From assembly GCA_029245345.1 (NCBI GenBank), contig JAQWPM010000014.1:1-64000 (forward strand): a DNA stretch of 64,000 nt, read 5' to 3'. The notes under the pieces are model-generated. The model saw only the letters and a program-made list of their open reading frames with translations, was not told the DNA's origin and did no database searches. Positions 1 to 64,000 of this stretch are shown in pieces (within the stretch, counting starts at the first letter, position 1; each line of letters opens with the position of its first letter). The translations under genes and the position numbers were made by a program. Source of the DNA: Longimicrobiales bacterium. GTDB lineage: Bacteria; Gemmatimonadota; Gemmatimonadetes; Longimicrobiales; Gaopeijiaceae.

Positions 1-265
1 ACCCGGCCGCTCGCTTCCGCCCATATCGACATCTCCTCGTCCCCCTCCCACATCTGAGCACTGTCCGCGCCTCCAGCCGCCTCTGCTTTCAGGCCAACCC
101 CGCAGCCCCATGCTCCTCGTCCCATGCCTCGCGCTGTCCCCGCTCGCTGAACACCTCATTTGGGGCGTTGAATTTCCTATCCGTTGATAACAAACTATAC
201 CAGTCCTGTCATATTCTTCATAAACAAGGTCGGTACTTCTCATAGTACACTTCAAAGATTTGTTT

Positions 266-442
266 ATGCTTGACGGAAAGAAATAAAATTTAGAACAAGG
301 TGATGTAGAACGTAGAAATACAATTGCTACATTACTACAAGACTGGGGACTCGTAGAGATCCAGAACAAAGAAGTCGCACAGGATTGTGCTCCAATGAGA
401 ATGATCAAGATCATTGGCTTCAAAGATAAAGATCAGTGGTAA
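266..442 (+). pseudogene. Small A+T-rich reading frame interrupted by one in-frame TAA
   Basis: From ATG 266 the frame reads six codons (MLDGKK), meets TAA at 284, then stays open for 51 more codons to the TAA at 440. The second part looks like real protein: a charged helix (LEQGDVERRN), an LLQDWG segment and a compact end in KDKDQW. An ochre readthrough, a nonsense mutation or a sequencing error would each explain it. I do not recognise the family. The A+T-rich composition and the closely following small membrane-protein frame resemble phage DNA, but that is inference. Confidence 0.3.
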
Positions 443-471
443 CTTTTTCCCAAATATAATAGAGGTAATAA

Positions 472-636
472 ATGAGTCAGTGGATAATGAATAAATTAGC
501 ACCTTATGCTATCCGATTTAGGGAGTGGTCTAAAGACAAACTCTGGGTAAAGATTCCTTTATGGATTCTTATCGCATGGATGTTAGGTGTCTTTAATCCG
601 TACTGGTGCATATACCCTGTTTGTTGGATTCAGTAA
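472..636 (+). CDS. Small single-pass membrane protein, 54 aa
   Basis: ATG 472 is preceded by AGAGG at 461-465 with about 6 nt spacing, a good ribosome binding site. The product starts MSQWIMNKLAP and has a basic amphipathic stretch (RFREWSKDKLWVK). It continues into one hydrophobic segment at about residues 28-41 (IPLWILIAWMLGVF) and a short Cys/Trp-rich tail (YWCIYPVCWIQ). It follows the interrupted frame at 266-442 by 29 nt, so the two may be one operon. Basic residues before a single membrane helix resemble small phage or toxin-like membrane peptides. No family is recognised, and composition marks it as foreign to the host. Confidence 0.4.
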   Translation: MSQWIMNKLAPYAIRFREWSKDKLWVKIPLWILIAWMLGVFNPYWCIYPVCWIQ

Positions 637-666
637 TTATGATCGGTATCTTTAATAATAGAGAAG

Positions 667-1143
667 ATGAAATTATCCGTACGGAGGTGCGTGGTGCACG
701 TTCGTCAGCGACTCGGGGTGAGCGAGCGTCGAGCGTGGTGTGTGCTGGGACAGGCACGCTCGACGCAGCGCAGGGTGAAGCAGGTCCGATCAGAGGAGAC
801 GGCACTACGCGGTGACGTGGTGCGACTCGCAGGCAGGTTCGGTCGCTACGGATACCGTCCGGTGGCGAATCTGCTACGGATCGAAGGCTGGCAGGTGAGC
901 CATAAGCGGGTGGAACGAATCTGGCGCCAAGAGGGACTGAAGGTGCCGAAACGTCAGCCGAAGCGGGGCCGTTTGTGGCTCAATGACGGATCGTGTATCC
1001 GGCTTCGACCGCTGTATGCTCAACACGTATAGTCGTATGACTTCGTGAGCACTCGGACACATGACGGTCGGCCGCTCAAACTGCTTACCGTGATCGATGA
1101 ACACACGCGGGAGTGTATGGCGATCGTGGTACCGAAGTGGGGG
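667..1143 (+). pseudogene. IS3-family transposase (OrfB) remnant
   Basis: The reading frame shows the OrfB start region (GVSERRAWCVLGQARSTQRR), the HTH_21-like segment (GRYGYRPVANLL, KRVERIW, EGLKVPKRQPKRGRLWL) and the linker DGSCIRLRP. At 1030 a TAG replaces the Trp codon of the conserved HVWSYDFV block. The same frame then continues (SYDFV, THDGRPLKLLTVIDEHTRECMAIVV) with the first catalytic Asp. Homology stops at about 1143, just before the 3' end of the opposite-strand gene. The N-terminus, the second Asp and the catalytic Glu are missing, and no inverted repeats remain. This is a dead, doubly truncated copy. ATG 667 lies at the A+T/G+C boundary and may not be original. Confidence 0.8.
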
Positions 1144-1163
1144 GCACGTCACCCGCCGCGAAG

Positions 1164-3581
1164 CTACTCCCCTGACAAGCGGGCAATCGCCTCGTCCAGA
1201 AGCCGCCGGTACTCACTGCGATCCCCGGGCTCCAGCCAGGCGTCTCTCGCATCCACCCGGCGCCATATCTCGTCGATCACTTCAGTTAGAAAGACGGCTG
1301 ACGCTCTCGAAGCATCGTTGGCCGTGGCATCTACGAAGTAGACCGGCGTGGTGTGCGCGAAGGTGTAGTTGTCCCCTGAATACCGTGCCTTGCCTCCCCT
1401 GGCCCGGACGGCGATCCAGCGCGCGCCGTCCACGGGGATCGACTCCCGCACGCTCAGCCGATCCTGACCTTCCGGCACAGGAACGGTGAACACAACGGCA
1501 CCATCGACAATGATCTCGACCACGTCTACGGGCGCGATGGTGGCGAGGTCCACCTCCACCATCACGCGGTCTCGGCTGCTGACTTCCGATCCGGGCTCCT
1601 GGCCATCGACCTCGGCGAAAAGAAGCGGCCCGTTCGTCGCAATCGTACGCCCGGCCCTCACAGCATCGATCCACCCCCGCCAGCTCGTGGGACCATCGAG
1701 TCGAGCATAGGTACGCGCGGTTCCACCTGACGGATCACGCCAGACGTTCGAGAAGTTGTCGGTACCGCCTGTAGCCGTCAGCCGCACGCCGACGTTGAGC
1801 ATGTGGTAGTACATGTCGGCGCTGGCCAGCTCGTCCGACGCGATGGAGACGATGTCGTAGAAGTCACCACGACCCAGGACGGCGTGGATGGGGATGTCGG
1901 ACTGAGCCGCGAACTCAGGCGTCCCCACGGCTGCGTTGTTGAACGTGTAAGGATGCATGAAGCCACCAATGCCCCCGAGCGCACGGATGCTATCGAGGTA
2001 CATCAGCTTCAGACCGTCCGCCGGGTAGGGCGACCCGGACGTGCCCCCAATGAGAGGCATGATGAACTCGTTCACTCCGAGCAACCCAACGTGCCCGAAC
2101 GACCCGCGAAATTCTTGCGTGTAACGCAGGATGTAATCCTCGGTCGATCCCGAGTAGTCCTCGCCGGTGAGGTCGCTCCATCGGCCCATGATCTTGGTCC
2201 CATCCATGTGGATGAGATCATTCGTGACGTGCAGGTCATCTGCTCGGAGCTGACCGAAAAAGTCCTCTTGGGTCAGCCCGTACCGACCCTCGTGCAGGTC
2301 GTGCGTGTGTGTGTCGCCCGACACCCAATTGGACTGGCCGGGATCCGCGAGTCGTTCCATGTGAAGCTCGACGGTCACAGTTCGACCCGCCTCCGCATGT
2401 ACGGTCTCGTCCGCGGGGATCCACTCGAAGCCCCGTAGGGCCTCTACTCTCACATCCCCGGCGGGGACCTCGATCTCGAAGTCACCGGTGGAGTGGAAGT
2501 AGTGGATTTCGTTGGCTGGACTCACGCGATGAAACGCCCCCGACGGTACGTAGCCCCTTCCATCCGATGCCAAGATCTGGATGCGGGCAGGCACGACCTC
2601 GCCGTCGGGCCCGAGCACCCGTCCGCGTACCGTGGCCGTCTCGTACATCGGTGACAGCCGCGTCTGTGTGACGGGCTGCCACGCCGCGTTTCCACCACCG
2701 AAGCGGGATGTCACGTAGAGGGAGGTAGGTCCCTCATGGTTTCCCACGAACGCCATCAGCGTACCGTCAGGACTCAACGCGGGGGAGAATTCGTCGAGAG
2801 GCTCGTTGGTCAGACGGACCCTGTTTCCCCCGGTGGCCGGGACCGTGGCCAGGTCGTAGGAGCCGGCAGCGTCCGAGGCGAAGACGAGGGCGGTACCATC
2901 CGGAGTCCACGTGGGAGCCGTCCGGTAGCTGGTCTCCTCGTAGTGCACGAGTTGAGGTTCGCCGCCCGACATGGGCTGGGTCCAAATGCCTCCGCTTCCA
3001 AGGCGGCCGCGGAGTCCCGCAATGAAGGCGAGCGTCGATCCGTCTGGAGAAGGGGCTGGTTGAAACTGGTTCCCTCGTCCGCCGACCACAGTCTGGACCT
3101 CTCCCGTCGCCATCTCGTATCGCATGATGTCGAAGTCGGAGCCAGCAGCCGATGCGAAGACTACAAATTGCCCATCAGGCGTCCATGCCGGTTGAACGTC
3201 CACGGCGGCATCGGATGTCAGGCGCTCGAAGTCAGAGCCATCGGTCCGAACCACGGCGATGTCGAGCTCGCCGTCTGTGTCCACCGCGAGCGCGATCCAC
3301 TCTCCGTCGGGACTCCACGTCGGTTCGAAGTGGTAGCCAGGTCCCTGCGTAATGGCCCGCGCCTGATCCGCACCGACGCTCTGGATCCATATATCGCCAC
3401 GCATGGAGTAGGCCAGTGCCGAGCCATCGGGGTGCCAGGCGGGGTCGAGCGGTCCGCTGGTGACTGCCGGGAGCATGTGAAGTTCGACCCGGGTCGAGAG
3501 CCCGTAACGAGGGATCTGCGCGTCGGCTGCTGGGGCGGCGGCCAAGCCCGCCAGGCAGACGAGAGGGAGGATATATCGCAT
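1164..3581 (-). CDS. Secreted TolB-like propeller with CehA/McbA-type PHP metallohydrolase
   Basis: The 805-aa product starts with a signal peptide (MRYILPLVCLAGLAA...ADAQ), so this start is preferred over one 17 codons upstream. The N-terminal half holds PD40/WD40-like repeats (DPAWHPDGSALAYS, EPTWSPDGEWIAL, QPAPSPDGSTLAF) forming a TolB-type propeller. A carboxypeptidase-regulatory-like segment (VRGRVLGPDGEVVPARI) follows. The C-terminal half starts at about residue 420 with WVSGDTHTHD, the metal-binding start of CehA/McbA-family PHP hydrolases, with further His/Asp (GFMHPYTFN, TATGGTDNF). It probably hydrolyses a phosphoester or carbamate-like bond in the periplasm. The substrate is unknown. 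The IS3 remnant ends about 20 bp beyond its stop codon. Confidence 0.82.
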   Translation of the reverse strand: MRYILPLVCLAGLAAAPAADAQIPRYGLSTRVELHMLPAVTSGPLDPAWHPDGSALAYSMRGDIWIQSVGADQARAITQGPGYHFEPTWSPDGEWIALAVDTDGELDIAVVRTDGSDFERLTSDAAVDVQPAWTPDGQFVVFASAAGSDFDIMRYEMATGEVQTVVGGRGNQFQPAPSPDGSTLAFIAGLRGRLGSGGIWTQPMSGGEPQLVHYEETSYRTAPTWTPDGTALVFASDAAGSYDLATVPATGGNRVRLTNEPLDEFSPALSPDGTLMAFVGNHEGPTSLYVTSRFGGGNAAWQPVTQTRLSPMYETATVRGRVLGPDGEVVPARIQILASDGRGYVPSGAFHRVSPANEIHYFHSTGDFEIEVPAGDVRVEALRGFEWIPADETVHAEAGRTVTVELHMERLADPGQSNWVSGDTHTHDLHEGRYGLTQEDFFGQLRADDLHVTNDLIHMDGTKIMGRWSDLTGEDYSGSTEDYILRYTQEFRGSFGHVGLLGVNEFIMPLIGGTSGSPYPADGLKLMYLDSIRALGGIGGFMHPYTFNNAAVGTPEFAAQSDIPIHAVLGRGDFYDIVSIASDELASADMYYHMLNVGVRLTATGGTDNFSNVWRDPSGGTARTYARLDGPTSWRGWIDAVRAGRTIATNGPLLFAEVDGQEPGSEVSSRDRVMVEVDLATIAPVDVVEIIVDGAVVFTVPVPEGQDRLSVRESIPVDGARWIAVRARGGKARYSGDNYTFAHTTPVYFVDATANDASRASAVFLTEVIDEIWRRVDARDAWLEPGDRSEYRRLLDEAIARLSGE

Positions 3582-3706
3582 GGGGCGCAACGTAAGGCTG
3601 GCTGGGAGGAGGGGACACCGCACGCTACCCAACAGGCTGAGTGGCTTGTGTGTCTCGTTGGTTGCAGCACCCTTCCATGCCCAAGTCAGTACAGAAGGAA
3701 CAGTGA

Positions 3707-6070
3707 ATGAGCCGTCCGACTATCGTTACCATCGCACTGATCATCACAGTTTCTGCGACACTCCCAGTCGAACCCGCTCATGCGCAGGAGTCCGGTAGCG
3801 GCGGTCCGACCTCGAGCGCGACCGCTCCACTCGTTCCGCTCATCGCGTACCGATCGAGTAGCGCCCTCGACATCAGCATGGATGGGCGGATCGAAGAGAG
3901 CGTGTGGCAGAACGCTATCCCGATTTCGGATTTTACCCAGCAGGAACCCGTGGAAGGGGGCCAACCGTCGGAACGCACCGAAATCCGGGTGATCTTCGAC
4001 GAGAACAACCTCTATATCGGCGCGATCATCTACGATGACCCCAGTCAGATTCTCGCCTTTCAGCGGGAACGCGACGCGAGCCTTGGGACCGATGACCGCT
4101 TCATGTGGATCCTCGACACCTTCCTGGATGGCCGCACGGGCTACTTCTTCGAGATCAATGCCGCTGGACTGATGGGTGATGGCGTGATCGGCGCTGGCGG
4201 AGGGCGTGGCGGCCGTGGTGGTGGTGGTGGTGGTGGTGGCGGCACCAACAAGGCGTGGGACGGGATCTGGGAAGCGCAGACGTTCATTCGCCCTGATGGG
4301 TGGTCCGCGGAGATTCAGATTCCGTTCCGGACGCTCAATTTCAACCCCGACCAGTCTGAGTGGGGGATCAACTTCCAGCGCACCATCCGCAGGAAGAACG
4401 AAGAGATGCTGTGGCGAGGATATCAGCGCAATCAGGGCCTTCGAAACCCGGTGTTTGCGGGCCGTCTTACTGGCTTGAGTGGTCTGTCCCAGGGTCTCGG
4501 TCTCGAGGCGGTGCCTTCTTCGGTCGCGAACTGGCGTAATACCCCCGGTAACGTCGCGACTGCGGCCGATCCCGAGGCAAAAGCCCACACGTTCCCCAAA
4601 GACATCAGCCTGGACCTCAACTACAGCCTTACCTCTAGCCTGCGGGCATCTCTCAGCCTCAACACTGACTTCGCCGAGGTCGAAAGCGATCAGCGACGCG
4701 TGAACCTGACGCGTTTCGCGATCCGCTTTCCGGAGCAACGCAACTTCTTTCTGGAAGGATCGGGCGTCTTTTCGTTCGCCCCGAACGGCGGCCCCTCGCC
4801 GTTCTATTCCCGTGCGATCGGCATTAATCAGGGACGGCAGGTCCCGATCAACTACGGCACCCGGCTCACTGGACAGTCCGGGCCGTTCGAGCTGGGCTTC
4901 TATCAGATCGGCACCGGTCAACTGGACTACTTCGATTCCCGTGCCGAAGCCGACGCCACGATCCCTCGCGAGAACTTCACGGTCGCCCGCGTGAAGAGGC
5001 AGCTCTTCGAGCAGTCCGCGTTGGGCGTCATCTACACGCGGCGCAGCACGGCCGCCGGCCCCACGGGACTCGCCCTCATCGATCGACACACAGCGGGCGT
5101 GGATCTCGACCTGAAGACCCGGCACTTCATGGGCGACAAAAACCTCACCTTCTCCGCCTATCTGGTGGCGAATACGAACCCGCTTGGGACGGAGGATGCG
5201 GAGCGCGAGGACCTCAGCTTCCAAAATCTGCGTTCATGGGGGACTCGGGTGAGTTACCCCAACGACGTCTGGAACGGACACCTCTCGTTCCGCGAATTCG
5301 GTGACGACTTCGACCCTGCAGTGGGATTCGTAACCCGCAACAATTTTCGTCGGGTCAATTCCCAGGTGCAGTGGTCTCCGCGGGTTCCGAGTGTGTCGTG
5401 GATCCGCGAGTTGAACTTCGAGGGGCAACTCTCCACACAGAATACGATCGATACCGGGATTCTCGAGGAGCGTGAGTGGGAGTTCAAGCTTCTGGGTCTG
5501 AACTTCGAGAGCGGTGACCGCATCGATTTCAACGCAACCAAGAAGTTCGAATTCCTCGACGACGCATTCGAGGTCAGCGACGGCATCGAGGTCACCCCGG
5601 GCGACTACACCAACTGGGAATATCGAGTCGGCGGCCGCACTTCAGGACGGCGCCGTGTGTCTCTGGACGGAAGCCTTACCAAGAGCGGATTTTGGAATGG
5701 TGACAGGAGTCGATCTGAGGCTCGCATTACCGTCCGACCGAACCCAGGCATTAGCCTGTCTACGAACTTCGAGTACAACTCAGTCGAGATGCCGTCGGGT
5801 TCGTTTACGGCCTCGTTGTATGAGATAAGCGGCGACTGGAATCCGAGCCCCTGGGTGAGTATCACCAACCAGGTGCAGTACGACGACCAGAGCGAACTGG
5901 TCGGCTTGTTCGCGCGACTACGCTGGATCGTGAAGCCGGGGAACGACATCTACTTGGTTTACTCGCACAACTGGCAGTACGTGTCGCTCCTGGCCAGTCC
6001 CAACGAACGCGTCCTGAACACACTCTCGCGTGGGGCCTCTTTCAAGGTGAACTACACCTACCGGTTCTAG
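3707..6070 (+). CDS. DUF5916 outer-membrane protein with CBM9-like domain
   Basis: AAGGA precedes ATG 3707 at good spacing. The 787-aa product has a signal peptide ending AHAQ and a CBM9-like sugar-binding domain at about residues 45-230 (DISMDGRIEESVWQNA, FDENNLYIGAIIYDD). The DUF5916 region and beta-barrel-like strands follow, ending in an aromatic residue (VNYTYRF), typical of outer-membrane barrels. Residues about 165-182 form a glycine run encoded by a GTG/GGT microsatellite (4215-4239). Family members occur in Bacteroidota, Gemmatimonadota and Acidobacteriota, and a role in glycan or peptide handling is inferred only. It is divergent from the 1164-3581 gene across a 125-bp promoter region. 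Confidence 0.88.
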   Translation: MSRPTIVTIALIITVSATLPVEPAHAQESGSGGPTSSATAPLVPLIAYRSSSALDISMDGRIEESVWQNAIPISDFTQQEPVEGGQPSERTEIRVIFDENNLYIGAIIYDDPSQILAFQRERDASLGTDDRFMWILDTFLDGRTGYFFEINAAGLMGDGVIGAGGGRGGRGGGGGGGGGTNKAWDGIWEAQTFIRPDGWSAEIQIPFRTLNFNPDQSEWGINFQRTIRRKNEEMLWRGYQRNQGLRNPVFAGRLTGLSGLSQGLGLEAVPSSVANWRNTPGNVATAADPEAKAHTFPKDISLDLNYSLTSSLRASLSLNTDFAEVESDQRRVNLTRFAIRFPEQRNFFLEGSGVFSFAPNGGPSPFYSRAIGINQGRQVPINYGTRLTGQSGPFELGFYQIGTGQLDYFDSRAEADATIPRENFTVARVKRQLFEQSALGVIYTRRSTAAGPTGLALIDRHTAGVDLDLKTRHFMGDKNLTFSAYLVANTNPLGTEDAEREDLSFQNLRSWGTRVSYPNDVWNGHLSFREFGDDFDPAVGFVTRNNFRRVNSQVQWSPRVPSVSWIRELNFEGQLSTQNTIDTGILEEREWEFKLLGLNFESGDRIDFNATKKFEFLDDAFEVSDGIEVTPGDYTNWEYRVGGRTSGRRRVSLDGSLTKSGFWNGDRSRSEARITVRPNPGISLSTNFEYNSVEMPSGSFTASLYEISGDWNPSPWVSITNQVQYDDQSELVGLFARLRWIVKPGNDIYLVYSHNWQYVSLLASPNERVLNTLSRGASFKVNYTYRF
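4215..4239 (+). repeat. GTG/GGT microsatellite inside the DUF5916 gene
   Basis: A run of eight GTG units lies in frame and encodes most of a nine-glycine stretch between the CBM9-like and barrel regions. Slippage in multiples of three would only change linker length. Other slippage would disrupt the gene. Confidence 0.85.
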
Positions 6071-6164
6071 AGCAAGACGATCAGGGAATCGTGCGGACGC
6101 GCTTGTCCGTCCTCGCACCCCCATCTACCCTGCCTCGGACCCGCCCCTGATCTGGAGACCACAC

Positions 6165-6785
6165 TTGATCTCGTTAGCCGGAAAGACCGCCGGCGTCACA
6201 GGCGCAGCCCGCGGAATCGGTGCGGCCTGTTCCCGAGCCTTCGCGGAGCATGGCGCGCGGGTGGCGACGGCCGATGCCCATGCGGACCCGCGCGCCGAAA
6301 CGGCTCAAAGCATCGCAGACAATTCCGGTATGGAGACCCTACCCGTCCCGACCGATGTCACTCAAGAGGCAGCGCGTGCCGCCCTGCTCGACGCGTGCGT
6401 CGACCGGGGTGGGCGGTGTGACATCCTCCTCGACAACGCGGGCATCATAGAGGCTGGCTCCATCGTCGACGTCTCCACGGAGGACTTCGATCGAGTCTTG
6501 GCCGTGAACCTTAGAGGAACGTTTCTGCTAGGCCCCGCGGTCGCACTCCACATGGTGGACCGCGGCACTCAAGGCGCGATCCTCAACATGTCGTCCACCA
6601 ATGCGGCGGTGACGATTCCCGACCAGCTCGCCCACGCGACCTCTAGAAGGACCGCGGGACAGCTCACGAAGGTCCTGGCGATGGAGCTCGCCGCGCGTGA
6701 CATCCGGGCGCACGCGATCGGGCCAGACGAACCTTTAGAGGCTGATGAGCACAGCGAACGAAGCAAGGACAGGAAGGCCTCATGA
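6165..6785 (+). pseudogene. SDR-family oxidoreductase, truncated and with degenerate active site
   Basis: Start TTG 6165 has GGAG about 7 nt upstream. The N-terminal Rossmann fold is intact: TGAARGIG cofactor loop, DNAG (usually NNAG) and the NLRGTFL helix. The catalytic region is not. After the SST segment, the usual Y-x-x-x-K reads HATSR, so both Tyr and Lys are lost. The expected N-x-I-x-P-G motif reads AHAIGPDEP. The protein then stops at 206 aa in a charged tail (EADEHSERSKDRKAS), against about 250 for the family. Its TGA overlaps the ATG of the next, low-G+C gene. I read it as a dehydrogenase gene cut by the 6.73-8.81 kb insertion, perhaps already decaying. Confidence 0.65.
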
Positions 6786-7939
6786 AGCTCATTAAAGCGT
6801 TGCTCTTTCCAAAGGTACGACTCGCCGCCACCGCCGAAGAGCGGCGTCGCGTTTATGCTTTTCGCTACAAGATATACATCGAAGAAATGAAAAAGACTTC
6901 TGCAGAAGCCGACCACAAGAATAAATTATTAAAGGATGATCTTGATGAGGTCGCCGACCTTCTTTACCTCGAAAAGAATGGCGAAGTTGCCGCCACCTTA
7001 AGAATCAATCTGTTGAGCACCTTGCCTCGTCTCGAAGACTATGCGGAGGCCTTTGGTATAAATTTGTTTAAGGGGCTGGAACTCAACCAGATTGGGTACG
7101 TGTCGCGACTGATGGTGGCAAAGAGATGGCGAAGCTCGCTCGTCATGCCTTCCCTGTTAGAAGCTGTCTTCCGCCAAGCAAAGAAGCTGGGCTGTGCAGT
7201 CAGTCTGATTCACTGCGTACCTTCTCTCACTAGGCTCTATGAACGAATAGGATATCGCAAATATAAGAATGGTTTTGAAATGAAAGGGCTGGGAACGCAG
7301 ATCCCACTTTTGATGGTGGGGGATGATCTAGATTATTTTAAAACAGTACGTTCGCCTTTTTACGGACCGGCCAAAGAATTGTTTCGGGACGAACACATGA
7401 AGACTTGGTTTGAACGCACGTTTCCGGAGAGGCATCGGGACCCGAGCATCGGCCTGTTAAGCGTCGATGATTTTTGGTCGTATTTTTCAGAACATCTTCG
7501 CCCGGAAGACATTCCTCTTTTTAAGGATTTAAACCATGAAGAAATGAAATCCTTCATCGGCGTGGGCACGACCTATAAAGGAAACACGGGAGAAGTTCTT
7601 CTAAGGCAAGACGATTGGGGTAATGAAATGTACCTCGTGCTTAATGGTCGATTAACTGCGACGCGACAGACAGGAAAGAAACGTGCTCAGCTAGCTGAAT
7701 TTTTAAACGGAGACCTGTTTGGAGAAGTCGCGTTATTGTCGACAGCTCCACGAACGGCAACCATTACCGCCGAAACTGATTTTGAAGTGCTGGTGATTAG
7801 CCAAACGTTTTTAAGGAAGGCGATGAAGCGCTATCCTGAAATCTCTTTAAAGGTTTTATTTAATCTGTCGTGTCTTTTAAGCATACGCTTGAAAGACACG
7901 ACTGATCTTTTAATGGGTCATTCCGACTCTACAACTTAG
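6782..7939 (+). CDS. Acyltransferase (GNAT/LuxI-like fold) fused to cyclic-nucleotide-binding domain
   Basis: The 385-aa product has two domains. Residues 1 to about 195 form a GNAT-type N-acyltransferase: an early RVYAFRYKIYIEEM element like that of autoinducer synthases and FeeM-type N-acyl amino acid synthases, GEVAATLRI, the core VSRLMVAKRWRSS, and a C-terminal LYERIGYRKY. Residues about 245-370 form a cNMP-binding domain whose phosphate cassette GDLFGEVALL..PRTATI keeps the FGE and Arg needed to bind cAMP or cGMP. Mycobacterial PatA acetyltransferases use the same two modules in the opposite order. AGGAAGG lies just before the ATG. Codons are much more A+T-rich than the neighbours', a sign of transfer. 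Activity is probably gated by a cyclic nucleotide. Confidence 0.8.
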   Translation: MKLIKALLFPKVRLAATAEERRRVYAFRYKIYIEEMKKTSAEADHKNKLLKDDLDEVADLLYLEKNGEVAATLRINLLSTLPRLEDYAEAFGINLFKGLELNQIGYVSRLMVAKRWRSSLVMPSLLEAVFRQAKKLGCAVSLIHCVPSLTRLYERIGYRKYKNGFEMKGLGTQIPLLMVGDDLDYFKTVRSPFYGPAKELFRDEHMKTWFERTFPERHRDPSIGLLSVDDFWSYFSEHLRPEDIPLFKDLNHEEMKSFIGVGTTYKGNTGEVLLRQDDWGNEMYLVLNGRLTATRQTGKKRAQLAEFLNGDLFGEVALLSTAPRTATITAETDFEVLVISQTFLRKAMKRYPEISLKVLFNLSCLLSIRLKDTTDLLMGHSDSTT

Positions 7940-7949
7940 GAGCCACGTA

Positions 7950-8759
7950 ATGAGTGACAATGCGGGATCTTATGCATTTGGAGAATTTGATGAAAACGAC
8001 AAAGAGTTGACGCGACTCAAGCATCAGGCGTCTATTGCTCTCGAATTAGAGCGCGGATTTTGGCATAAGTTGGGCCTCGAAGAGGGAATGGACCTGTTAG
8101 ATGTAGCTTGTGGGCCGGGCATTACGGCCTGCGAACTTGCTCGGTTGGTCTTTCCGGGACAAGTAACGGGCCTTGACATTAACGATGCCCTAATTCAGGT
8201 CGCGCGGGGTGTCAAAGACGAACAACAAACAGCAAACGTGGCTTTTAGCACAGGCGATGTGTATAAGCTTCCCTTCAAGGAGCAATTTGACTTTGCTTAT
8301 GCTCGGTTCCTCTTTCAGCATCTCGAAAGGCCCGGAGACGCTCTAAAGAATATATTCTCGTCGCTTCGTCCCGGTGGGCGGGTCTGCATAGTGGACGTGG
8401 ATGATTCTTGGCTCAGCGTGTACCCCAAAACAGATGAGTTTACGTCGTTTACCACGTTGGCTGCGGAAGGACAACACACCCAGGGAGGCGATCGTTTTGT
8501 GGGCCGGAAACTTCAGGCTTATCTACTCGAAGCCGGATTTGAAAAGCCAACAATAGAAGTGGTTGTAATGAATGCGGCTCAACTCGGCATAAAAAGCTTT
8601 TTGGATATCACGACGGGCTTCAAAAGAGAGCACCTCACCGACGAGACTCGCGCTGAAGGTGAGGAGCTTCTAACAGAAATCTACGGACTTTGCGCCGAAC
8701 CAGGTGCTTGGGGAGCCGTGGGTGTTTTTGTGGCGGTAGCCGAGAAGCCAAAAGCGTAA
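7950..8759 (+). CDS. Class I SAM-dependent methyltransferase
   Basis: The 269-aa product carries the SAM-binding motif I DVACGPGITACELA at about residue 48, the acidic post-I motif GLDIND, the ARFLFQHLE region and LRPGGRVCIVDVDD (motif III). This is the Methyltransf_11/25 layout. Its substrate is not shown. The ribosome binding site (AGGAG) overlaps the stop codon of the preceding acyltransferase-CNB gene, with 10 nt between the genes, so the two are co-transcribed and probably act on one product. It shares the low-G+C codon use of that gene. Confidence 0.85.
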   Translation: MSDNAGSYAFGEFDENDKELTRLKHQASIALELERGFWHKLGLEEGMDLLDVACGPGITACELARLVFPGQVTGLDINDALIQVARGVKDEQQTANVAFSTGDVYKLPFKEQFDFAYARFLFQHLERPGDALKNIFSSLRPGGRVCIVDVDDSWLSVYPKTDEFTSFTTLAAEGQHTQGGDRFVGRKLQAYLLEAGFEKPTIEVVVMNAAQLGIKSFLDITTGFKREHLTDETRAEGEELLTEIYGLCAEPGAWGAVGVFVAVAEKPKA

Positions 8760-8779
8760 TCTAAGAATTGGGAGTTACC

Positions 8780-8812
8780 ATGAGACCGGCATTCCCGGGT
8801 ATGGTGCCTTGA
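8780..8812 (+). pseudogene. Start of a truncated third gene of the foreign cassette
   Basis: GGGAG at 8770-8774 sits 5 nt before ATG 8780, spaced like the preceding gene's start. The frame reads only MRPAFPGMVP before TGA, and the composition becomes G+C-rich at the same place. I interpret this as the 5' end of another cassette gene cut off at the right boundary of the insertion. Confidence 0.35.
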
Positions 8813-9443
8813 TCCGAATATGGAATGGCTCACTCACATGACGAATATCTGACCGATTCAGTCTTTCAGCTCGATGGTGTATTCATCACGCCCGGATCTA
8901 CGACGTCCTACCGTTTCGGTGCCCCGTGTGTGGCGGCCAGCATCCACCTCGTGGTCAATCTGACGGGCGGAGTCCGAGGTACGAGGGGATGGGTGATCCA
9001 GGCACCCCCAAAGCAGTGGCCCACCACGCCAACTTTTCGGGAAGCGCGGGGTCCTGTGCCACGATCGCTCCGGCAACGACGGCGCTGTGTCGAGTCTACA
9101 TGCGTCGCTGCGGAGATGGGGTGATGCATTCCGATTCTCCTGGTCGGTCCTCACCGGACCCCGGGAGAATCGATCGCCCATATGTACGACTGGCGGCCGC
9201 ATCGTAGACGCGACGGGCGACTCATCTATCAATGGACTACGTTCATTGCAGGAGTTGGCACCTTATGGAATTGCCACCTTCCACAGCTTGCTCCGGCGTC
9301 TGAGGGCCTATCCCTCAGCCGGTCTCGATCAGGATATGCTGAGCGGGACTTTGTACGGGATGAGTAGCCCGGGTCAACGGGCTTGAGAACCGCCCACGTT
9401 TGTGGCACCGTATCGGCTCCGACCCGCTCTTACAGGATGCGAA
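8813..9443. other. Gene-poor remnant region
   Basis: No frame here has a convincing start, a complete domain or coding-like composition. A minus-strand frame contains VGVVGHCFGG (about 9000-9030), which resembles the G-x-C-x-G nucleophile elbow of dienelactone hydrolases. It has no supporting sequence on either side, so at most a small fragment of such a gene remains. The plus-strand frames at 9087-9386 match nothing I recognise. Confidence 0.45.
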
Positions 9444-9890
9444 GTGACCCAGGACTGCCCCGTCGACCATGAAGCCGCCGAACACGCCGCCAAGGTGTTG
9501 CCGGGCCCAGTGCGTCGAGGCGTCTACTTCTCAATTGGGGCAACAAGCGTCGTTCTGGGAGTGATCGGGATCTTCGTGCCTCTCTGGCCGACGACGTGCT
9601 TTCTGCTCCTCGCCGGGTGGTGCTTCGCCCGGAGCTCACACCGAGCCGAACGTTGGCTCCATGAAAACCGGTTCTTCGGTCGGTATCTGGCTGACTACCG
9701 GGAGCGAGGCATCATCTCGCCGCGTATCCGACGGACCTCTGTCGTTACCCTCTGGCTGTTCATTGGGGTGTCAGCGTTTTTCTTGGCCAGCCGCCTGTGG
9801 GCTGTGGTGCTGCTACTTCTGGTAGCCGGCGCGGTGACTGTACATCTCTACTCGCTGCCCGCCGAAGCCAGGGACAACTCAGCAGCCTGA
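9444..9890 (+). CDS. DUF454 (YbaN-type) inner-membrane protein
   Basis: The product shows the DUF454 layout: a first helix pair (ATSVVLGVIGIFVPLWPTT), the FLLLAGWCFARSS block, the amphipathic RWLHENRFFGRYLADYRERGII loop and two C-terminal helices. The function of this family is unknown. I chose GTG 9444 because AGGA sits 6 nt upstream. An in-frame GTG at 9402 would add 14 residues but lacks a binding site. It converges on the CPBP protease gene with only 6 bp between stops. Confidence 0.83.
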   Translation: MTQDCPVDHEAAEHAAKVLPGPVRRGVYFSIGATSVVLGVIGIFVPLWPTTCFLLLAGWCFARSSHRAERWLHENRFFGRYLADYRERGIISPRIRRTSVVTLWLFIGVSAFFLASRLWAVVLLLLVAGAVTVHLYSLPAEARDNSAA

Positions 9891-9896
9891 CGTTGG

Positions 9897-12800
9897 TCAG
9901 CTAGCTGGAAGGTTGGCCGAGCTCTCCGACGGTGCCGCCGCCAATTCGTTCGACCACGCTCGCGCCAGAACCGCGACGATCATCGCGGCCAGCAGATACC
10001 CGAGCATAGCTCCCGAATAGGCTCGGTCGAGCACAGACTCCAGGGCATCCAAGAACACTACCGTACCGAAGACGATCGGAGCCAAAGCCGGCAGAAGTCC
10101 AATCACGTGGACGAGGCCGTAGATGGCTGCTGCGCCGACCAGTCCACCTCCCACCCACATCACCAACGAATCCTGTAGGGCCGTCGGGACGATCACGATG
10201 CCCAAAGCGAGTACCGCGTAGCCGGTGACGCTCCCGAGGAATGGATGTCCGCGGAAACGACGCATCGCCACCGCAAGGAGCAGCAAGGCAGACGTCACGA
10301 AAAGGAGTGGCACAATCCTATCGATGGGTGGAGACAGCAGCGGTATGAACGTCGCGACCCCAGAGTAGTCTGGCAGCGACGGCATCCCGCCGAGGAACGC
10401 AGCCGCGAAGCTGCCGGCCCCCGCCACGATCAGTCCCACGGAAATGCCAATCCACTGTGGAGGCCGGACCCGTGCCTCGGGTTCGGCCCAGGAGTGCCCA
10501 AGAGCGATGACGAGCCCGATCGCGGCGCCTGCGATCACCGTCACCAAGAGGAGCCCGAGCGCAGCCCCTCCTGCCTGGAATCCATACGGCTGACTCGTCA
10601 AAAAGCGAGATACAGTGACCGGCCACTCGTTCGCCACCGACATCCCAAGCGCCACGGCCGCCAGTGCAGAGCCCTTCCAGACCGGCCCCACCTTCAGTCC
10701 TCCCCTGCTCCACACGACGATGGCCACAATCGCCCCCACTCCGAACATCAAGATCAGCGTGAAGATGAGTCCGACGCCCAGGATGGACCGCCGACTCTCC
10801 AAGTCACGGCGCGCGCGCTGCCACTCCTCAGGGATGTGTACGAAACGGCGCACATTGCCGACCTCATCTCCCAGCACGGACACTGCTGCCCGCCCCTCGC
10901 CGTCCACTTCGGTCAGCACCGCCCTGTCTCGGAAGGTGAAGTTCCAGTCTGTGCGGGCCTCATGAGTCGTTTCTTCTGCCCCGACCTCTTCCCAGTCACC
11001 CGGAGGGAGTGCCGCCTCGGCCAGCCGGCGGGCCGCTGGCGCCCCGAGCATCGCCCCCGCTCTCCCCTCTGGAAGCGTGTGCACGATTCGTCGGAGCGAT
11101 CCGTCCACATTGAGGTTCACTAGGAACTCCTCGACCCTATCCTCGGGATCGGCAGTCCAATCGACATACCGGACAACCCACTGCGGAGGGGAAAGGAAGT
11201 CTCCCGCGAGCGCGTCGAATGTCTCGAAACCTGCCTCCGCAAAGACGTATTCGTGACCCTCAGACGCACCGCCACCCGTGAAGGCCCCAGGAGTCCAACC
11301 GCTGATGTCATGGCCGCTCGAAGTGAGGGCTTCGTTAGCGATTTCGATGGCATGAACACGCGTGACTTCGAACCGGGGAGGCGCCTTGTCGACCATGAGC
11401 GCACCAAGCCACAGCGCAAAGCCCACGGCTCCCATCACCTTAAACAGAACTGCCGGGAGCGGGAGTCGAGCGGCAGCGTCCACGGGGGCGGCTTCCTCCA
11501 CTACTGGCGCCGCTGAACTCTCACGGAGTGGTGGAGCTTCGGCAGGCGGTCGCTCAGGGACAGGTCGGGGACTCCAGGCGCCATTGAACGCCCACGGGGG
11601 TGCATAAGCTGTCCCTCGTCCTCCCCTGCGGGCCCACAACACGACCGCCAGAGGAATCGCCCCCACCAACACGATCACGAATTGGTCCACAACTGCGTCC
11701 GACGCGAAGAGCACGCTGGAAATGAGGGCCAAGTCGTAGAGGAAATGCGTGATAATGGTCGGGACAAGACCGAAGAAGACGTACACGCTGCCCCACACAA
11801 ACGCCGGCAGAGAAAGTTCGATCACCCTGGCATAGGCCGGCTGCTGCGGGTAGTTCGCGTGCCCTGCAGCGAAGACGACGGCTTGGAACGCCACCATGCC
11901 CCAGATCCACATGTTCTTCCGTCCGTACCGTGCCCCAATCAAAGCAGCACAGGCGATCGGCACCGCGCGGAAGATGCTCTCCTCCCAAAACGCTGCGAAC
12001 AGCGAGATGGAGACGGCCTGTAACCAAGGGAAGTAGGTGGCAAGCAGATCGGGCTGCACCAAGGCGTCTGCTGGAGACCACCACCCGTCCAGGCGCGCAG
12101 TCCCCAGGTAGAAGAGAATCACGTAGCCCAACTCGAGGCCCACCAGGATATACGCACCAACGGTCATCCCGAGGGCGGTATTCGACGCAGCCACATCTCG
12201 GTTCCAGAAGCGCCATTGCTGGAGATGCTCCGGAAACGCCTTCCTGCCGAGCGATTCACCGGCCAGGAAGAAGAAGGCGAGTAGAGGCGCCCCCAGGAGC
12301 GCGATGGCTCCAGCGCTAGCGATGTTCTGGAATACGAAGAGCTTCGACGAGAGCGCCGTGTCGTACCCCATCCACGCGAGTGGTAGGGCGTTGATCGCGT
12401 TCAGACCGAAGAGCGCTGCACTGGCCGCACCCCAGGCCAATGCAGTCCGCCACTCGATCCAGCGCCGACGCAGCAGAAGCGCGCTACCAACTCCCGCTCC
12501 GAGCAGCACGAAGATCAACATGAAAATCGAACTCGATACCAACGCAATCGCATCGTTGGTCGACCGCATATCCGCATACCTACGCGAGAACGCCTCCGGA
12601 ACGAACACGAAGTGTGTCAGTTCAGTGAGCTGATCACCCGCCACCACGAGCCGCAGCCGAAATCGAGCTTCGGCGAGCGTGACGTCCTGACGTTCGTAGA
12701 CGAAGGTGTGGTCTACGCGACCGCCGGGTTGCTCTTCCTCGGACGAATCCAGAAGCGAGTACCGACCGAGGTCGACCGGCCAGGCAGTGCCCGCCTCTTC

Positions 12801-13256
12801 TGCCACGGAGCGCGCCTGAGCTTCATTGAGGTTACCCGCGCCGGGGTCATCCTCCGCGCGTCTCACTCGAAATCCGTAAGGCTCACCGGCAGGAGAAAAG
12901 CGTACCCGCGTTTCCGTGACCTGGCCCTCAGCGAAAAGTCGCACCTGCCACTGATACGGCTGATAGACGCCTGCATCCATGAGATCTTGAAACGCGTCCC
13001 GACCGCCACCCTCGAGCTCGACGTACGTCTGAACCTCAGGGTCTGCCTGGCCAAAGGACGCCGCCGCGCGGGCGGAGTCAGGCCCCCACCCCATCCGGTC
13101 GGCGAGCGAAGACGCGTCAGCCATCGCCGCCGCGCGATCCATCGAGATATCGAGGGATACGTTGGGCAGGGCGACGGTGAACAGCTGGACCGCTACGATC
13201 GCGCCTGCGAGCCCCAGCGCACTGAAGACGACCCAAAAGATGGGGCGCCGTGTCAT
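9897..13256 (-). CDS. Internally duplicated CPBP-family intramembrane metalloprotease
   Basis: The 1119-aa product starts at MTRRPIFWVVF, where GAGGA lies 8 nt upstream. It consists of two similar halves, each a periplasmic domain of about 200 residues after a membrane helix and followed by several helices. The first half carries the CPBP/CAAX-protease motifs: EESIFR at about residue 423, FAAGH and HFLYDLA. The second half (from about residue 590, after a Pro-rich linker) repeats the periplasmic domain and helices but shows no EExxxR motif, so only the first half should be catalytic. CPBP proteins process prenylated or membrane substrates, or act in bacteriocin immunity. The substrate here is unknown. 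It is divergent from the metalloprotease gene at 13408. Confidence 0.8.
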   Translation of the reverse strand: MTRRPIFWVVFSALGLAGAIVAVQLFTVALPNVSLDISMDRAAAMADASSLADRMGWGPDSARAAASFGQADPEVQTYVELEGGGRDAFQDLMDAGVYQPYQWQVRLFAEGQVTETRVRFSPAGEPYGFRVRRAEDDPGAGNLNEAQARSVAEEAGTAWPVDLGRYSLLDSSEEEQPGGRVDHTFVYERQDVTLAEARFRLRLVVAGDQLTELTHFVFVPEAFSRRYADMRSTNDAIALVSSSIFMLIFVLLGAGVGSALLLRRRWIEWRTALAWGAASAALFGLNAINALPLAWMGYDTALSSKLFVFQNIASAGAIALLGAPLLAFFFLAGESLGRKAFPEHLQQWRFWNRDVAASNTALGMTVGAYILVGLELGYVILFYLGTARLDGWWSPADALVQPDLLATYFPWLQAVSISLFAAFWEESIFRAVPIACAALIGARYGRKNMWIWGMVAFQAVVFAAGHANYPQQPAYARVIELSLPAFVWGSVYVFFGLVPTIITHFLYDLALISSVLFASDAVVDQFVIVLVGAIPLAVVLWARRGGRGTAYAPPWAFNGAWSPRPVPERPPAEAPPLRESSAAPVVEEAAPVDAAARLPLPAVLFKVMGAVGFALWLGALMVDKAPPRFEVTRVHAIEIANEALTSSGHDISGWTPGAFTGGGASEGHEYVFAEAGFETFDALAGDFLSPPQWVVRYVDWTADPEDRVEEFLVNLNVDGSLRRIVHTLPEGRAGAMLGAPAARRLAEAALPPGDWEEVGAEETTHEARTDWNFTFRDRAVLTEVDGEGRAAVSVLGDEVGNVRRFVHIPEEWQRARRDLESRRSILGVGLIFTLILMFGVGAIVAIVVWSRGGLKVGPVWKGSALAAVALGMSVANEWPVTVSRFLTSQPYGFQAGGAALGLLLVTVIAGAAIGLVIALGHSWAEPEARVRPPQWIGISVGLIVAGAGSFAAAFLGGMPSLPDYSGVATFIPLLSPPIDRIVPLLFVTSALLLLAVAMRRFRGHPFLGSVTGYAVLALGIVIVPTALQDSLVMWVGGGLVGAAAIYGLVHVIGLLPALAPIVFGTVVFLDALESVLDRAYSGAMLGYLLAAMIVAVLARAWSNELAAAPSESSANLPAS

Positions 13257-13407
13257 CGGTAGTTCCTCATCCGGAGAAGATGGGGAAAAGGCTCCGTGCT
13301 CCGCCATGACGTGCGGCCTGCATCCGACCATTGCCCCGGCTCGCAGCGCCCGTTCGGTTATCGGATACAAAGCTCTTCATGAGCCACGACACCTCGACTT
13401 GAGTGTA

Positions 13408-15924
13408 ATGATGCGTACGCCGACCGCTTGGATCGCCCTCCTGACGATCGTTCTCTTTTCCGCATGTGGAGGAACGACCAACGGCCCCGACATGCCGTCT
13501 CCAGAAGGGTCCGGAAACGCACGTGAGGGAGGCCCGGGCGATCGCGGCGGAGACTCGGATAGCGGCGATGAAAGCTACGAGGACGTGATCGAGGATGCAG
13601 AATCCGACGAGGGTCTCTTTACGGTTCATCACAAGGATTCCGACTACCTCTTCGAGATCCCTGACGCGCTGCTCAGGAGAGACATGCTGCTCATCAGTCG
13701 AGTCTCCGGCAAAATGGATGGCCTTGGCGGATTCTCACCGGCCGGAGCCGCGTCGAACCGTCAGATGGTCCGGTTCGAGCGACAAGACGACCGCATTCTC
13801 CTGCGGAAGTACTCCGGCGAAGCGATGGCGGACGACACCTTGGCCATCGCTCTCTCGGTTCAAGCGAACTACTTCCCACCGATCTTGGCCTCTTGGGAGA
13901 TCGAGGCTCGTGGGCCCGACAGCACATCGTCTGTCGTTGATGTGACCGATTTCTTCGGAGGCGACACCCCGGCGATCTCCGGCCTCAGCCCCGCTCAGCG
14001 CCGCACCTACCAGGTCCGACGGCTGGACGAGGACAGGAGCTTCATTGGGAGAGTCCGCAGCTACCCGCAAAACGTCAACGTGCGCCATACGCTCACGTAC
14101 GACGCAGGCGCCCCACCGTCCGATGCGCGGGCGAATACGATCTCCTTGGAAATGAATCAATCTCTCGTGCTCCTGCCCGAGGAGCCCATGAGGGCCCGGC
14201 ATGCGGACCCGCGCTTAGGGTTCTTTTCCATCAATCGGATCAACTACGGGTTGGACGAGCAGAAGGCGGCCACAGAGACGTTCATCCGTCGGTGGCGCCT
14301 TGAACCGTCCGACGCCGCAGCGTACGCCCGCGGCCAAGTCGTCGATCCGGTGACCCCCATCACCTATTACGTCGACCCGGCAACACCAGCGCGTTATGTC
14401 GGCGCGGTGAAGAGAGGCGTGGAGAACTGGCAGGCGGCCTTCGAGACCGCGGGGTTCAGCAACGCGATCGTTGCGCTCGACGCACCGTCTCCGGAAGAAG
14501 ACCCAGATTGGGATCCGGAAGACGTGCGTTTCTCGGTAGTCCGCTGGTCGGCGAGCCTGACGCGTAACGCTCAGGGCCCAAGCACGTCAGATCCGCGAAC
14601 GGGTGAGATCATCGAATCGGACATCGTGTGGTACCACAACCACATGCGGTCCTACCGCAACTGGATGATGGTTCAGACTGGCGGTGCGAACCCGGACGCG
14701 CGGCAGCTCCCTCTGACGGACCAGCTCATGGAAGAAGCCATGGAGCAGGTCATCACCCACGAGATCGGTCATGCGATTGGGCTCCCCCACAACATGGTGG
14801 CGTCTTCGTCCTATCCGGTGGACTCACTCCGCTCACAGACTTTCGCGAGCGAAATGGGCGTTGCTCCCACGATCATGGATTACGCGCGGCAGAACTACAT
14901 CGCGCAGCCCGGGGACGGCCTCCGTCCGGAAGACTTCCTGCGCCGAATCGGTGTGTACGACCACTACTCCGTCAATTGGGGGTACCGGCTCCTTCCGGAC
15001 GCAGCCACCCCCGCGGATGAGTTCGATACGCTCGACGAGTGGATCGTCGCACGTGCAGACGACCGCATGTACAAGTACCTGCCGCAGGGCGGACTCGGGG
15101 TAAGTGACCCGCGGGCGCAAACCGAGGACATGGGAGACGACCCCGTCCGGGCCAGCGAATACGGCATGGCGAATCTGAAGCGCATCGTTCCCAACCTCGT
15201 CGCATGGACCACGAAGTCGGGTGAAGACTACTCCGACCTCAGAGAGATCTACGGCGAGGCGGTGGGCCAATGGAACCGGTACGTGGGGCACGTGGTCACG
15301 GTCGTCGCTGGCGTTCACGTCGACCTCAAGACAGCGGACCAGGACGGCGCGGTCTTCGACGGCGTCGAACGCACCGAGCAGAAGCGTGCAATGGCATGGC
15401 TGACGCGCGAAGTCTTCGACGCACCTGTTTGGCTCAACGTCCCTGACATTTTGGAGCGGATCGGGCCCACCGGAGGGAGCTTCGCGAACGTCTCGCGGCG
15501 ACAGATTTCGATCCTCAATCGCCTACTCGATCCGCGCCGGATGGCCACGCTCTCCGAACTCGAGGCGACTCAGCCATCCGGTTCGTATCCGCTGGTGGAG
15601 TTCCTAGACGATGTCCGTTCCGGGGTCTGGCAAGATCTAAGCGCGGTGTCCGCCATCGATGGATATCGTCGCGCGCTCCAACGCGCATACCTAGAGCGGA
15701 TGGAGTACCTCATGACCGAGGAACCCGCGGGCAACCCGTTCCAGGGTGCCGCACCCGACGTAAGCAATTCAGACGTGCGGCCGCTCGTCAGGGCTCAATT
15801 GACCGACCTACGGGCCGACGTGGTGCGGAGGACCGGCAGACAGATCGTTCATCGCGTCACGGAGGCGCACTTGGATGACGTCATCGTTCGCATCGACGCA
15901 ATTTTGGATCCGGGCAGCGAGTGA
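13408..15924 (+). CDS. Zinc-dependent metalloprotease lipoprotein (DUF5117/DUF4953 type)
   Basis: The 838-aa product begins MMRTPTAWIALLTIVLFSACGG, a lipoprotein signal with Cys at the cleavage site, followed by a Gly/Asp/Ser-rich linker. The middle matches the DUF5117 region (LISRVSGKMDGLGGF, VRFERQDDRILLRKY). The extended metzincin motif HEIGHAIGLPHN starts at about residue 451 and supplies three zinc-binding His and the catalytic Glu. The DUF4953-like part follows (MDYARQNYIAQ, DHYSVNWGYRLLP). It probably degrades peptides at the cell surface. An upstream in-frame start at 13162 would destroy the signal peptide and was rejected. TTGAGTGTA precedes the double ATG without a clear binding site. 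Confidence 0.87.
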   Translation: MMRTPTAWIALLTIVLFSACGGTTNGPDMPSPEGSGNAREGGPGDRGGDSDSGDESYEDVIEDAESDEGLFTVHHKDSDYLFEIPDALLRRDMLLISRVSGKMDGLGGFSPAGAASNRQMVRFERQDDRILLRKYSGEAMADDTLAIALSVQANYFPPILASWEIEARGPDSTSSVVDVTDFFGGDTPAISGLSPAQRRTYQVRRLDEDRSFIGRVRSYPQNVNVRHTLTYDAGAPPSDARANTISLEMNQSLVLLPEEPMRARHADPRLGFFSINRINYGLDEQKAATETFIRRWRLEPSDAAAYARGQVVDPVTPITYYVDPATPARYVGAVKRGVENWQAAFETAGFSNAIVALDAPSPEEDPDWDPEDVRFSVVRWSASLTRNAQGPSTSDPRTGEIIESDIVWYHNHMRSYRNWMMVQTGGANPDARQLPLTDQLMEEAMEQVITHEIGHAIGLPHNMVASSSYPVDSLRSQTFASEMGVAPTIMDYARQNYIAQPGDGLRPEDFLRRIGVYDHYSVNWGYRLLPDAATPADEFDTLDEWIVARADDRMYKYLPQGGLGVSDPRAQTEDMGDDPVRASEYGMANLKRIVPNLVAWTTKSGEDYSDLREIYGEAVGQWNRYVGHVVTVVAGVHVDLKTADQDGAVFDGVERTEQKRAMAWLTREVFDAPVWLNVPDILERIGPTGGSFANVSRRQISILNRLLDPRRMATLSELEATQPSGSYPLVEFLDDVRSGVWQDLSAVSAIDGYRRALQRAYLERMEYLMTEEPAGNPFQGAAPDVSNSDVRPLVRAQLTDLRADVVRRTGRQIVHRVTEAHLDDVIVRIDAILDPGSE

Positions 15925-16085
15925 TCATTTCGTCGCCCTCCAGGTCGGACTAACGCACCGGCACGAGCATCACTCAAGCGATTCACCATACCGTCGAAAC
16001 TCAGTGTATGGCCAAGATCCTTGCAGGAAACGATGACAAAATCAGCCGGATGATCGAGGACTGACGACCTGGTCCTGATCGGACC

Positions 16086-16781
16086 TTAAGCAAACACCAG
16101 CATCCCCACTGCGACGCACCCCAACGTAGCCGTCGCGTTGTCGATTTCCTGAAATGGCAACGATTCTACCGCAGTGCCCGCCACGGCGACCCAGACCATG
16201 GGGAACGCGTAGGCAGAGAGCGGACCCGCGATCCATCCGCCCGAGATGAGCAGCGAAAGGCCGGCGACACCCCCAATCCATCCGAAGACAAAAGCCGCCA
16301 CCGAGCCCGCCACCGACTTTTCAGCGTTCCAGGGCAGGCTTGGGGAGCGAATGGTCTTCCCGAAGACTTCGGCCATCCCGTCCCCTAGGATCATGAAGCC
16401 AAGCGCTGCCATTCCCACGGGAGACGTCCGCCAGAAGGTGATCGTGAGCAGCACGAAGACGCCGGAGTAGAACACAGGCCCACGAAGTAGGCCGGCAGGA
16501 GAACCCGCTCGCGAACCCGCCCGTACCGTGCCCGGGTCACTGACCCACCCGACTCCGATCGCTGTGAAGTAGAGCGCCACAGCAGTGGGGGGCACTGTCG
16601 CGATCCACCGAACCGCAGGCCCCTCTGGGTACAGAGTCCAGCTGAGGAGCACCAAAATTCCAAACCCGAAGTGGGCGACTTTTCGTCCTACCCACTCCGG
16701 ATACCAATCCCGTTGGACCCCGAACGCCTGGACCCGACTTCCGACTGCCAGGACAGCCAGGACAGCGGTGATGATGACCAC
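16086..16781 (-). CDS. Phytol/dolichol kinase-like CTP-dependent membrane kinase
   Basis: The 231-aa protein has about seven hydrophobic helices. It carries the two hallmarks of the SEC59/VTE5 family: RKVAHFGFGI near residue 33 and GDGMAEVFGK with a downstream KSVAGSVAAFVFG. Known members phosphorylate dolichol, phytol or farnesol with CTP. Here a polyprenol is the likely substrate. Start GTG 16781 lies 25 nt after the stop of the metallo-beta-lactamase-fold gene, so the two are probably one transcript. I see no better start. Confidence 0.75.
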   Translation of the reverse strand: MVIITAVLAVLAVGSRVQAFGVQRDWYPEWVGRKVAHFGFGILVLLSWTLYPEGPAVRWIATVPPTAVALYFTAIGVGWVSDPGTVRAGSRAGSPAGLLRGPVFYSGVFVLLTITFWRTSPVGMAALGFMILGDGMAEVFGKTIRSPSLPWNAEKSVAGSVAAFVFGWIGGVAGLSLLISGGWIAGPLSAYAFPMVWVAVAGTAVESLPFQEIDNATATLGCVAVGMLVFA

Positions 16782-16806
16782 GGAAGAAAGATGATTGGCG
16801 ATGTGA

Positions 16807-17814
16807 CTAGGCGCCCTCCAACTCCGACATCCAGGCCCCGATTGCGCGGGCGAAGTAGCCGGGGTTGAACAGCGTCCAGTCTTCGAGACCGGTGGGCAGA
16901 GTGTACTCGGTTCCTGCTTCTTCTGCAGTCATGCCGCGCTCCAGCGCACGACGTGACGCCCCTTCGACGTGATCCAAGAGATCGATGTATCGCCCCATCG
17001 CTGCGTCGTCCGCTAAGGGCCCATGTCCGGGCACGTAGGTGGTCGGCTCTCTACGCCTCATCAGGCGCACAGCTTGTGAGAGCCGCGACGGGATCGCATC
17101 GACGTAGTTCGGGAACATCGCGTTCCAGACCAAGTCTCCACAGAATACGACCGACGGATCGGAGATTTCGATGGAGATGTCCGAGTCCGTGTGGCCGCGG
17201 CGTGGTACTACGATCAGAGATCGATCTCCCAGATCGATCTCCGTGGGGCGTCGCTGGTCGATGACCTGAGCCTCACTCAAGATCTCCCTCGGGGCACCGT
17301 TGTTCCTTTCCACCATGGTATCACGCGTGACCTCCGTCATCAGCACCTCAGGCGAAGACGCTTCTTTCGCTCCGCTGAGGCCGCCCGTGTGATCTCCGTG
17401 ATAGTGCGTCGCGATCACGTGTGTCGGAGCCCTTCCCGCCAGACGGAGCGCCTGCTGCGCCATCCACCGAGCGCCGTCATCGGACCCGAAGGCCTCGATG
17501 ACTACAACGCCGGCTCGACCCGAGACGATTCCGCCGTTGCACAAGGTGGTCCGGTCGGTGAGCGGATCCGAGACGAGCCCCCAAATACCCTCCGAGATCT
17601 GCTCGAGGCGACCCCACGGCTCGGACGCCACCACCGGGAATCGCTCCTGCCGGGTCCACACCCCTCGGCTCCACAGCGGCACTCCGGCCGCCATCAGACC
17701 GACGTGAGCCGCGCACGAAGCCGAATGTCCGAGAAAGTCACGGCGGGAATAGGCGCGGGGGTCTTGCAAGGGGCCTCCGAGAGCGTTCGTGATGGTGCCA
17801 CCTGAAGCTACCAA
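16807..17814 (-). CDS. TAT-exported metallo-beta-lactamase-fold hydrolase
   Basis: The 335-aa product has a twin-arginine signal (SRRDFLGH at residue 23, then a hydrophobic stretch). It carries the HYHGDH metal motif at residues 137-142, with later ligands in RRGHTDSD, CGDLVWN and GHGP. This resembles SoxH/quinoprotein-relay-type MBL proteins. The substrate is not shown. The start is TTG 17814. It is transcribed away from the Vgb-like propeller gene and is followed by the polyprenol kinase gene. Confidence 0.82.
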   Translation of the reverse strand: MVASGGTITNALGGPLQDPRAYSRRDFLGHSASCAAHVGLMAAGVPLWSRGVWTRQERFPVVASEPWGRLEQISEGIWGLVSDPLTDRTTLCNGGIVSGRAGVVVIEAFGSDDGARWMAQQALRLAGRAPTHVIATHYHGDHTGGLSGAKEASSPEVLMTEVTRDTMVERNNGAPREILSEAQVIDQRRPTEIDLGDRSLIVVPRRGHTDSDISIEISDPSVVFCGDLVWNAMFPNYVDAIPSRLSQAVRLMRRREPTTYVPGHGPLADDAAMGRYIDLLDHVEGASRRALERGMTAEEAGTEYTLPTGLEDWTLFNPGYFARAIGAWMSELEGA

Positions 17815-17961
17815 GTCGCCCAGCGTGGAGCGAGGCGCACCGGAAGCGGCGCTCGAAACACTCGCGCAGCCGACACGCCCACCCCACCTTTCAGCACTCG
17901 AAAGGCCGTGTGTCTATTCCAGTACCGCCGAAGTTGACCCTAGCAGGATGGAGGACCTCCC

Positions 17962-19023
17962 ATGCGGAATACCGCGTTTGGCGTTGCACTGATCTCCGCC
18001 ATGCTCATTCCGGCACCACAAGTCGCCGCTCAAGGCCCGCTCGACGACCCGGAACTCCAAGAGTGGGAGGTCCCTTACGAGCAGTCGCGTCCGCGTGACC
18101 CGTTCGTGGCTCCAGACGGTCGCGTTTGGTTCTGCGGCCAAGCCGGTGCGTACATCGCAGTACTCGACCCCGACAGTGGTGAGTTCACGCAGTACGACAC
18201 CGAGGGCGTCCGTCCCCACAACCTGATCGTGGCCGCAGACGGCATGGTCTGGTACGCGGGCAACGCTGCGAATGAAGGCGGTGTGGCGAGACACATCGGT
18301 AAACTCGACCCGGAAACCGGCGACATCGAACGTTTCATGATGCCGGACGAGCGCGCCCGGGACCCGCACACCATGGTGTTCGACTCGAAAGGCGACATCT
18401 GGTTCACGGTCCAGCAGGGCAACTTCATGGGCAAACTCTTCACCCAAACCGGTGAGATTCGCCTTGTGGAGTCGATCGCCGGCCACCCACGTCGCGGCAA
18501 TCCCTCGGGAAGCCGCCCGTACGGAATCGAACTCGACTCCAATGACCGCCCGTGGATCGCGCTCTTCAACACCAACCACATCGGCACCATCGATCCAGAG
18601 ACGTTTGAATTCGAGACGATCGAACTCGCGGAGAATGCCCTCCCTCGCCGCCTCACGATCACTTCAGACGACGTGATCTGGTACGGCGACTGGACCCGAG
18701 GCACGCTTGGCCGTCTCGACCCTGAAACACACGAGGTGACTGAGTTCCCGCTGCCGGGCGGAGAGGGTTCACGCCCCTACGCCGTGAACTCCGATGACTC
18801 CGACCGTATCTGGCTAGTTGAGACAGGGCCTCGCCCGAACAACGTCATCGGGTTCGATCCAATGACCGAGGAGATCTTCAGTCAAACCACGCCTGAGAGT
18901 GGTGGCGGCACGATCCGTCACATGTACTTCGACGCGGAAACGAACAGCATGTGGTTCGGTGCAGACACCAATACGGTTGGGGTCATGAAGCTCCCGCCGC
19001 GGAGACGCATCATCTCGGACTGA
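17962..19023 (+). CDS. Secreted Vgb/streptogramin-lyase-like beta-propeller
   Basis: The 353-aa protein has a signal peptide (MRNTAFGVALISAMLIPAPQVAAQ) and about six blades with the W-x-G/T pattern of virginiamycin B lyase-like propellers (APDGRVWFCGQ, AADGMVWYAGN, DSKGDIWFT, TSDDVIWYGDW, DSDRIWLVET). GGAGG lies 8 nt upstream of the ATG. Most relatives have no proven activity, so ligand binding is as likely as lyase activity. A 12-bp hairpin follows at 19044-19079. Confidence 0.82.
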   Translation: MRNTAFGVALISAMLIPAPQVAAQGPLDDPELQEWEVPYEQSRPRDPFVAPDGRVWFCGQAGAYIAVLDPDSGEFTQYDTEGVRPHNLIVAADGMVWYAGNAANEGGVARHIGKLDPETGDIERFMMPDERARDPHTMVFDSKGDIWFTVQQGNFMGKLFTQTGEIRLVESIAGHPRRGNPSGSRPYGIELDSNDRPWIALFNTNHIGTIDPETFEFETIELAENALPRRLTITSDDVIWYGDWTRGTLGRLDPETHEVTEFPLPGGEGSRPYAVNSDDSDRIWLVETGPRPNNVIGFDPMTEEIFSQTTPESGGGTIRHMYFDAETNSMWFGADTNTVGVMKLPPRRRIISD

Positions 19024-19043
19024 GCGAGTCTGCCACGTAGTAC

Positions 19044-19079
19044 CGGCCGCCGTCCTCGCTCTTGCGGGGACGGCGGCCG
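19044..19079 (+). terminator. Hairpin after the Vgb-like gene
   Basis: A perfect 12-bp G+C-rich stem (CGGCCGCCGTCC / GGACGGCGGCCG) with a 12-nt loop lies 20 nt after the stop codon. There is no T-run, so it may be a weak or Rho-assisted terminator. Confidence 0.55.
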
Positions 19080-19177
19080 ACAGGGGGGCCAATGAGTAAG
19101 TGTCGACCCTCGCGAGGTCTTCGTCTAACCGTGAAGTACGCTGGCGTCGTGCCCCGCCGGATGCCAAGCTCCTGGGC

Positions 19178-20098
19178 ATGAAGCATTCCCTTACCACTAC
19201 CGCGCTCTTCAGCTTGGCACTCGCCGTGCTGACGCCCTCCCTCGCCCGTGCGCAACAGCCAACCGCGGAGCGCCTGATGGAGGACCTAGCCGTCCTGGCG
19301 CACGACTCGATGCAGGGCCGCGCGCCAGGCACGATCGAGAGTGAGCAGGCGAGGAACTTCCTGGTGCACTCGCTGAATGAAATGGGTGCGACACCGACGG
19401 GCAGCGGATACGAAGAACGTTTCTCTACCCTTCGTGGCTCGGGTGTGAATGTCGTGGGGGCGATCCCAGGCAGAGATCGGAACGCCCCTGTGATCGTGGT
19501 TACGGCCCACTACGACCACGAAGGCGTCCGGCGAGACGTGGTGTACAACGGGGCAGACGACAACGCGTCAGGGGTAGTGGCCGCGCTCGCGATCGGGCGA
19601 AGTCTTATGGCCGACCCGCTGAACAGCACAGTGATCATCGCGTTTGTCGACGCAGAGGAAGATGGGATGGTCGGGTCCGGCGCCTTCGTACAGGACCCTC
19701 CAGTTCCGCTGGATCGCATTGGCTTGAACGTGAACCTCGACATGGTCGCGAGGACCGACGGCCTTCTGTGGGCCGTCGGCGCGTACCACACGCCCCAGCT
19801 CAGACAGACACTCGAGGAAATCGCGAGGGACGCACGGGTCGAACTACGCCTGGGTCACGACCGGCCACGAGCCCCCGAAGGCGCGGACTGGACGAACTCC
19901 TCTGACCATGCGCCCTTTCACCGTGCCGGAATTCCGTTCGTCTATTTCGGCGTCGAAGATCACGTGGATTACCACAAACCCACGGACGACGTCGAGCACG
20001 TGAAGGCGGACGAGTTTCTGGCTTCAGTCGAGACGATCCTGTCCGCGTTGCGCGCGCTGGACGAGGTGGTCCCAACCCTTCCGAAGAGAACACCATGA
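19178..20098 (+). CDS. Secreted M28-family zinc peptidase
   Basis: The product (306 aa from this start) has a signal peptide (MKHSLTTTALFSLALAVLTPSLARAQQ), which is why the 26-codon upstream extension was not used. The M28 metal ligands are visible: HYDHEG, GADDNASG, VDAEEDGMVGS with the catalytic Glu, NLDMV and the final DHVDYHKPTDD. Such aminopeptidases release amino acids from peptides in the periplasm. Its TGA overlaps the ATG of the YfcC-type carrier gene, so uptake of the products is likely coupled. Confidence 0.9.
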   Translation: MKHSLTTTALFSLALAVLTPSLARAQQPTAERLMEDLAVLAHDSMQGRAPGTIESEQARNFLVHSLNEMGATPTGSGYEERFSTLRGSGVNVVGAIPGRDRNAPVIVVTAHYDHEGVRRDVVYNGADDNASGVVAALAIGRSLMADPLNSTVIIAFVDAEEDGMVGSGAFVQDPPVPLDRIGLNVNLDMVARTDGLLWAVGAYHTPQLRQTLEEIARDARVELRLGHDRPRAPEGADWTNSSDHAPFHRAGIPFVYFGVEDHVDYHKPTDDVEHVKADEFLASVETILSALRALDEVVPTLPKRTP

Positions 20099-21450
20099 GC
20101 GAGTCGAAACGCCGGTTCTCCGTTCCTCATCCGCTCGTTCTCCTCACCGGCTGTGTGATCCTTGCCGCGATGGCGAGCTACGTCCTGCCAGCCGGCGAGT
20201 TCGACCGCCGGGACGATCCCATAACCGGACGGAGTGTGGTCGTCGCGGGCACGTACCACGAGGTCGAATCAAATCCGGTGAATCTGTTCGACGCGATCGT
20301 CGCGCTCCCCAGGGGAATGGCGGATGCCGCAGACGTGATCTTTCTGGTCTTTCTGATCGGCGGAGCGTTCACGGTGATCGACGAGACCGGAGCGCTCAGA
20401 CGCGGTGTGACCTCTCTGATCCGGAAACTGAAGGGGCGAGATCTACTCGTCATTCCCATCGTCTCGATCTTCTTCGCGATGGGCGGTGTCGTCGAGAACA
20501 TGCAGGAAGAGATCATCCCACTCATACCGGTTCTGATCATCCTGACGCGCAGGCTCGGATTCACCCCACTCGTGGCCGTCGCGATGAGTGCGGGGGCAGC
20601 TTTCGTCGGCTCGGCATTCAGCCCGATCAATCCCTTCCAAGTCACCATCGCCCAACAGTTAGCGGAACTGCCGGCCTTGTCGGCGGCAGGATTCCGCATC
20701 GTCTTCCTGCTCCTCGCGCTCACCTTCTGGGTCAGCATGACCATGCGCTATGCGGCCCGCACCAGAGGCGCCTCTGAGGCAGTCTCAGACTCGGATGAAG
20801 AGGGAGTCACCGGGGCGGACTGGGGCATCTTCGGGCTCGTCGGGGCGACGTTCGTGCTCATCGTTGTCGGGATGCTTCAATGGGGTTGGGGCTTCGACCA
20901 ACTATCGGCGGCATTCTTTATTATGGGACTCATCGTCGGCGGCCTCGCCAAGATGGGCATGTCCGGCACCGCCGAGGCATATGTGAAGGGGTTCCGAGGA
21001 ATGGCCTACGCGGGAATCCTGATCGGGTTCGCGCGCGCCATCTACGTCGTGCTCCAGGACGGACGCATCGTGGACACGATCGTCCACGGCATGTTCACAC
21101 CGCTCGAAGGCCTCCCGGTCCTGGCATCGAGTCTCGGAATGATCGTGGCCCAGGCAGCCATCCACGTCCCGGTGCCCAGTGTCAGCGGCCAAGCCGTGTT
21201 GACCATGCCTGTGCTCGTGCCGTTGTCCGATCTCCTTGGAATGTCGCGACAGGTCACGGTGCTCGCATACCAGTACGGCGCCGGACTTTGCGACTTGATC
21301 ACGCCAACAAACGGTGCCCTCATGGCGATACTCGCCTCCGCCGGCGTGCCTTACGAAGACTGGATAAAGTTCACCGTGCCGCTGTATGGCGGGCTCATCG
21401 CATTGGGTGCAATCTCGATCGCGATCGCTCTAGCGATCGGGTTGGCCTAG
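20095..21450 (+). CDS. YfcC/DcuC-superfamily carrier
   Basis: The 451-aa protein has about 11-12 membrane helices. It shows the YfcC-family opening (HPLVLLTGCVILAAMASYVLPAGEFDR), the FLVFLIGGAF segment, FAMGGVVENMQEEIIPL and GSAFSPINPF, and near the end YGAGLCDLITPTNGALMAILA. This family (C4-dicarboxylate/arginine-ornithine-like carriers) moves dicarboxylates, amino acids or small peptides. Translational coupling to the M28 peptidase favours an amino-acid or peptide substrate. Confidence 0.87.
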   Translation: MSESKRRFSVPHPLVLLTGCVILAAMASYVLPAGEFDRRDDPITGRSVVVAGTYHEVESNPVNLFDAIVALPRGMADAADVIFLVFLIGGAFTVIDETGALRRGVTSLIRKLKGRDLLVIPIVSIFFAMGGVVENMQEEIIPLIPVLIILTRRLGFTPLVAVAMSAGAAFVGSAFSPINPFQVTIAQQLAELPALSAAGFRIVFLLLALTFWVSMTMRYAARTRGASEAVSDSDEEGVTGADWGIFGLVGATFVLIVVGMLQWGWGFDQLSAAFFIMGLIVGGLAKMGMSGTAEAYVKGFRGMAYAGILIGFARAIYVVLQDGRIVDTIVHGMFTPLEGLPVLASSLGMIVAQAAIHVPVPSVSGQAVLTMPVLVPLSDLLGMSRQVTVLAYQYGAGLCDLITPTNGALMAILASAGVPYEDWIKFTVPLYGGLIALGAISIAIALAIGLA

Positions 21451-21478
21451 GGTCAGGTGCAGCATCGACAGTGACGTT

Positions 21479-21856
21479 GTGATACCCGTCGTCGCCGTGG
21501 TCGCCTCACACGCCGGCCAGTACCTGGTCGGCCGACGCCCCTACGAGAAGCAACACGGAGGGCTCTGGGAATTCCCGGGCGGCAAGGTCGATCCCGGAGA
21601 GACCCTACTAGAGGCGGCCCACCGGGAGGTCGCAGAGGAACTCGCCATGGAAGTGACATCCGTCGGAGAGACACTCTTCGTGGGCCGTGACAGCGGGAGC
21701 CCCTTCGAGATTCACTTCGTCGAGGTCACGCTGTCGGGAGAGCCCGTCGCCCTCGAACACATCGACTTGGGCTGGTTCACCCCAAAAACACTGCGCACCA
21801 TGCCCCTGGCCCCGTCCGACGCCGCGTTCGTCGAGTGGGTCGCCGCAACCACCTGA
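21479..21856 (+). CDS. MutT-type Nudix hydrolase
   Basis: The 125-aa protein has the Nudix box (GGKVDPGETLLEAAHREVAEELAME), with the last Gly of the consensus replaced by Ala. The preceding LWEFPGGK and the FTPKTLRTMPLAPSD C-terminus are typical of 8-oxo-dGTP/CTP pyrophosphohydrolases, which clean the nucleotide pool. Start GTG 21479 follows the YfcC-type gene by 28 nt. It converges on the rsmF-like gene. Confidence 0.88.
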   Translation: MIPVVAVVASHAGQYLVGRRPYEKQHGGLWEFPGGKVDPGETLLEAAHREVAEELAMEVTSVGETLFVGRDSGSPFEIHFVEVTLSGEPVALEHIDLGWFTPKTLRTMPLAPSDAAFVEWVAATT

Positions 21857-21877
21857 GCGGGCTCCGGCCATTCGGTG

Positions 21878-23296
21878 CTACTTCTGCTTGAACGCTCTCA
21901 TGAGGTCAGCAGCCCGGGCCTTTGGGATCTCACTCTTCAAGCCATCCTGGGTCGCAGCCCCCCTCCCGATCACGGCACCCTCATGACGGATCGCGACAGG
22001 CCCCAGAATGTCTTCGGAGAGCCCTACGGGTTCACGCGCTACCAAACTCTGCAACTCCTCAGACGTCACGGTCTGGACTCGGTTCGATAAGGCGTCCCCA
22101 AGCCAACGGAGAAGGTCGTTGGTCGGTCGCGCCCGACCTCGAGAGTCGAAGTCCACGGCTCTGAAACCCACTGAGATAGGGCGCCACGGACCTTCCTTCC
22201 ACGCAGGAAATGGCCATTCCTGGAGCGTGTGAAGCCACAGACGCCCACCCCTCAGAATGAAACTTGAGTCATCAAAGACCTCGGGTGGAACGCCGAATCG
22301 ACCCGTCAGCTCGTCCGTAGCAGCACGCACGAGATCGGCGGCGACCGCGTCGTCGGCTTGTTCGCCGGGAGTCGCAAAAAACGTAGGCGGCGCACTCCAC
22401 CAGCCTTCATCCGCTACGCTTCCGTCGTCCAACTTCGTCAGCTTCGCGATGAAGAGACCCCCAGAATCGAGGTGATGCGGATAAATCCGCACCGCGCCCT
22501 CAAGCCGACTGTCGTAGCGCGTATCCCCGAAGGACGTGAGCCCGCGGGCGTGCGGAACCGGCGGTTCGATCGGCTCTAGTTCCACCGGCTGTGTACGCAG
22601 TGCGTGGTCGACGACCGCTTCGTTCTCCTCTGGTGCAAAGGTGCACGTGACGTAGAGAATCGTGCCGCCCGGCCGCGTCACACGAATGGCTTTCTCGAGC
22701 AGACCGCGTTGCGCGCCTGTCACGTATCCCTTGAACGACTTGGACTGGAAGGGCGCCTTGCCCCCACTCCTCCGGAGCGTGCCCTCCCCAGAGCATGGAG
22801 CGTCGACCAAGACACGATCGAAGGAAGCCTCTTCCGGAAAGTCACGTCCGTCGCCCGAGACGACGAAGATGTTCGGGTGTCCCAAGCGGTAAACATTTCC
22901 GAGGAGGCCGCGTATGCGGCTCTCGCTGATCTCTCCCGCCACCAGGCACCCGGTGTCGCCCATGAGGTCGGCGGCATGGGTTGTTTTCCCTCCGGGCGCC
23001 GAACACAGGTCTAGGACACGCTCGCCCGGCTTCGGGTCTAGCAGAGGAGCCGCCACCCCAGTCGATGCCTGCTGCACGTAGAACAACCCTAGCCAGTGCT
23101 CTACGGTGGCCGAGATCGCGGTGGGTCCGTCCGCGACTTCGAAGAAGCCCTCGAGCCCTGGCTTCGGCACGACGCGGAAGCCCTGAGCAGCCAGTCGCTC
23201 GACCAGCGCTTCTGGCGAGATTCGGCCCGTGCGGGTCCGAATCACAGAAGGCTCAGGACGTCCGGCGGCCTCGGTGAAGGCGGCCCAGTCGTCCAC
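21878..23296 (-). CDS. RsmB/RsmF-type rRNA cytosine-C5 methyltransferase
   Basis: The 472-aa product has the NOL1/NOP2/Sun fold: SAM motif LDLCSAPGGKTTHAADL, the DAPCSGEG motif IV Cys and the catalytic VTCTFAPEENE Cys. A C-terminal domain (residues about 290-470) resembles the RsmF PUA-like module. It methylates cytosine in 16S rRNA. The exact position is not deducible. GTG 23296 is the only usable start. The frame stays open upstream into groES without another start codon and reads a Lys/Arg/Pro-rich segment, so a non-canonical earlier start is possible. Confidence 0.88.
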   Translation of the reverse strand: MDDWAAFTEAAGRPEPSVIRTRTGRISPEALVERLAAQGFRVVPKPGLEGFFEVADGPTAISATVEHWLGLFYVQQASTGVAAPLLDPKPGERVLDLCSAPGGKTTHAADLMGDTGCLVAGEISESRIRGLLGNVYRLGHPNIFVVSGDGRDFPEEASFDRVLVDAPCSGEGTLRRSGGKAPFQSKSFKGYVTGAQRGLLEKAIRVTRPGGTILYVTCTFAPEENEAVVDHALRTQPVELEPIEPPVPHARGLTSFGDTRYDSRLEGAVRIYPHHLDSGGLFIAKLTKLDDGSVADEGWWSAPPTFFATPGEQADDAVAADLVRAATDELTGRFGVPPEVFDDSSFILRGGRLWLHTLQEWPFPAWKEGPWRPISVGFRAVDFDSRGRARPTNDLLRWLGDALSNRVQTVTSEELQSLVAREPVGLSEDILGPVAIRHEGAVIGRGAATQDGLKSEIPKARAADLMRAFKQK

Positions 23297-23357
23297 GACG
23301 TCCCGATACCGCTCTAGGTCGACCGCCTGCCGACGGGGTGGCCGCGGATTGCGGCCC

Positions 23358-23747
23358 CTAGAACGGGAGAAGGCCTTCGTCCGTTTCGTCTTCTTCTCGG
23401 ACGAGCGTCAGGATGGCGGCCTGAGGAACCACTAAGTACCGAATCCCTTCGAACGTGATCTCGACCGCGGCATTCCGGAAGAAAATCGCATAATCCCCCA
23501 GACGGGCCTGAAGCGGGACGTACCTAGGCTCCGGCGAACCGATCTTCCAAGGCTCGTTCCCGAGCTCCGTGGGCGCCGACACCGCATTCCCCGGACCGGT
23601 GGCCCGCACAATCCCGCCTTGAACCGGCTGGCTGTCCACCGCCGTGGCGGGGAGGTACAGCCCGACTTTGGTGCGGTCTTCACCTTCTTCCGGCTCGATC
23701 AAGACACGATCGCCGACAACGATGAGACGCTTCTTTGAATCCGTCAT
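23358..23747 (-). CDS. GroES-family co-chaperonin, long orphan type
   Basis: The 129-aa product begins MTDSKKRLIVVGDRVLIEP. It has the mobile-loop region (GLYLPATAVDSQPVQGGIVRATGPG), the long insertion NEPWKIG..RYVPLQA, then GDYAIFFRNAAVEITFEG and the C-terminal IRYLVVPQAAILTLV. The insertion makes it about 30 residues longer than classic GroES. This form is known as a second GroES-like protein in Bacteroidota and relatives. No groEL lies nearby. It is 61 nt upstream of the rsmF-like gene on the same strand. An upstream start (23822) lacks homology. Confidence 0.83.
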   Translation of the reverse strand: MTDSKKRLIVVGDRVLIEPEEGEDRTKVGLYLPATAVDSQPVQGGIVRATGPGNAVSAPTELGNEPWKIGSPEPRYVPLQARLGDYAIFFRNAAVEITFEGIRYLVVPQAAILTLVREEDETDEGLLPF

Positions 23748-23855
23748 GGTGACCCTCGTAGGGTCCAGCGCACAGGCGCCGGAGTGGGCAGGTAAGGTCG
23801 ACCCAATACCCCCTCCACTCAAGAGGACTCGGCGAGCGGGCTCGCTCCTTACTCG

Positions 23856-24773
23856 TCAGTTGGGCCCCGGGCGGTGCATGCGCACGCTGACCCTCACTTC
23901 TCGGGCCCGCGATGCGACGCCTTCAGAGGTCGCACCCAAGAGTCGATCCACGGAAAAACCCTCTACCGCCAGGGCACCAAAGGCGGCCCCGCTGGCCATG
24001 GCTTCTTCCATACCCAACCGATCAGGCCAACTCCGGGCCAAAGCCTCCACGAGTCCACCTGCGAAAGCGTCCCCAGCTCCGGTGGGATCGATGACCTGAC
24101 TGGGCCGGGCCCCGGAAGCAAGAACAGCACGATCGTGACCAAACGCGATCGCACCCTCTTTCCCCCGTTTCACGACCACCCAAGAACACCCCGCCTCGAG
24201 TAGCGTTCGCACCCCACTCTCGCTCTTCCCGTTCCCCAGAAGCACGGCCTCTTCTTCATTGAGCAGGACGACGTCCGCGCTACGCGCCACCAGTTCAAAG
24301 TCGGAGCGCCGGTCCCGAATCCAGTGAGCCATGGTGTCTAAGACCACAAAGTCCGGCGTTCCTGCTGAAGCCAAGACCGCGGCCTGGATCGAGGGGTCGG
24401 TGCTGCCCAAAAAGAGCGCCCTCGGGTCCTTCTGCCCTGTATCGAGTCCAGGTGCGGCCCGGAGAGCGGTCTCCCGATTCGTCCCGAGGGTCTCACGCGA
24501 CCCGTCGGGCGCATAACGCACCTGCCACTTGAAGGTCTCCCCCGGATGCCGTTCGATCCCGTCGGTTCCGATGCCTGCATCCCTGAGCCGATCCAGATGC
24601 CCCTGCGGAAAGTCCTCGCCGACCACACCCAGCAGTTCAACAGCACATGAGACCCGTGCCGCTGCTCCGAAGTACGGGGCGGACCCACCGAGCACATCCT
24701 TGGCACTCTTCGCACCGCTCTCGATCGTATCCAAGGAGACGGTGCCCACAGCCAAGACCGCGGGTGCGGTCAT
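23856..24773 (-). CDS. PfkB-family nucleoside/sugar kinase
   Basis: The 305-aa kinase has the PfkB signature DPTGAGDAFAGG with the catalytic Asp at about residue 240, the early GGSAPYFGAAA substrate region and VVKRGKEGA. Its start overlaps the stop of the NupC gene (ATGA), so the two are translated together. That context favours a nucleoside kinase (adenosine or guanosine/inosine) over a sugar kinase. Confidence 0.86.
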   Translation of the reverse strand: MTAPAVLAVGTVSLDTIESGAKSAKDVLGGSAPYFGAAARVSCAVELLGVVGEDFPQGHLDRLRDAGIGTDGIERHPGETFKWQVRYAPDGSRETLGTNRETALRAAPGLDTGQKDPRALFLGSTDPSIQAAVLASAGTPDFVVLDTMAHWIRDRRSDFELVARSADVVLLNEEEAVLLGNGKSESGVRTLLEAGCSWVVVKRGKEGAIAFGHDRAVLASGARPSQVIDPTGAGDAFAGGLVEALARSWPDRLGMEEAMASGAAFGALAVEGFSVDRLLGATSEGVASRAREVRVSVRMHRPGPN

Positions 24774-26119
24774 ACGAGCACGCCGGCAAAGGCTGCGGTC
24801 AAAAGCGCGGCGAGGAGCCCCGCGAACATGGCCTTCACGCCGAGTCGGGCGAGATCGTGCCTCCGTTCAGGTGCGAGCTCCCCTACCCCGGCGATCGTCA
24901 TCGCCACGGACCCGAAGTTGGCGAACGTCGCCAAAGCGTAGATCGAGATCACCAGCGAACGCGCCTGGAGCTCCGTCCCAGCCGCGAGCACGCCCTCGAG
25001 TTGGACAAACGCGACGAATTCGTTGACGACAAAATCCACCCCGATCAGCTGACCGACGATGGTGGCATCGACCCAAGGTATGCCAAGCATCCATGCCACC
25101 GGCGCCAGCAACCAGCCGAGCATCATCTCGATCGTCAGTCCGTCGATGCCCACGAGCCCACCGGCCCACCCGACGATGCCGTTGGCCATCATGATCAGCG
25201 CCACGAAGGCAATCAGCATGGCCCCGACAACGAGCGCCAGGCGAAGCCCCTCTGACGCACCGCGCGCGGCCGCATCGATGACGTTTACGTCAGGATTCTC
25301 GACGGTGGTCTCGAGCGAATCCGCAGTGACCGGAGTGCCCGTTTCAGGAACCAGAAGCTTCGCCATGACGAGGGCCGCAGGAGCCGACATGATCGACGCT
25401 GCGATGAGGTGTCCGGCCGCCTCTGGCTGGTACGGCAGCAACATCCCAGCGTAGGCTGCGAGCACCCCTCCACTGATCGTCGCCATCCCTGCAGTCATCA
25501 GCGCCATCAACTCGGACTCGGTCATCTTCGCGATGAACGGCTTCACAACCAGGGGCGCCTCCATCAGCCCCACGAAAATGTTCGAGGCCGCACACAACGT
25601 CTCGGCTCCAGACGTCCGCATGGTCCGCTGCATAACCCAGGCAATCCAGCGCACGACGGCCTGCATGATCCCAAGGTGATACATCACGGTCATGAGAGCC
25701 GACACAAAGATGATGTTCGGGAAGATGCGGAAGGCGAAGAACGCGCCCGTGCGGGCGACTGAACCCGCCTCAGGACTAAAAAGCCCGTTCGCATCGACCG
25801 TCCCTACCGGCACGTTGTCCGACACGAGATTGCCGAAGACGAATCGGCCACCCTGCTCCGCATAACCGAGCACCGCCCGGACGAGGCCGTTCATCCAATC
25901 GAAGAACGCCACACCGAATGGGGTCTGAAGCACCAAGAAGGCGAACGCCAGCTGCAGACCCAGGCCCCAACCGACCAACCGCCACGAGACCCTGTCTCGG
26001 CTGCTCGAAAGTCCCCAAGCCACTCCGATAAGCATGACCGCGCCCACCGCAGCACGCACACGGGCCGGCGCCGTAGCTGCGAAAGCCGGGTCCTGGAAGA
26101 GCAAGGAAAGCGCCGTCAA
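24770..26119 (-). CDS. NupC-type concentrative nucleoside transporter
   Basis: The 449-aa protein shows the CNT-family pattern: FAFRIFPNIIFVSALMTVMYHLGIMQ, ASNIFVGLMEAPLVVKPFI (substrate-binding region) and the TAGMATISGGVLAAYAGML gate, plus the C-terminal nucleoside-specificity helices. Na+ or H+ driven nucleoside import across the inner membrane is expected. It overlaps both the upstream lipoprotein gene and the downstream kinase gene by 4 nt, giving a coupled uptake-and-salvage unit. Confidence 0.9.
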   Translation of the reverse strand: MTALSLLFQDPAFAATAPARVRAAVGAVMLIGVAWGLSSSRDRVSWRLVGWGLGLQLAFAFLVLQTPFGVAFFDWMNGLVRAVLGYAEQGGRFVFGNLVSDNVPVGTVDANGLFSPEAGSVARTGAFFAFRIFPNIIFVSALMTVMYHLGIMQAVVRWIAWVMQRTMRTSGAETLCAASNIFVGLMEAPLVVKPFIAKMTESELMALMTAGMATISGGVLAAYAGMLLPYQPEAAGHLIAASIMSAPAALVMAKLLVPETGTPVTADSLETTVENPDVNVIDAAARGASEGLRLALVVGAMLIAFVALIMMANGIVGWAGGLVGIDGLTIEMMLGWLLAPVAWMLGIPWVDATIVGQLIGVDFVVNEFVAFVQLEGVLAAGTELQARSLVISIYALATFANFGSVAMTIAGVGELAPERRHDLARLGVKAMFAGLLAALLTAAFAGVLV

Positions 26120-27177
26120 TGGAAGTCCAGAGACCCGTCTGTCGAACCTTCGTTAGCCCCGGCGCCGGAAAAGACAAGCGAACGGAGCTCTGGGCCTTCG
26201 TCCTGGATACCGATGACCGCCATGTAGTACCCGGTCACCTCCTGCCCGCCAGCATTCAGAGTATACGTGCCGAGGCAGAAGCTGAGGCGCTCACTCACGT
26301 CGAAGTCCAGAATGGACATGGTCACGTCTCCTGCCGCCGGAAGGAGGCGCTGAAGCGAATAAGCCGCATTCGTCTTGCCTACCGCAGGGATGTCGTAGGG
26401 GAACCGCACCACGACCCCGGGCGCCATCATAGCTACGGCGCCATCAAAATCGTCGTTGTTCCAGACATATTGCCACTCGGACATGAAGCTATTCACAGCG
26501 AAGTATGAGTTCACCTGCCATTCTGCTCGGTCGTTCTGTCCATTCAACGCGCGCACGCCAAAGGCAGCCCGGATCGAATCCGGCGAAACATGCAGCGGAT
26601 CTCCAGTGAGAAGCTCTGGAGCTGTGGGCGCGCCCGAACCATCGAAGGACAAATATACCTTGGACCGGATCTGCCAATTGAAGCGATCCCGCATGGCGAT
26701 CGTGAGGTGAATCCCCTTGTTGTCTCCGCTCGGCTCGTTCGAATCGGCGTCGTAACGACCATACATGAAGGCCATGATCCCTGAAGCCCCGAACTCGTCC
26801 CGCCAGGTATCCAGGGTCGCCATGGTCGGCAGTTGCGAGGAAACGTATTCGCGGACCGCCTCACCCCCGGCCAATAGCTGCCCGTCCGGAGTCAGGAGCG
26901 TCACTTTGTCGGAATAGAGCCTCGCCAACTCGGTCCGGTTGTCCCGTCGCCAGACCTCATCGATGCGAAGCATCAGGGTGTCCATACCCGCCAACGCGTT
27001 GGCGTTGAACTCAGCCTTATACGCAGCCAGCGCTCGCCCATCTCCACCTGGCAAGGCCCCCGCAAGCCCGGAGGTCCCCTGCATCAGGTCTGCTGTGTTC
27101 GCGGCACAGCCAGACATGAGAAGGCAACCGGCCCATAGAAGCGCGGGACATGCGCGATGTAAGCGAACAGGGTTCAT
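26116..27177 (-). CDS. Lipoprotein with two NTF2/SnoaL-like domains
   Basis: The 353-aa product has a lipobox (LLMSGCAAN). Two NTF2-like alpha+beta units follow, at about residues 60-190 (LMLRIDEVWRRDNRTELARLYSDKVTLLTPDG) and 215-345 (EWQYVWNNDDFDGAVAMMAPGVVVRFPYDIP). The family covers ligand-binding and enzyme folds, and the function here is unknown. It is the first gene of the coupled lipoprotein-NupC-PfkB set, so it may bind nucleosides or a precursor in the periplasm. ATG 27177 is used. An in-frame TTG lies one codon upstream. Confidence 0.72.
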   Translation of the reverse strand: MNPVRLHRACPALLWAGCLLMSGCAANTADLMQGTSGLAGALPGGDGRALAAYKAEFNANALAGMDTLMLRIDEVWRRDNRTELARLYSDKVTLLTPDGQLLAGGEAVREYVSSQLPTMATLDTWRDEFGASGIMAFMYGRYDADSNEPSGDNKGIHLTIAMRDRFNWQIRSKVYLSFDGSGAPTAPELLTGDPLHVSPDSIRAAFGVRALNGQNDRAEWQVNSYFAVNSFMSEWQYVWNNDDFDGAVAMMAPGVVVRFPYDIPAVGKTNAAYSLQRLLPAAGDVTMSILDFDVSERLSFCLGTYTLNAGGQEVTGYYMAVIGIQDEGPELRSLVFSGAGANEGSTDGSLDFH

Positions 27178-27278
27178 CAAGGCGATTCGATCACGTGGGA
27201 TGAATAGGCGTCTCGAAAAATGACACCTCTGAGGTCAAAAAGGCTGGATTCCGGGTCCGTCCAAAGAGAGCGAAACGC

Positions 27279-28802
27279 TCAGCCACCCGGAGGCCAAACA
27301 ACGTATGGGACCTGATCCTCATCCGGAACCGCGAAATGAGTCCGTAGCGAGTCCAACTGTAGAGCAAGGGTCGCTCGCACGTCGGCATACTGCGGATCGG
27401 CATGGACACTGGAAAGTTCGTCCGGGTCGGCCACCAAATCAAAGAGCTCCCACTCATCGATCTCGTAGTAGTGGATCAACTTGTGCGTCTGTGTACGCAC
27501 GCCGTAGTGACGCCGCACCATGTGCCATCCCGGGTACTCGAAGTACTGATAATAGATGGCGTCTCTCCAATCGGCTGGCGCCTCTCCGTCAAAGAGTTCG
27601 ACCATGCTACGACCTTGCATAGAGTTCGGGATCGAGGCCCCAGCCAAGTCCAAGAACGTCTCGGCGAGGTCGAGATTCTGAACCATCGCGTCACTCACGG
27701 TGCCCGCCTCGATACCGGCCGGCCACCGGATCAGCATGGGGGTACGCAGCGACTCCTCGTACATCCATCGCTTGTCGAACCAGCCGTGGTCGCCCAAGAA
27801 GAAGCCCTGGTCAGAGGTGTACACCACCACCGTATTGTCCGCGAGGCCCTCCTCCTCCAAGTAGTCGAGTACCCTGCCCAAGTTGTCATCTACGGAGGCG
27901 ATCGCCCGCAGATAGTCCTTCACGTAGCGCTGGTACTTCCAGCGGACGAGTTCATCTCCTTCGAGGCCGGCTGCTTCCAACGCTTCATTTCGGGGCACAT
28001 AGGCGGCGTACCATGTCTCGAGTTGCGCTTCCGTCAGATTCGCAGGCGGCACGAACTTGAGATCTCGGTCCGTCATGTCGCGCGCAATCGTCATCTCCTG
28101 CGTCTGGGCGGCACTCGTGCGGCCCTCCCAGTCGTCGAAGAGCGTGGACGGCTCAGGCAGCTCGATGTCTGTATAGAGATCGAGTTGGTCTGGGCCCGGG
28201 GCCCACTCTCGGTGAGGCGCTTTGTGTTGATACATGAGCAAGAACGGCTCGGACGGATCACGCTCCTGCCTCATCCATTCGAGCGCTCGGTCCGTGATGA
28301 TGTCCGTCGTGTACCCTTCGTAGCGCACGCTGTCGGTTGGCGTGTAGAGCACGGGGTTGTAGTACGGCCCCTGCCCGCGAAGCACTTCGTAGTGGTCAAA
28401 TCCTTTAGGGCTGATCTTGAGGTGCCACTTCCCGACAATGGCCGTCTGGTAGCCGACGTCCTGCAGGAGTCCAGGGAAAGTGACGGTCGCAGAATAGAGC
28501 GTGTCCCGATTCGTTGGGACGCCGTTCAGGTGTCCGTACTGACCGCTGAGTACCGTCGCTCGACTGGGGGCACAGATGGAGTTCGTGACGAAGGCATTCC
28601 GGAAGAGAATGCCCTCGGCCGCGAGGCGATCGATGTTCGGTGTCTGATTCAACACCGATCCATAGGCGGACACCGCATGTGCTGCATGGTCGTCCGTGAA
28701 GACCAGGAGAATATTGGGGCGTTCCTGAGCAGAATCCTGCCCTTGCCCCGAGCATCCTGCGATCGCCACGAGCACGTATCCGATCCGTCGGCGCACGTTC
28801 AT
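27279..28802 (-). CDS. Lipoprotein sulfatase (formylglycine type)
   Basis: The 507-aa protein has a lipobox-like AIAGCSG and the sulfatase start RPNILLVFTDDH. The C-x-P-S-R motif (C77-APSR) is where Cys is converted to formylglycine, and GYQTAIVGKWHL and TSDQGFFLGDHG follow. It resembles choline-sulfatase/arylsulfatase S1 enzymes of the N-sulfoglucosamine or iduronate type. It cleaves sulfate esters outside the cytoplasm. Its ATG overlaps the stop of the SulP gene, suggesting that released sulfate is handled by that transporter. Confidence 0.9.
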   Translation of the reverse strand: MNVRRRIGYVLVAIAGCSGQGQDSAQERPNILLVFTDDHAAHAVSAYGSVLNQTPNIDRLAAEGILFRNAFVTNSICAPSRATVLSGQYGHLNGVPTNRDTLYSATVTFPGLLQDVGYQTAIVGKWHLKISPKGFDHYEVLRGQGPYYNPVLYTPTDSVRYEGYTTDIITDRALEWMRQERDPSEPFLLMYQHKAPHREWAPGPDQLDLYTDIELPEPSTLFDDWEGRTSAAQTQEMTIARDMTDRDLKFVPPANLTEAQLETWYAAYVPRNEALEAAGLEGDELVRWKYQRYVKDYLRAIASVDDNLGRVLDYLEEEGLADNTVVVYTSDQGFFLGDHGWFDKRWMYEESLRTPMLIRWPAGIEAGTVSDAMVQNLDLAETFLDLAGASIPNSMQGRSMVELFDGEAPADWRDAIYYQYFEYPGWHMVRRHYGVRTQTHKLIHYYEIDEWELFDLVADPDELSSVHADPQYADVRATLALQLDSLRTHFAVPDEDQVPYVVWPPGG

Positions 28803-31024
28803 GAATCGAGCTCCAAGATCAAAGCGTTCGCCCCCCGGAGTCGGGTCCCCAGGATCCTGCCGATGCTCTTCTGGATCTTCATCGCGACTTGGGGACGTTC
28901 TTCACTGAGCTTGGAGAACGCATCAAACGTGAGTTCAAGCACCTCGAGTCGACCCGTGGCCCGCACGCCCGCGGCCCTGGGGAGTCCATCCAGTAGAGCC
29001 ATCTCGCCGAACACAGTCCCCTGAGACAACGTCGCGAGACGGCGACGTCGGGTACCACCTGGAATCGGGATGGACACATCCGCGTCTCCGCGGCACAAGA
29101 GATAGAGTGACCGACTCGTGTCGCCCTCCACGAAGACAAAGTCCTCGGGATCGAAGGTCCGGCGTTCCATGATCAGAGACAGAGCCTCAAGCTCGTCACC
29201 TGTAATCTCCCACGCCTCTCCGAAGTCTTCGAGCGTCCACCCATTCTTATGACTGTCCCCGGCTCCAAGCTTCATGAGGAGCCCTTCCTCGAAGTGTTCG
29301 AGGCCGGCATCCGAGCTCTCGAACATTCGAGCGGCAGGAACTCCGTTGAGCACCAGGTCCTCCGCGAGGTCCGAGTTGATCGTCCCCGGCTGGACATATC
29401 CGAACGCCAACGTCGTCCCGCGCGACCTCAGCCGTTCGAAGGTCTGCCCCAGGACCTTGAAGCCGGTCGCGTCAATCCCGCTCACGCGTTTCATATCCAG
29501 AAGCACGAACTCGGCGCCCTTGTCCGCCAGATCCTCCGCACGAGCCGCTAGGGGATCACACGATCCAAAGAAAATCATACCCTCGAGTTGGATCACCGCG
29601 ATCCGCTGCCCTTCCTCGACCAACAGGTCGGTCATGTACTGATCGCGCCGTTTGGTTGATCGGACCGTGCGGCCCGTCCGAACGCGCCGAATAGGGGAGC
29701 GACTCATCTGAGCGACGAAGACCAAGGCGGACAATGCGACCCCTGCCCCCACCGCGAAGACCAGCCCAGCGACGACTCCCACAGCAACAACGAACGCCAT
29801 CTGAGCGACCGCGACAATATTGTCTCGTCGGTCCTCTGCCTCTGTATTCAGCGCTTCCTTGATCTGATCGAAGCTCCACCGGTCGAAGAGCCCCGACGCG
29901 ATCACCATGATGAGACCGGCGATGGCCGCCTTCGGAATCATCGCGAGCGGCTGAGCGAGCAGCACGACCAATACGAGGACCGCTACCGCGTTCACCACAC
30001 CGGAAACACGGGTACGCCCACCGGCGCTGTGGTTCACCGCCGCTCGAGCCAAAATCCCCGAGGTCGTGAGTCCGCCGAAGAACGCCACTGCGGCCGATCC
30101 GATTCCCTGCCCGATAAGCTGGTTGTTCGCGTCGAACCGCTTGTCTGCAATGCTCTGGTACGTAACCAAAGTGATCAGCGCGGAGATGGAATCGAGCACG
30201 GCCATAGCCAGCGCACCGGAAATCACCGCGGCGAGAAGCGTGAAGTTGGCGCTGTCAGTAAAGGCACTCACAATGCCCGCGAAATAGGCTGGCGTCGGCA
30301 CAGCGGACGGTAAGGCGCCGAGGACGGGGCCCAACGGGACATCCCCTCCCACGAAATCGATCACGTGGTATAGGACCGTACCACTCACCAACGCGACGAC
30401 CGCAACGGCGGGCTTGGGCATGAACTTGCTGCCTTTCCAAGCCAATCCTGCAGTCACTGCCGCCACGAGCATGGTAGCTGGCTGGATCTGACCCAGGCCG
30501 CCCAGCAATTCGAGCGGTGACTGCTTCGAAACCCCGAGAAACGGCCAGAACTGTCCGTAGATCAGCAGGATGGCGGTCGTATTCCGAATGCCGGCTACAA
30601 CCGGATAGGGCATGAATTTGACCAGCCCGCCCACACGAAATGCACCAAGCAAAATTTGTACGCTTCCGCTGATCAGCACGGCCCCGAATGCCAACGAAAG
30701 CAGCAGGTTCGCGGACTCCGGGTTGGCCAAGTCGAATCGACCCGTGGCCAGCAATGACGCCAGCAGGGCAGCAAACGCCATGGACGTGGTCGCCTTCGGT
30801 CCGGAGATCATCCCCGGCGCGCCACCGAACAGTGCGGCCACTAGACCTGCAACTACGGAGGACAGCATGCCCGCCAGAATGCCCTGCCCAACGTATTCCG
30901 GACCGAGCGGGGCAAACGCGATGACGCCGGCTGCCACATTCCCGGTAATCGCCACGATCGCAGACGCAATACCTCCTGACAGGTCTCCGATCGCGATGCG
31001 GGTCTTAGGTGCGGCTTCCGGCAT
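28799..31024 (-). CDS. SulP anion transporter with STAS and cyclic-nucleotide-binding domains
   Basis: The 741-aa protein starts with a SulP/SLC26 membrane part (residues about 1-430; FGGAPGMISGPKATTSMAF, PYPVVAGIRNTTAIL). A STAS domain follows at about 475-590 (IAVIQLEGMIFFGS, VLLDMKRVSGIDATG with the usual D-x-T-G). A C-terminal cNMP-binding domain lies at about 620-735, whose cassette FGEMALLDGLPRAAGV keeps the ligand-binding Glu and Arg. Sulfate or bicarbonate import controlled by a cyclic nucleotide is the natural reading. It is translationally coupled to the sulfatase and divergent from the ATP-grasp/STELLO operon. Confidence 0.9.
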   Translation of the reverse strand: MPEAAPKTRIAIGDLSGGIASAIVAITGNVAAGVIAFAPLGPEYVGQGILAGMLSSVVAGLVAALFGGAPGMISGPKATTSMAFAALLASLLATGRFDLANPESANLLLSLAFGAVLISGSVQILLGAFRVGGLVKFMPYPVVAGIRNTTAILLIYGQFWPFLGVSKQSPLELLGGLGQIQPATMLVAAVTAGLAWKGSKFMPKPAVAVVALVSGTVLYHVIDFVGGDVPLGPVLGALPSAVPTPAYFAGIVSAFTDSANFTLLAAVISGALAMAVLDSISALITLVTYQSIADKRFDANNQLIGQGIGSAAVAFFGGLTTSGILARAAVNHSAGGRTRVSGVVNAVAVLVLVVLLAQPLAMIPKAAIAGLIMVIASGLFDRWSFDQIKEALNTEAEDRRDNIVAVAQMAFVVAVGVVAGLVFAVGAGVALSALVFVAQMSRSPIRRVRTGRTVRSTKRRDQYMTDLLVEEGQRIAVIQLEGMIFFGSCDPLAARAEDLADKGAEFVLLDMKRVSGIDATGFKVLGQTFERLRSRGTTLAFGYVQPGTINSDLAEDLVLNGVPAARMFESSDAGLEHFEEGLLMKLGAGDSHKNGWTLEDFGEAWEITGDELEALSLIMERRTFDPEDFVFVEGDTSRSLYLLCRGDADVSIPIPGGTRRRRLATLSQGTVFGEMALLDGLPRAAGVRATGRLEVLELTFDAFSKLSEERPQVAMKIQKSIGRILGTRLRGANALILELDS

Positions 31025-31104
31025 GAGGCTCAGGCAGTAGGAACAGTTAACACGACACGATAATGCTTCATGTGCAAAACCATAGCGAGAAGGGCCCTAA
31101 AATT

Positions 31105-31152
31105 CGTAACGTGTGCACGAGCAAGCTTTACTTGCTCGCCGCAGTCGTTACG
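31105..31152 (+). promoter_or_regulatory. Two-tier inverted repeat in the leader of the ATP-grasp/STELLO operon
   Basis: An 8-bp stem (CGAGCAAG / CTTGCTCG) with a 5-nt loop at 31118-31138 is enclosed by a second perfect 7-bp repeat (CGTAACG at 31105, CGTTACG at 31146). It lies 24 nt before the AAGGAG of the first gene. It could be an RNA leader element or a double operator for the divergent SulP gene. It has no T-run, so a simple terminator is unlikely. Confidence 0.55.
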
Positions 31153-31175
31153 TGGCCGGGTGGCCAATCTCTCTG

Positions 31176-31181
31176 AAGGAG
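31176..31181 (+). promoter_or_regulatory. Ribosome binding site fixing the ATP-grasp start
   Basis: AAGGAG stands 8 nt before GTG 31190. It selects this start over the in-frame ATG at 31070, which has no binding site and would place the palindromic leader inside the coding sequence. Confidence 0.7.
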
Positions 31182-31189
31182 TATCCCGC

Positions 31190-32518
31190 GTGGCGTCCTC
31201 CCCCTCCGCGACGGACCATCCGATCTGGTCCGGGCTAGACCGAGATTTCCACACCGCCCTTCTCGAAGAAGGTCGCACCCCAGAGGGCGAAGCCCTCCGC
31301 CACAAGGCGGAGGCGCGCTTCATGTTCGCCGAAGGTAAGCCTTTCCTGCTGGGGCCTGCCCAAATGGTGCGAGCTGAGCTGGCCGAGACACTCCGTTTGG
31401 TGACAAAGACCTACCACCGCGCCATCGAGATCATCGTGAAAGCGTCCGTCACCGACGAGCACGTTCGCAGTGCACTCTCCGCTCCACCCGCCTTGGCATC
31501 GGACCTCAAGGCCGACAGGGACCCCGCCAACTGCCGGGTGCACATCTGTCGCCTCGACCTGATGCCGGACCCGGCCGGCGGATTCTGGATTATTGAGACG
31601 AACGCGAATTGCCCCGGCGGCTTCGTCTTCTCGGGGATCTGCAACAGAGCGTGGCGAGAGTTCATGGAGAAACGGGGACACACGATGCCGCCGGCACTAG
31701 CTCATGAAGAGAAGGCATTCATGGCGAAGTGGTTTCTCAAGGTCATTGAGCAAGACACCGGCGCCCGGCCAGACTTCCTCGGCCTCATTCGAGAGGAAGG
31801 CGGCAACCGACTCGAGCTTGGAGACTTTGCGAAGCACCTCAACTGGGAAGGCGTGGGATGCGAAGAAGTAGATCCGCGAGAGATCAAGTACGACGGCCAA
31901 GGGCCGCCGAGTGCACGTGGTCGTGCGCTGACACACGCATATCAGAAGCTGGGAATACAGCCGTTCCAAAGGATGCGCCCCGAGTGTGAGCCCTTCGTTC
32001 AGGCGGTGCGAGATCGGGCGCTCTTCGTTCAGAACGGGCAGCGCGGCCGCTGGGTCGGTGACGACAAGTTGTGCCTCGCTGTGATGTCTGACCCAGATTT
32101 CAAACATCTATTCGACGAGACCGACTGGGACCTCCTTCAGAAGCACGTCCCGTGGTCACGTAGCGCTCGTTTACTCGATCCTCAGTGGTTGGACTTGGTG
32201 CGCAACGAACGGCATCGCTACGTGCTCAAGCGGGGTCTCGACACGCGCGGCCAAGGGGTGATTATCGGCACGGGAGTCGACGCCGACCGCTGGTCCGAGG
32301 CCCTCGATGTCGCCATCGCCGAAGGCTGGCTAGTCCAGGAATACCATCCGACCACGTGGATCGAGTACGACGTCGATGCCCCTGACCTCCAACGTCACGA
32401 CGTGGCACTGGGGGCTATCAACGGGGAACTCACCACGATGTTCATGCGGAGTTCGGGCGAACTGCGGGTGAACATGTCCCGCTCCGGGCGCATGCACCCG
32501 ATCTTCCTCGGGGGCTGA
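31190..32518 (+). CDS. Circularly permuted ATP-grasp ligase-like protein
   Basis: The 442-aa product carries IIETNANCPGG at about residue 134, the metal/ATP segment also seen in glutathionylspermidine-synthase-like and other permuted ATP-grasp enzymes. The C-terminal ATP-grasp half follows (RYVLKRGLDTRGQGVIIG, WLVQEYHPTTWIEY, FMRSSGELRVNMSRSG). Such enzymes activate a carboxylate as acyl phosphate and join it to an amine or thiol. The substrate is unknown. It begins a three-gene run with 4-nt and 2-nt gaps to a GT2 and a STELLO transferase, so it probably adds an amino-acid-like or acyl group to the glycan made there. Confidence 0.75.
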   Translation: MASSPSATDHPIWSGLDRDFHTALLEEGRTPEGEALRHKAEARFMFAEGKPFLLGPAQMVRAELAETLRLVTKTYHRAIEIIVKASVTDEHVRSALSAPPALASDLKADRDPANCRVHICRLDLMPDPAGGFWIIETNANCPGGFVFSGICNRAWREFMEKRGHTMPPALAHEEKAFMAKWFLKVIEQDTGARPDFLGLIREEGGNRLELGDFAKHLNWEGVGCEEVDPREIKYDGQGPPSARGRALTHAYQKLGIQPFQRMRPECEPFVQAVRDRALFVQNGQRGRWVGDDKLCLAVMSDPDFKHLFDETDWDLLQKHVPWSRSARLLDPQWLDLVRNERHRYVLKRGLDTRGQGVIIGTGVDADRWSEALDVAIAEGWLVQEYHPTTWIEYDVDAPDLQRHDVALGAINGELTTMFMRSSGELRVNMSRSGRMHPIFLGG

Positions 32519-32522
32519 CACA

Positions 32523-33263
32523 GTGGCAGCCGTCTTCGAGTCTCTAACAGCCGTACTTCCCACGTTGGACGAGACGCATTCCCTCACGCATACCGTCGAC
32601 GTGCTCGTCGGAGACCTCCGTGCGGAACTGATCCAAATCCTAGTGATCGTATGTGATCGAACAACGGAAGGCGCGCTGTCGCACATCGATGCAGCGGTCG
32701 AGAAGTACCCAGACCTGGTCAGTGTGCATTGGCAGGACAAGCCATTCTTCGGCGGGGCCATCCTCAAGGCGTTCCAAGTCTCGACGGGCAGCCACACGAT
32801 GCTCATGGCTCCGGATCTCGAAACCAAGCCAGAGGACGCCCACGTGCTCGTGGCCGCAGCGAAGGAGCACCCAGACGCCGTGATCACGGCTTCGCGTTGG
32901 GCGGGTGGGGGCTTCGAGGGGTACAACAAGGTCAAGCTGGTCGCGAATTGGGTCTTCCAAAAAAGCTTCGCGATCTTGTACGGGGTAAAGCTCACCGACA
33001 TGACCTTTGGGTATCGAATTTTGCCCACACACCTCACCAAGACTATTAAGTGGGAAGAGGCCAGGCACCCGTTCGTCCTAGAAACAATCGTGAAACCGCT
33101 GCGACTCGGTGTAAGGGCCGTCGAGGTGCCTACGTCTTGGAAGGCGCGGGTAGAAGGTGAGTCGGTGAACCCGTTCATGCGTAACTTCGAGTACTTCAGA
33201 CCGGGCTTCAAAACCCGATTTATGAACCGCGACGACATTGTCAAGTCGGACGAGCCAGAGTAG
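32523..33263 (+). CDS. GT2-family glycosyltransferase (dolichyl-phosphate-mannose-synthase-like)
   Basis: The 246-aa protein has a GT-A fold start (TAVLPTLDETHSL), the acidic DLETKPED at the usual DxD position and TASRWAGGG. It also has the DPM-synthase-like helix (KVKLVANWVFQKSFAILYGVKLTDMTFGYRILP). There is no C-terminal membrane domain. It most likely transfers a sugar from a nucleotide donor to a lipid carrier or small acceptor. It starts with GTG 4 nt after the ATP-grasp stop and ends 2 nt before the STELLO-like start. Confidence 0.8.
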   Translation: MAAVFESLTAVLPTLDETHSLTHTVDVLVGDLRAELIQILVIVCDRTTEGALSHIDAAVEKYPDLVSVHWQDKPFFGGAILKAFQVSTGSHTMLMAPDLETKPEDAHVLVAAAKEHPDAVITASRWAGGGFEGYNKVKLVANWVFQKSFAILYGVKLTDMTFGYRILPTHLTKTIKWEEARHPFVLETIVKPLRLGVRAVEVPTSWKARVEGESVNPFMRNFEYFRPGFKTRFMNRDDIVKSDEPE

Positions 33264-33265
33264 AC

Positions 33266-34180
33266 ATGTCCAAAGTCATCGTCACCACCACGATCAATCC
33301 GCCCACTGAAGCGCTGCAGAAGTTCGCGGCCATGCCGGAGTGGCAGCTCGTTGTCATCGGGGACAAGAAGACCCCGACCGACTTCCATATCGATGGCGCG
33401 ATCTATGTCACGCCAGACGAACAGGAGAAATACGACCCCGAATTGTCGGAAGCACTCGGCTGGAACGTGGTTGAGCGCCGGAACTACGGCTTCTTATGGG
33501 CCAAGGACATGGGAGCCCAGGTCGTGGCCGTCGTCGACGACGACAATGTGCCGTTGGAAAACTGGGGCAAGCAGGTCTTCGTTGGGCAAGAAGTCGAGGT
33601 GGACTACTACGAGACAGACAAGCTCGCGTTCGATCCGGTCGCGGTAACGGAGCACAGTCACCTGTGGCACCGCGGATATCCGCCCCAATTGCTCGCCGAA
33701 CGAGATTTTGGCGAGCCACAGCGGAAGATCGTCACACCGGATGTTCAGGCAGACTTCTGGAACGGGGATCCGGACATCGACGCGTTCTGCCGCATGCAAT
33801 TCAAACCGGACGTCGTCTTCGACGCCTCACGCTTCCCACTCGCATCGAACAAGGTCGGGCCGTTCAATTCACAGAACACCTTTGTCAGTCCGGATTGGCT
33901 CGGAGAGTATTTCCTCTTCCCGCACGTCGGGCGCTTCATCGACATCTGGACGGCTTACTACGTGCAGTCGCGTGGCGCGACCCTGATTTATGGACCGCCC
34001 ACGGTCAGGCAGGACCGTAACGTCCACGACCTGACGCGCGACCTTGCGGCCGAATTCGTCGGATACGAGCACACGCTGGCGCTCCTCCAGCGCCTGGAGG
34101 ACGATCCCATGGCGATCTTCGATTTCATGCCAGAACGGGCCGGCGTGGCGTACCGCGCCTACCGGAAACACTTCGAGTAG
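33266..34180 (+). CDS. STELLO (DUF288)-like glycosyltransferase
   Basis: The 304-aa protein matches the STELLO/DUF288 pattern: LVVIGDKKTPTDF near the N-terminus, GAIYVTPDEQ, then RRNYGFLWAKDMGAQVVAVVDDDNVP with the acidic metal site. Plant STELLO proteins are Golgi glycosyltransferase-like proteins needed for cellulose-synthase assembly. Bacterial and algal homologues are mostly uncharacterised. There is no membrane helix here, so it should be cytoplasmic. The tight operon with a GT2 and an ATP-grasp ligase points to a small dedicated glycan pathway. The product is unknown. Confidence 0.78.
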   Translation: MSKVIVTTTINPPTEALQKFAAMPEWQLVVIGDKKTPTDFHIDGAIYVTPDEQEKYDPELSEALGWNVVERRNYGFLWAKDMGAQVVAVVDDDNVPLENWGKQVFVGQEVEVDYYETDKLAFDPVAVTEHSHLWHRGYPPQLLAERDFGEPQRKIVTPDVQADFWNGDPDIDAFCRMQFKPDVVFDASRFPLASNKVGPFNSQNTFVSPDWLGEYFLFPHVGRFIDIWTAYYVQSRGATLIYGPPTVRQDRNVHDLTRDLAAEFVGYEHTLALLQRLEDDPMAIFDFMPERAGVAYRAYRKHFE

Positions 34181-34262
34181 AAGTCAGCTCACAGGTAGTG
34201 CGCCCGCCAGGGGGGGCCAGTTAGAATCCGAAATCCTCCCGGGACTCGAAACAGGCTATCGC

Positions 34263-35945
34263 ATGCGCTTTCAGAAACTTTCCGCAGTCGTTCTCGCCGC
34301 CGCTCTGGTAGCGGCCGCCACTCCTGACTTCAGTGCGGCTCAGAACGTCCGGCAATCCGGGCGCTCGAATACCGGAATGGTCTCCGCGGCTCACCCCATG
34401 GCGACCGAGGCCGGCGTGAAGATCCTCGAGATGGGCGGGAATGCCGCCGACGCCGCTGTGGCCGCCGGCTTCGCGATCGCGGTCGTCGAACCGACCATGA
34501 ACAGCATTGGGGGCCGCAACCAGATCTTGCTGCGGACTGCAGAGGGTGAATTCCACGGCATCGATGGGACGACGCAGGCGCCGTTTGACTACGACTACGA
34601 GACCGCCCCCCAGGCCGGCTACGGATATGCCGTGATCGCCGTGCCCGGAGCGCTGGCAGGACTGCTCAAGCTCCACGACGAACACGGTTCTCTCCCGCTG
34701 GCTAGCCTGATGGCGGCGGCGATCGACTATGCGGAGAACGGCTTCAGAGTTCTTCCAGCCGACGCCGCCCGTCAAATGTTCGGGATGGAACAGGCCATGG
34801 AGTTTCCTGGCACAGCTAAGGCCTACTACCGCGGGAACGGCACGCCCCACCAGGCCGGCGACCTCCTGCGGCAACCGGATTACGCCAACACTCTCCGCAA
34901 GATCGCCGAGGGCGGGCGGGAGCTCTTCTATGAAGGAGAGATGGCCGAAACGATGGCTGCGGACCTCGCAGCTCACGGCAGCGCCGTCACTCTGGAGGCG
35001 TTTAGGGAATACGTGGCTGAGGACAGTCGCATCGTCCGGGGCAGCTACCGGGGGTATGACCTCATCGGAACCGATATACCAGCAGCAGGCGTGCTCTCGA
35101 TTCAAGCTCTCCAAATCATGGAAAACTTCGACCCGTCTTCGATGTCCGAAGCGGAATGGTTCGCCATCACCGGGCAGGCTCTGAGCTTCGCCTCGCGTGA
35201 GTTGAGAACGCTTGGCCCGGACAGCGCGACCACGCGTGCGATCTCAAAGGAATGGGCTACGCGGATGGCGGAGGAAATCGCAGCTCCAGCCATGGGCGAC
35301 CGACCTGACTCCGAAGCCACGCCGATGGGGGAGAGCCCGTTGCCCCCCCTCGCCGACCGTGGGGATAACTTCGGCGGCCATACGACTCATCTAGCGACCG
35401 CTGACGAAAACGGGATGTTCGTTTCTCTGACACAGACACTCGGACCGAACATGGGCTCGAAAGTCGTGACGCCGGGGCTCGGCTTTCTCTACGCGTCGAC
35501 ATTGGGTGGGTACTTGGGACGGATGGAGGCCGGTGACCGTGCCCGTTCGAACATTAACCCGTTCATGGTTATGAAAGACGGAGAGGTTGTTCTCGCACTC
35601 GGCGCTGCCGGCGGTGGCTTGATTCCCCCGGCGGTCGTCCACGCGATCACGCGCGTGATCGACTTCGGCATGTCTCTCCCCGACGCACTTGCTGAACCCC
35701 GCGTCGCAGGTGCCCGTGGCGGCGGCTTCAACGCCGAAACGAGTCCCGACATCGGATGGACCGATGCCGAACTCGAACAAATGAGAGCCCTTGGCATCGA
35801 CATCAACCCACAGCCACAAAGCGGCGCCTTCGGCCGTGTGCACGGAATCCAGTACGACCCGGAGACCAACACTTGGATCGGCGCAGCCGATCCCGATTGG
35901 GAAGGGAGCGCCCGCGGACCGGCGGCCCGCCGTCCCGGTAACTGA
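34263..35945 (+). CDS. ggt: Gamma-glutamyltransferase
   Basis: The 560-aa precursor has a signal peptide (MRFQKLSAVVLAAALVAAATPDFSAAQ) and the family start (GMVSAAHPMATEAGVKILEMGGNAADAA). The self-cleavage site GGHTTHLAT puts the catalytic Thr near residue 374, followed by VSLTQTLG and LALGAAGGG. It splits gamma-glutamyl bonds, for example in glutathione, in the periplasm. The start was moved to the signal peptide. The longer frame from 34044 overlaps the STELLO gene. The AbgB-like M20 amidohydrolase follows 51 nt downstream, and both act on glutamyl amides. Confidence 0.92.
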   Translation: MRFQKLSAVVLAAALVAAATPDFSAAQNVRQSGRSNTGMVSAAHPMATEAGVKILEMGGNAADAAVAAGFAIAVVEPTMNSIGGRNQILLRTAEGEFHGIDGTTQAPFDYDYETAPQAGYGYAVIAVPGALAGLLKLHDEHGSLPLASLMAAAIDYAENGFRVLPADAARQMFGMEQAMEFPGTAKAYYRGNGTPHQAGDLLRQPDYANTLRKIAEGGRELFYEGEMAETMAADLAAHGSAVTLEAFREYVAEDSRIVRGSYRGYDLIGTDIPAAGVLSIQALQIMENFDPSSMSEAEWFAITGQALSFASRELRTLGPDSATTRAISKEWATRMAEEIAAPAMGDRPDSEATPMGESPLPPLADRGDNFGGHTTHLATADENGMFVSLTQTLGPNMGSKVVTPGLGFLYASTLGGYLGRMEAGDRARSNINPFMVMKDGEVVLALGAAGGGLIPPAVVHAITRVIDFGMSLPDALAEPRVAGARGGGFNAETSPDIGWTDAELEQMRALGIDINPQPQSGAFGRVHGIQYDPETNTWIGAADPDWEGSARGPAARRPGN

Positions 35946-35996
35946 ACCCGCTGACTCGACTTCAACGATCCGACCGACCAGACACGAGAACCTGAC

Positions 35997-37454
35997 ATGA
36001 GACGCAAAATTCTATTCACAGTGGCGGCCCTCGCCTTCCCGACCTTGGCCTCGGCTCAAGACGGAAAACAGATGGTCAGCGACTTCATCGACCAGAACGC
36101 CATGGCGTACGGCGATATCGCTCAAGAGATCTGGGACTTCGCCGAATTGGGGTACCTGGAGGAACAGAGTTCAGCCCTCCTCCAAGTGACCCTGCGTGAC
36201 GCAGGCTTCGAAGTCGAGGTCGGAGTAGCGGGAATCCCCACCGCGTTCGTGGCCACGTTCAAGACTGGAGATGGTCCAGTGATTGGAGTCCTGGCGGAGT
36301 TCGACGCACTTCCAGGAATCACCCAAGACCGCCAGCCGGTCCGTGCCCCCATCGACAGCAAGCCGGCGGGACATGCCTGTGGCCACCACTTGTTTGGCAC
36401 GGGATCGGTCGCTGCAGCCATTGCTACCAAGGAGTGGATGGAGTCCACGGGACAGCAGGGCGAGATCCGGCTGTACGGCACGCCGGCAGAAGAAGGTGGA
36501 GCCGGGAAAGTCTACATGGTTCGCGAAGGTCTCTTCGACGACGTGGACGTCGTGCTCCATTGGCACCCCAGTTCTCAGAATGCGGCGGGCGCGAGCAGCA
36601 CCTTGTCGAACAAGTCGGCCAAGTTCCGCTTCAGCGGTATCTCCGCGCACGCGGCCGGTGCACCGGAGCGGGGCCGTTCGGCCCTGGATGGTGTCGAGGC
36701 CATGAACCACATGGTCAACATGATGCGTGAGCACGTCCCACAAGAAACGCGCATCCACTACGTGATTACATACGGCGGCGCCGCCCCGAACGTGGTGCCG
36801 GACTTCGCTGAGGTCTTCTACTACGTCCGCAACCCGGATCCGGCCAACGTGAAGTCCATCTTTGAGCGCGTCGCGAAGGCGGCTGAGGGCGCGGCACTCG
36901 GCACAGGGACGACCATGGAGTACGAGGTCATCCACGGGCTGTACAACATGCTCCCAAACGTGGCACTCCAAGAGACCATGCACGCCAATCTCGAACGGGT
37001 AGGTGGCGTGTACTACGACGACCAAGAATGGACGTTCGCGGAGCTCATCAAGGAAACACTCCCCGCTGACGGGCCATCGCTCGAGACAGCGGCCGAAATC
37101 CAGCCGTTCTTCGTCACAGAAGAGGGCAGCGGCGGCTCCACGGACGTTGCTGACGTCAGTTGGATGGTCCCGACGGGTGGCATGGGTGCTGCGACCTGGG
37201 TGCCGGGCACCTCAGCGCACTCCTGGCAGGCGATCGCCGCGGGCGGCACCGGCATCGGAGACAAGGGCATGATCGTAGCAGCGAAGACCCTCGCTATGAC
37301 CGCTATCGATCTCTTCACAAACCCCGACCTGATCGAGGCCGCGAAGACCGAGCACACAGATCGTATCCCGGAAGGCTGGGTGTATGAGCCCCTCCTCGGG
37401 GATCGCGACCCTCCGCTCGACTACCGTAAGCCAGCCGGCCCGGGAGGCAACTGA
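35997..37454 (+). CDS. Secreted M20 amidohydrolase, AbgB/p-aminobenzoyl-glutamate hydrolase type
   Basis: The 485-aa product has a signal peptide (MRRKILFTVAALAFPTLASAQ), IGVLAEFDALPG with a metal-binding Asp, GHACGHHLFG with conserved metal-ligand Cys/His, TPAEEGGAGK with the catalytic Glu, and the dimerisation lid. It matches M20D carboxypeptidases of the AbgB group, which cleave p-aminobenzoyl-glutamate or other N-acyl amino acids. A second member of the group lies at 60314-61951. A strong terminator follows at 37501. Confidence 0.88.
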   Translation: MRRKILFTVAALAFPTLASAQDGKQMVSDFIDQNAMAYGDIAQEIWDFAELGYLEEQSSALLQVTLRDAGFEVEVGVAGIPTAFVATFKTGDGPVIGVLAEFDALPGITQDRQPVRAPIDSKPAGHACGHHLFGTGSVAAAIATKEWMESTGQQGEIRLYGTPAEEGGAGKVYMVREGLFDDVDVVLHWHPSSQNAAGASSTLSNKSAKFRFSGISAHAAGAPERGRSALDGVEAMNHMVNMMREHVPQETRIHYVITYGGAAPNVVPDFAEVFYYVRNPDPANVKSIFERVAKAAEGAALGTGTTMEYEVIHGLYNMLPNVALQETMHANLERVGGVYYDDQEWTFAELIKETLPADGPSLETAAEIQPFFVTEEGSGGSTDVADVSWMVPTGGMGAATWVPGTSAHSWQAIAAGGTGIGDKGMIVAAKTLAMTAIDLFTNPDLIEAAKTEHTDRIPEGWVYEPLLGDRDPPLDYRKPAGPGGN

Positions 37455-37500
37455 GCGGAGCGCGAACCACCAAAACCGACGCCGGAATCCGGCCGTAGGG

Positions 37501-37543
37501 ACGACCGTGGCAGGCACCTAGCCTGCGGCGGTCGTTTCATTTT
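37501..37543 (+). terminator. Rho-independent terminator after the ggt-M20 operon
   Basis: The arms ACGACCG-GCAGG and CCTGC-CGGTCGT pair around a two-base mismatch with a 7-nt loop. They are followed by TTTCATTTT. The spacing from the M20 stop codon is 46 nt. Confidence 0.75.
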
Positions 37544-37558
37544 GGGTGGGATGGGTGA

Positions 37559-37846
37559 GTGGTGGACGGGTTCGTGCAGAACCTTCGGTATACGATCTGG
37601 AAACTTCTTCGGGCTCCTCTGTTCTCAAGCGTAGCGGTGATGACGCTGGCGGTCGGGATCGGGCTGGTCGGGGCCTTCGGACTCACCCGGTTGATGGAGT
37701 CACTGCTCTTTGGGGTCAGCCCAATGGACCCGGTGACGTTCGGTTCGGTAGCGCTGGCACTTTTGATGGTGGCGCTACTCGCAAGCTACCTGCCGGCCCG
37801 AAGGGCCTCACGTGTCGATCTAGTGGTGGCGTTGAAGGCTGAATAG
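37559..37846 (+). pseudogene. ADOP-type ABC permease reduced to its two ends
   Basis: The 95-codon frame joins the first helix of a FtsX/MacB-like duplicated permease (LRYTIWKLLRAPLFSSVAVMTLAVGIG) directly to the last helices and tail (GAFGLTRLMESLLFGVSPMDPVTF, LLASYLPARRASRVDLVVALKAE). Full-length ADOP permeases have about 800 residues, so about 700 were lost in one in-frame deletion. The fusion point falls within GIG, a motif found in both ends, suggesting recombination at short homology. It could still be expressed as a two-helix protein, but transport is not possible. Confidence 0.72.
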
Positions 37847-37851
37847 CGACT

Positions 37852-37884
37852 GACGGCGGCCCCCGCACTTCGCGGGGTGCCGTC
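37852..37884 (+). terminator. G+C-rich hairpin after the ADOP remnant
   Basis: GACGGC/GCCGTC and CCCCGC/GCGGGG arms form an interrupted stem with a 5-nt loop just after the stop codon. There is no T-run, so its termination strength is uncertain. Confidence 0.45.
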
Positions 37885-37973
37885 GCGAGGCGGGTGCACG
37901 CCCTGCACGGGTGGTTTGAATCAGTTGGGATGTGCAGATTGGGGGAGACAGTCGCCAACCCTAGTGGAGCATT

Positions 37974-38537
37974 ATGCCGGACATCCTCACTCAGCCCTGG
38001 CCGTGGTACGTGGCCGGCCCTCTCATCGGCCTCGTCGTACCCTTCGTGTACTGGTATGGCGGGAAAAAGTGGGGCGTCTCGTCGAGCCTCCAACATCTTT
38101 GCGCAGCCGCACTCCCCGGCAAGATCGAGTACTTCAACTACGACTGGTGGAAGAAGGGTTCGTGGCATCTCGCCATGGCCGCCGGAATGGTGCTGGGTGG
38201 CCTCCTGGGAGGCCGAGTGTTGTCCAATCCAGACGACGTCGTCGCGATCTCGGACGCCACCCGTGCGGACCTCGCCGAAATGGGGATCACAGATTTCTCC
38301 GGCCTGATCCCGTCCGACGTGATGTCTTTCGAGGCGCTGTTTACTCTTCCGGGGGTGATGTTGGTCATCGTCGGTGGCTTCCTCGTTGGCTTCGGCGCCC
38401 GTTACGCCAACGGCTGCACATCCGGGCACGCGATTTCCGGCTTGGCCAACCTCCAGCTGTCTTCGTTGGTAGTCGTCATGGGTTTCTTCATAGGTGGGCT
38501 GATCTCTGCCCACCTGCTCCTCCCCATCGTTCTTTAG
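37974..38537 (+). CDS. YeeE/YedE-family sulfur-compound transporter, half A (PmpA-like)
   Basis: The 187-aa membrane protein has a conserved Cys motif (GARYANGCTSGHAISG) like that of the thiosulfate transporter TsuA/YeeE, plus about five helices. Single full-length YeeE proteins contain two such halves. Here the second half is the next gene, 9 nt downstream. Import of thiosulfate or another sulfur species across the inner membrane is likely. TGGAG precedes the ATG. Confidence 0.85.
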   Translation: MPDILTQPWPWYVAGPLIGLVVPFVYWYGGKKWGVSSSLQHLCAAALPGKIEYFNYDWWKKGSWHLAMAAGMVLGGLLGGRVLSNPDDVVAISDATRADLAEMGITDFSGLIPSDVMSFEALFTLPGVMLVIVGGFLVGFGARYANGCTSGHAISGLANLQLSSLVVVMGFFIGGLISAHLLLPIVL

Positions 38538-38546
38538 GGGCGGATC

Positions 38547-38990
38547 ATGACAGAAAACGCTCAGAAGCCTGGCTCATTAGTGGTCTACTTCCTTCTCGGG
38601 ACCTTTCTCGGAGTGGTGTTCCTCAAGTCGGAGGTCGTCTCGTGGTTCCGGATCCAGGAGATGTTCCGCTTCCAAAGCATCCACATGTACGGGATTATTG
38701 GTCTCGCGGTTGGTGTGGGGGCAATCTCGGTGGCGGCCATGAAGAAATTCGGGACTCGCACCGTGCGCGGTGACGAGATCGCCTGGCCGGATGCCGAGTC
38801 CAAGAGACCACAAAAGCACCACATCCTGGGCGGCACGATCTTCGGCCTTGGCTGGGGTCTCGCCGGTGCATGCCCCGGCCCGCTCTTCGCACTTATCGGG
38901 AGTGGCCTGCCCATCATCGGTGTTGCGCTGCTGGGGGCTCTGGTCGGTGCGTGGACTTACGGCCTCATGAAGCCGAGCCTGCCTCACTAG
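38547..38990 (+). CDS. YeeE/YedE-family sulfur-compound transporter, half B (PmpB-like)
   Basis: The 147-aa protein has four helices and the paired Cys motif GLGWGLAGACPGP, the counterpart of the GCTSG motif in half A. It follows half A with 9 nt spacing and a G-rich binding site, so a heteromeric transporter is expected. A bidirectional terminator closes the operon. Confidence 0.85.
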   Translation: MTENAQKPGSLVVYFLLGTFLGVVFLKSEVVSWFRIQEMFRFQSIHMYGIIGLAVGVGAISVAAMKKFGTRTVRGDEIAWPDAESKRPQKHHILGGTIFGLGWGLAGACPGPLFALIGSGLPIIGVALLGALVGAWTYGLMKPSLPH

Positions 38991-39029
38991 GCATCACAAC
39001 TACAGCCATCTCAAGGCTGACGAGAATAG

Positions 39030-39067
39030 AAAGAGCCCCGGACGGTTGAAACCGTCCGGGGCTCTTT
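39030..39067. terminator. Bidirectional terminator between pmpB-like and coiled-coil genes
   Basis: A perfect stem of 17 bp (AAAGAGCCCCGGACGGT and its complement) with a TGAA loop lies between two convergent genes. A-rich and T-rich ends allow it to act on both strands. Confidence 0.9.
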
Positions 39068-39085
39068 GCTCTGGTGCGGGTTTCC

Positions 39086-39655
39086 CTACCGCCCGTTCCC
39101 ACCATCCAACCGCTCCAGTTGCTTCTCGAGCTCATGCATCTCGTCTTCGAGTCGCCCTTCTATTTCGATCTCGAGAATTTCGTCCAATCCCTCTGACTCC
39201 ATCTCGAGAAACTCACCAAGTCCTCCGAGCTCCATCATCATCACCCCTTCCAGACCCTTGAGCTCGATCTTCAAGCCATCCAAGTCGATCTGGCGACGAC
39301 CGAGGTCACCTTCCACTTCACGGAGGCGCTCGTAGCGCTCTCTCGCCCGATCAACTCGGGCCCTCACTCGATCCATCTCCGCAGCCGCTCGGTCCATGCC
39401 ATGCATGTTCACCGACACCACGTTCGAGCAGGCCTCTTCCGTATGCACCTGTACGTCCGGTGCAACAACGAACGTCCCTTCATCCCCACCCAGTGTCACG
39501 ACGACGCGCGGCGCGGTCTCGACGACCGTCGTCGCGCATTCAAACGCGAAGTCATCAGAGCGATCACTAGACAACGCCATGGTGGTGGCACCCGCCGCCG
39601 CCGCACTTCCCAAGATTGCCGCCAACGCAATGACATCTGTACTAATTCCGCTCAT
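39086..39655 (-). CDS. Acidic coiled-coil protein with one membrane helix
   Basis: The 189-aa protein begins with a hydrophobic helix (DVIALAAILGSAAAAGATTMAL) and a short beta-rich region containing two Cys (FECATTVVETAPRVVVTLGG, EEACSNVV). It ends in about 110 residues of charged heptad-like helix (MDRVRARVDRARERYERL, LEMESEGLDEILEIEIEGRLEDEMHELEKQLERL). No family is recognised. The composition suggests an envelope protein whose helix oligomerises. It is the only gene on its strand between the two flanking transcripts. Confidence 0.65.
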   Translation of the reverse strand: MSGISTDVIALAAILGSAAAAGATTMALSSDRSDDFAFECATTVVETAPRVVVTLGGDEGTFVVAPDVQVHTEEACSNVVSVNMHGMDRAAAEMDRVRARVDRARERYERLREVEGDLGRRQIDLDGLKIELKGLEGVMMMELGGLGEFLEMESEGLDEILEIEIEGRLEDEMHELEKQLERLDGGNGR

Positions 39656-39750
39656 GTGGTTTCTCCGGTGGAATCATCGGTTCACATCAACTCTGACGTA
39701 AAGCAGACCTAAAAGGCTGCCTCTCCTTCCATTTCGTCGAGCGTGCTTTC

Positions 39751-39942
39751 GTGGATACCGCGATGCTCCTGTGTGGAGCGGCCCTCGGGGCCCTATGCAT
39801 TCCCCTTGCCGAACGGCGCCAGCCGCAGACGGCAGACAGGGTCTACGGCTTGGCGTTAGTGGTCGCGGCAGTCGTCTACGTCGGATTCGCCCTCGTCGTC
39901 GCCGGCGGCGCGCTGAAGGGCTCACTGCCCTCGCGCGACTGA
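39751..39942 (+). CDS. Small two-helix membrane protein, 63 aa
   Basis: Starts at GTG 39751. Two hydrophobic helices (MLLCGAALGALCIPL, VYGLALVVAAVVYVGFALVVAGGAL) flank a short basic loop. There is no clear ribosome binding site. It may be the N-terminal piece of a larger membrane protein, since the next 170 bp are non-coding. Family unknown. Confidence 0.4.
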   Translation: MDTAMLLCGAALGALCIPLAERRQPQTADRVYGLALVVAAVVYVGFALVVAGGALKGSLPSRD

Positions 39943-40118
39943 CGCGTCCACTTGCCGGGGTGCCCGCCGGCCCGCCAATTGAGCGGTACCCCGCCGAAAG
40001 AAGTGACGACAAACGGGCTTAGTCCCGAGTCGATAGATCCGGGCGCCGAACAGCGCTCCTCATGTTGGTCTCCGCCACCGGAACCAACGCGCGTCACCAC
40101 GTCAGGCAGGAGCCCACC

Positions 40119-43100
40119 ATGATCGGGTCTGTAACGCGCCGCATCGCGACAGTCGTCGCCTTGTTCGCCATATCGCTTCCTTCCGTCTCAGCTGCCCAGG
40201 CCCTTCCGGCCGACCAGCTCTCTTCCCTGTCCTTCCGGCATATCGGTGTCGTTGGAAACCGGGTCGCATCCGTTGCAGGCGTCCAGGGGGATCCCCTGAC
40301 CTACTACGCGGGTGCCGCTTCGGGCGGACTCTGGAAGACCGAGGACGGCGGGATTCTCTGGGAACCGCTCTTCGACGACCAAGATGTCCACTCGGTGGGC
40401 GCTTTGGCCGTATCGACGTCGGACTCGAAGATCGTATGGGCGGGAACGGGCGAACCCCACATCCGCTCCAACGTCACCATCGGGAACGGCGTGTACAAAT
40501 CGACCGATGGCGGAGACAACTGGGCGCACATGGGTCTCGACGCGACGGGCCGGATCAGTCGCATCGTGATTGACCCCACGAATCCGGACATCGTCTACGT
40601 CGCTTCACTAGGACACGCACACTCGACCCAGCAGGAACGAGGCATCTATCGAACCACGGATGGCGGGGAGTCGTGGGAGCACGTGCTCTTTGTCGACCCG
40701 AACACTGGCGCGTCGAGTCTGATCATGGATCCGAACAACCCTCGGATCTTATTCGCAGGAATGTGGACCGTCACCGTGAACACCTGGGGTCGGGAGAGCG
40801 GCGGGCCGGGCTCCGGGATCTTCATGTCTCGCGATGGAGGTAGCACGTGGGATCGACTGGAGGGGCATGGTCTACCAATGCTACCCGTGGGCAAGATCGA
40901 TGTCTGCATGTCGCAGGCCAACTCGGACCGTATTTACGCCCTGATCGAGACCGGCGACGGCGTCCCGTGGAATGGACAGGAAACCGAGGACGGTGAATTG
41001 TGGCGCTCGGACAATGGCGGGTACGACTGGGACCTGGTGAATCACAGCCGCGATCTCGGGGGGCGGACCGCGTACTACAACAACTGCCGTGTCTTCCCGG
41101 ACGACGAAAACGAAGTCTTCTTCCTCACCGCCGCGTTGTCCCGCTCGTACGACGGGGGCCTGACGTACATGACTCACCAGGGATTCGAACGTCCCGGTGG
41201 TGACTATCACGAGCTGTGGATCGATCCTCAGAATCCGGATCGCTTGGTGATCGGCAACGACCAGGGTGTGCACATCTCGCGCAATCGCGGCAAATCGTAC
41301 CAACGCGTTGAACTCCCGATTTCGCAGATGTATCACGTCACCGTAGACAACGCGATTCCATACAACGTGCTCGGGAACAGACAGGACGGTCCCAGCTACC
41401 GCGGACCCAGCAATAGCCTCTACAGCGGCTTCGGTGGGGGCTCGATCCCTCGTGGAGACTGGCACCAAGTCGGCGGTGGCGAGAGCGGCTTCGCGACCCC
41501 AGACCCGACCGACCCAGACATCGTGTGGTCGAGCGCATCAGGCTCCGGCGCGCGTGGCGGCATCGTGGTCCGGCATGACGAGAAGACCCGCCAGTTCCGC
41601 AACGTCGAGGTTTGGCCTGAAAGCACCGGTGGGGCACCCGCGAGTGACCTCCGATATCGGTTCCAGTGGACATTCCCACTTCTGATCTCGCCCCACGACA
41701 ACAACACGATCTATGTCACGAGTCAGCACGTGCACCGCACGCGTAACGGAGGACAGAGTTGGGAAGTGATAAGCCCAGACCTGACCACGAACGATGTGAG
41801 TCGTCAGGGCATCAGTGGTGGTCTCACGCCGGACAACATCGGCGTGGAGTACTGCTGCGTGGTCTACGCATTCGATGAGTCGCCTGCACAGCAGGGTGTG
41901 TTCTACGCCGGTTCGAACGATGGCAAAGTGCACGTCAGTCAGGACGATGGTCAGACGTGGACCGACGTCACCGGCAACATCCCGGACTGGCCGGCGGATG
42001 GAGTCGTGCGTGGCATCGATGCTTCGAAGTGGGCCGCAGGAAAAGCATACCTCGCAGTCGAGGCGCATCAGGTCGGCGACTTCGCTCCTTACGCGTATCG
42101 CACCGAGGATTTCGGCGCGTCGTGGACGAAGATCACGGACGGTATCAATGATCACGTCCTGAGCTTCACGCGGAGCATCCAGGAGGACCCAGTTCGGCCA
42201 GGCCTCATCTTCCTAGGCACGGAAAACCGCGTCTACATGAGTTTTGATGACGGCGACAACTGGCAGCCGTTCATCAACAACATGCCACCCGCACCGATGT
42301 ACGGCATCGTGATCCAAGAGAACTTCAACGACCTGGTGATCGGCACGTATGGGCGAGGGTTCTGGATCATGGATGACCTGACGCCGCTTCAGCAGCTCAC
42401 AGATGGTGTGCGTGGGTCGTCAGCGTTCCTGTTCGAACCGCGCGACGCGTATCGTTTCAATCCGCGTACCGTGCCTGCGCAGGGGAACTACGATCAGAGT
42501 GCAGGCACGAACCCGGCTAACGCGGCCTATCTCAATTACTGGATCAGCGAAGAGAATGCAGGCAGCCCGGTAACACTCACGATTACCGACGCGACAGGAG
42601 CGCTGGTCCGGTCCCTGGAAGGGAGCAGCGAGCCGGGCATGAACCGAGCATTCTGGGATTTCCAAGGTGAGTCCAGTACTGCCATTCGTCGTCGCGTTGC
42701 CCCGCTCTTTGCCCCATGGGTGGACTACGGCCCAGACCGGGTCAGGGTCCAAAACGGAATGTCGCTCCGCCACCCGCCGGGCGCTTACACCGTGACTCTC
42801 GATGTCGCGGGTGAGGAGTTCACTCAGCAACTGACTGTGCTGAAGGACCCAAGCTCCGAGGGGACGATTGCGGACATCCGGGCGCAGTTCGCAGCAATGG
42901 AAGAGATCCGTAACGACTACGATGCAGCAGCCGACGCGATCAACCGGATCGAATGGATACGTAGGCAGCTCTACGACCTCGTGGACGTTCTCGAAGACCA
43001 GGGCGGCGCGGAGGAGTTGATCACCGGAGCGGACGCATTGGACAATGCATTCATCGATGTTGAGGAGGAGTTGATCCAACTCCGCTCGACCGGCACTGGA

Positions 43101-43340
43101 CAAGACGGGGTGCGCTATCCAGCGAAGGTCGCCGGCAAGCTCCGGCACTTGGCAAACGGGACCGGCACCGCCGACTTCCGTCCGACAGACCAGCAGGGAG
43201 AGGTGCAGGTCCTCCTCCGTACGATCCTCATGAACGCGCGTGGCGAGCTGGACGACCTCATGACCGAGGAGCTGGCAGCCTTCAATCGCCTCTTGGTGGA
43301 GCACGGACTCAACCCGTTAATCAGCGACGACAGCTACTAG
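40119..43340 (+). CDS. Secreted VPS10/sortilin-type beta-propeller protein
   Basis: AGGAG precedes ATG 40119, and a signal peptide follows (MIGSVTRRIATVVALFAISLPSVSAAQ), favouring this start over 40062. The 1073-aa product contains repeated BNR/sortilin blades (GLWKTEDGGILWEPL, GVYKSTDGGDNWAHM, GIYRTTDGGESWEHV, GIFMSRDGGSTWDRL, HRTRNGGQSWEVI) over about 700 residues. A beta-sandwich-like segment and a helical C-terminus follow. Relatives in environmental bacteria are called glycosyl hydrolases, but catalysis is unproven, and binding of peptides or glycans is possible. A strong terminator follows. Confidence 0.87.
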   Translation: MIGSVTRRIATVVALFAISLPSVSAAQALPADQLSSLSFRHIGVVGNRVASVAGVQGDPLTYYAGAASGGLWKTEDGGILWEPLFDDQDVHSVGALAVSTSDSKIVWAGTGEPHIRSNVTIGNGVYKSTDGGDNWAHMGLDATGRISRIVIDPTNPDIVYVASLGHAHSTQQERGIYRTTDGGESWEHVLFVDPNTGASSLIMDPNNPRILFAGMWTVTVNTWGRESGGPGSGIFMSRDGGSTWDRLEGHGLPMLPVGKIDVCMSQANSDRIYALIETGDGVPWNGQETEDGELWRSDNGGYDWDLVNHSRDLGGRTAYYNNCRVFPDDENEVFFLTAALSRSYDGGLTYMTHQGFERPGGDYHELWIDPQNPDRLVIGNDQGVHISRNRGKSYQRVELPISQMYHVTVDNAIPYNVLGNRQDGPSYRGPSNSLYSGFGGGSIPRGDWHQVGGGESGFATPDPTDPDIVWSSASGSGARGGIVVRHDEKTRQFRNVEVWPESTGGAPASDLRYRFQWTFPLLISPHDNNTIYVTSQHVHRTRNGGQSWEVISPDLTTNDVSRQGISGGLTPDNIGVEYCCVVYAFDESPAQQGVFYAGSNDGKVHVSQDDGQTWTDVTGNIPDWPADGVVRGIDASKWAAGKAYLAVEAHQVGDFAPYAYRTEDFGASWTKITDGINDHVLSFTRSIQEDPVRPGLIFLGTENRVYMSFDDGDNWQPFINNMPPAPMYGIVIQENFNDLVIGTYGRGFWIMDDLTPLQQLTDGVRGSSAFLFEPRDAYRFNPRTVPAQGNYDQSAGTNPANAAYLNYWISEENAGSPVTLTITDATGALVRSLEGSSEPGMNRAFWDFQGESSTAIRRRVAPLFAPWVDYGPDRVRVQNGMSLRHPPGAYTVTLDVAGEEFTQQLTVLKDPSSEGTIADIRAQFAAMEEIRNDYDAAADAINRIEWIRRQLYDLVDVLEDQGGAEELITGADALDNAFIDVEEELIQLRSTGTGQDGVRYPAKVAGKLRHLANGTGTADFRPTDQQGEVQVLLRTILMNARGELDDLMTEELAAFNRLLVEHGLNPLISDDSY

Positions 43341-43366
43341 TCGAAGCTGTGCGCGGCAGACGCAAA

Positions 43367-43405
43367 GAGGGGGCGGCGCCACACGGCGCCGCCCCCTCAG
43401 TCGTT
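43367..43405 (+). terminator. Rho-independent terminator after the VPS10-type gene
   Basis: A perfect 14-bp stem (GAGGGGGCGGCGCC / GGCGCCGCCCCCTC) with ACAC loop is followed by AGTCGTTTT. Confidence 0.88.
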
Positions 43406-43425
43406 TTCGGGTGTCCGAGAACTCG

Positions 43426-43728
43426 TTAGGCAGCAGCCCTCACTGCCTCACGGGCCTCGCCGTAGACGGCACCCAGAACCGCACCGAACACCATGTGCCC
43501 AATTAGCGAGCCCATGGCCACCATCGCGTCTCCAGAAAAGAGCGGCATGCCGATCATAAAGTCTCCTCCCCAGCCGAGCATCATATTTCCGCCCATTTGA
43601 CCGGCCAGCATATTCGCCGGGTTCATGGGGGCCAAGCCCATCAACGGTGCCACATACACCCCGACGACGGTCATCGCTACGGTCCCCAAGACGCCACCTG
43701 CGATGGCGCGAACGAAGTCGATTTTCAT
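43426..43728 (-). CDS. Small DUF6789-like membrane protein
   Basis: The 100-aa protein has AAGGAG 7 nt before its ATG and three hydrophobic segments. Gly/Met-rich loops (GLAPMNPANMLAGQMGGNMMLGWGG, SLIGHMVFGAVLGAVYG) resemble the DUF6789 family of small inner-membrane proteins. Function unknown. The Met-rich loops could bind copper, but no proof is visible. Confidence 0.65.
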   Translation of the reverse strand: MKIDFVRAIAGGVLGTVAMTVVGVYVAPLMGLAPMNPANMLAGQMGGNMMLGWGGDFMIGMPLFSGDAMVAMGSLIGHMVFGAVLGAVYGEAREAVRAAA

Positions 43729-43951
43729 TCCTGTCTCCTTAGTCTCCTCGGCGTCGCAACCGAGTCGGTGGCGACGACGTGATGAATGTCTCTTCGAGAA
43801 AACAATCCTGAGCGGGGCAAATCGGTTCCCAATTCAGTACCTTTTCCAAGGATTTTCGTATATATGCGCTCGGGGCTTGGGGGAGGGATCCTCGACGAGT
43901 CACGGGGTATGACGGCCCATCGATCCAGATCGACCAAAAAGGGAAGTACGA

Positions 43952-45148
43952 GTGAGAGTCTTTACCATCGCTGCGATTATCACCCTCGCCTCGCCACAAT
44001 TCGCGACTGCGCAGGACATGCTGCTTTCCAACTTCGACGCGATCGAAAGGGCTAGAACTGCCGCCTGTGTGCCGATCTTAGCACGTATGGACGCACTCAA
44101 CACCCAGCTCATGCCCCTGGGCTTACGTGCCGAGAGACTGCGTCAAATCAGTGAAGCCATGGCGCTCGAAGATCGGATGATCATGGACGAGTTGGACCAG
44201 TCTGATGAGACGGAAAAGGCGATTCACGACTGGTTCGTTGCCGACGGACGCCTCGCTCAGGCTTATGTCGACACCGAGAACCAGGACATGCAGAGGCAAC
44301 GCACCATCGCTCGAGAGGGGGCTAAGGGGACGATCCAAATCGCTGCGACGGCTATCCAAACACAGGCGCAGGACCTGATTGATGCGTCCGGGGATGTCGC
44401 CACGGCGGCTGGTCCGTGTGATGGGGCGATCCTGATCAGACCCGTCGTGATCGAGGCTTGTGCCACTCAAGACAGTCCCGTCTGTGCCCCCGCGGCAGCA
44501 GCAGCGGAACCTGACGGTGTCTATCGGTTTGTGGACGCCGCCGACGACCTCTGGGACGTCCAAGAGGTACGCCCATGGACAACGCCTGGTCCGCTCAGCG
44601 TGGCCCCAACAGGCATACTCGATGGAGCTCGTTCTGTGGCTTTCGCGCGCCACGGAAACATAGTGATCAGTATCGAGTTCGCTCCCGCTCTTCAGCGGCG
44701 CAACGGAATGACTCCGGAGCAAGTGGGGCAGTTCCAGGAGGTCCTCGACTCGATCGGATTCGAGTTCGACCACCCGGACCTCATCTACGCTCCTTCGCTC
44801 GTCGTTCGGGCGACGCTTCCCGACAAACTCGCCGGAGAGGACCTGTACGTTCTCCACTTCGGTGCGGCGGACGACGCGGACGTCGTCTGGAGCGCCCCAG
44901 CCGGAACCGGCGATGTCCTCGAGGCTCCGGCCGTTCTCCAGTCGCACCAGATCGTGCGGCTCCAGAATGGCGAAGCGCTGAATCTCACCGCGATCACCAC
45001 GGACGAAGCTGGAAAAAACGAGGCGGTGTTCACCCTGGACGTGACGACGGTGAACCAGGCCACTGCAACCCGCGAACTCTTGGGGTACATGGCCGGCCAA
45101 ATGGTGGAAGATCTCAAGGCTCTGTTACCGCCGGGCGGAGGGAACTGA
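43952..45148 (+). CDS. Secreted protein of unknown function, 398 aa
   Basis: Starts at GTG 43952 with GGGAAG upstream and a signal peptide (MRVFTIAAIITLASPQFATAQ). Residues about 25-150 are helical (AERLRQISEAMALEDRMIMDELDQSDETEKAIHDW). An alanine-rich hinge (CAPAAAAAEPD) separates a C-terminal beta-rich part of about 200 residues. Four Cys occur (positions about 39, 151, 170 and 178). No family is recognised. A palindrome and the PadR remnant follow directly. Confidence 0.7.
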   Translation: MRVFTIAAIITLASPQFATAQDMLLSNFDAIERARTAACVPILARMDALNTQLMPLGLRAERLRQISEAMALEDRMIMDELDQSDETEKAIHDWFVADGRLAQAYVDTENQDMQRQRTIAREGAKGTIQIAATAIQTQAQDLIDASGDVATAAGPCDGAILIRPVVIEACATQDSPVCAPAAAAAEPDGVYRFVDAADDLWDVQEVRPWTTPGPLSVAPTGILDGARSVAFARHGNIVISIEFAPALQRRNGMTPEQVGQFQEVLDSIGFEFDHPDLIYAPSLVVRATLPDKLAGEDLYVLHFGAADDADVVWSAPAGTGDVLEAPAVLQSHQIVRLQNGEALNLTAITTDEAGKNEAVFTLDVTTVNQATATRELLGYMAGQMVEDLKALLPPGGGN

Positions 45149-45156
45149 CCGCCAGC

Positions 45157-45180
45157 ATATCATCCCTTAGTGGATGATAT
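45157..45180. promoter_or_regulatory. Perfect 9-bp inverted repeat upstream of the PadR remnant
   Basis: ATATCATCC and GGATGATAT flank a 6-nt centre, 9 nt after a stop codon and 65 nt before the PadR-like frame. PadR repressors bind A+T-rich inverted repeats in their own promoters, so it may be an operator. Lack of a T-run and the A+T-rich stem argue against a terminator. Confidence 0.5.
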
Positions 45181-45244
45181 TGCAGCGCTCGAGGTGCTCG
45201 ATGACGGCACTGGTGAGTAGCGTCTTCACTCGGTAACGCAGCCC

Positions 45245-45550
45245 GTGGACGACCTCCGGCAGAGCACGTCCCCCACAGTCAAACTCCGCAACCCTTTCGC
45301 TGCAGCCCTGTCTGACAATGGTGAGGACCGGTCCGGTCGCACCGTTGCCCGCGGCGCGGCCTACATCACCTTGGACCGGCTCGTGAAGAAGGGATGCCTG
45401 ACATCACGTATGGCTGACGCTTCTGAAGAACGAGGAGGCCGGGCCCGCCGCTACTTCGCGGTCACAGAGAGCGGCCGAGGTGCCCTGCGGGAGGCCAAGG
45501 AAGCCCTGGTACAGGCCTGGCAAGGTTTGGAGGGAGTCGTTGAGAGATGA
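45245..45550 (+). pseudogene. PadR-family regulator with lost N-terminus
   Basis: The C-terminal half is a clear PadR wing and helix (GRTVARGAAYITLDRLVKKGCLTSR, EERGGRARRYFAVTESGRGALREAKEAL). The first 30 residues do not match the usual first helices of the winged-helix domain, so the 5' part was replaced or frameshifted. PadR genes precede ADOP permease genes in many such genomes, as here. Without the recognition region's support helices it is unlikely to dimerise normally. Confidence 0.7.
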
Positions 45551-45714
45551 CGAAGAACGGATGGTGGGAGCGACTTCTCCCCTGGGCCGTGGCAGACCGA
45601 GAGGCGCCTGAAGCATTGATCGGAGATCTTTGGGAGGAGAACATTCGAGGCAAGAGCAGCGCCGTCTGGTATCGCCTCGCGATCACCGAGTACGCATTCC
45701 CTACCCTACCGTAG
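45547..45714 (+). pseudogene. ADOP permease prefix domain, isolated
   Basis: The 55-codon frame starts with an ATGA overlap with the PadR frame and reads WWERLLPWAVADREAPEALIGDLWEEN. This is the prefix domain normally fused to the N-terminus of PadR-linked ADOP permeases. It ends at TAG 45712 before the permease, so it is the first fragment of a broken gene continued at 45729. Confidence 0.65.
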
Positions 45715-45728
45715 CGTAAGCCACGCCC

Positions 45729-45917
45729 TTGAAAGAGTCGGTCCTCCACAGCGTGTCCCGAACACTGTCGATCGTGTTCGCCTCAGTCGCGCTTCTCCTG
45801 CTCGTGTCTGCCTTGAATGCAGGCAATTTGTTCTTGGCCAGGGCCGAACGCCGCAAGAAAGAGCTCTCCATCCGCTCCGCACTGGGTGGCGAACGTCGGA
45901 TAGGCCGCCGCCTTTAG
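45729..45917 (+). pseudogene. ADOP/FtsX-like permease fragment
   Basis: The frame reads VFASVALLLLVSALNAGNLFLARAERRKKELSIRSALGGERR, the middle-permease block (helix followed by the ARAxxRxxELxxRxALG coupling motif) of ADOP proteins. The sequence before and after that block is missing. The end overlaps the SoxD-like cytochrome stop codon by 4 bp on the other strand. With 45245-45714 it forms the skeleton of one PadR-ADOP locus. Confidence 0.75.
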
Positions 45918-46522
45918 CGGATCTCCGGCCCACCCACGCGGTCATCTGCTACGAACCGATCACGCGCCGGCATTTGGATCGCCGGCAAGGACGTCGCATC
46001 CAGGACCCCGTCGTCCGCGAGCAGCCCGTTCAGATTCAGCACATACGCGATCACCGCATAGTTCTGATCGTCGGAGAGTGATCCCGGCGCGTTCTGCGGC
46101 ATCGCCTTGCGGACGTAGTCGTAAAGCGTCGTGGCGTAGGGCCAATAGTTGCCGACCCCGCGCGCTACCGGCCACTGCTCCCACTCATCGGTAGCGGCCA
46201 ACCGGTCGTTCGGCCCTTCGGTACCCGTCGGACCATGGCACGCGATGCAGTACATCTCGTAAACGCGTTTGCCTTCGGAGACGGAACCGCTTCCCACTGG
46301 AAGACCTTCTCCATCCGGCTTCACATCGATGTCCCACATCGCGATCCGGGCGTTCGTGGCATCCGCGCCGAAGCCGAAAGAAGCCGGTGCGTTCGCCGCC
46401 AACTCGGCCGAGAAGTCTCCAGCCTCGGAATCCACGCCGTTGGTCGCCTGCTGCGGGCCGTCTGCCGGTGAGCACGCCGCCAAGAGAACCGCGACCGCGG
46501 CCCAAGTAGTCGCTCGCCTCAT
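45914..46522 (-). CDS. SoxD-like c-type cytochrome, lipid-anchored
   Basis: The 202-aa product has a lipobox (VAVLLAACSP) and one CxxCH haem site (CIACHG) at about residue 100, with the distal Met expected in KAMPQNAPG. Its ATG overlaps the stop of the SoxC-type gene by 4 nt. SoxD of classical Sox systems carries two haems; this shorter one carries one. It should accept electrons from the molybdoenzyme. The start was moved from 46624 to the signal peptide. Confidence 0.84.
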   Translation of the reverse strand: MRRATTWAAVAVLLAACSPADGPQQATNGVDSEAGDFSAELAANAPASFGFGADATNARIAMWDIDVKPDGEGLPVGSGSVSEGKRVYEMYCIACHGPTGTEGPNDRLAATDEWEQWPVARGVGNYWPYATTLYDYVRKAMPQNAPGSLSDDQNYAVIAYVLNLNGLLADDGVLDATSLPAIQMPARDRFVADDRVGGPEIR

Positions 46523-47784
46523 ACCAGATCTCCTAGGCCAAACGTGACCGCACCGTCTGCGCCGATCTTCCACGCTCTCTGGTGATTCTGGTGATACGTG
46601 GTGCGCTCGCCCCGTGCCTCCCAAAGCTGCTGTACCGTGGGCTGCACGTATCCGGTTTCATCCGTCGCTCGGCTCAGGATGACCGTCTCGTCGCCGTCCC
46701 AGTCCCAGAGATGCCGAAAACGGACCGTAGACTTGGACAGAACGGGCTCTTGAAGTTCGGCGTCCTGCCAACTGTCCCCGCTGTCCGTGCTCACTTCCAC
46801 TCTGGTGATACGCCCACGTCCCGTCCACGCGAGTCCCTTGATCTCCCACCACCCAGCTTCAGGCAGCGTGTACGGGAACGACGGGAACGTGATCACGGAC
46901 TTGGCGTCCATCACAAAACTGAACTGCCGCGCCGTCCCGTCCTGCAGCGGATCCGTGTATCGGGACGTCTCGTCGCGCGTCATCGTGGGTCGGTCGGCGA
47001 CCTCGAGCCTGCGCAGCCATTTCACTTGCGTATTGCCTTCCCAACCAGGGAGCAGCAGCCGAAGCGGATATCCTTGCTCTGGCCGGATCGCCTCGCCGTT
47101 TTGTGCGTAGACGAGCATCGCGTCATCCAGGCCCTTCTCCAGCGGCACGCTCCGGGACATCACCGCCGAGTCACTCCCTTCGGCAAGGAGCCAACTCGCT
47201 CCGTCTTGGACGCCTACCTCGCGTAACACGGTGGACAGCATCACACCCGTCCACTCGCTCGTGCTGAGAAGCCCGTCCAGCGCCTGCGGAGTGATCTCCG
47301 TGGGCATACGCTCACGGTTGTAGGCTCCGCCACCGTTTCCGGAACACTCGACGAAGCAGATTCGCGACGTCTGTGGAAATCGCTTGAGGTCCGCCATGCT
47401 GAAGACCAACGGGCGGTCCACCATGCCGTGGATGAGCAGCTCGTGGTTCTCTGCAACGATGTTCGGCACGCCGCCATGATGCCGTTCGAAATGGAGGTCC
47501 GCCGGGGTGATCGTCCCGTGGAGATCCTGGAGTGGCGTCCGGGACGAACTCGACAGCGCCTGGTTGCGCATCAGCCTGCGCGGCCGCTCAGCCGGAGCCC
47601 TACTCCCCAACTCAGACACCAAACGTCCCGGAACCCTGGTAGGATCGTCTGCGGAAGACGGAGCCTCCTGCGCAACCAGCTTTACGGCATCGGCTTGGGT
47701 TTTCAGGAGACCTGCAGCGATGACCCCTGAGGTCGTGGTGAGCCAGGCTCGTCTGGACAGACCGGGGCGGTGCTTGGGTGTCAT
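46519..47784 (-). CDS. soxC: SoxC-type sulfite/sulfane dehydrogenase (molybdopterin)
   Basis: The 421-aa protein has a twin-arginine signal (SRRAWLTTTSGVIAAG). A sulfite-oxidase fold follows with the molybdenum-ligand Cys147 in CFVECSGNGGG, then GVPNIVAENHELLIHG and RLLLPGWEGNTQVKWLRRLEV. The Mo-co dimerisation domain (WEIKGLAWTGRGRITRVEVSTDSGDSW) completes it. SoxC oxidises protein-bound sulfane sulfur or sulfite in the periplasm. A coupled cytochrome (4-nt overlap) supports the SoxCD pair. Other sox genes are not in the window, so a stand-alone sulfite dehydrogenase is possible. Confidence 0.88.
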   Translation of the reverse strand: MTPKHRPGLSRRAWLTTTSGVIAAGLLKTQADAVKLVAQEAPSSADDPTRVPGRLVSELGSRAPAERPRRLMRNQALSSSSRTPLQDLHGTITPADLHFERHHGGVPNIVAENHELLIHGMVDRPLVFSMADLKRFPQTSRICFVECSGNGGGAYNRERMPTEITPQALDGLLSTSEWTGVMLSTVLREVGVQDGASWLLAEGSDSAVMSRSVPLEKGLDDAMLVYAQNGEAIRPEQGYPLRLLLPGWEGNTQVKWLRRLEVADRPTMTRDETSRYTDPLQDGTARQFSFVMDAKSVITFPSFPYTLPEAGWWEIKGLAWTGRGRITRVEVSTDSGDSWQDAELQEPVLSKSTVRFRHLWDWDGDETVILSRATDETGYVQPTVQQLWEARGERTTYHQNHQRAWKIGADGAVTFGLGDLV

Positions 47785-47958
47785 GCGGAGCTTCCTCTCG
47801 GCAGGGGGGCAGCGACGGGCTCAACCTGAGCCCGGGACGAGCGATCGGCTAGAGGGGCGGGCCTTCAGACGAATCACAGCAATTCGCTGGACGCCAACGC
47901 CATCTACATGCAAATTCTGCCCTCTCGAAGTTCAAGAACGCACCGGAGACAGTACCGC

Positions 47959-49566
47959 ATGCGCCGACGTATACCGTTCGTGGCTCTCGTTCTCGTGATG
48001 GCTCCCACCGTGACCCTCGCCCAAGACGGTCCCGACCTCCCGGCAGGCTTTGACGAGCCGATGCCGCTGCACCACGATGGCCGGGGATTGGGACCCTTCT
48101 CTCGAACGATCACGACGTCTTCCGATCAGGCTCAGTTGTATTTCGACCAAGGCATTCAGCTGGTGTACGCCTTCGATCCTGGCCTGGGTGCTCGGTCGTT
48201 CCGCGAGGCATGGAAGCTCGATCCGAACTGCGCAATGTGCTACTTCGGTGAAGCTTGGGCCTGGGGTCCATATCTAAACGGACCGATGACAACGCCTGAC
48301 GCGCCCCGGGCCCACGCCGCCATCTCAAAGGCGATGGACGTACGAGACGGGAACACGACCCCGGTGGAACGGGCCATGATCGAGGCGATGGCCGAGCGTT
48401 ATGAAGCCGAACACGATGGGGATCGCCGCCGCACACTCGACGAAGCCTGGGCCGAGAGCGTGAACACACTTTACGAGGCCTACCCGAACGATCTGGACAT
48501 CGGGTTCCTGGCAGGCGAGTCCCTCATGCTCCTCGAGCCACGCCGCGGCAGGTGGGACATCGAAAAGGTGTCCATCCAACGGATTCACCGGGTACTCGAA
48601 GACGTCCTGTCCAAGGACATCACCCACCCGGGAGCCTGCCACCTCTACATCCACTCGACCGAGCCGACGGTACAGCCCGAGAAGGCGGAAGGGTGTGCAG
48701 CGTACCTAGGTCAGTCGATCCCGGGCGCGAGCCACATCCAACACATGCCGTCCCATACGTTCAACCGGGTGGGGCGCTGGGCCGAATCGGTTGTGGGGAA
48801 TACGCAGGCATGGCATTCGGACATGAAGGCGGCCACCGGCGAAGGCTTCGCGATCTACCCGTCCCACAACCTGCACATGCTGCTTTTCGCCGCATCGAAC
48901 GGAGGCCAGGGCGCCGTCGCGATCCAGGCCGCCAAGGAATACGCCAAGATCCAGCAAGGCGGACAGTTCTATCAGTCCCTGACGATGATGCGTTTCGGAC
49001 GCTTTGAGGACCTCATTGCCTTGGACGGGGCCCCTGACGGGGGAGTCTTCGAGGGCCTGTGGAACGCCGGGAAGGGGTATGCCCACCTGCGTATGGGTGA
49101 CGAAGGCACGGCCCGGTGGTACTTGCATCTCGTGAAGCAGGGGATCGAAGACGCCCCAGAAAACGCGTCCTTCCGAGGCCACACTGTGGCTCAGCTGCTC
49201 GGGATCACAGGCGGTATCCTGGAAGGCGAGATCATGCGTGCGAACGGTGATCTCGACGGGGCCATCGCGATCTTCCAGGCAGCTTCGGAGTTGGAGCGCG
49301 GTCTCCGATACGACGAACCAGAACCCCTTCCCTTTTCGGTTCGCCAGTGGCTCGGCGACGCATTATGGGAGGCAGGACGCCACGACGAGGCCATCGAAGC
49401 CTTCAGGGATGAACTGGTCGCGCACCCGCACAACGGCTGGTCGCTGTTCGGGCTCGAGCGGTCACTTAGAGCGATCGGGGACGACGCTGAGGCCGACGAA
49501 GTGCTCGCCGAGCGGCTGGCCTCTTGGGAGCGGACCGATGTCTACCTCAGGTCGCCGATCTACTAA
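47959..49566 (+). CDS. Secreted TPR-repeat protein
   Basis: The 535-aa product has a signal peptide (MRRRIPFVALVLVMAPTVTLAQ), a conserved start (SDQAQLYFDQGIQLVYAFD...EAWKLDPNCAMCYFGEAWAWGPYLN) and helix-turn-helix repeats to the end. This start follows the signal peptide; an ATG 17 codons upstream was rejected. The family is widespread in Gemmatimonadota and Acidobacteriota, with unknown role. The conserved His/Cys (CAMC, MPSHTFNRVG) might bind metal. It is divergent from soxC. Confidence 0.82.
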   Translation: MRRRIPFVALVLVMAPTVTLAQDGPDLPAGFDEPMPLHHDGRGLGPFSRTITTSSDQAQLYFDQGIQLVYAFDPGLGARSFREAWKLDPNCAMCYFGEAWAWGPYLNGPMTTPDAPRAHAAISKAMDVRDGNTTPVERAMIEAMAERYEAEHDGDRRRTLDEAWAESVNTLYEAYPNDLDIGFLAGESLMLLEPRRGRWDIEKVSIQRIHRVLEDVLSKDITHPGACHLYIHSTEPTVQPEKAEGCAAYLGQSIPGASHIQHMPSHTFNRVGRWAESVVGNTQAWHSDMKAATGEGFAIYPSHNLHMLLFAASNGGQGAVAIQAAKEYAKIQQGGQFYQSLTMMRFGRFEDLIALDGAPDGGVFEGLWNAGKGYAHLRMGDEGTARWYLHLVKQGIEDAPENASFRGHTVAQLLGITGGILEGEIMRANGDLDGAIAIFQAASELERGLRYDEPEPLPFSVRQWLGDALWEAGRHDEAIEAFRDELVAHPHNGWSLFGLERSLRAIGDDAEADEVLAERLASWERTDVYLRSPIY

Positions 49567-49572
49567 CGGTCG

Positions 49573-50124
49573 CTAGGCCTCTTCGCTCTCACCGTCCAAA
49601 GGTGAGGCGTCCTCGGACGTCTCCGTAGTAAAGACCGGATACATCGATTCCGACGAAGTCAGGTACCCCTCCACGGCCCGAACGAGCGGCATTCGCTCGC
49701 CTATACGCAGCGCGGCTTCACTTCGGTCGAAGGTAGACCTCATGGTCTCTCCGGAAGCGACGAAGGCATGGGCCAGGAGAAGCGTCGCCGCACGTAGGAG
49801 CACGTCTTCGTCGCCCTCTCCGTCTTCGAGTTCGCTCAAGGCGACCTCTGTCGCCGCACCGGCCACCTTTCGCGTGAAGCCACTGCGTGTCAGCGAAAGC
49901 ACCATACCAATGACCAAGGAGCCTCCTCCAACGACGAGGATCGGGGTGGCAACGCCGGCACCCACCCCGAATCTGGGACCTACGATCCCAAAGCCAACGA
50001 GCACCACTAGGCCCACTATGGCGAGTCCACAGCCGTACACTCCGGGTTCAGCCGGCGGCGGCGTCTCCTCGATCTCCTGCAACGTCTCTCGGATAAGGAG
50101 CCGGTGGCCGTCCGTCAGATACAT
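49573..50124 (-). CDS. Membrane protein of unknown function, 183 aa
   Basis: N-terminal 25 residues are hydrophilic. Two membrane helices (GCGLAIVGLVVLVGFGIVG and VATPILVVGGGSLVIGMVLSL) and a cytoplasmic acidic/helical C-terminal part (ALSELEDGEGDEDVLLRAATLLLAHAFVASGE) follow. No family recognised. Short tandem repeats lie immediately upstream of its start. Confidence 0.6.
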   Translation of the reverse strand: MYLTDGHRLLIRETLQEIEETPPPAEPGVYGCGLAIVGLVVLVGFGIVGPRFGVGAGVATPILVVGGGSLVIGMVLSLTRSGFTRKVAGAATEVALSELEDGEGDEDVLLRAATLLLAHAFVASGETMRSTFDRSEAALRIGERMPLVRAVEGYLTSSESMYPVFTTETSEDASPLDGESEEA

Positions 50125-50128
50125 CGAC

Positions 50129-50160
50129 GAGCCGCCAAACGAGCCGCCAAACGAGCCATA
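50129..50160. repeat. Short tandem repeat upstream of the 49573-50124 gene
   Basis: Two complete 12-bp copies and a partial third of GAGCCGCCAAAC lie 4 bp upstream of that gene's start, in its 5' region. A change in copy number would alter the translation-initiation spacing. Confidence 0.7.
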
Positions 50161-50161
50161 A

Positions 50162-50578
50162 TCACGCCTTCGGCCACCGGCCTACGGAGACCGCCGAAAC
50201 AACCGTCCCGGTGATGATATCCGGAACCGCGCGAGAAAAAACCGCAGTCGCCGAATACACATTCGGGTCGAGACGAATCACAATCCGATCCAGCAGACCT
50301 GGACTGTTGTTCTCGATCTCCGCGGTCTCGCGACCCGTGATCGTACCGGCGTCGACGTCGAATCGCGCGTCGATGGAGCAGTTCGCCTCGAACTGCCCGT
50401 ATGCAGCGCCTGGCGCACCGGTCGAATCACGCGTGCCTGCTTCGAAGGCACGACGGAAGGCGTTCGTCAGCGGGATATCCCGCAGCACAGCGCGTTCGGG
50501 CAGTACCTTGGCTGAGAGGTTCGCGGGCACAGCTACGAGAACAGCCAAGAGGCCCAGGAGGACATGAATTCGCTTCAT
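50162..50578 (-). pseudogene. N-terminal fragment of an M1-like peptidase
   Basis: AAGGAG stands 9 nt before ATG 50578. The 138-codon frame has a signal peptide (MKRIHVLLGLLAVLVAVPANLSA) and the first strands of the M1 peptidase saddle domain (NCSIDARFDVDAGTITGRETAEIENNSPGLLDRIVIRLDPNVYSATAVF). It stops after 138 codons, where the full protein would run several hundred residues to the HExxH site. It is a truncated relic, possibly still exported. Confidence 0.6.
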
Positions 50579-50735
50579 TGTCGGATGCTCCTTCAGAACC
50601 ACGGAAGACGATTCAGGTCGCCACCATGCCCAATTAATGGTTCAGAGCCATGCAGAGGATCTTGGAAACGCTAGACACAGCATGGAGACGCGACAAGCCG
50701 CTAGGAAGCCCATTCCGCAGAGAATGGGAGTGTTC

Positions 50736-52199
50736 CTAGCGGCCGAAGCGGAGATTCCCCTTCCACCCGTCCGCGTCTGCCTCGCTGGCGGGTCCCATCT
50801 TCCCTCGGACGGACTCGAACAACGGCTCGGTGTAGTACCCGTCTCCCCGGATCATGACCCACGTAACGCGTCGCGTATCCGTGATCTCTTCGAGGGGATT
50901 CCCGTCAATCACGATCAGGTCTGCATACTTGCCCTGCTCGATCGTGCCGAGTCGTTCGTCAACACCGAAAGCGCGAGCAGAGTTGATCGTGCCGACCCTG
51001 AGAGCAGCCGCATTCGGGAGGCCGGCTAGGACCATCGACTGGAGCTCTCGGTGCACACCGAAACCACTCCACCATTCTCCCCAACTCGGGTGGTCCGTGC
51101 CAAGCGAGATGTTGTCGCCGCCGCCGAAGTCGTAGAAGAGTTTGATGGTCCGGCGCTTCATGTAGTAAATGCGTTCGAACTGCCCCATCGGGTTTCGTGG
51201 GAGCCGCGACTCTACTTCTGCGCGCGCGTAAGGGGTCAGGAAGCCGCGCTCGTCCTCCCAATAGTCGTAAACCTCCGCGTCCTTCCCTGCCCAGTAGTCA
51301 TAGGCGCTGAGGGTCGCGTCGAAGTAGGCGCCCTGGGCCACGAACAACTTCGTCTGCGCTTCGATCCGGTCGAGGGTCTCGGGGTCGTCCAGATCAAACG
51401 ACTCAAGCGACGCGTACGCAGACTGCGTACCCACAAAAGCGTCGCCACCCATGAAGTGTTCGATCCGATCGATGCCCATGTAGATGGCATCTCGCGGATT
51501 GACGCTATTCCGGAATCCAGAGTCGAGGTGGCCCGTCACCGTGAGTCCATGCGCGTGGGCAACGTCAATGAGGACCTCGAGCTGTTCCGGCCGGATCCCC
51601 TTGGCCTTGAAACCGCGGGCTCCGTTCAACGCCCAGTACGTCGCTTCCTTCCTGATCGAATCAGGAGTCATCGCTTCGTGACTCCAGCCTGGACGAGCTG
51701 AGCCCCAATACGGTCCCGAGCTGTAGATGCGCGGCCCTGGCATTTCACCACTCGCAATGCGGGCACGGCCGCGGCGCGCCTCATCTGGGTCGATCTCTCC
51801 CGCCGGAAAGGTCGAGGTCACTCCGTTCGCGAGAAAGAGGACCGGGTTCACAGTGTAGTCATCGACCCGGCCTTCTCCGAATAGGTCGACCGCGTAGTGT
51901 GCATGCAGATCGAAGAGGCCCGGCATAATGAACTGGTCGTCCTCAAGGAGCACGACGGTCGCGGCACCAACTTCGGCAGGTGCGACGCCGAGCCGCAGGA
52001 TCGTCCCGTTCTGGATGAGGATCCCGGGGTTCGGGCGGGCCACATCGGCGGTGCCATCCCATAGCACGCCACCCATGATCGCGGTAGTTCCGGGCTGTGG
52101 ATCAGGAGCCTGGGATTCAGCTAGTGCTGGAATCGCGAGTGCCATGAGGCAGACTCTCAGTGCCACAGGACCGACGCTGTGTGGCCAGTTACTCAACAT
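50736..52199 (-). CDS. Imidazolonepropionase-like amidohydrolase
   Basis: The 487-aa product starts MLSNWPHSVGP and has a membrane or signal segment (VALRVCLMALAIPALA). The amidohydrolase core follows: GLFDLHAHYAVD, the metal-bridging GFKAKG with carboxylated-Lys candidate, TVTGHLDSG, LGTDHPSWGE, and the C-terminal GTIEQGKYADLIVIDG. It probably hydrolyses a cyclic amide or dipeptide in the periplasm. The start overlaps the end of the GNAT-like gene by 7 bp. Confidence 0.83.
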   Translation of the reverse strand: MLSNWPHSVGPVALRVCLMALAIPALAESQAPDPQPGTTAIMGGVLWDGTADVARPNPGILIQNGTILRLGVAPAEVGAATVVLLEDDQFIMPGLFDLHAHYAVDLFGEGRVDDYTVNPVLFLANGVTSTFPAGEIDPDEARRGRARIASGEMPGPRIYSSGPYWGSARPGWSHEAMTPDSIRKEATYWALNGARGFKAKGIRPEQLEVLIDVAHAHGLTVTGHLDSGFRNSVNPRDAIYMGIDRIEHFMGGDAFVGTQSAYASLESFDLDDPETLDRIEAQTKLFVAQGAYFDATLSAYDYWAGKDAEVYDYWEDERGFLTPYARAEVESRLPRNPMGQFERIYYMKRRTIKLFYDFGGGDNISLGTDHPSWGEWWSGFGVHRELQSMVLAGLPNAAALRVGTINSARAFGVDERLGTIEQGKYADLIVIDGNPLEEITDTRRVTWVMIRGDGYYTEPLFESVRGKMGPASEADADGWKGNLRFGR

Positions 52200-52573
52200 T
52201 TGTGGCGCCCCGCAGCGGTGTGCCGAAAGCCTGCCCGGCCGCAGAAACACCTCATCTTCGACGGAAGTTCGACGTGTAGCTGCTTCAATCCCTTTTCCTT
52301 CGCCACAGCTGCGGCCTCGTTGAACAACGCCGTGCCTACGCCATCTCCCGCGTCAGGATGCGCCGTGGAGCCAATCGCGAATCCGCGCACACGCCCGCAC
52401 TCCAAGACTCGTACGAATCCGCCCAAAGTGTCATCGGGGTAGGCCACGGCGTAGGTCAAACTCACGTCGAGCATGTCCGCCAAACTCCTAGGCGCATGAT
52501 TGGGCCAAACCGCGGAGAAGAGTTGATCGACCTCCTGCTCGTCGACGGGGCCATTCACTTCGTAGCGTACCAT
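52193..52573 (-). CDS. GNAT-family N-acetyltransferase
   Basis: The 126-aa protein shows the GNAT acetyl-CoA motif (HPDAGDGVGTALFNEAAAVAKEKG) and a preceding strand pair (GFVRVLECGRVRGFAIG), ending with AGFRHTAAG. Substrate unknown. Small GNATs of this type often modify antibiotics or small amines. It begins 558 bp from any plus-strand gene and overlaps the amidohydrolase downstream by 7 bp. Confidence 0.75.
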   Translation of the reverse strand: MVRYEVNGPVDEQEVDQLFSAVWPNHAPRSLADMLDVSLTYAVAYPDDTLGGFVRVLECGRVRGFAIGSTAHPDAGDGVGTALFNEAAAVAKEKGLKQLHVELPSKMRCFCGRAGFRHTAAGRHKC

Positions 52574-53131
52574 GCTCTTCTCCGGCCGATCTGAATCAAC
52601 CCAACCATTCCACCCGCCATGAGTATGCCGTGCGAGCGCGTGAGGCGCGACTCAGGGAAGCGGGCCATCGATCGTTAGCGGGAGTTCCGAAAAAAGAACG
52701 CCAGAATAGAGTCGGTCGCGTTGAGTTCCAAACCTTTAGCCCCGAGCGCAGAATTGAAGGTGACCGGGCCACGTATGCCTCCCACCGTTGGCGTTGTAGA
52801 ACAGGGTTTCCGCTCCGCATCCTACGCAGGCCGACCGCTCGACGGTCGTGTTGTCGTCCTACGGATCCATAAACTCGGGGACGGAGAGCGTCGCCTGGCA
52901 GGCGTTCAGGTCACCCCAGCGAGCAACGTACTCAAGGGTCGGAACCTGCAGATCACCACACCGTTGATCATTAGAATCGGGATGTCGCGGCTCAGTGCGC
53001 AGTTCGTCAGGTGCCACCTTCACATGCATCCTACGAAACACCACATGCCGACTTACCCCGAGGCGCACGGTATGGAACCGCGCCAGGTTCGCCCGTCTGC
53101 ATGAGGCGCAATTCGAAGAGCGGAGTCTCCC
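52574..53131. other. Intergenic region with no convincing gene
   Basis: Several frames of 60-130 codons are open on both strands, but none has a binding site or a recognisable domain. Short Cys-containing minus-strand segments (SACVGCGAETL, near 52790-52840) look like debris of a larger protein. I do not annotate them. Confidence 0.5.
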
Positions 53132-53437
53132 ATGAGTGAACGATCCCACCTCCGCAGCCGCCTCGGCTGGTTGGCCGCCGAGTTCGCCGTTGTTGTACTC
53201 GGTGTCGTAGTCGGGCTCGGAGTCGACGCGTGGCGAGACCGCCGAGCAGGCGGGGAGCTAGAGATCGGATCCCTCAAGCGACGGCACTTCTGCCAGCACT
53301 CGATGCTGAGCTCAAGCATTTGGACTGATGCGCGACACCGTCCTCCAGCTCAATGCGCCCGATCCGTGCCAAGGCGCCGGCACCTCCTTACATTGGGCGT
53401 GCCCAACCAGCTACCACCCCGGAGACCACAGCAATGA
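53132..53437 (+). pseudogene. N-terminal remnant of a single-helix DUF6090-like protein
   Basis: The start MSERSHLRSRLGWLAAEFAVVVLGVVVGLGVDAWRD matches the DUF6090-type N-terminus (one helix, then a basic W-x-x-x-R). After GGELEIGSLKRR (about 53285) the frame becomes unlike protein and overlaps the start of the next gene, so a deletion or frameshift follows. Confidence 0.5.
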
Positions 53438-53829
53438 AGAAGCTGCTTCCAACAATCATGCTCGCCGCGATGGTCGCGGCCTGCTCGGCCGGTCCGCCAC
53501 CGCCACCGCCGCCGCCGCCGTGGACGCCCACTGGCACATACGACGTCTCCATCGACGCCATGGGCATGCAGCTCGGCGGAGTCTTGGACATCACGGAGAC
53601 CGACGGTGAGTTCAGTGGATCCCTCGGAACCGACATGGGCGTGGTCGACCTGAACACGTTCACGGTAGATACTGATTCTCACGAGGTCACGTTCGTTGGT
53701 GACAGCCCAGACTTCTCGCTCACGTTCCAAATCATGATCGAGGAAGGCGAACTCATCGGTCAGTTCGAAATGGCGGGTATGGGCAACGGGTCCATCATGG
53801 GCACGAAACGCGCAGGTACTCGACCCTAG
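53434..53829 (+). CDS. Small lipoprotein with polyproline spacer
   Basis: GGAG lies 9 nt before ATG 53434. The 131-aa product has a lipobox (MLAAMVAACSA), nine consecutive Pro encoded by a CCG/CCA repeat, and a single beta-barrel-like domain (GTYDVSIDAMGMQLGGVLDITETDGEFSGSLGT...VTFVGDSPDFSLTFQIMIEEGELIGQF). It resembles small lipocalin-like surface proteins. Role unknown. Confidence 0.72.
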   Translation: MKKLLPTIMLAAMVAACSAGPPPPPPPPPWTPTGTYDVSIDAMGMQLGGVLDITETDGEFSGSLGTDMGVVDLNTFTVDTDSHEVTFVGDSPDFSLTFQIMIEEGELIGQFEMAGMGNGSIMGTKRAGTRP

Positions 53830-53854
53830 CGGCCGCTCGCCGAGGCTGACGACC

Positions 53855-54553
53855 GTGCCTGAACGCCGCTATAACGAAGACGAAGTCGCCCTGATCCTAC
53901 GAAAAGCGGTCGACTCACGTACTGACGATTCCGGGTCGATGTCGGGCTCTGGCATGACGCTGGAGGAGCTCAAAGACATCGGCGTAGAAGTCGGCATCGA
54001 GTCTGCCCAGATCGAAACTGCGGCACGCTCTCTCGATATCGTTCGAACCGCGCCCACAGGACGGATCTTGGGTCAGCCGACCACGGTGCAATTCGAGCGT
54101 GTCATCCCGGCGCGGCTTCAAGACGACCACATGCCACATCTGCTCGATCTGATTCGCAATGAATTCGCCCGCCAGGGCATCGTGACAGAGATCATGGGCG
54201 GCTTCGAGTGGAAGGCAGGTGGTTCACTCGGAACTCGCTACGTCTCGCTTCGACCCGAGGGCGACCAGACACGCATCCGGGTACTCGGGAACTATCGGGA
54301 CGGATTCCTCGGCCTGGTCATTGGGGGCGGGTCCGTCACGGGCATGGCAACAGCTGCAATCGTTGGAAAGGCACTCGCGATCGCCAACCCAGGACTCTTG
54401 CTTCCGGCGGGGATCCTCGGTGTCGTCGCCACATCGACTCCGGTCTTCCGCTTCTTCTTCGGCAAAGAACAGGATGCGTTGGAACGGGTGATGGGCTCGC
54501 TCGAAACACGACTTCTGGAATTTGAAGCCGCCGCAGGCGGGGACGATGACTGA
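53855..54553 (+). CDS. Uncharacterised membrane-associated protein, 232 aa
   Basis: Starts at GTG 53855. Residues 1-50 resemble the short helical domain (RYNEDEVALILRKAV...MTLEELKDIGVEVGI) found at the N-terminus of many Gemmatimonadota proteins. A mixed alpha/beta middle and two membrane-like helices (VIGGGSVTGMATAAIVGKALAI, LLPAGILGVVATS) follow. No further family recognised. It follows the polyproline lipoprotein by 25 bp and may share its transcript. Confidence 0.65.
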   Translation: MPERRYNEDEVALILRKAVDSRTDDSGSMSGSGMTLEELKDIGVEVGIESAQIETAARSLDIVRTAPTGRILGQPTTVQFERVIPARLQDDHMPHLLDLIRNEFARQGIVTEIMGGFEWKAGGSLGTRYVSLRPEGDQTRIRVLGNYRDGFLGLVIGGGSVTGMATAAIVGKALAIANPGLLLPAGILGVVATSTPVFRFFFGKEQDALERVMGSLETRLLEFEAAAGGDDD

Positions 54554-54570
54554 CCGCGTGTCCGTCGCGG

Positions 54571-56175
54571 TCATCGATGCCGGTACCCGGGGCCGCGTAG
54601 TACCACGCCGGGCCGCATCCCGGTGACTTCAGAATCCCGCACCACCGCGATTCCACCTACGAAGACATGCGGGATCCCGACCGCGTACTGATGTGGATCA
54701 TCGAAGGTCGCTCGGTCGGCCACGGTCTCTGGATCGAAGACGGTGAGGTCCGCCACCATACCCGGGGACACCCTTCCGCGATCAGAGAGTCCTAGTCGGT
54801 CCGCCGGAGCCGAAGTCATTCGACGCACACCCTCTTCCATGGTGATCACGCCGCGCTCGCGCGCGTACACTCCCAGAACTCGGGCGAAGGTGCCGTATCC
54901 ACGGGGGTGAGGGCTGGCCTCCCCGAACCGGGACAAGCGACCATCCGAACCGATCATGCCGAACTCCGACTGCATGAAGCGTTCAACGTCCTCTTCGTCG
55001 AACGCGTGGAAGATCGCACCGCACCGTCCGGCGGCATCGATCTCGAGAATGAGGTCAGCTATCTGAGCGGGAGTCCCCGGCACGTCCCGAGCGGTGAAGA
55101 TGTCGGCAAGCGTCCAACCCGAGAGATCGTCCGGAAAAGCGGCCGCCGATTTTTCATCGAAAGAGCAAGACACGAGCTGGATCTTGGACGGGTCGTCCGC
55201 AAAGCGCATTTCGACGAAGGCCTCGATGTCGTCCACCACACGCCGGCGCGTCGCGGGATCGGATAGCCGCTCCGCGAGTTGCCCACCCGCCTGGGCCCAG
55301 CGGGGAATAACGCTGGACAAGCCTGTCGACGACGCTGTGTACGGATACTGGTCAAAGGTGATGTCGACACCCTCGGCTCGAGCTGCTGCGATCAACTCCA
55401 GGGACTCGACGCTCCGCCCGAAGTTGCGGTGCCCGCCCACCTTGTGGTGGGTCATCTGGACAGGGATACCAGCCTCACGCCCGATTCGGATCGTCTCTTT
55501 CACGGACTCGAGGACGTTGACGTCCTCGTTGCGCAGGTGGGAGATGTACATGCCACCCGCGGCAGCAGCGACCTTCGCGAGTTCAATGACCTCTGATGTC
55601 TCCGCAAAGCTACCGGGCAAATAGAAGAGCCCGGTGGAAAGCCCAAAGGCGCCGTCCTCCATGCCCGTGGCGACGTATGCACGCATCCGATCCAGTTCGC
55701 CTGGAGTCGCAGCTCTGTCTTCGTTCCCGATTACCTCGGACCTAATCGAGCCATGGCCTACGAACATCCCAAAGTTCGGGGCTACAGGCCCTCCCGCACT
55801 CAGCGAATCGTAGAAGCCGCCCAGCTCGAGCGGTGAGTTTCCGTCGTTCCCCTCCATAAGGGTCGTCACACCTTGGCGGACGAAGTTGTCCGCATCGCGC
55901 TCTTCCCGGATCAACCCAATCGAATGCGTATGGATGTCGATGAAGCCGGGGGCGACGTAGTGCCCGGTGACGTCGATGCGGTCCGTCGCGGAACGCCCAG
56001 AGAGATCCCCGACTTCTACGATGACCTGGTCGAGCACGGCGACGTCGGCCGTGAAAGCAGGCGCCCCGGTGCCGTCCACCACCATACCGCCCTCGAGTAC
56101 GAGGTCGAATTCGGGCTGGCCGCACGCGGTAATCAGGAAGGCTGTCAGAACACTTGATATCGATCGAATAGTCAT
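54571..56175 (-). CDS. D-aminoacylase / N-acyl-D-amino-acid deacylase family lipoprotein
   Basis: The 534-aa product has a lipobox (LTAFLITACGQ) and the D-aminoacylase core: APGFIDIHTHS metal motif, GVTTLMEGNDG, MEDGAFGLSTGLFYLPGSF, HLRNEDV, MTHHKVGG and a final GRVSPGMVADLTVFDP. It should release acyl groups from N-acyl-D-amino acids or remodel cell-wall peptides. An in-frame upstream start (56301) overlaps the divergent gene and lacks a signal. Confidence 0.88.
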   Translation of the reverse strand: MTIRSISSVLTAFLITACGQPEFDLVLEGGMVVDGTGAPAFTADVAVLDQVIVEVGDLSGRSATDRIDVTGHYVAPGFIDIHTHSIGLIREERDADNFVRQGVTTLMEGNDGNSPLELGGFYDSLSAGGPVAPNFGMFVGHGSIRSEVIGNEDRAATPGELDRMRAYVATGMEDGAFGLSTGLFYLPGSFAETSEVIELAKVAAAAGGMYISHLRNEDVNVLESVKETIRIGREAGIPVQMTHHKVGGHRNFGRSVESLELIAAARAEGVDITFDQYPYTASSTGLSSVIPRWAQAGGQLAERLSDPATRRRVVDDIEAFVEMRFADDPSKIQLVSCSFDEKSAAAFPDDLSGWTLADIFTARDVPGTPAQIADLILEIDAAGRCGAIFHAFDEEDVERFMQSEFGMIGSDGRLSRFGEASPHPRGYGTFARVLGVYARERGVITMEEGVRRMTSAPADRLGLSDRGRVSPGMVADLTVFDPETVADRATFDDPHQYAVGIPHVFVGGIAVVRDSEVTGMRPGVVLRGPGYRHR

Positions 56176-56240
56176 GGCCCCGAACATACAGGGGGAACCC
56201 AAGGAATGCCTGTGGGCGTTACTCTTCGACCCATACGACC

Positions 56241-56247
56241 AAGGAGG
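56241..56247 (+). promoter_or_regulatory. Ribosome binding site that decides the start at 56255
   Basis: AAGGAGG ends 7 nt before GTG 56255 but only 1 nt before ATG 56249. Spacing therefore favours GTG 56255. Confidence 0.6.
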
Positions 56248-56254
56248 AATGAGC

Positions 56255-56629
56255 GTGCAACCGAAGGCACTTTGGGGCGTGTACAACGCAAACGGCGGCA
56301 TCGCCGGCGAGCTGGCCTATGTGTTCGGGAAGATCCGGGGGACCATGCACTGCGCTCTGTGTGATATCACACACGCAACTGTGTCCAAAAAGGACGAGTG
56401 GAAGACACTCGAAGATGAGTGCACACTCCCACTCCACCTGGTGCACTTGAACGAGCAGCCTCCGGAGCTGGAAGCCGTGACGCGAGGAGCCACACCCTGC
56501 ATTGTCGCCGAGTCAAACGATGGCTGGTCCATCCTCATCAACGCAGAAGAGCTCGAGGCATGCGCGAAGTCCGTCGACTGGTTTCGCGAGAAGTTGGACC
56601 TGTCTCTAGCGGCGCTGGCAGAGCGTTAG
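56255..56629 (+). CDS. Uncharacterised conserved protein, 124 aa
   Basis: From GTG 56255 the product reads VQPKALWGVYNANGGIAGELAYVFGKIRGTMHCALCDITHATVSKKDEW. This resembles a small conserved family without known function, with a GVYNANGG start and a HCALCDITHA motif. Two Cys and two His in HCALCDITH could bind metal. The C-terminal part contains LPLHLVHLNEQPPELEAVT and ESNDGWSILINAEEL. It overlaps the end of the CBM9/glycosidase remnant and is divergent from the D-aminoacylase. Confidence 0.6.
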   Translation: MQPKALWGVYNANGGIAGELAYVFGKIRGTMHCALCDITHATVSKKDEWKTLEDECTLPLHLVHLNEQPPELEAVTRGATPCIVAESNDGWSILINAEELEACAKSVDWFREKLDLSLAALAER

Positions 56630-57151
56630 ACGCTCAGCCCGCTCCTCACAGTCGACAAGTGCTCGTCCGTCAGCCCATCCATTTCGAAGACCGACACCCC
56701 TAAAGCCCCCGCCTCACGAGCAATGGCAACGGCCTCATCCAGTTGCACAGGCGTTAGGTCGGGCAGGTAGAGCCCCGCATTCAGAAGCGTGCCTGCCAAG
56801 GCGGTCACCCCCTCGCGAACTCCGTCACCAATCCACGGGCTCTCGTTCCTTCCTGTAGCCATCGTCCGCCTCGATCAACGGCCACTCAACGCGGGAGAAA
56901 TTCACCCGCCGGCTGTCACCCGCTCGGGGAGGGACCGCCCGCGCTTGTCCTGGTACCGCCACCGGGCCGGGCGCCCCGGACCAAGCATCATCGAGCCTGC
57001 CGTCGATCTGAATTGTGCCCGCCGCCCTCGGCGCATCATACGACCAAACGGCATGGGCCTCGCCGGAGACGGGCGAGAGGATCAGCCCCACCAAAGCAAC
57101 CGACAGGCCACCATGGACGTGCGCTGAAAGAGAACGAAATGTGGGCTTCAT
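56626..57151 (-). pseudogene. CBM9-like / glycosidase-type gene reduced to its ends
   Basis: The 5' part from ATG 57151 has a signal peptide (GGLSVALVGLILSPVSGEAHA) and the start of a CBM9-like domain (AAGTIQIDGRLDDAWSGAP). After about 80 codons it breaks. In another frame, from about 56862, the end of a TIM-barrel glycosidase-like protein remains (AGLYLPDLTPVQLDEAVAIAREAGALGVSVFEMDGLTDEHL). A deletion of several hundred codons with a frame change explains both parts. No activity can remain. Confidence 0.6.
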
Positions 57152-57297
57152 CAAGGGAACATCGGAGTCGGACTGCAAACCGGATCGAGCACTGCGAGCA
57201 GGCCCCTGATTGACGTTATTGCCCGTGCATCCCAACCTGACTCCGTCGCAGCCACTCGAAATGGGCGACGCCAGATTCACCTTGAAAGAAAACGACC

Positions 57298-58533
57298 TTG
57301 TCCGACACACCGCATACCGAGATTCGGCGCCGTGACTTCCTCCGGTGGCTCGCCGCTAGTCCGCTGCTTCCTTACCTGGGTGGCTGCGATGCCTTCGGCA
57401 CACCAGACACCATCGCGCAGCAGGGCAGGAGCCGAACGCTCGACGATCTTGTCATGGAAGCGCAGAAGGCACTCGACGTCTTTGACATGGAGAAAGTCGC
57501 CGAAGCTGTGATGCCTCCCGCACATTTCGGATACATCCAGACCGGCGTGGACGGTGAAGAGACCCAACGCAACAACCGAGCGGGCTTCGAGGATCTGTAC
57601 GTGCGTGCGAGACGGCTCATTGATGTCAGCAAGATCGATACGAGCGTGAACCTGTTCGGACGTGAGTGGCGCTCGCCAATCGTGATTGCTCCGGCCGGGA
57701 GCCACCGCGCCTTCCACGAGGATGCGGAATCGGGAACCGCACGAGCGGCGCGAGCCAGGGGCCATCTCCAAGTCCTCTCCTCCGTGAGTTCCACCGCAGT
57801 TGAAGAAGTGAACGAAGCACGGGGTGAACCCGTCTGGTACCAGCTCTACGCGACGTCCAATTGGAGCGTGACTCAGGACGTTGTAGCGAGGGTCCGTGAA
57901 GCGGGGTGCCCCACCATCGTACTCACGGTCGACTTACCCTCGGATAGCAATCGCCTGACTCAGGAACGATGGGCACGCATCGATGACCGGAACTGTGCCG
58001 GCTGTCACACAGAAGGAGGCCAAGCACCCCCAGTGAAGCCGATGTACCAAGGCACGTCCTCCCCACCCAGCGATTTGCGCACCCCCGCCATGACATGGGA
58101 TTTCATTGGCCGGCTCCGGGAGATCACGGACCAACGCATCATCGTGAAAGGCCTGGTCACACACGAAGACGCCACGCTCGCCGTAGAACACGGCGTGGAC
58201 GCCGTATGGGTCTCGAACCACGGGGGCAGATCCGAGGGTAGCGGCCGCGCGACGATCAACGCACTTCCCGAAATGGCGGAGGCCGTGGATGGCCGAGTAC
58301 CCATCATCATGGACGGTGGAGTGAGACGCGGGACGGACGTGTTCAAGGCCCTCGCTCGAGGGGCGACCGCAGTGGCAGTTGGGCGCCCCTATTTGTGGGG
58401 CCTGGGGGCCTTCGGGCAGGCCGGCGTCGAACGTGTCCTAGAGATTCTCCAGAACGAACTCGAGGTCACCATGGGACTGGCTGGTACCGCGTCGATCGCA
58501 GATATCGGCCCTGCTTCCGTCGGAAAAGAGTAG
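57298..58533 (+). CDS. FMN-dependent alpha-hydroxy-acid oxidase with internal CxxCH motif
   Basis: The 411-aa protein begins TTG 57298 with RRRDFLRWLAASPLLPYLGGCDAF, a twin-arginine signal and lipobox-like Cys. The lactate-oxidase fold follows: IVIAPAGSHRAFHEDAE, WYQLYATSNW, TVDLPSDSNRLTQERW, the active-site SNHGGR at about residue 306 and IIMDGGVRRGTDVFKALARGA. Within the mobile loop 4, where family members vary, it has CAGCH at residues 233-237. Fully periplasmic relatives exist. The CxxCH could bind haem c and pass electrons outward, which the fold normally sends to oxygen or another acceptor. Confidence 0.85.
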   Translation: MSDTPHTEIRRRDFLRWLAASPLLPYLGGCDAFGTPDTIAQQGRSRTLDDLVMEAQKALDVFDMEKVAEAVMPPAHFGYIQTGVDGEETQRNNRAGFEDLYVRARRLIDVSKIDTSVNLFGREWRSPIVIAPAGSHRAFHEDAESGTARAARARGHLQVLSSVSSTAVEEVNEARGEPVWYQLYATSNWSVTQDVVARVREAGCPTIVLTVDLPSDSNRLTQERWARIDDRNCAGCHTEGGQAPPVKPMYQGTSSPPSDLRTPAMTWDFIGRLREITDQRIIVKGLVTHEDATLAVEHGVDAVWVSNHGGRSEGSGRATINALPEMAEAVDGRVPIIMDGGVRRGTDVFKALARGATAVAVGRPYLWGLGAFGQAGVERVLEILQNELEVTMGLAGTASIADIGPASVGKE

Positions 58534-58543
58534 GCGGTTTCGT

Positions 58544-58783
58544 ATGCGAGCCGCCCCGATCATCATTCGGCTTCCCGCCTTCTTCGCGGGATGCATGCTC
58601 ATCTCCATTGCCGCATGGGTGGGCCACCAGGCCTCCGGTCGACGCGCAGGTCTCATCGCAGCGATGATCGTCGAGACCTCCCCGGTCCTTATCGAGTATT
58701 CGACGAACGCGCGCGGTTACAGGCTTAGAGGCCCTTACTGCCAACCGTTTCGTGGCAGCTTCTACGTTGCGCGTCTTCTTTGA
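58544..58783 (+). pseudogene. GT39-type mannosyltransferase fragment
   Basis: The frame reads IIRLPAFFAGCMLISIAAWVGHQASGRRAGLIAAMIVETSPVLIEYSTNARGYRL. This is the RLP-x-x-x-AG and S-x-x-A-R-G-Y segment of dolichyl-phosphate-mannose:protein-mannosyltransferase-like (GT39/ArnT) proteins. The N-terminal catalytic helix and the later helices are missing. The C-terminal region of such a protein continues in the next gene, in a different frame. Confidence 0.65.
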
Positions 58784-59817
58784 AGCGACTCCTGCCGAGT
58801 TCTGTCACTGGAGGCTTCATCAGACTTTGGGCCGTACTGATGACCGTTCACATCGTCTTGGCTTCACCCGTGCGCGCATCGCTCGAAACAGGAGGATTTC
58901 CTGAGGGCGAAGAGATCGCGATCCAAATGATGGAGTACTTCCGCCCCGGCGACCTCGTCGCGAGCGACTTCGTCAGTGCCGAGCCATTGGACTACTACGT
59001 GGAGCGATATCTCCGGCCGCGCGAGGCTCAGGCACAAGGAGCGCCCACGATTCAGCGTACTTGGGTCGTTCTCAACAACCGCGAAGAAATGCGCGCACAA
59101 CGGGTGCAGAATCGCACGACACAGATGGGAGCCCCACCGCTTTCGGAGAGCACACCGGTCTTTACCGTGGAAGAGGCGGATGTTTTCCTTTTCGGGCGGT
59201 CAGCAGCGAGCGCCGATCCCCGCCTTCTGGAAGCGATCGACTGGTACACCGGGGTCGCAGGTCACGTCGACGATACCCGGGCGCAAGAGTTACTCCTGGA
59301 GGTCCTTGAGGATACCGACTCTGCACTCGCTCGGATGTGGCTCGCCCGTTGTTATTCTCGCGGACGCATGGGCTTCGACAGGGACGAAGACCTCGCCCGC
59401 TCGCTGGCCGCGGGAGTGATCCAGGAGATCCGAGAACTGGCCGAGACCGAAGAACCCGAAGCGATCTTCCTAATGGGTACAGCCTACGACGAAGGCCTCG
59501 GAGTCGAGGCCGACCCAGCAACCGCAGTCGAGTGGTTTACCGTAGCGTCGGAGACCGGACATGTGCTGGCCGCGCACAACATCGGGAACGCGTACCGAGT
59601 CGGGCGCGGCGTGCCACTCGACCCGGAGGCCGCCGTCTTTTGGTGGACGCTCGCCGCCGACCAGGGCGACGCGATCACACAACTCCGCCTGGGTGAAGCC
59701 TACGAAGTAGGGAACGGCGTAGAGACCAACCTCGAGCAGGCGGTGGCCTGGTACCGGCAATCTGCCGAGCGTGGTAACGCAGATGCCCGAGCCGCACTCG
59801 AACGACTGGGCGGCTGA
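58780..59817 (+). CDS. GT39 C-terminal tail fused to Sel1-like repeats
   Basis: The 345-aa product has two parts. Residues 1 to about 135 contain a helix (SVTGGFIRLWAVLMTVHIVLAS) and a soluble tail (FRPGDLVASDFVSAEPLDYYVERYLRPREA, PVFTVEEADVFLFGR) typical of the end of GT39 membrane transferases. From about residue 145 four Sel1/TPR-like repeats follow (ARMWLARCYSRGRMGFDRDEDLA, AIFLMGTAYDEGLGVEADPATAVEWF, AHNIGNAYRVGRGVPLDPEAAVFWW, TQLRLGEAYEVGNGVETNLEQAVAW). Internal deletion of the GT39 gene therefore left a helix-anchored periplasmic repeat protein. It may be functional as a scaffold, or be a relic. Confidence 0.65.
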   Translation: MKRLLPSSVTGGFIRLWAVLMTVHIVLASPVRASLETGGFPEGEEIAIQMMEYFRPGDLVASDFVSAEPLDYYVERYLRPREAQAQGAPTIQRTWVVLNNREEMRAQRVQNRTTQMGAPPLSESTPVFTVEEADVFLFGRSAASADPRLLEAIDWYTGVAGHVDDTRAQELLLEVLEDTDSALARMWLARCYSRGRMGFDRDEDLARSLAAGVIQEIRELAETEEPEAIFLMGTAYDEGLGVEADPATAVEWFTVASETGHVLAAHNIGNAYRVGRGVPLDPEAAVFWWTLAADQGDAITQLRLGEAYEVGNGVETNLEQAVAWYRQSAERGNADARAALERLGG

Positions 59818-60002
59818 GTCGCCCCATCTGGGCAGGAATGCCGACGACATCGAAGAAGCGTCCGGGCGCTTTCTAGGCTTCCGACATAACTCGTAGCAAG
59901 CGTCTCAACGCTGGACAGTGGCTTCCTCGTAGTCCACAAAACCCACCCACGAGAAGTTCATGTGAGCGTGCCAGTTCGGGTTCGATCAGGGCAGTTAGAG
60001 CG

Positions 60003-60310
60003 TCAGCCCGAATCCGAACCAAAGGAGGGCAGGTAGTCCTGCTGCCCACGTGACTGCATGGTGATCACTAGTGTGAGACTCCCCGCCAATTCTTGGTTCC
60101 CGGTCAACCAACTCACGAAGCCGTCGGCGTCGAACTCGCCGAGATCGACGTCACAGGTGGGGGGCCCTCGGTCACAGGCATCACGAATCGTCAGTTGAGT
60201 GTCTGGATCGATCCGCTAAGGCGTCACTTGATACGCTGCCACAACCGTCGACACGACGTCCAAGTCCACTGCGGCACCCCGGGCGACGAGAGGTAAACCG
60301 TCACCCGCTG
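60003..60310 (-). pseudogene. Secreted-protein remnant interrupted by a TAG codon
   Basis: Read on the minus strand, one frame gives GAAVDLDVVSTVVAAYQVTP, then TAG, then RIDPDTQLTIRDACDRGPPTCDVD and ITMQSRGQQDYLPSFGSDSG before TGA at 60003-60005. The amino-acid composition on both sides of the TAG is protein-like with a Cys pair (DACDRGPPTCD). No start codon lies upstream in this frame before the M20 gene. Its family is unknown. The rest of 59818-60313 shows nothing else. Confidence 0.4.
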
Positions 60311-60313
60311 CCG

Positions 60314-61951
60314 TCAGCCACCCTGTCCCTGCTCGCTCACTGACCCAATGCGGCACCGCCCATCAGGCTGCCGAAACGTCGGATACGACACCCCCAGCTG
60401 CTCCAGGTACGAGTCATGCTCGTCCGGGTTGAAGTAGTACTTGCTCATTTCCTCACGAAATTCAGCCATGATGCCCTCGTTCATTTCGGTGGCGGGCATG
60501 TCCGTTGGGCTGATGAACGGCGTGTACGTCATATCCGCCGTTTGCACATCGTCGAAGTACTCCCACGCAGCCTCCACCAGCTCCGGCCGGACCATGAAGT
60601 CCAAGAGTGTCATCGCCTGAGCCATCGCGCCCTGCGTCGCACCCTTGTGGGCAATCGGCGTTGCCATCGCGATCGCGTTGGCCCAGTTGTGGCCCGGCAG
60701 GTTCGGGATATTAGACGGGAACGATAGCGTGGCGGTTGGCACGTTCCACGAGATGTCCCCGATATCGTCTGCGTAGCCGGCAGTCCGCTGAGCCTCGGTA
60801 GGAGCGGGCCTCAAGATGCTGAGCTCGGTCGACAAGCCGGACTCACGACCACCTACTTCGCCCTGCGTGGCACGTGCGAACTGCTGGTCGGCCTCAGTCC
60901 ACTCCGGAAGGCCGACGTTCTGGATGTTCGAGTACATCGTCTCGGCGATGATCTTGTTGAAGTGACCAGGCCAAGCCGAGCCGATGATCCGCGTCTCCTC
61001 CAGCCTCGTGCCCGACATCATGGCGGCACCCTGTGCGATCGAATCGCCCACGGCGAAGAGGTCACGGATCTGGGGGTAGTTCTTCTCGCGGAAGTAGAAC
61101 CAGACGGACGCCTTCGATGGCACGACATTCGGCTGGTCACCGCCGTCGTAGATGATCGAGTGTGACCTGGCCTGCGTGCGGATGTGCTCCCGACGGAAAT
61201 TCCAGCCTACTTCCATGAGGTTTGCCGCGTCCGCAGCGCTACGACCGAGCCACGGAGACCCACCCGCGTGAGCGGCGAAACCATCGAAGGTGAACATCGC
61301 GGACACCAGCCCCGTGCCCGGGGTGTTCCCCCAGCCCGTGCCGAGGTTGCTCCCCACGTGGGCGTAGAGAACGATGTCGACGTCCTCGAGCATGCCCTGG
61401 CGGACATAGTACGCCTTGGTGGCAACGAGCTCTTCAGCGACTCCGGGCCAGATTTGGATCGTACCGGGAAGTCCCTCGGCCTCCATCAGATCCTTCACAG
61501 CTAGTGCTGCCGTGATCTGAACGGCCATACCAGAGTTGTGCCCCTCCCCGTGCCCTGGGGCTCCATCAACGAGAGGGAGGTGACATGCGACGCCCGGCGT
61601 TTGCGATGCCTTGGGAATGTTATCGATGTCGGTTCCGAGCGAGATCTTGGGACTGCCTGACCCCCAGGTGGCGACCCAGGCCGTCGGGATGCCCGCGTAG
61701 TTCTCTTCGACCGTGAAGCCTTCGTCCCTCAGCACTTGCACAAGATATCGTGACGTCTCGAACTCCTGGAAGCCGAGTTCTCCGTAGCTGAAGATCTGGT
61801 CCACCACATTCGCGGTGAACTGACGCCTACCTTCGATCGTCTCGACGAGCTGACTCTTCCAACCCTCGAGTTGAGCGGGCTGTGCAGAAACGGGCTGCGC
61901 GACGCCGATGACCAGGGTAGCGCACAGAAGGATCGATGCGAGGAATCGCAT
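60314..61951 (-). CDS. Second secreted M20 amidohydrolase, AbgB type
   Basis: GGAGAG precedes ATG 61951, and a signal peptide follows (MRFLASILLCATLVIGVAQPVSAQ). Like the enzyme at 35997 it has GTDIDNIPKAS with a metal-binding Asp and GVAEELVATK with the catalytic Glu; GHGEGHNSGM replaces the usual GHACGHH. The lid domain is intact. The changed histidine motif may alter metal binding or specificity. Together the two paralogues suggest that N-acyl or aminobenzoyl glutamates are an important nutrient. Confidence 0.84.
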   Translation of the reverse strand: MRFLASILLCATLVIGVAQPVSAQPAQLEGWKSQLVETIEGRRQFTANVVDQIFSYGELGFQEFETSRYLVQVLRDEGFTVEENYAGIPTAWVATWGSGSPKISLGTDIDNIPKASQTPGVACHLPLVDGAPGHGEGHNSGMAVQITAALAVKDLMEAEGLPGTIQIWPGVAEELVATKAYYVRQGMLEDVDIVLYAHVGSNLGTGWGNTPGTGLVSAMFTFDGFAAHAGGSPWLGRSAADAANLMEVGWNFRREHIRTQARSHSIIYDGGDQPNVVPSKASVWFYFREKNYPQIRDLFAVGDSIAQGAAMMSGTRLEETRIIGSAWPGHFNKIIAETMYSNIQNVGLPEWTEADQQFARATQGEVGGRESGLSTELSILRPAPTEAQRTAGYADDIGDISWNVPTATLSFPSNIPNLPGHNWANAIAMATPIAHKGATQGAMAQAMTLLDFMVRPELVEAAWEYFDDVQTADMTYTPFISPTDMPATEMNEGIMAEFREEMSKYYFNPDEHDSYLEQLGVSYPTFRQPDGRCRIGSVSEQGQGG

Positions 61952-62040
61952 GAGGAACTCTCCGATGGGGTTGTGACCTACGCCCAACATGCGGCGTGAC
62001 TCCTGACGCGGCGAGCCCACTACGTCATGGAGTCGCTCAG

Positions 62041-63171
62041 CTACGTAGACCGTCGCAAACGGTCAGGCGGCGGTTTCGGCACCATGTTTCCGAACGCATC
62101 GAGGACCCGGACCACCATGGGTTCCACCAGCGTCGCCGTGGCATAACTCTGCTGCCCACCGCCAGAGACCTCTTTGAGGCTGGCCGGAGCACCCGGCTGG
62201 GCGACTGCCGCCACCGCAGCGGTGGCCGAGCCGGCCGCTGCCTCCAAGGCCTGTGATCCGGCCGCCGTGCCGAGGGTCCATGTCACGGCGACTCGGCCTT
62301 GATCGTCTGCGGCGCCGGCCAGGGGATCAGCCGAACCATCCCCAGAAAAATCGACCGCTGCTCCGATAGCCGGATTCGCAAAAGCGTCTCGCACTTCGAA
62401 AACGATCGACTCCGCGAGAGCCTCCCCGACGACGCCGCTCTGTGCATCTCCCGACATCACCACCAACGACGCAGGTGGGCCCGGTATTCCCGTGGCCGTC
62501 ACTTGAACGGCCGTCAGATTGAGCGCGGAAGCCGACATCGCCTGACTCCCGAGCGTCCCTCCTAGTGACCATGACGTTTCCGCTTCACCTCCGGCATCCG
62601 AGATAACGAGCAGGTGAGCCAACAGTCCCGAGTCTGTGGAGAAGTGAACCCCCACGTCCGGCACGTGGTTTCCGAACCGATCCTGAACGGCAATGACGAT
62701 CGGAGCGCTCAAAGGAAGGCCCACCTGCCCCGTCTGACCATTTCCAGATGCTACCCTGACTTCGCTCGGAGCCCCCGGCGTGGCAGTCGCTTCGACCGTC
62801 ACAGATTTGGCACCAGCGGATACACGAACTGACTGGATACCCGCGGCTGTCCCCAGCGTCCATTGAATCGTGATCGTCCCCATTGCTCCTGTGCTGACGG
62901 AGGTCGGGGTGATCGTGCCCGAGCCCTGAGCCGGAACAAGCGTTACTGGGAATCCCTGAATGGGCCGGCCGACTTCGTCCTCGACTTCCACAGTGAATGA
63001 GAGCGTGGTGGCGACCTCAGCGGTCAGGAACGCCTCGAGCAACTGCACCACACCGACCGGCGGAGGCCCGAAAATCCCACACGCAGCGAACACGGACACC
63101 GCAACAACGAGTAGCGCACGCGCGCGCGGGCCAGCAGATGTCCGGGGAATCAACACACTACCGACTGGCAC
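62041..63171 (-). CDS. Big_1-like repeat surface lipoprotein, truncated at the C-terminus
   Basis: The 376-aa product has a lipobox (VVAVSVFAACGIF). About three bacterial-immunoglobulin-like repeats of roughly 105 residues follow, each with VRDxFxN / VDFSxD and a WTLGTAAGxQ strand, giving a rod-like adhesin. The last repeat is cut short and ends in basic, non-repeat residues (PKPPPDRLRRST), consistent with a frameshift or deletion. The start is GTG 63171, overlapping the end of the 63158-63625 gene by 14 bp. Confidence 0.78.
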   Translation of the reverse strand: MPVGSVLIPRTSAGPRARALLVVAVSVFAACGIFGPPPVGVVQLLEAFLTAEVATTLSFTVEVEDEVGRPIQGFPVTLVPAQGSGTITPTSVSTGAMGTITIQWTLGTAAGIQSVRVSAGAKSVTVEATATPGAPSEVRVASGNGQTGQVGLPLSAPIVIAVQDRFGNHVPDVGVHFSTDSGLLAHLLVISDAGGEAETSWSLGGTLGSQAMSASALNLTAVQVTATGIPGPPASLVVMSGDAQSGVVGEALAESIVFEVRDAFANPAIGAAVDFSGDGSADPLAGAADDQGRVAVTWTLGTAAGSQALEAAAGSATAAVAAVAQPGAPASLKEVSGGGQQSYATATLVEPMVVRVLDAFGNMVPKPPPDRLRRST

Positions 63172-63625
63172 TCCAGGTTCCTGAAACCGTCACGTCGCCA
63201 ACATCGAACGGATCGAGGAACGCGTTGCCTTGAAACGTACCATCGAAGCGACCGCTCCTTGGAAGACCACTGAGGCTCAGCGAATAGCCACCGCCCTTGA
63301 GTGAAAACACCGCAGAATTAGAGCGTGTTCTCCCTGACAGGATCTGGTCTACGATTTGGCCCTCTGGCCAGTCGGTACCGGTTTGAGAGCAGGCCTGGGT
63401 GCCGCCTGTAGCCCCACCTGAAAGCACGGTTCCGTTTTGCACCACTGTGAGGCTGATGTCGGTGATCGCACAGAAAACGTCTTCAGCGGGATAGGAGAAG
63501 TCGAGCCGAAGCACCCATGTACCGCTGAAATCGACCACTCCCTCTTCCCCCACAGGTCCGGAATCCCCGCACGACGCCACGATAAAGCAGAGGGCGAGGG
63601 CCAGCGGCCGAAGTCGGTGAGCCAT
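63158..63625 (-). CDS. Small lipoprotein with one beta-sandwich-like domain
   Basis: The 155-aa product has a lipobox (LALCFIVASCGD), one beta-rich domain (FSGTWVLRLDFSYPAED, ITDISLTVVQNGTVLSGG, SLSGLPRSGRFDGTFQG) and two Cys. The pattern is that of small surface lipoproteins of the same genome, such as 53434-53829. It overlaps the Big_1-like gene and probably forms a surface pair with it. Confidence 0.7.
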   Translation of the reverse strand: MAHRLRPLALALCFIVASCGDSGPVGEEGVVDFSGTWVLRLDFSYPAEDVFCAITDISLTVVQNGTVLSGGATGGTQACSQTGTDWPEGQIVDQILSGRTRSNSAVFSLKGGGYSLSLSGLPRSGRFDGTFQGNAFLDPFDVGDVTVSGTWSASR

Positions 63626-63771
63626 TCATTTATCCAGTGTAGAGGCACCGAGATGCACCCGGCAACTGATGCCGAGCGGGTAGTGTACGCAACTACAATA
63701 ACGAACGGATTTCGCTTCAGATCCCAGGCCATTCCGCTGACGAGCACCTCTCGGCTCGGGGTACGTCCTGA

Positions 63772-64000
63772 CTACCCGATTTCGGCCAAGATGGTGGGCG
63801 CGTTTACTCGCCAGCTGTCATCCAGAACATAGTTGTCGAGAAAGCGAATGAGGTACTCACCGGACAACCCAGCTTCACCACGCTCGTAGATCGCGGCCCC
63901 CGCATGGTAGAGCTCCATATAGTGGTTGGGCCAGAACTCGACCACCCGCTCCGCGAGAGGGCCATCCGCCATTTCATCTCCGGCGTCCGCCACCGGATGC
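63772..64000 (-). CDS. Partial gene running off the right edge
   Basis: The frame is open to the window edge, and only its last 75 or so codons are visible, ending RFLDNYVLDDSWRVNAPTILAEIG. It contains WPNHYMELYHAGAAIYERGEAGLSGEYL. No family recognised. GTG 63993 could be a start, but the frame continues upstream. Confidence 0.5.
   Translation of the reverse strand, partial: HPVADAGDEMADGPLAERVVEFWPNHYMELYHAGAAIYERGEAGLSGEYLIRFLDNYVLDDSWRVNAPTILAEIG

Follow-up and report, generated by a model that had tools for sequence, protein, structure and literature searches.

The adjacent genes GT2 and MUT in the window (the whole 64,000-nucleotide stretch of DNA that we analyzed, from a Longimicrobiales genome of 3.8 Mb, here G000) point to a cell-surface sugar pathway that is understandable although it had not been recognised. 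GT2 encodes a glycosyltransferase that resembles dolichol-phosphate-mannose (DPM) synthase, and MUT encodes a homologue of the furanose-forming mutase MtdL. Together they are a real conserved unit that is widespread, while the trio that they form with an upstream gene, LIG, is not. The analysis adds a different assignment for the third protein, a GT2-mutase-SDR cassette that crosses phyla, and the linkage of an epimerase to the mutase in phages.

The three open reading frames lie on the + strand with intergenic gaps of 4 nt and 2 nt (Table 1), so the gene layout given in an earlier reading of the DNA, made from the sequence alone, holds. All the motifs that it quoted are present: ETNANCPGG in LIG (residues 136-144), DLETKPED and TDMTFGYR in GT2 (98-105 and 158-165), and VVIGDKKTPTDF and VVDDDNVP in MUT (29-40 and 89-96). 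Its placement of the genes in a glycoconjugate setting was also right.

Table 1. Features of the LIG-GT2-MUT block (window coordinates)
Feature	Position	Strand	Properties and basis
Shine-Dalgarno-like GAAGGAG	31175..31181	+	8 nt upstream of the LIG start codon (GTG); from the sequence; start agrees with orthologues
LIG, circularly permuted ATP-grasp ligase	31190..32518	+	442 aa, GTG start; sub-threshold PF14403/PF03738, homologue above PF14403 cut-off, motif alignment
GT2, DPM-synthase-like glycosyltransferase, acceptor probably polyprenyl phosphate	32523..33263	+	246 aa, GTG start; PF00535, profile matches, invariant residues
MUT, candidate MtdL/GT75-like NDP-pyranose/furanose mutase	33266..34180	+	304 aa, ATG start; MtdL profile, AlphaFold, Foldseek
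DDD motif of MUT, D91-D93 (MtdL D109-D111)	33536..33544	+	kept in 43/43
Codon of MUT R136 (counterpart of MtdL catalytic R159)	33671..33673	+	kept in 43/43

MUT itself matches no Pfam or NCBIfam model, neither that of STELLO (PF03385) nor that of the plant reversibly glycosylated polypeptides (RGP, PF03214). When the PDB was searched with its sequence, MtdL alone rose above noise (E 5e-17), and a profile of 22 MUT relatives matched MtdL at E 4.6e-40 over residues 3-290, the full length. The AlphaFold model of MUT, built from 43 sequences, had a pLDDT of 94.4, and the six best PDB matches that Foldseek found for it were all MtdL structures (TM up to 0.82), followed by rice UAM2. Both homology and fold are therefore those of the GT75-type NDP-pyranose mutases (MtdL/UAM). 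By these sequence and structure comparisons, MUT is a whole-length homologue of MtdL, a metal-dependent GT75 GDP-pyranose/furanose mutase.

MtdL, the GDP-L-galactopyranose/furanose mutase of the antibiotic A201A pathway, and Hyg20, of the hygromycin pathway, are the only bacterial flavin-free furanose mutases characterized (PMC9937993). They share with MUT full-length homology, a GT-A-type fold, the DDD motif, the catalytic Arg and Asp, and the guanine-site Thr. MtdL differs in length (376 residues versus 304), with 24% identity in the structural alignment, and in setting, as it is encoded in an antibiotic cluster whereas MUT is paired with a DPM-like GT2. The plant UDP-arabinopyranose mutases (RGPs) resemble MUT in fold (rice UAM2), DDD motif, and conserved Arg; however, MUT lacks the RGP Pfam match, and its guanine-site residues resemble those of MtdL instead of the plant enzymes.

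The sequence-only reading had taken the third protein for a STELLO (DUF288) transferase. Since STELLO consists of a GT75-like region and DUF288 (PMC4906169) and MUT has no DUF288 part, what the two have in common is the GT75-like region; MUT corresponds to this region only and is a distant relation. The PF03385 model gave partial matches to 9 of the 22 MUT relatives, over the first ~50-100 model positions in the cases shown, and distant bacterial relatives of MUT are annotated as STELLO. The GT-A-type assignment and a remote tie to STELLO survive. STELLO/DUF288 as the best label was rejected, as MUT has no PF03385 match, DUF288 is absent, and MtdL is much closer.

We counted residue conservation over 43 MUT relatives. 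The counterparts of MtdL R159, D109-111, D195, S228, Q229, R257, D260, and R289 are kept in 42-43 of the 43, so that the DDD motif, the catalytic Arg159, the base Asp260, Asp195, Gln229, and Arg257 are all in place. R159 is the proposed sugar-carrying arginine of MtdL (PMC9937993). The guanine-favoring T13 is also kept, and the S86 site, at which a change to Asp blocks GDP binding by MtdL (PMC9937993), is never Asp in the 43 relatives. Two positions depart from MtdL: the Mn ligand H287 is Gln in 42 of 43, and D87, mutation of which abolishes MtdL activity (PMC9937993), is Val or Ile in 41 of 43. Because nearly all MUT relatives lack this His and Asp of MtdL, we call MUT MtdL-like, not a proven member of the class; the replacements may reflect an altered substrate or chemistry. 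With its metal ligand and Asp87 replaced, the family offers a natural way to put the arginine-adduct mechanism proposed for MtdL to the test.

We consider it likely that MUT acts as a mutase. The loss of D87 and H287 would also fit a true STELLO/GT75-related glycosyltransferase that adds a sugar to a glycan or protein; GT2 would then be another transferase in one small glycan pathway, and the ring would not be contracted. The partial STELLO matches of some relatives agree with this reading, PGAP calls plasmid homologues of MUT STELLO glycosyltransferases, and several phage and plasmid copies lie among other transferases. However, the catalytic arginine, which is dispensable in STELLO (PMC4906169), is invariant in all 43 MUT relatives, the best structural matches of MUT are mutases, and phage copies are paired with an epimerase that produces a mutase substrate (see below). 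We therefore judge a glycosyltransferase role for MUT unlikely.

Gene linkage supports a mutase working with GT2. A single scan covering 85,000 species genomes yielded 17 loci, and GT2 lies directly before MUT in nine loci outside Gemmatimonadota, from five or more phyla: Bacteroidia, Acidobacteria, Verrucomicrobia (two), Saganbacteria, Margulisbacteria, and Planctomycetota (three). GT2 in these nine is 44-58% identical to that of the window over the part retrieved. An SDR of one family directly follows MUT in nine loci (L016-L023 and L027). This SDR is 71-80% identical between phyla, and its stronger conservation relative to the neighboring genes suggests that a GT2-MUT-SDR cassette has recently moved by horizontal transfer. 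It resembles GDP-L-fucose synthase and other epimerases; GDP-mannose 3,5-epimerase was rejected as its identity because, unlike the phage SDR described below, it is better matched by other SDRs. In a tree, all cassette-type bacterial MUT copies and one viral contig form a fully supported clade, apart from the other phage copies. By the refutation criterion that the sequence-only reading had set itself, co-occurrence of the three families, the trio is not widespread: it was found in four genomes of one family, and the widespread unit is GT2 with MUT.

In several loci, PMT_2 proteins or unassigned multi-transmembrane (TM) proteins of 500-700 aa, GT-C-like in character, are encoded near the cassette. 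Two Verrucomicrobia have next to it a multi-TM protein that ends in TPR repeats at its C terminus (L019:5330-7225 and L024:8940-10889); these are possibly GT-C enzymes. The idea that the multi-TM protein of L021 is an AftB-like GT-C was dropped, as the protein had no PDB or NCBIfam match.

GT2 matches PF00535, and its profile retrieved dolichol-phosphate-mannose synthase (E 2e-17) and ArnC (E 1e-11) among solved structures. These matches are those of a DPM-synthase-like GT2, in agreement with the earlier call. Its best NCBIfam match is AglJ, far under that model's cut-off. Ten diverse relatives all keep residues D98, E100, R125, K138, D159, and R165. With DPM synthase, ArnC, and AglJ, GT2 shares the fold family by profile, an aligned acidic motif, and Arg/Lys residues around the lipid-phosphate site; it differs in having DLET rather than DXD, no TM domain, and a predicted furanose donor. 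The natural inference from the family is that the acceptor is probably polyprenyl phosphate.

MUT relatives also occur on at least 170 IMG/VR contigs and, as full-length copies of ~45% identity, in the GenBank cyanophages S-T4, Sf-CH5, and Sf-CH8; the copies of S-T4 (L005) and Sf-CH5 (L006) sit in sugar-gene clusters. GT2 relatives in GenBank phages amount to one weak match. Within ~8 kb of MUT, 64 of 80 retrieved viral loci (L029-L108) encode a relative of GDP-mannose 3,5-epimerase, adjacent to MUT in many; among the remaining loci, several are truncated at one end. The reference for this count, the epimerase of L103 (epimerase-MUT locus L103:6978-8913), matches the plant enzyme at E 4e-91. 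The epimerase is present in just 37 of 50,697 GenBank phage records, yet in 4/4 of the cyanophage records with MUT. Since the MUT-bearing phages are related to one another, these counts are not independent.

GDP-mannose 3,5-epimerase produces GDP-L-galactose. This is the sugar nucleotide that MtdL contracts (PMC9937993). The linkage suggests, from gene content, that the phages make GDP-L-galactofuranose; the same chemistry would then operate in phages, where it could alter the host surface during infection. In GenBank, the phage epimerase near MUT is often annotated as UDP-glucose 4-epimerase, and the S-T4 relative of MUT as a "putative membrane protein". MUT of the window showed no TM segment.

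The scheme that we favor is a two-gene module supplying a furanose donor. MUT would convert an NDP-sugar from its pyranose to its furanose form, aided by a divalent metal and through a short-lived adduct at R136. The substrate would most likely be a GDP-L-sugar, for example GDP-L-fucose or GDP-L-galactose. GT2 would then transfer the furanose to polyprenyl phosphate at the inner membrane, and the resulting lipid-linked furanosyl donor would be flipped and used on surface glycans by a GT-C membrane transferase, in G000 one encoded at another site. We consider this whole scheme, lipid step included, moderately probable.

In G000, a gmd-like and fcl-like gene pair, both under the curated cut-offs, makes GDP-L-fucose the likeliest substrate there by gene content. 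A search of G000 for orthologues of the cassette SDR and of GDP-mannose 3,5-epimerase gave best matches of only ~30% identity, and neither orthologue was found. Another genome of the sample, G020, has a GDP-mannose 3,5-epimerase orthologue at 63% identity, and no good GDP-fucose synthase (fcl) was found in G001 or G159. No GT-C gene lies next to the GT2-MUT pair of the window; G000 does have a PMT_2 protein, encoded in another part of the genome. The missing genes weigh against the scheme, as does G159, which keeps MUT intact after the loss of most of GT2, of which residues 198-244 are left, and of SulP and LIG. The deletion scar in this genome (L012:3627-4109) joins residues 230-348 of a SnoaL-like gene to the GT2 remnant.

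The MUT family suggests that flavin-free mutase chemistry, in addition to its role in antibiotics, is put to use for surface glycans across many phyla without cultured members. It also gives a testable activity to proteins whose present labels are hypothetical, putative membrane protein, or STELLO.

We next consider LIG. Its AlphaFold model was built from just 3 sequences and had a pLDDT of 36, and the protein scores below the Pfam cut-offs of the permuted ATP-grasp families PF14403/PF03738 (16 bits versus 32). A homologue, L125, matches the LIG profile at E 2.9e-24 and exceeds the PF14403 cut-off with 47 bits. When LIG is aligned with this homologue, its motifs run in the order E136/N138/N140, K347, Q383-E384, which fits a permuted ATP-grasp. 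Thus, as the sequence-only reading had proposed, LIG is by its sequence a circularly permuted ATP-grasp protein, tied to the family through its homologues. It shares motif order with the PF14403/PF04174/PF03738 proteins and differs from them in gene setting and in its own sub-threshold score.

LIG would be an ATP-dependent ligase of the amide or peptide type, added to the pair in one Gemmatimonadota family; it may modify the product of the pair or work close by. The sequence-only reading would have LIG, GT2, and MUT jointly equip a sugar carrier with an amide-linked decoration. LIG is indeed upstream on the same strand in four genomes, at 73-76% identity and with Ka well under Ks, and in the sampled family close LIG copies are confined to genomes that also have GT2 and MUT. 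Against such a trio pathway, LIG is missing from all cassettes of other phyla, from G288, which keeps GT2 and MUT, and from G159, and in G020 a DUF3179 gene (L009:6439-7515) separates it from GT2. No LIG was found in phages, and plasmid matches reached only ~25% identity. Among 298 Gemmatimonadota genomes, a close LIG is present only in G000, G001, G020, and G150. The G150 homologue (L121:630-2895; E 1e-110, 39% identity) overlaps a glutathione-synthetase-type ATP-grasp gene, with which it may form a peptide-ligase pair; GT2 and MUT are absent, and no sugar gene was seen on the short contig.

Since LIG is found with the pair in just four genomes, all related, it is linked to GT2 and MUT only locally and lends the amide-decorated trio pathway little weight; we regard that pathway as distinctly improbable. 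The amide-linked decoration proposed earlier, which has the presence of LIG as its sole basis, is possible. The best reading of LIG is a lineage-specific add-on to the GT2-MUT pair. The most far-reaching combination, a widespread flavin-free route to polyprenyl-phospho-L-furanose donors through a mobile GT2-mutase-(SDR) cassette, a phage epimerase-mutase pair making GDP-L-galactofuranose, and a one-family LIG amidating the lipid-linked furanose, would define a new class of aminoacylated furanosyl glycoconjugates, and we view it as a long shot.

By sequence, the closest named relatives of the window are metagenome-assembled genomes of Gemmatimonadota. Our sample of close relatives comprised 59 genomes, 34 of the same family. 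Among these 34, three others carry the trio block (G001, G008, and G020), with gene order kept and identities to the window of 73-76% for LIG, 80-82% for GT2, and 80-88% for MUT. A SulP-STAS-cNMP transporter gene flanks the block on one side and a gamma-glutamyltranspeptidase (GGT) gene on the other. In G024, G006, and G009, the site is empty, with a nucleoside transporter gene directly upstream of GGT, so the trio is an accessory block. A functional link between LIG and GGT was rejected, as GGT is also present at the empty sites.

These empty sites would suit three unrelated passengers of an accessory region, without joint function and partly decaying, as would the truncated GT2 of G159 and an in-frame TAA in MUT of G001 (L003:1501-2412), which is an assembly error or marks a pseudogene. 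However, Ka is 0.08-0.20 for all three genes against a near-saturated Ks, which indicates purifying selection on each, and GT2 and MUT are paired across phyla. We therefore find the passenger reading highly improbable and retain the GT2-MUT module. The SulP gene of the window (28799-31024, - strand), which encodes STAS and C-terminal cyclic-nucleotide-binding domains, is divergent from LIG and adjoins a sulfatase gene.
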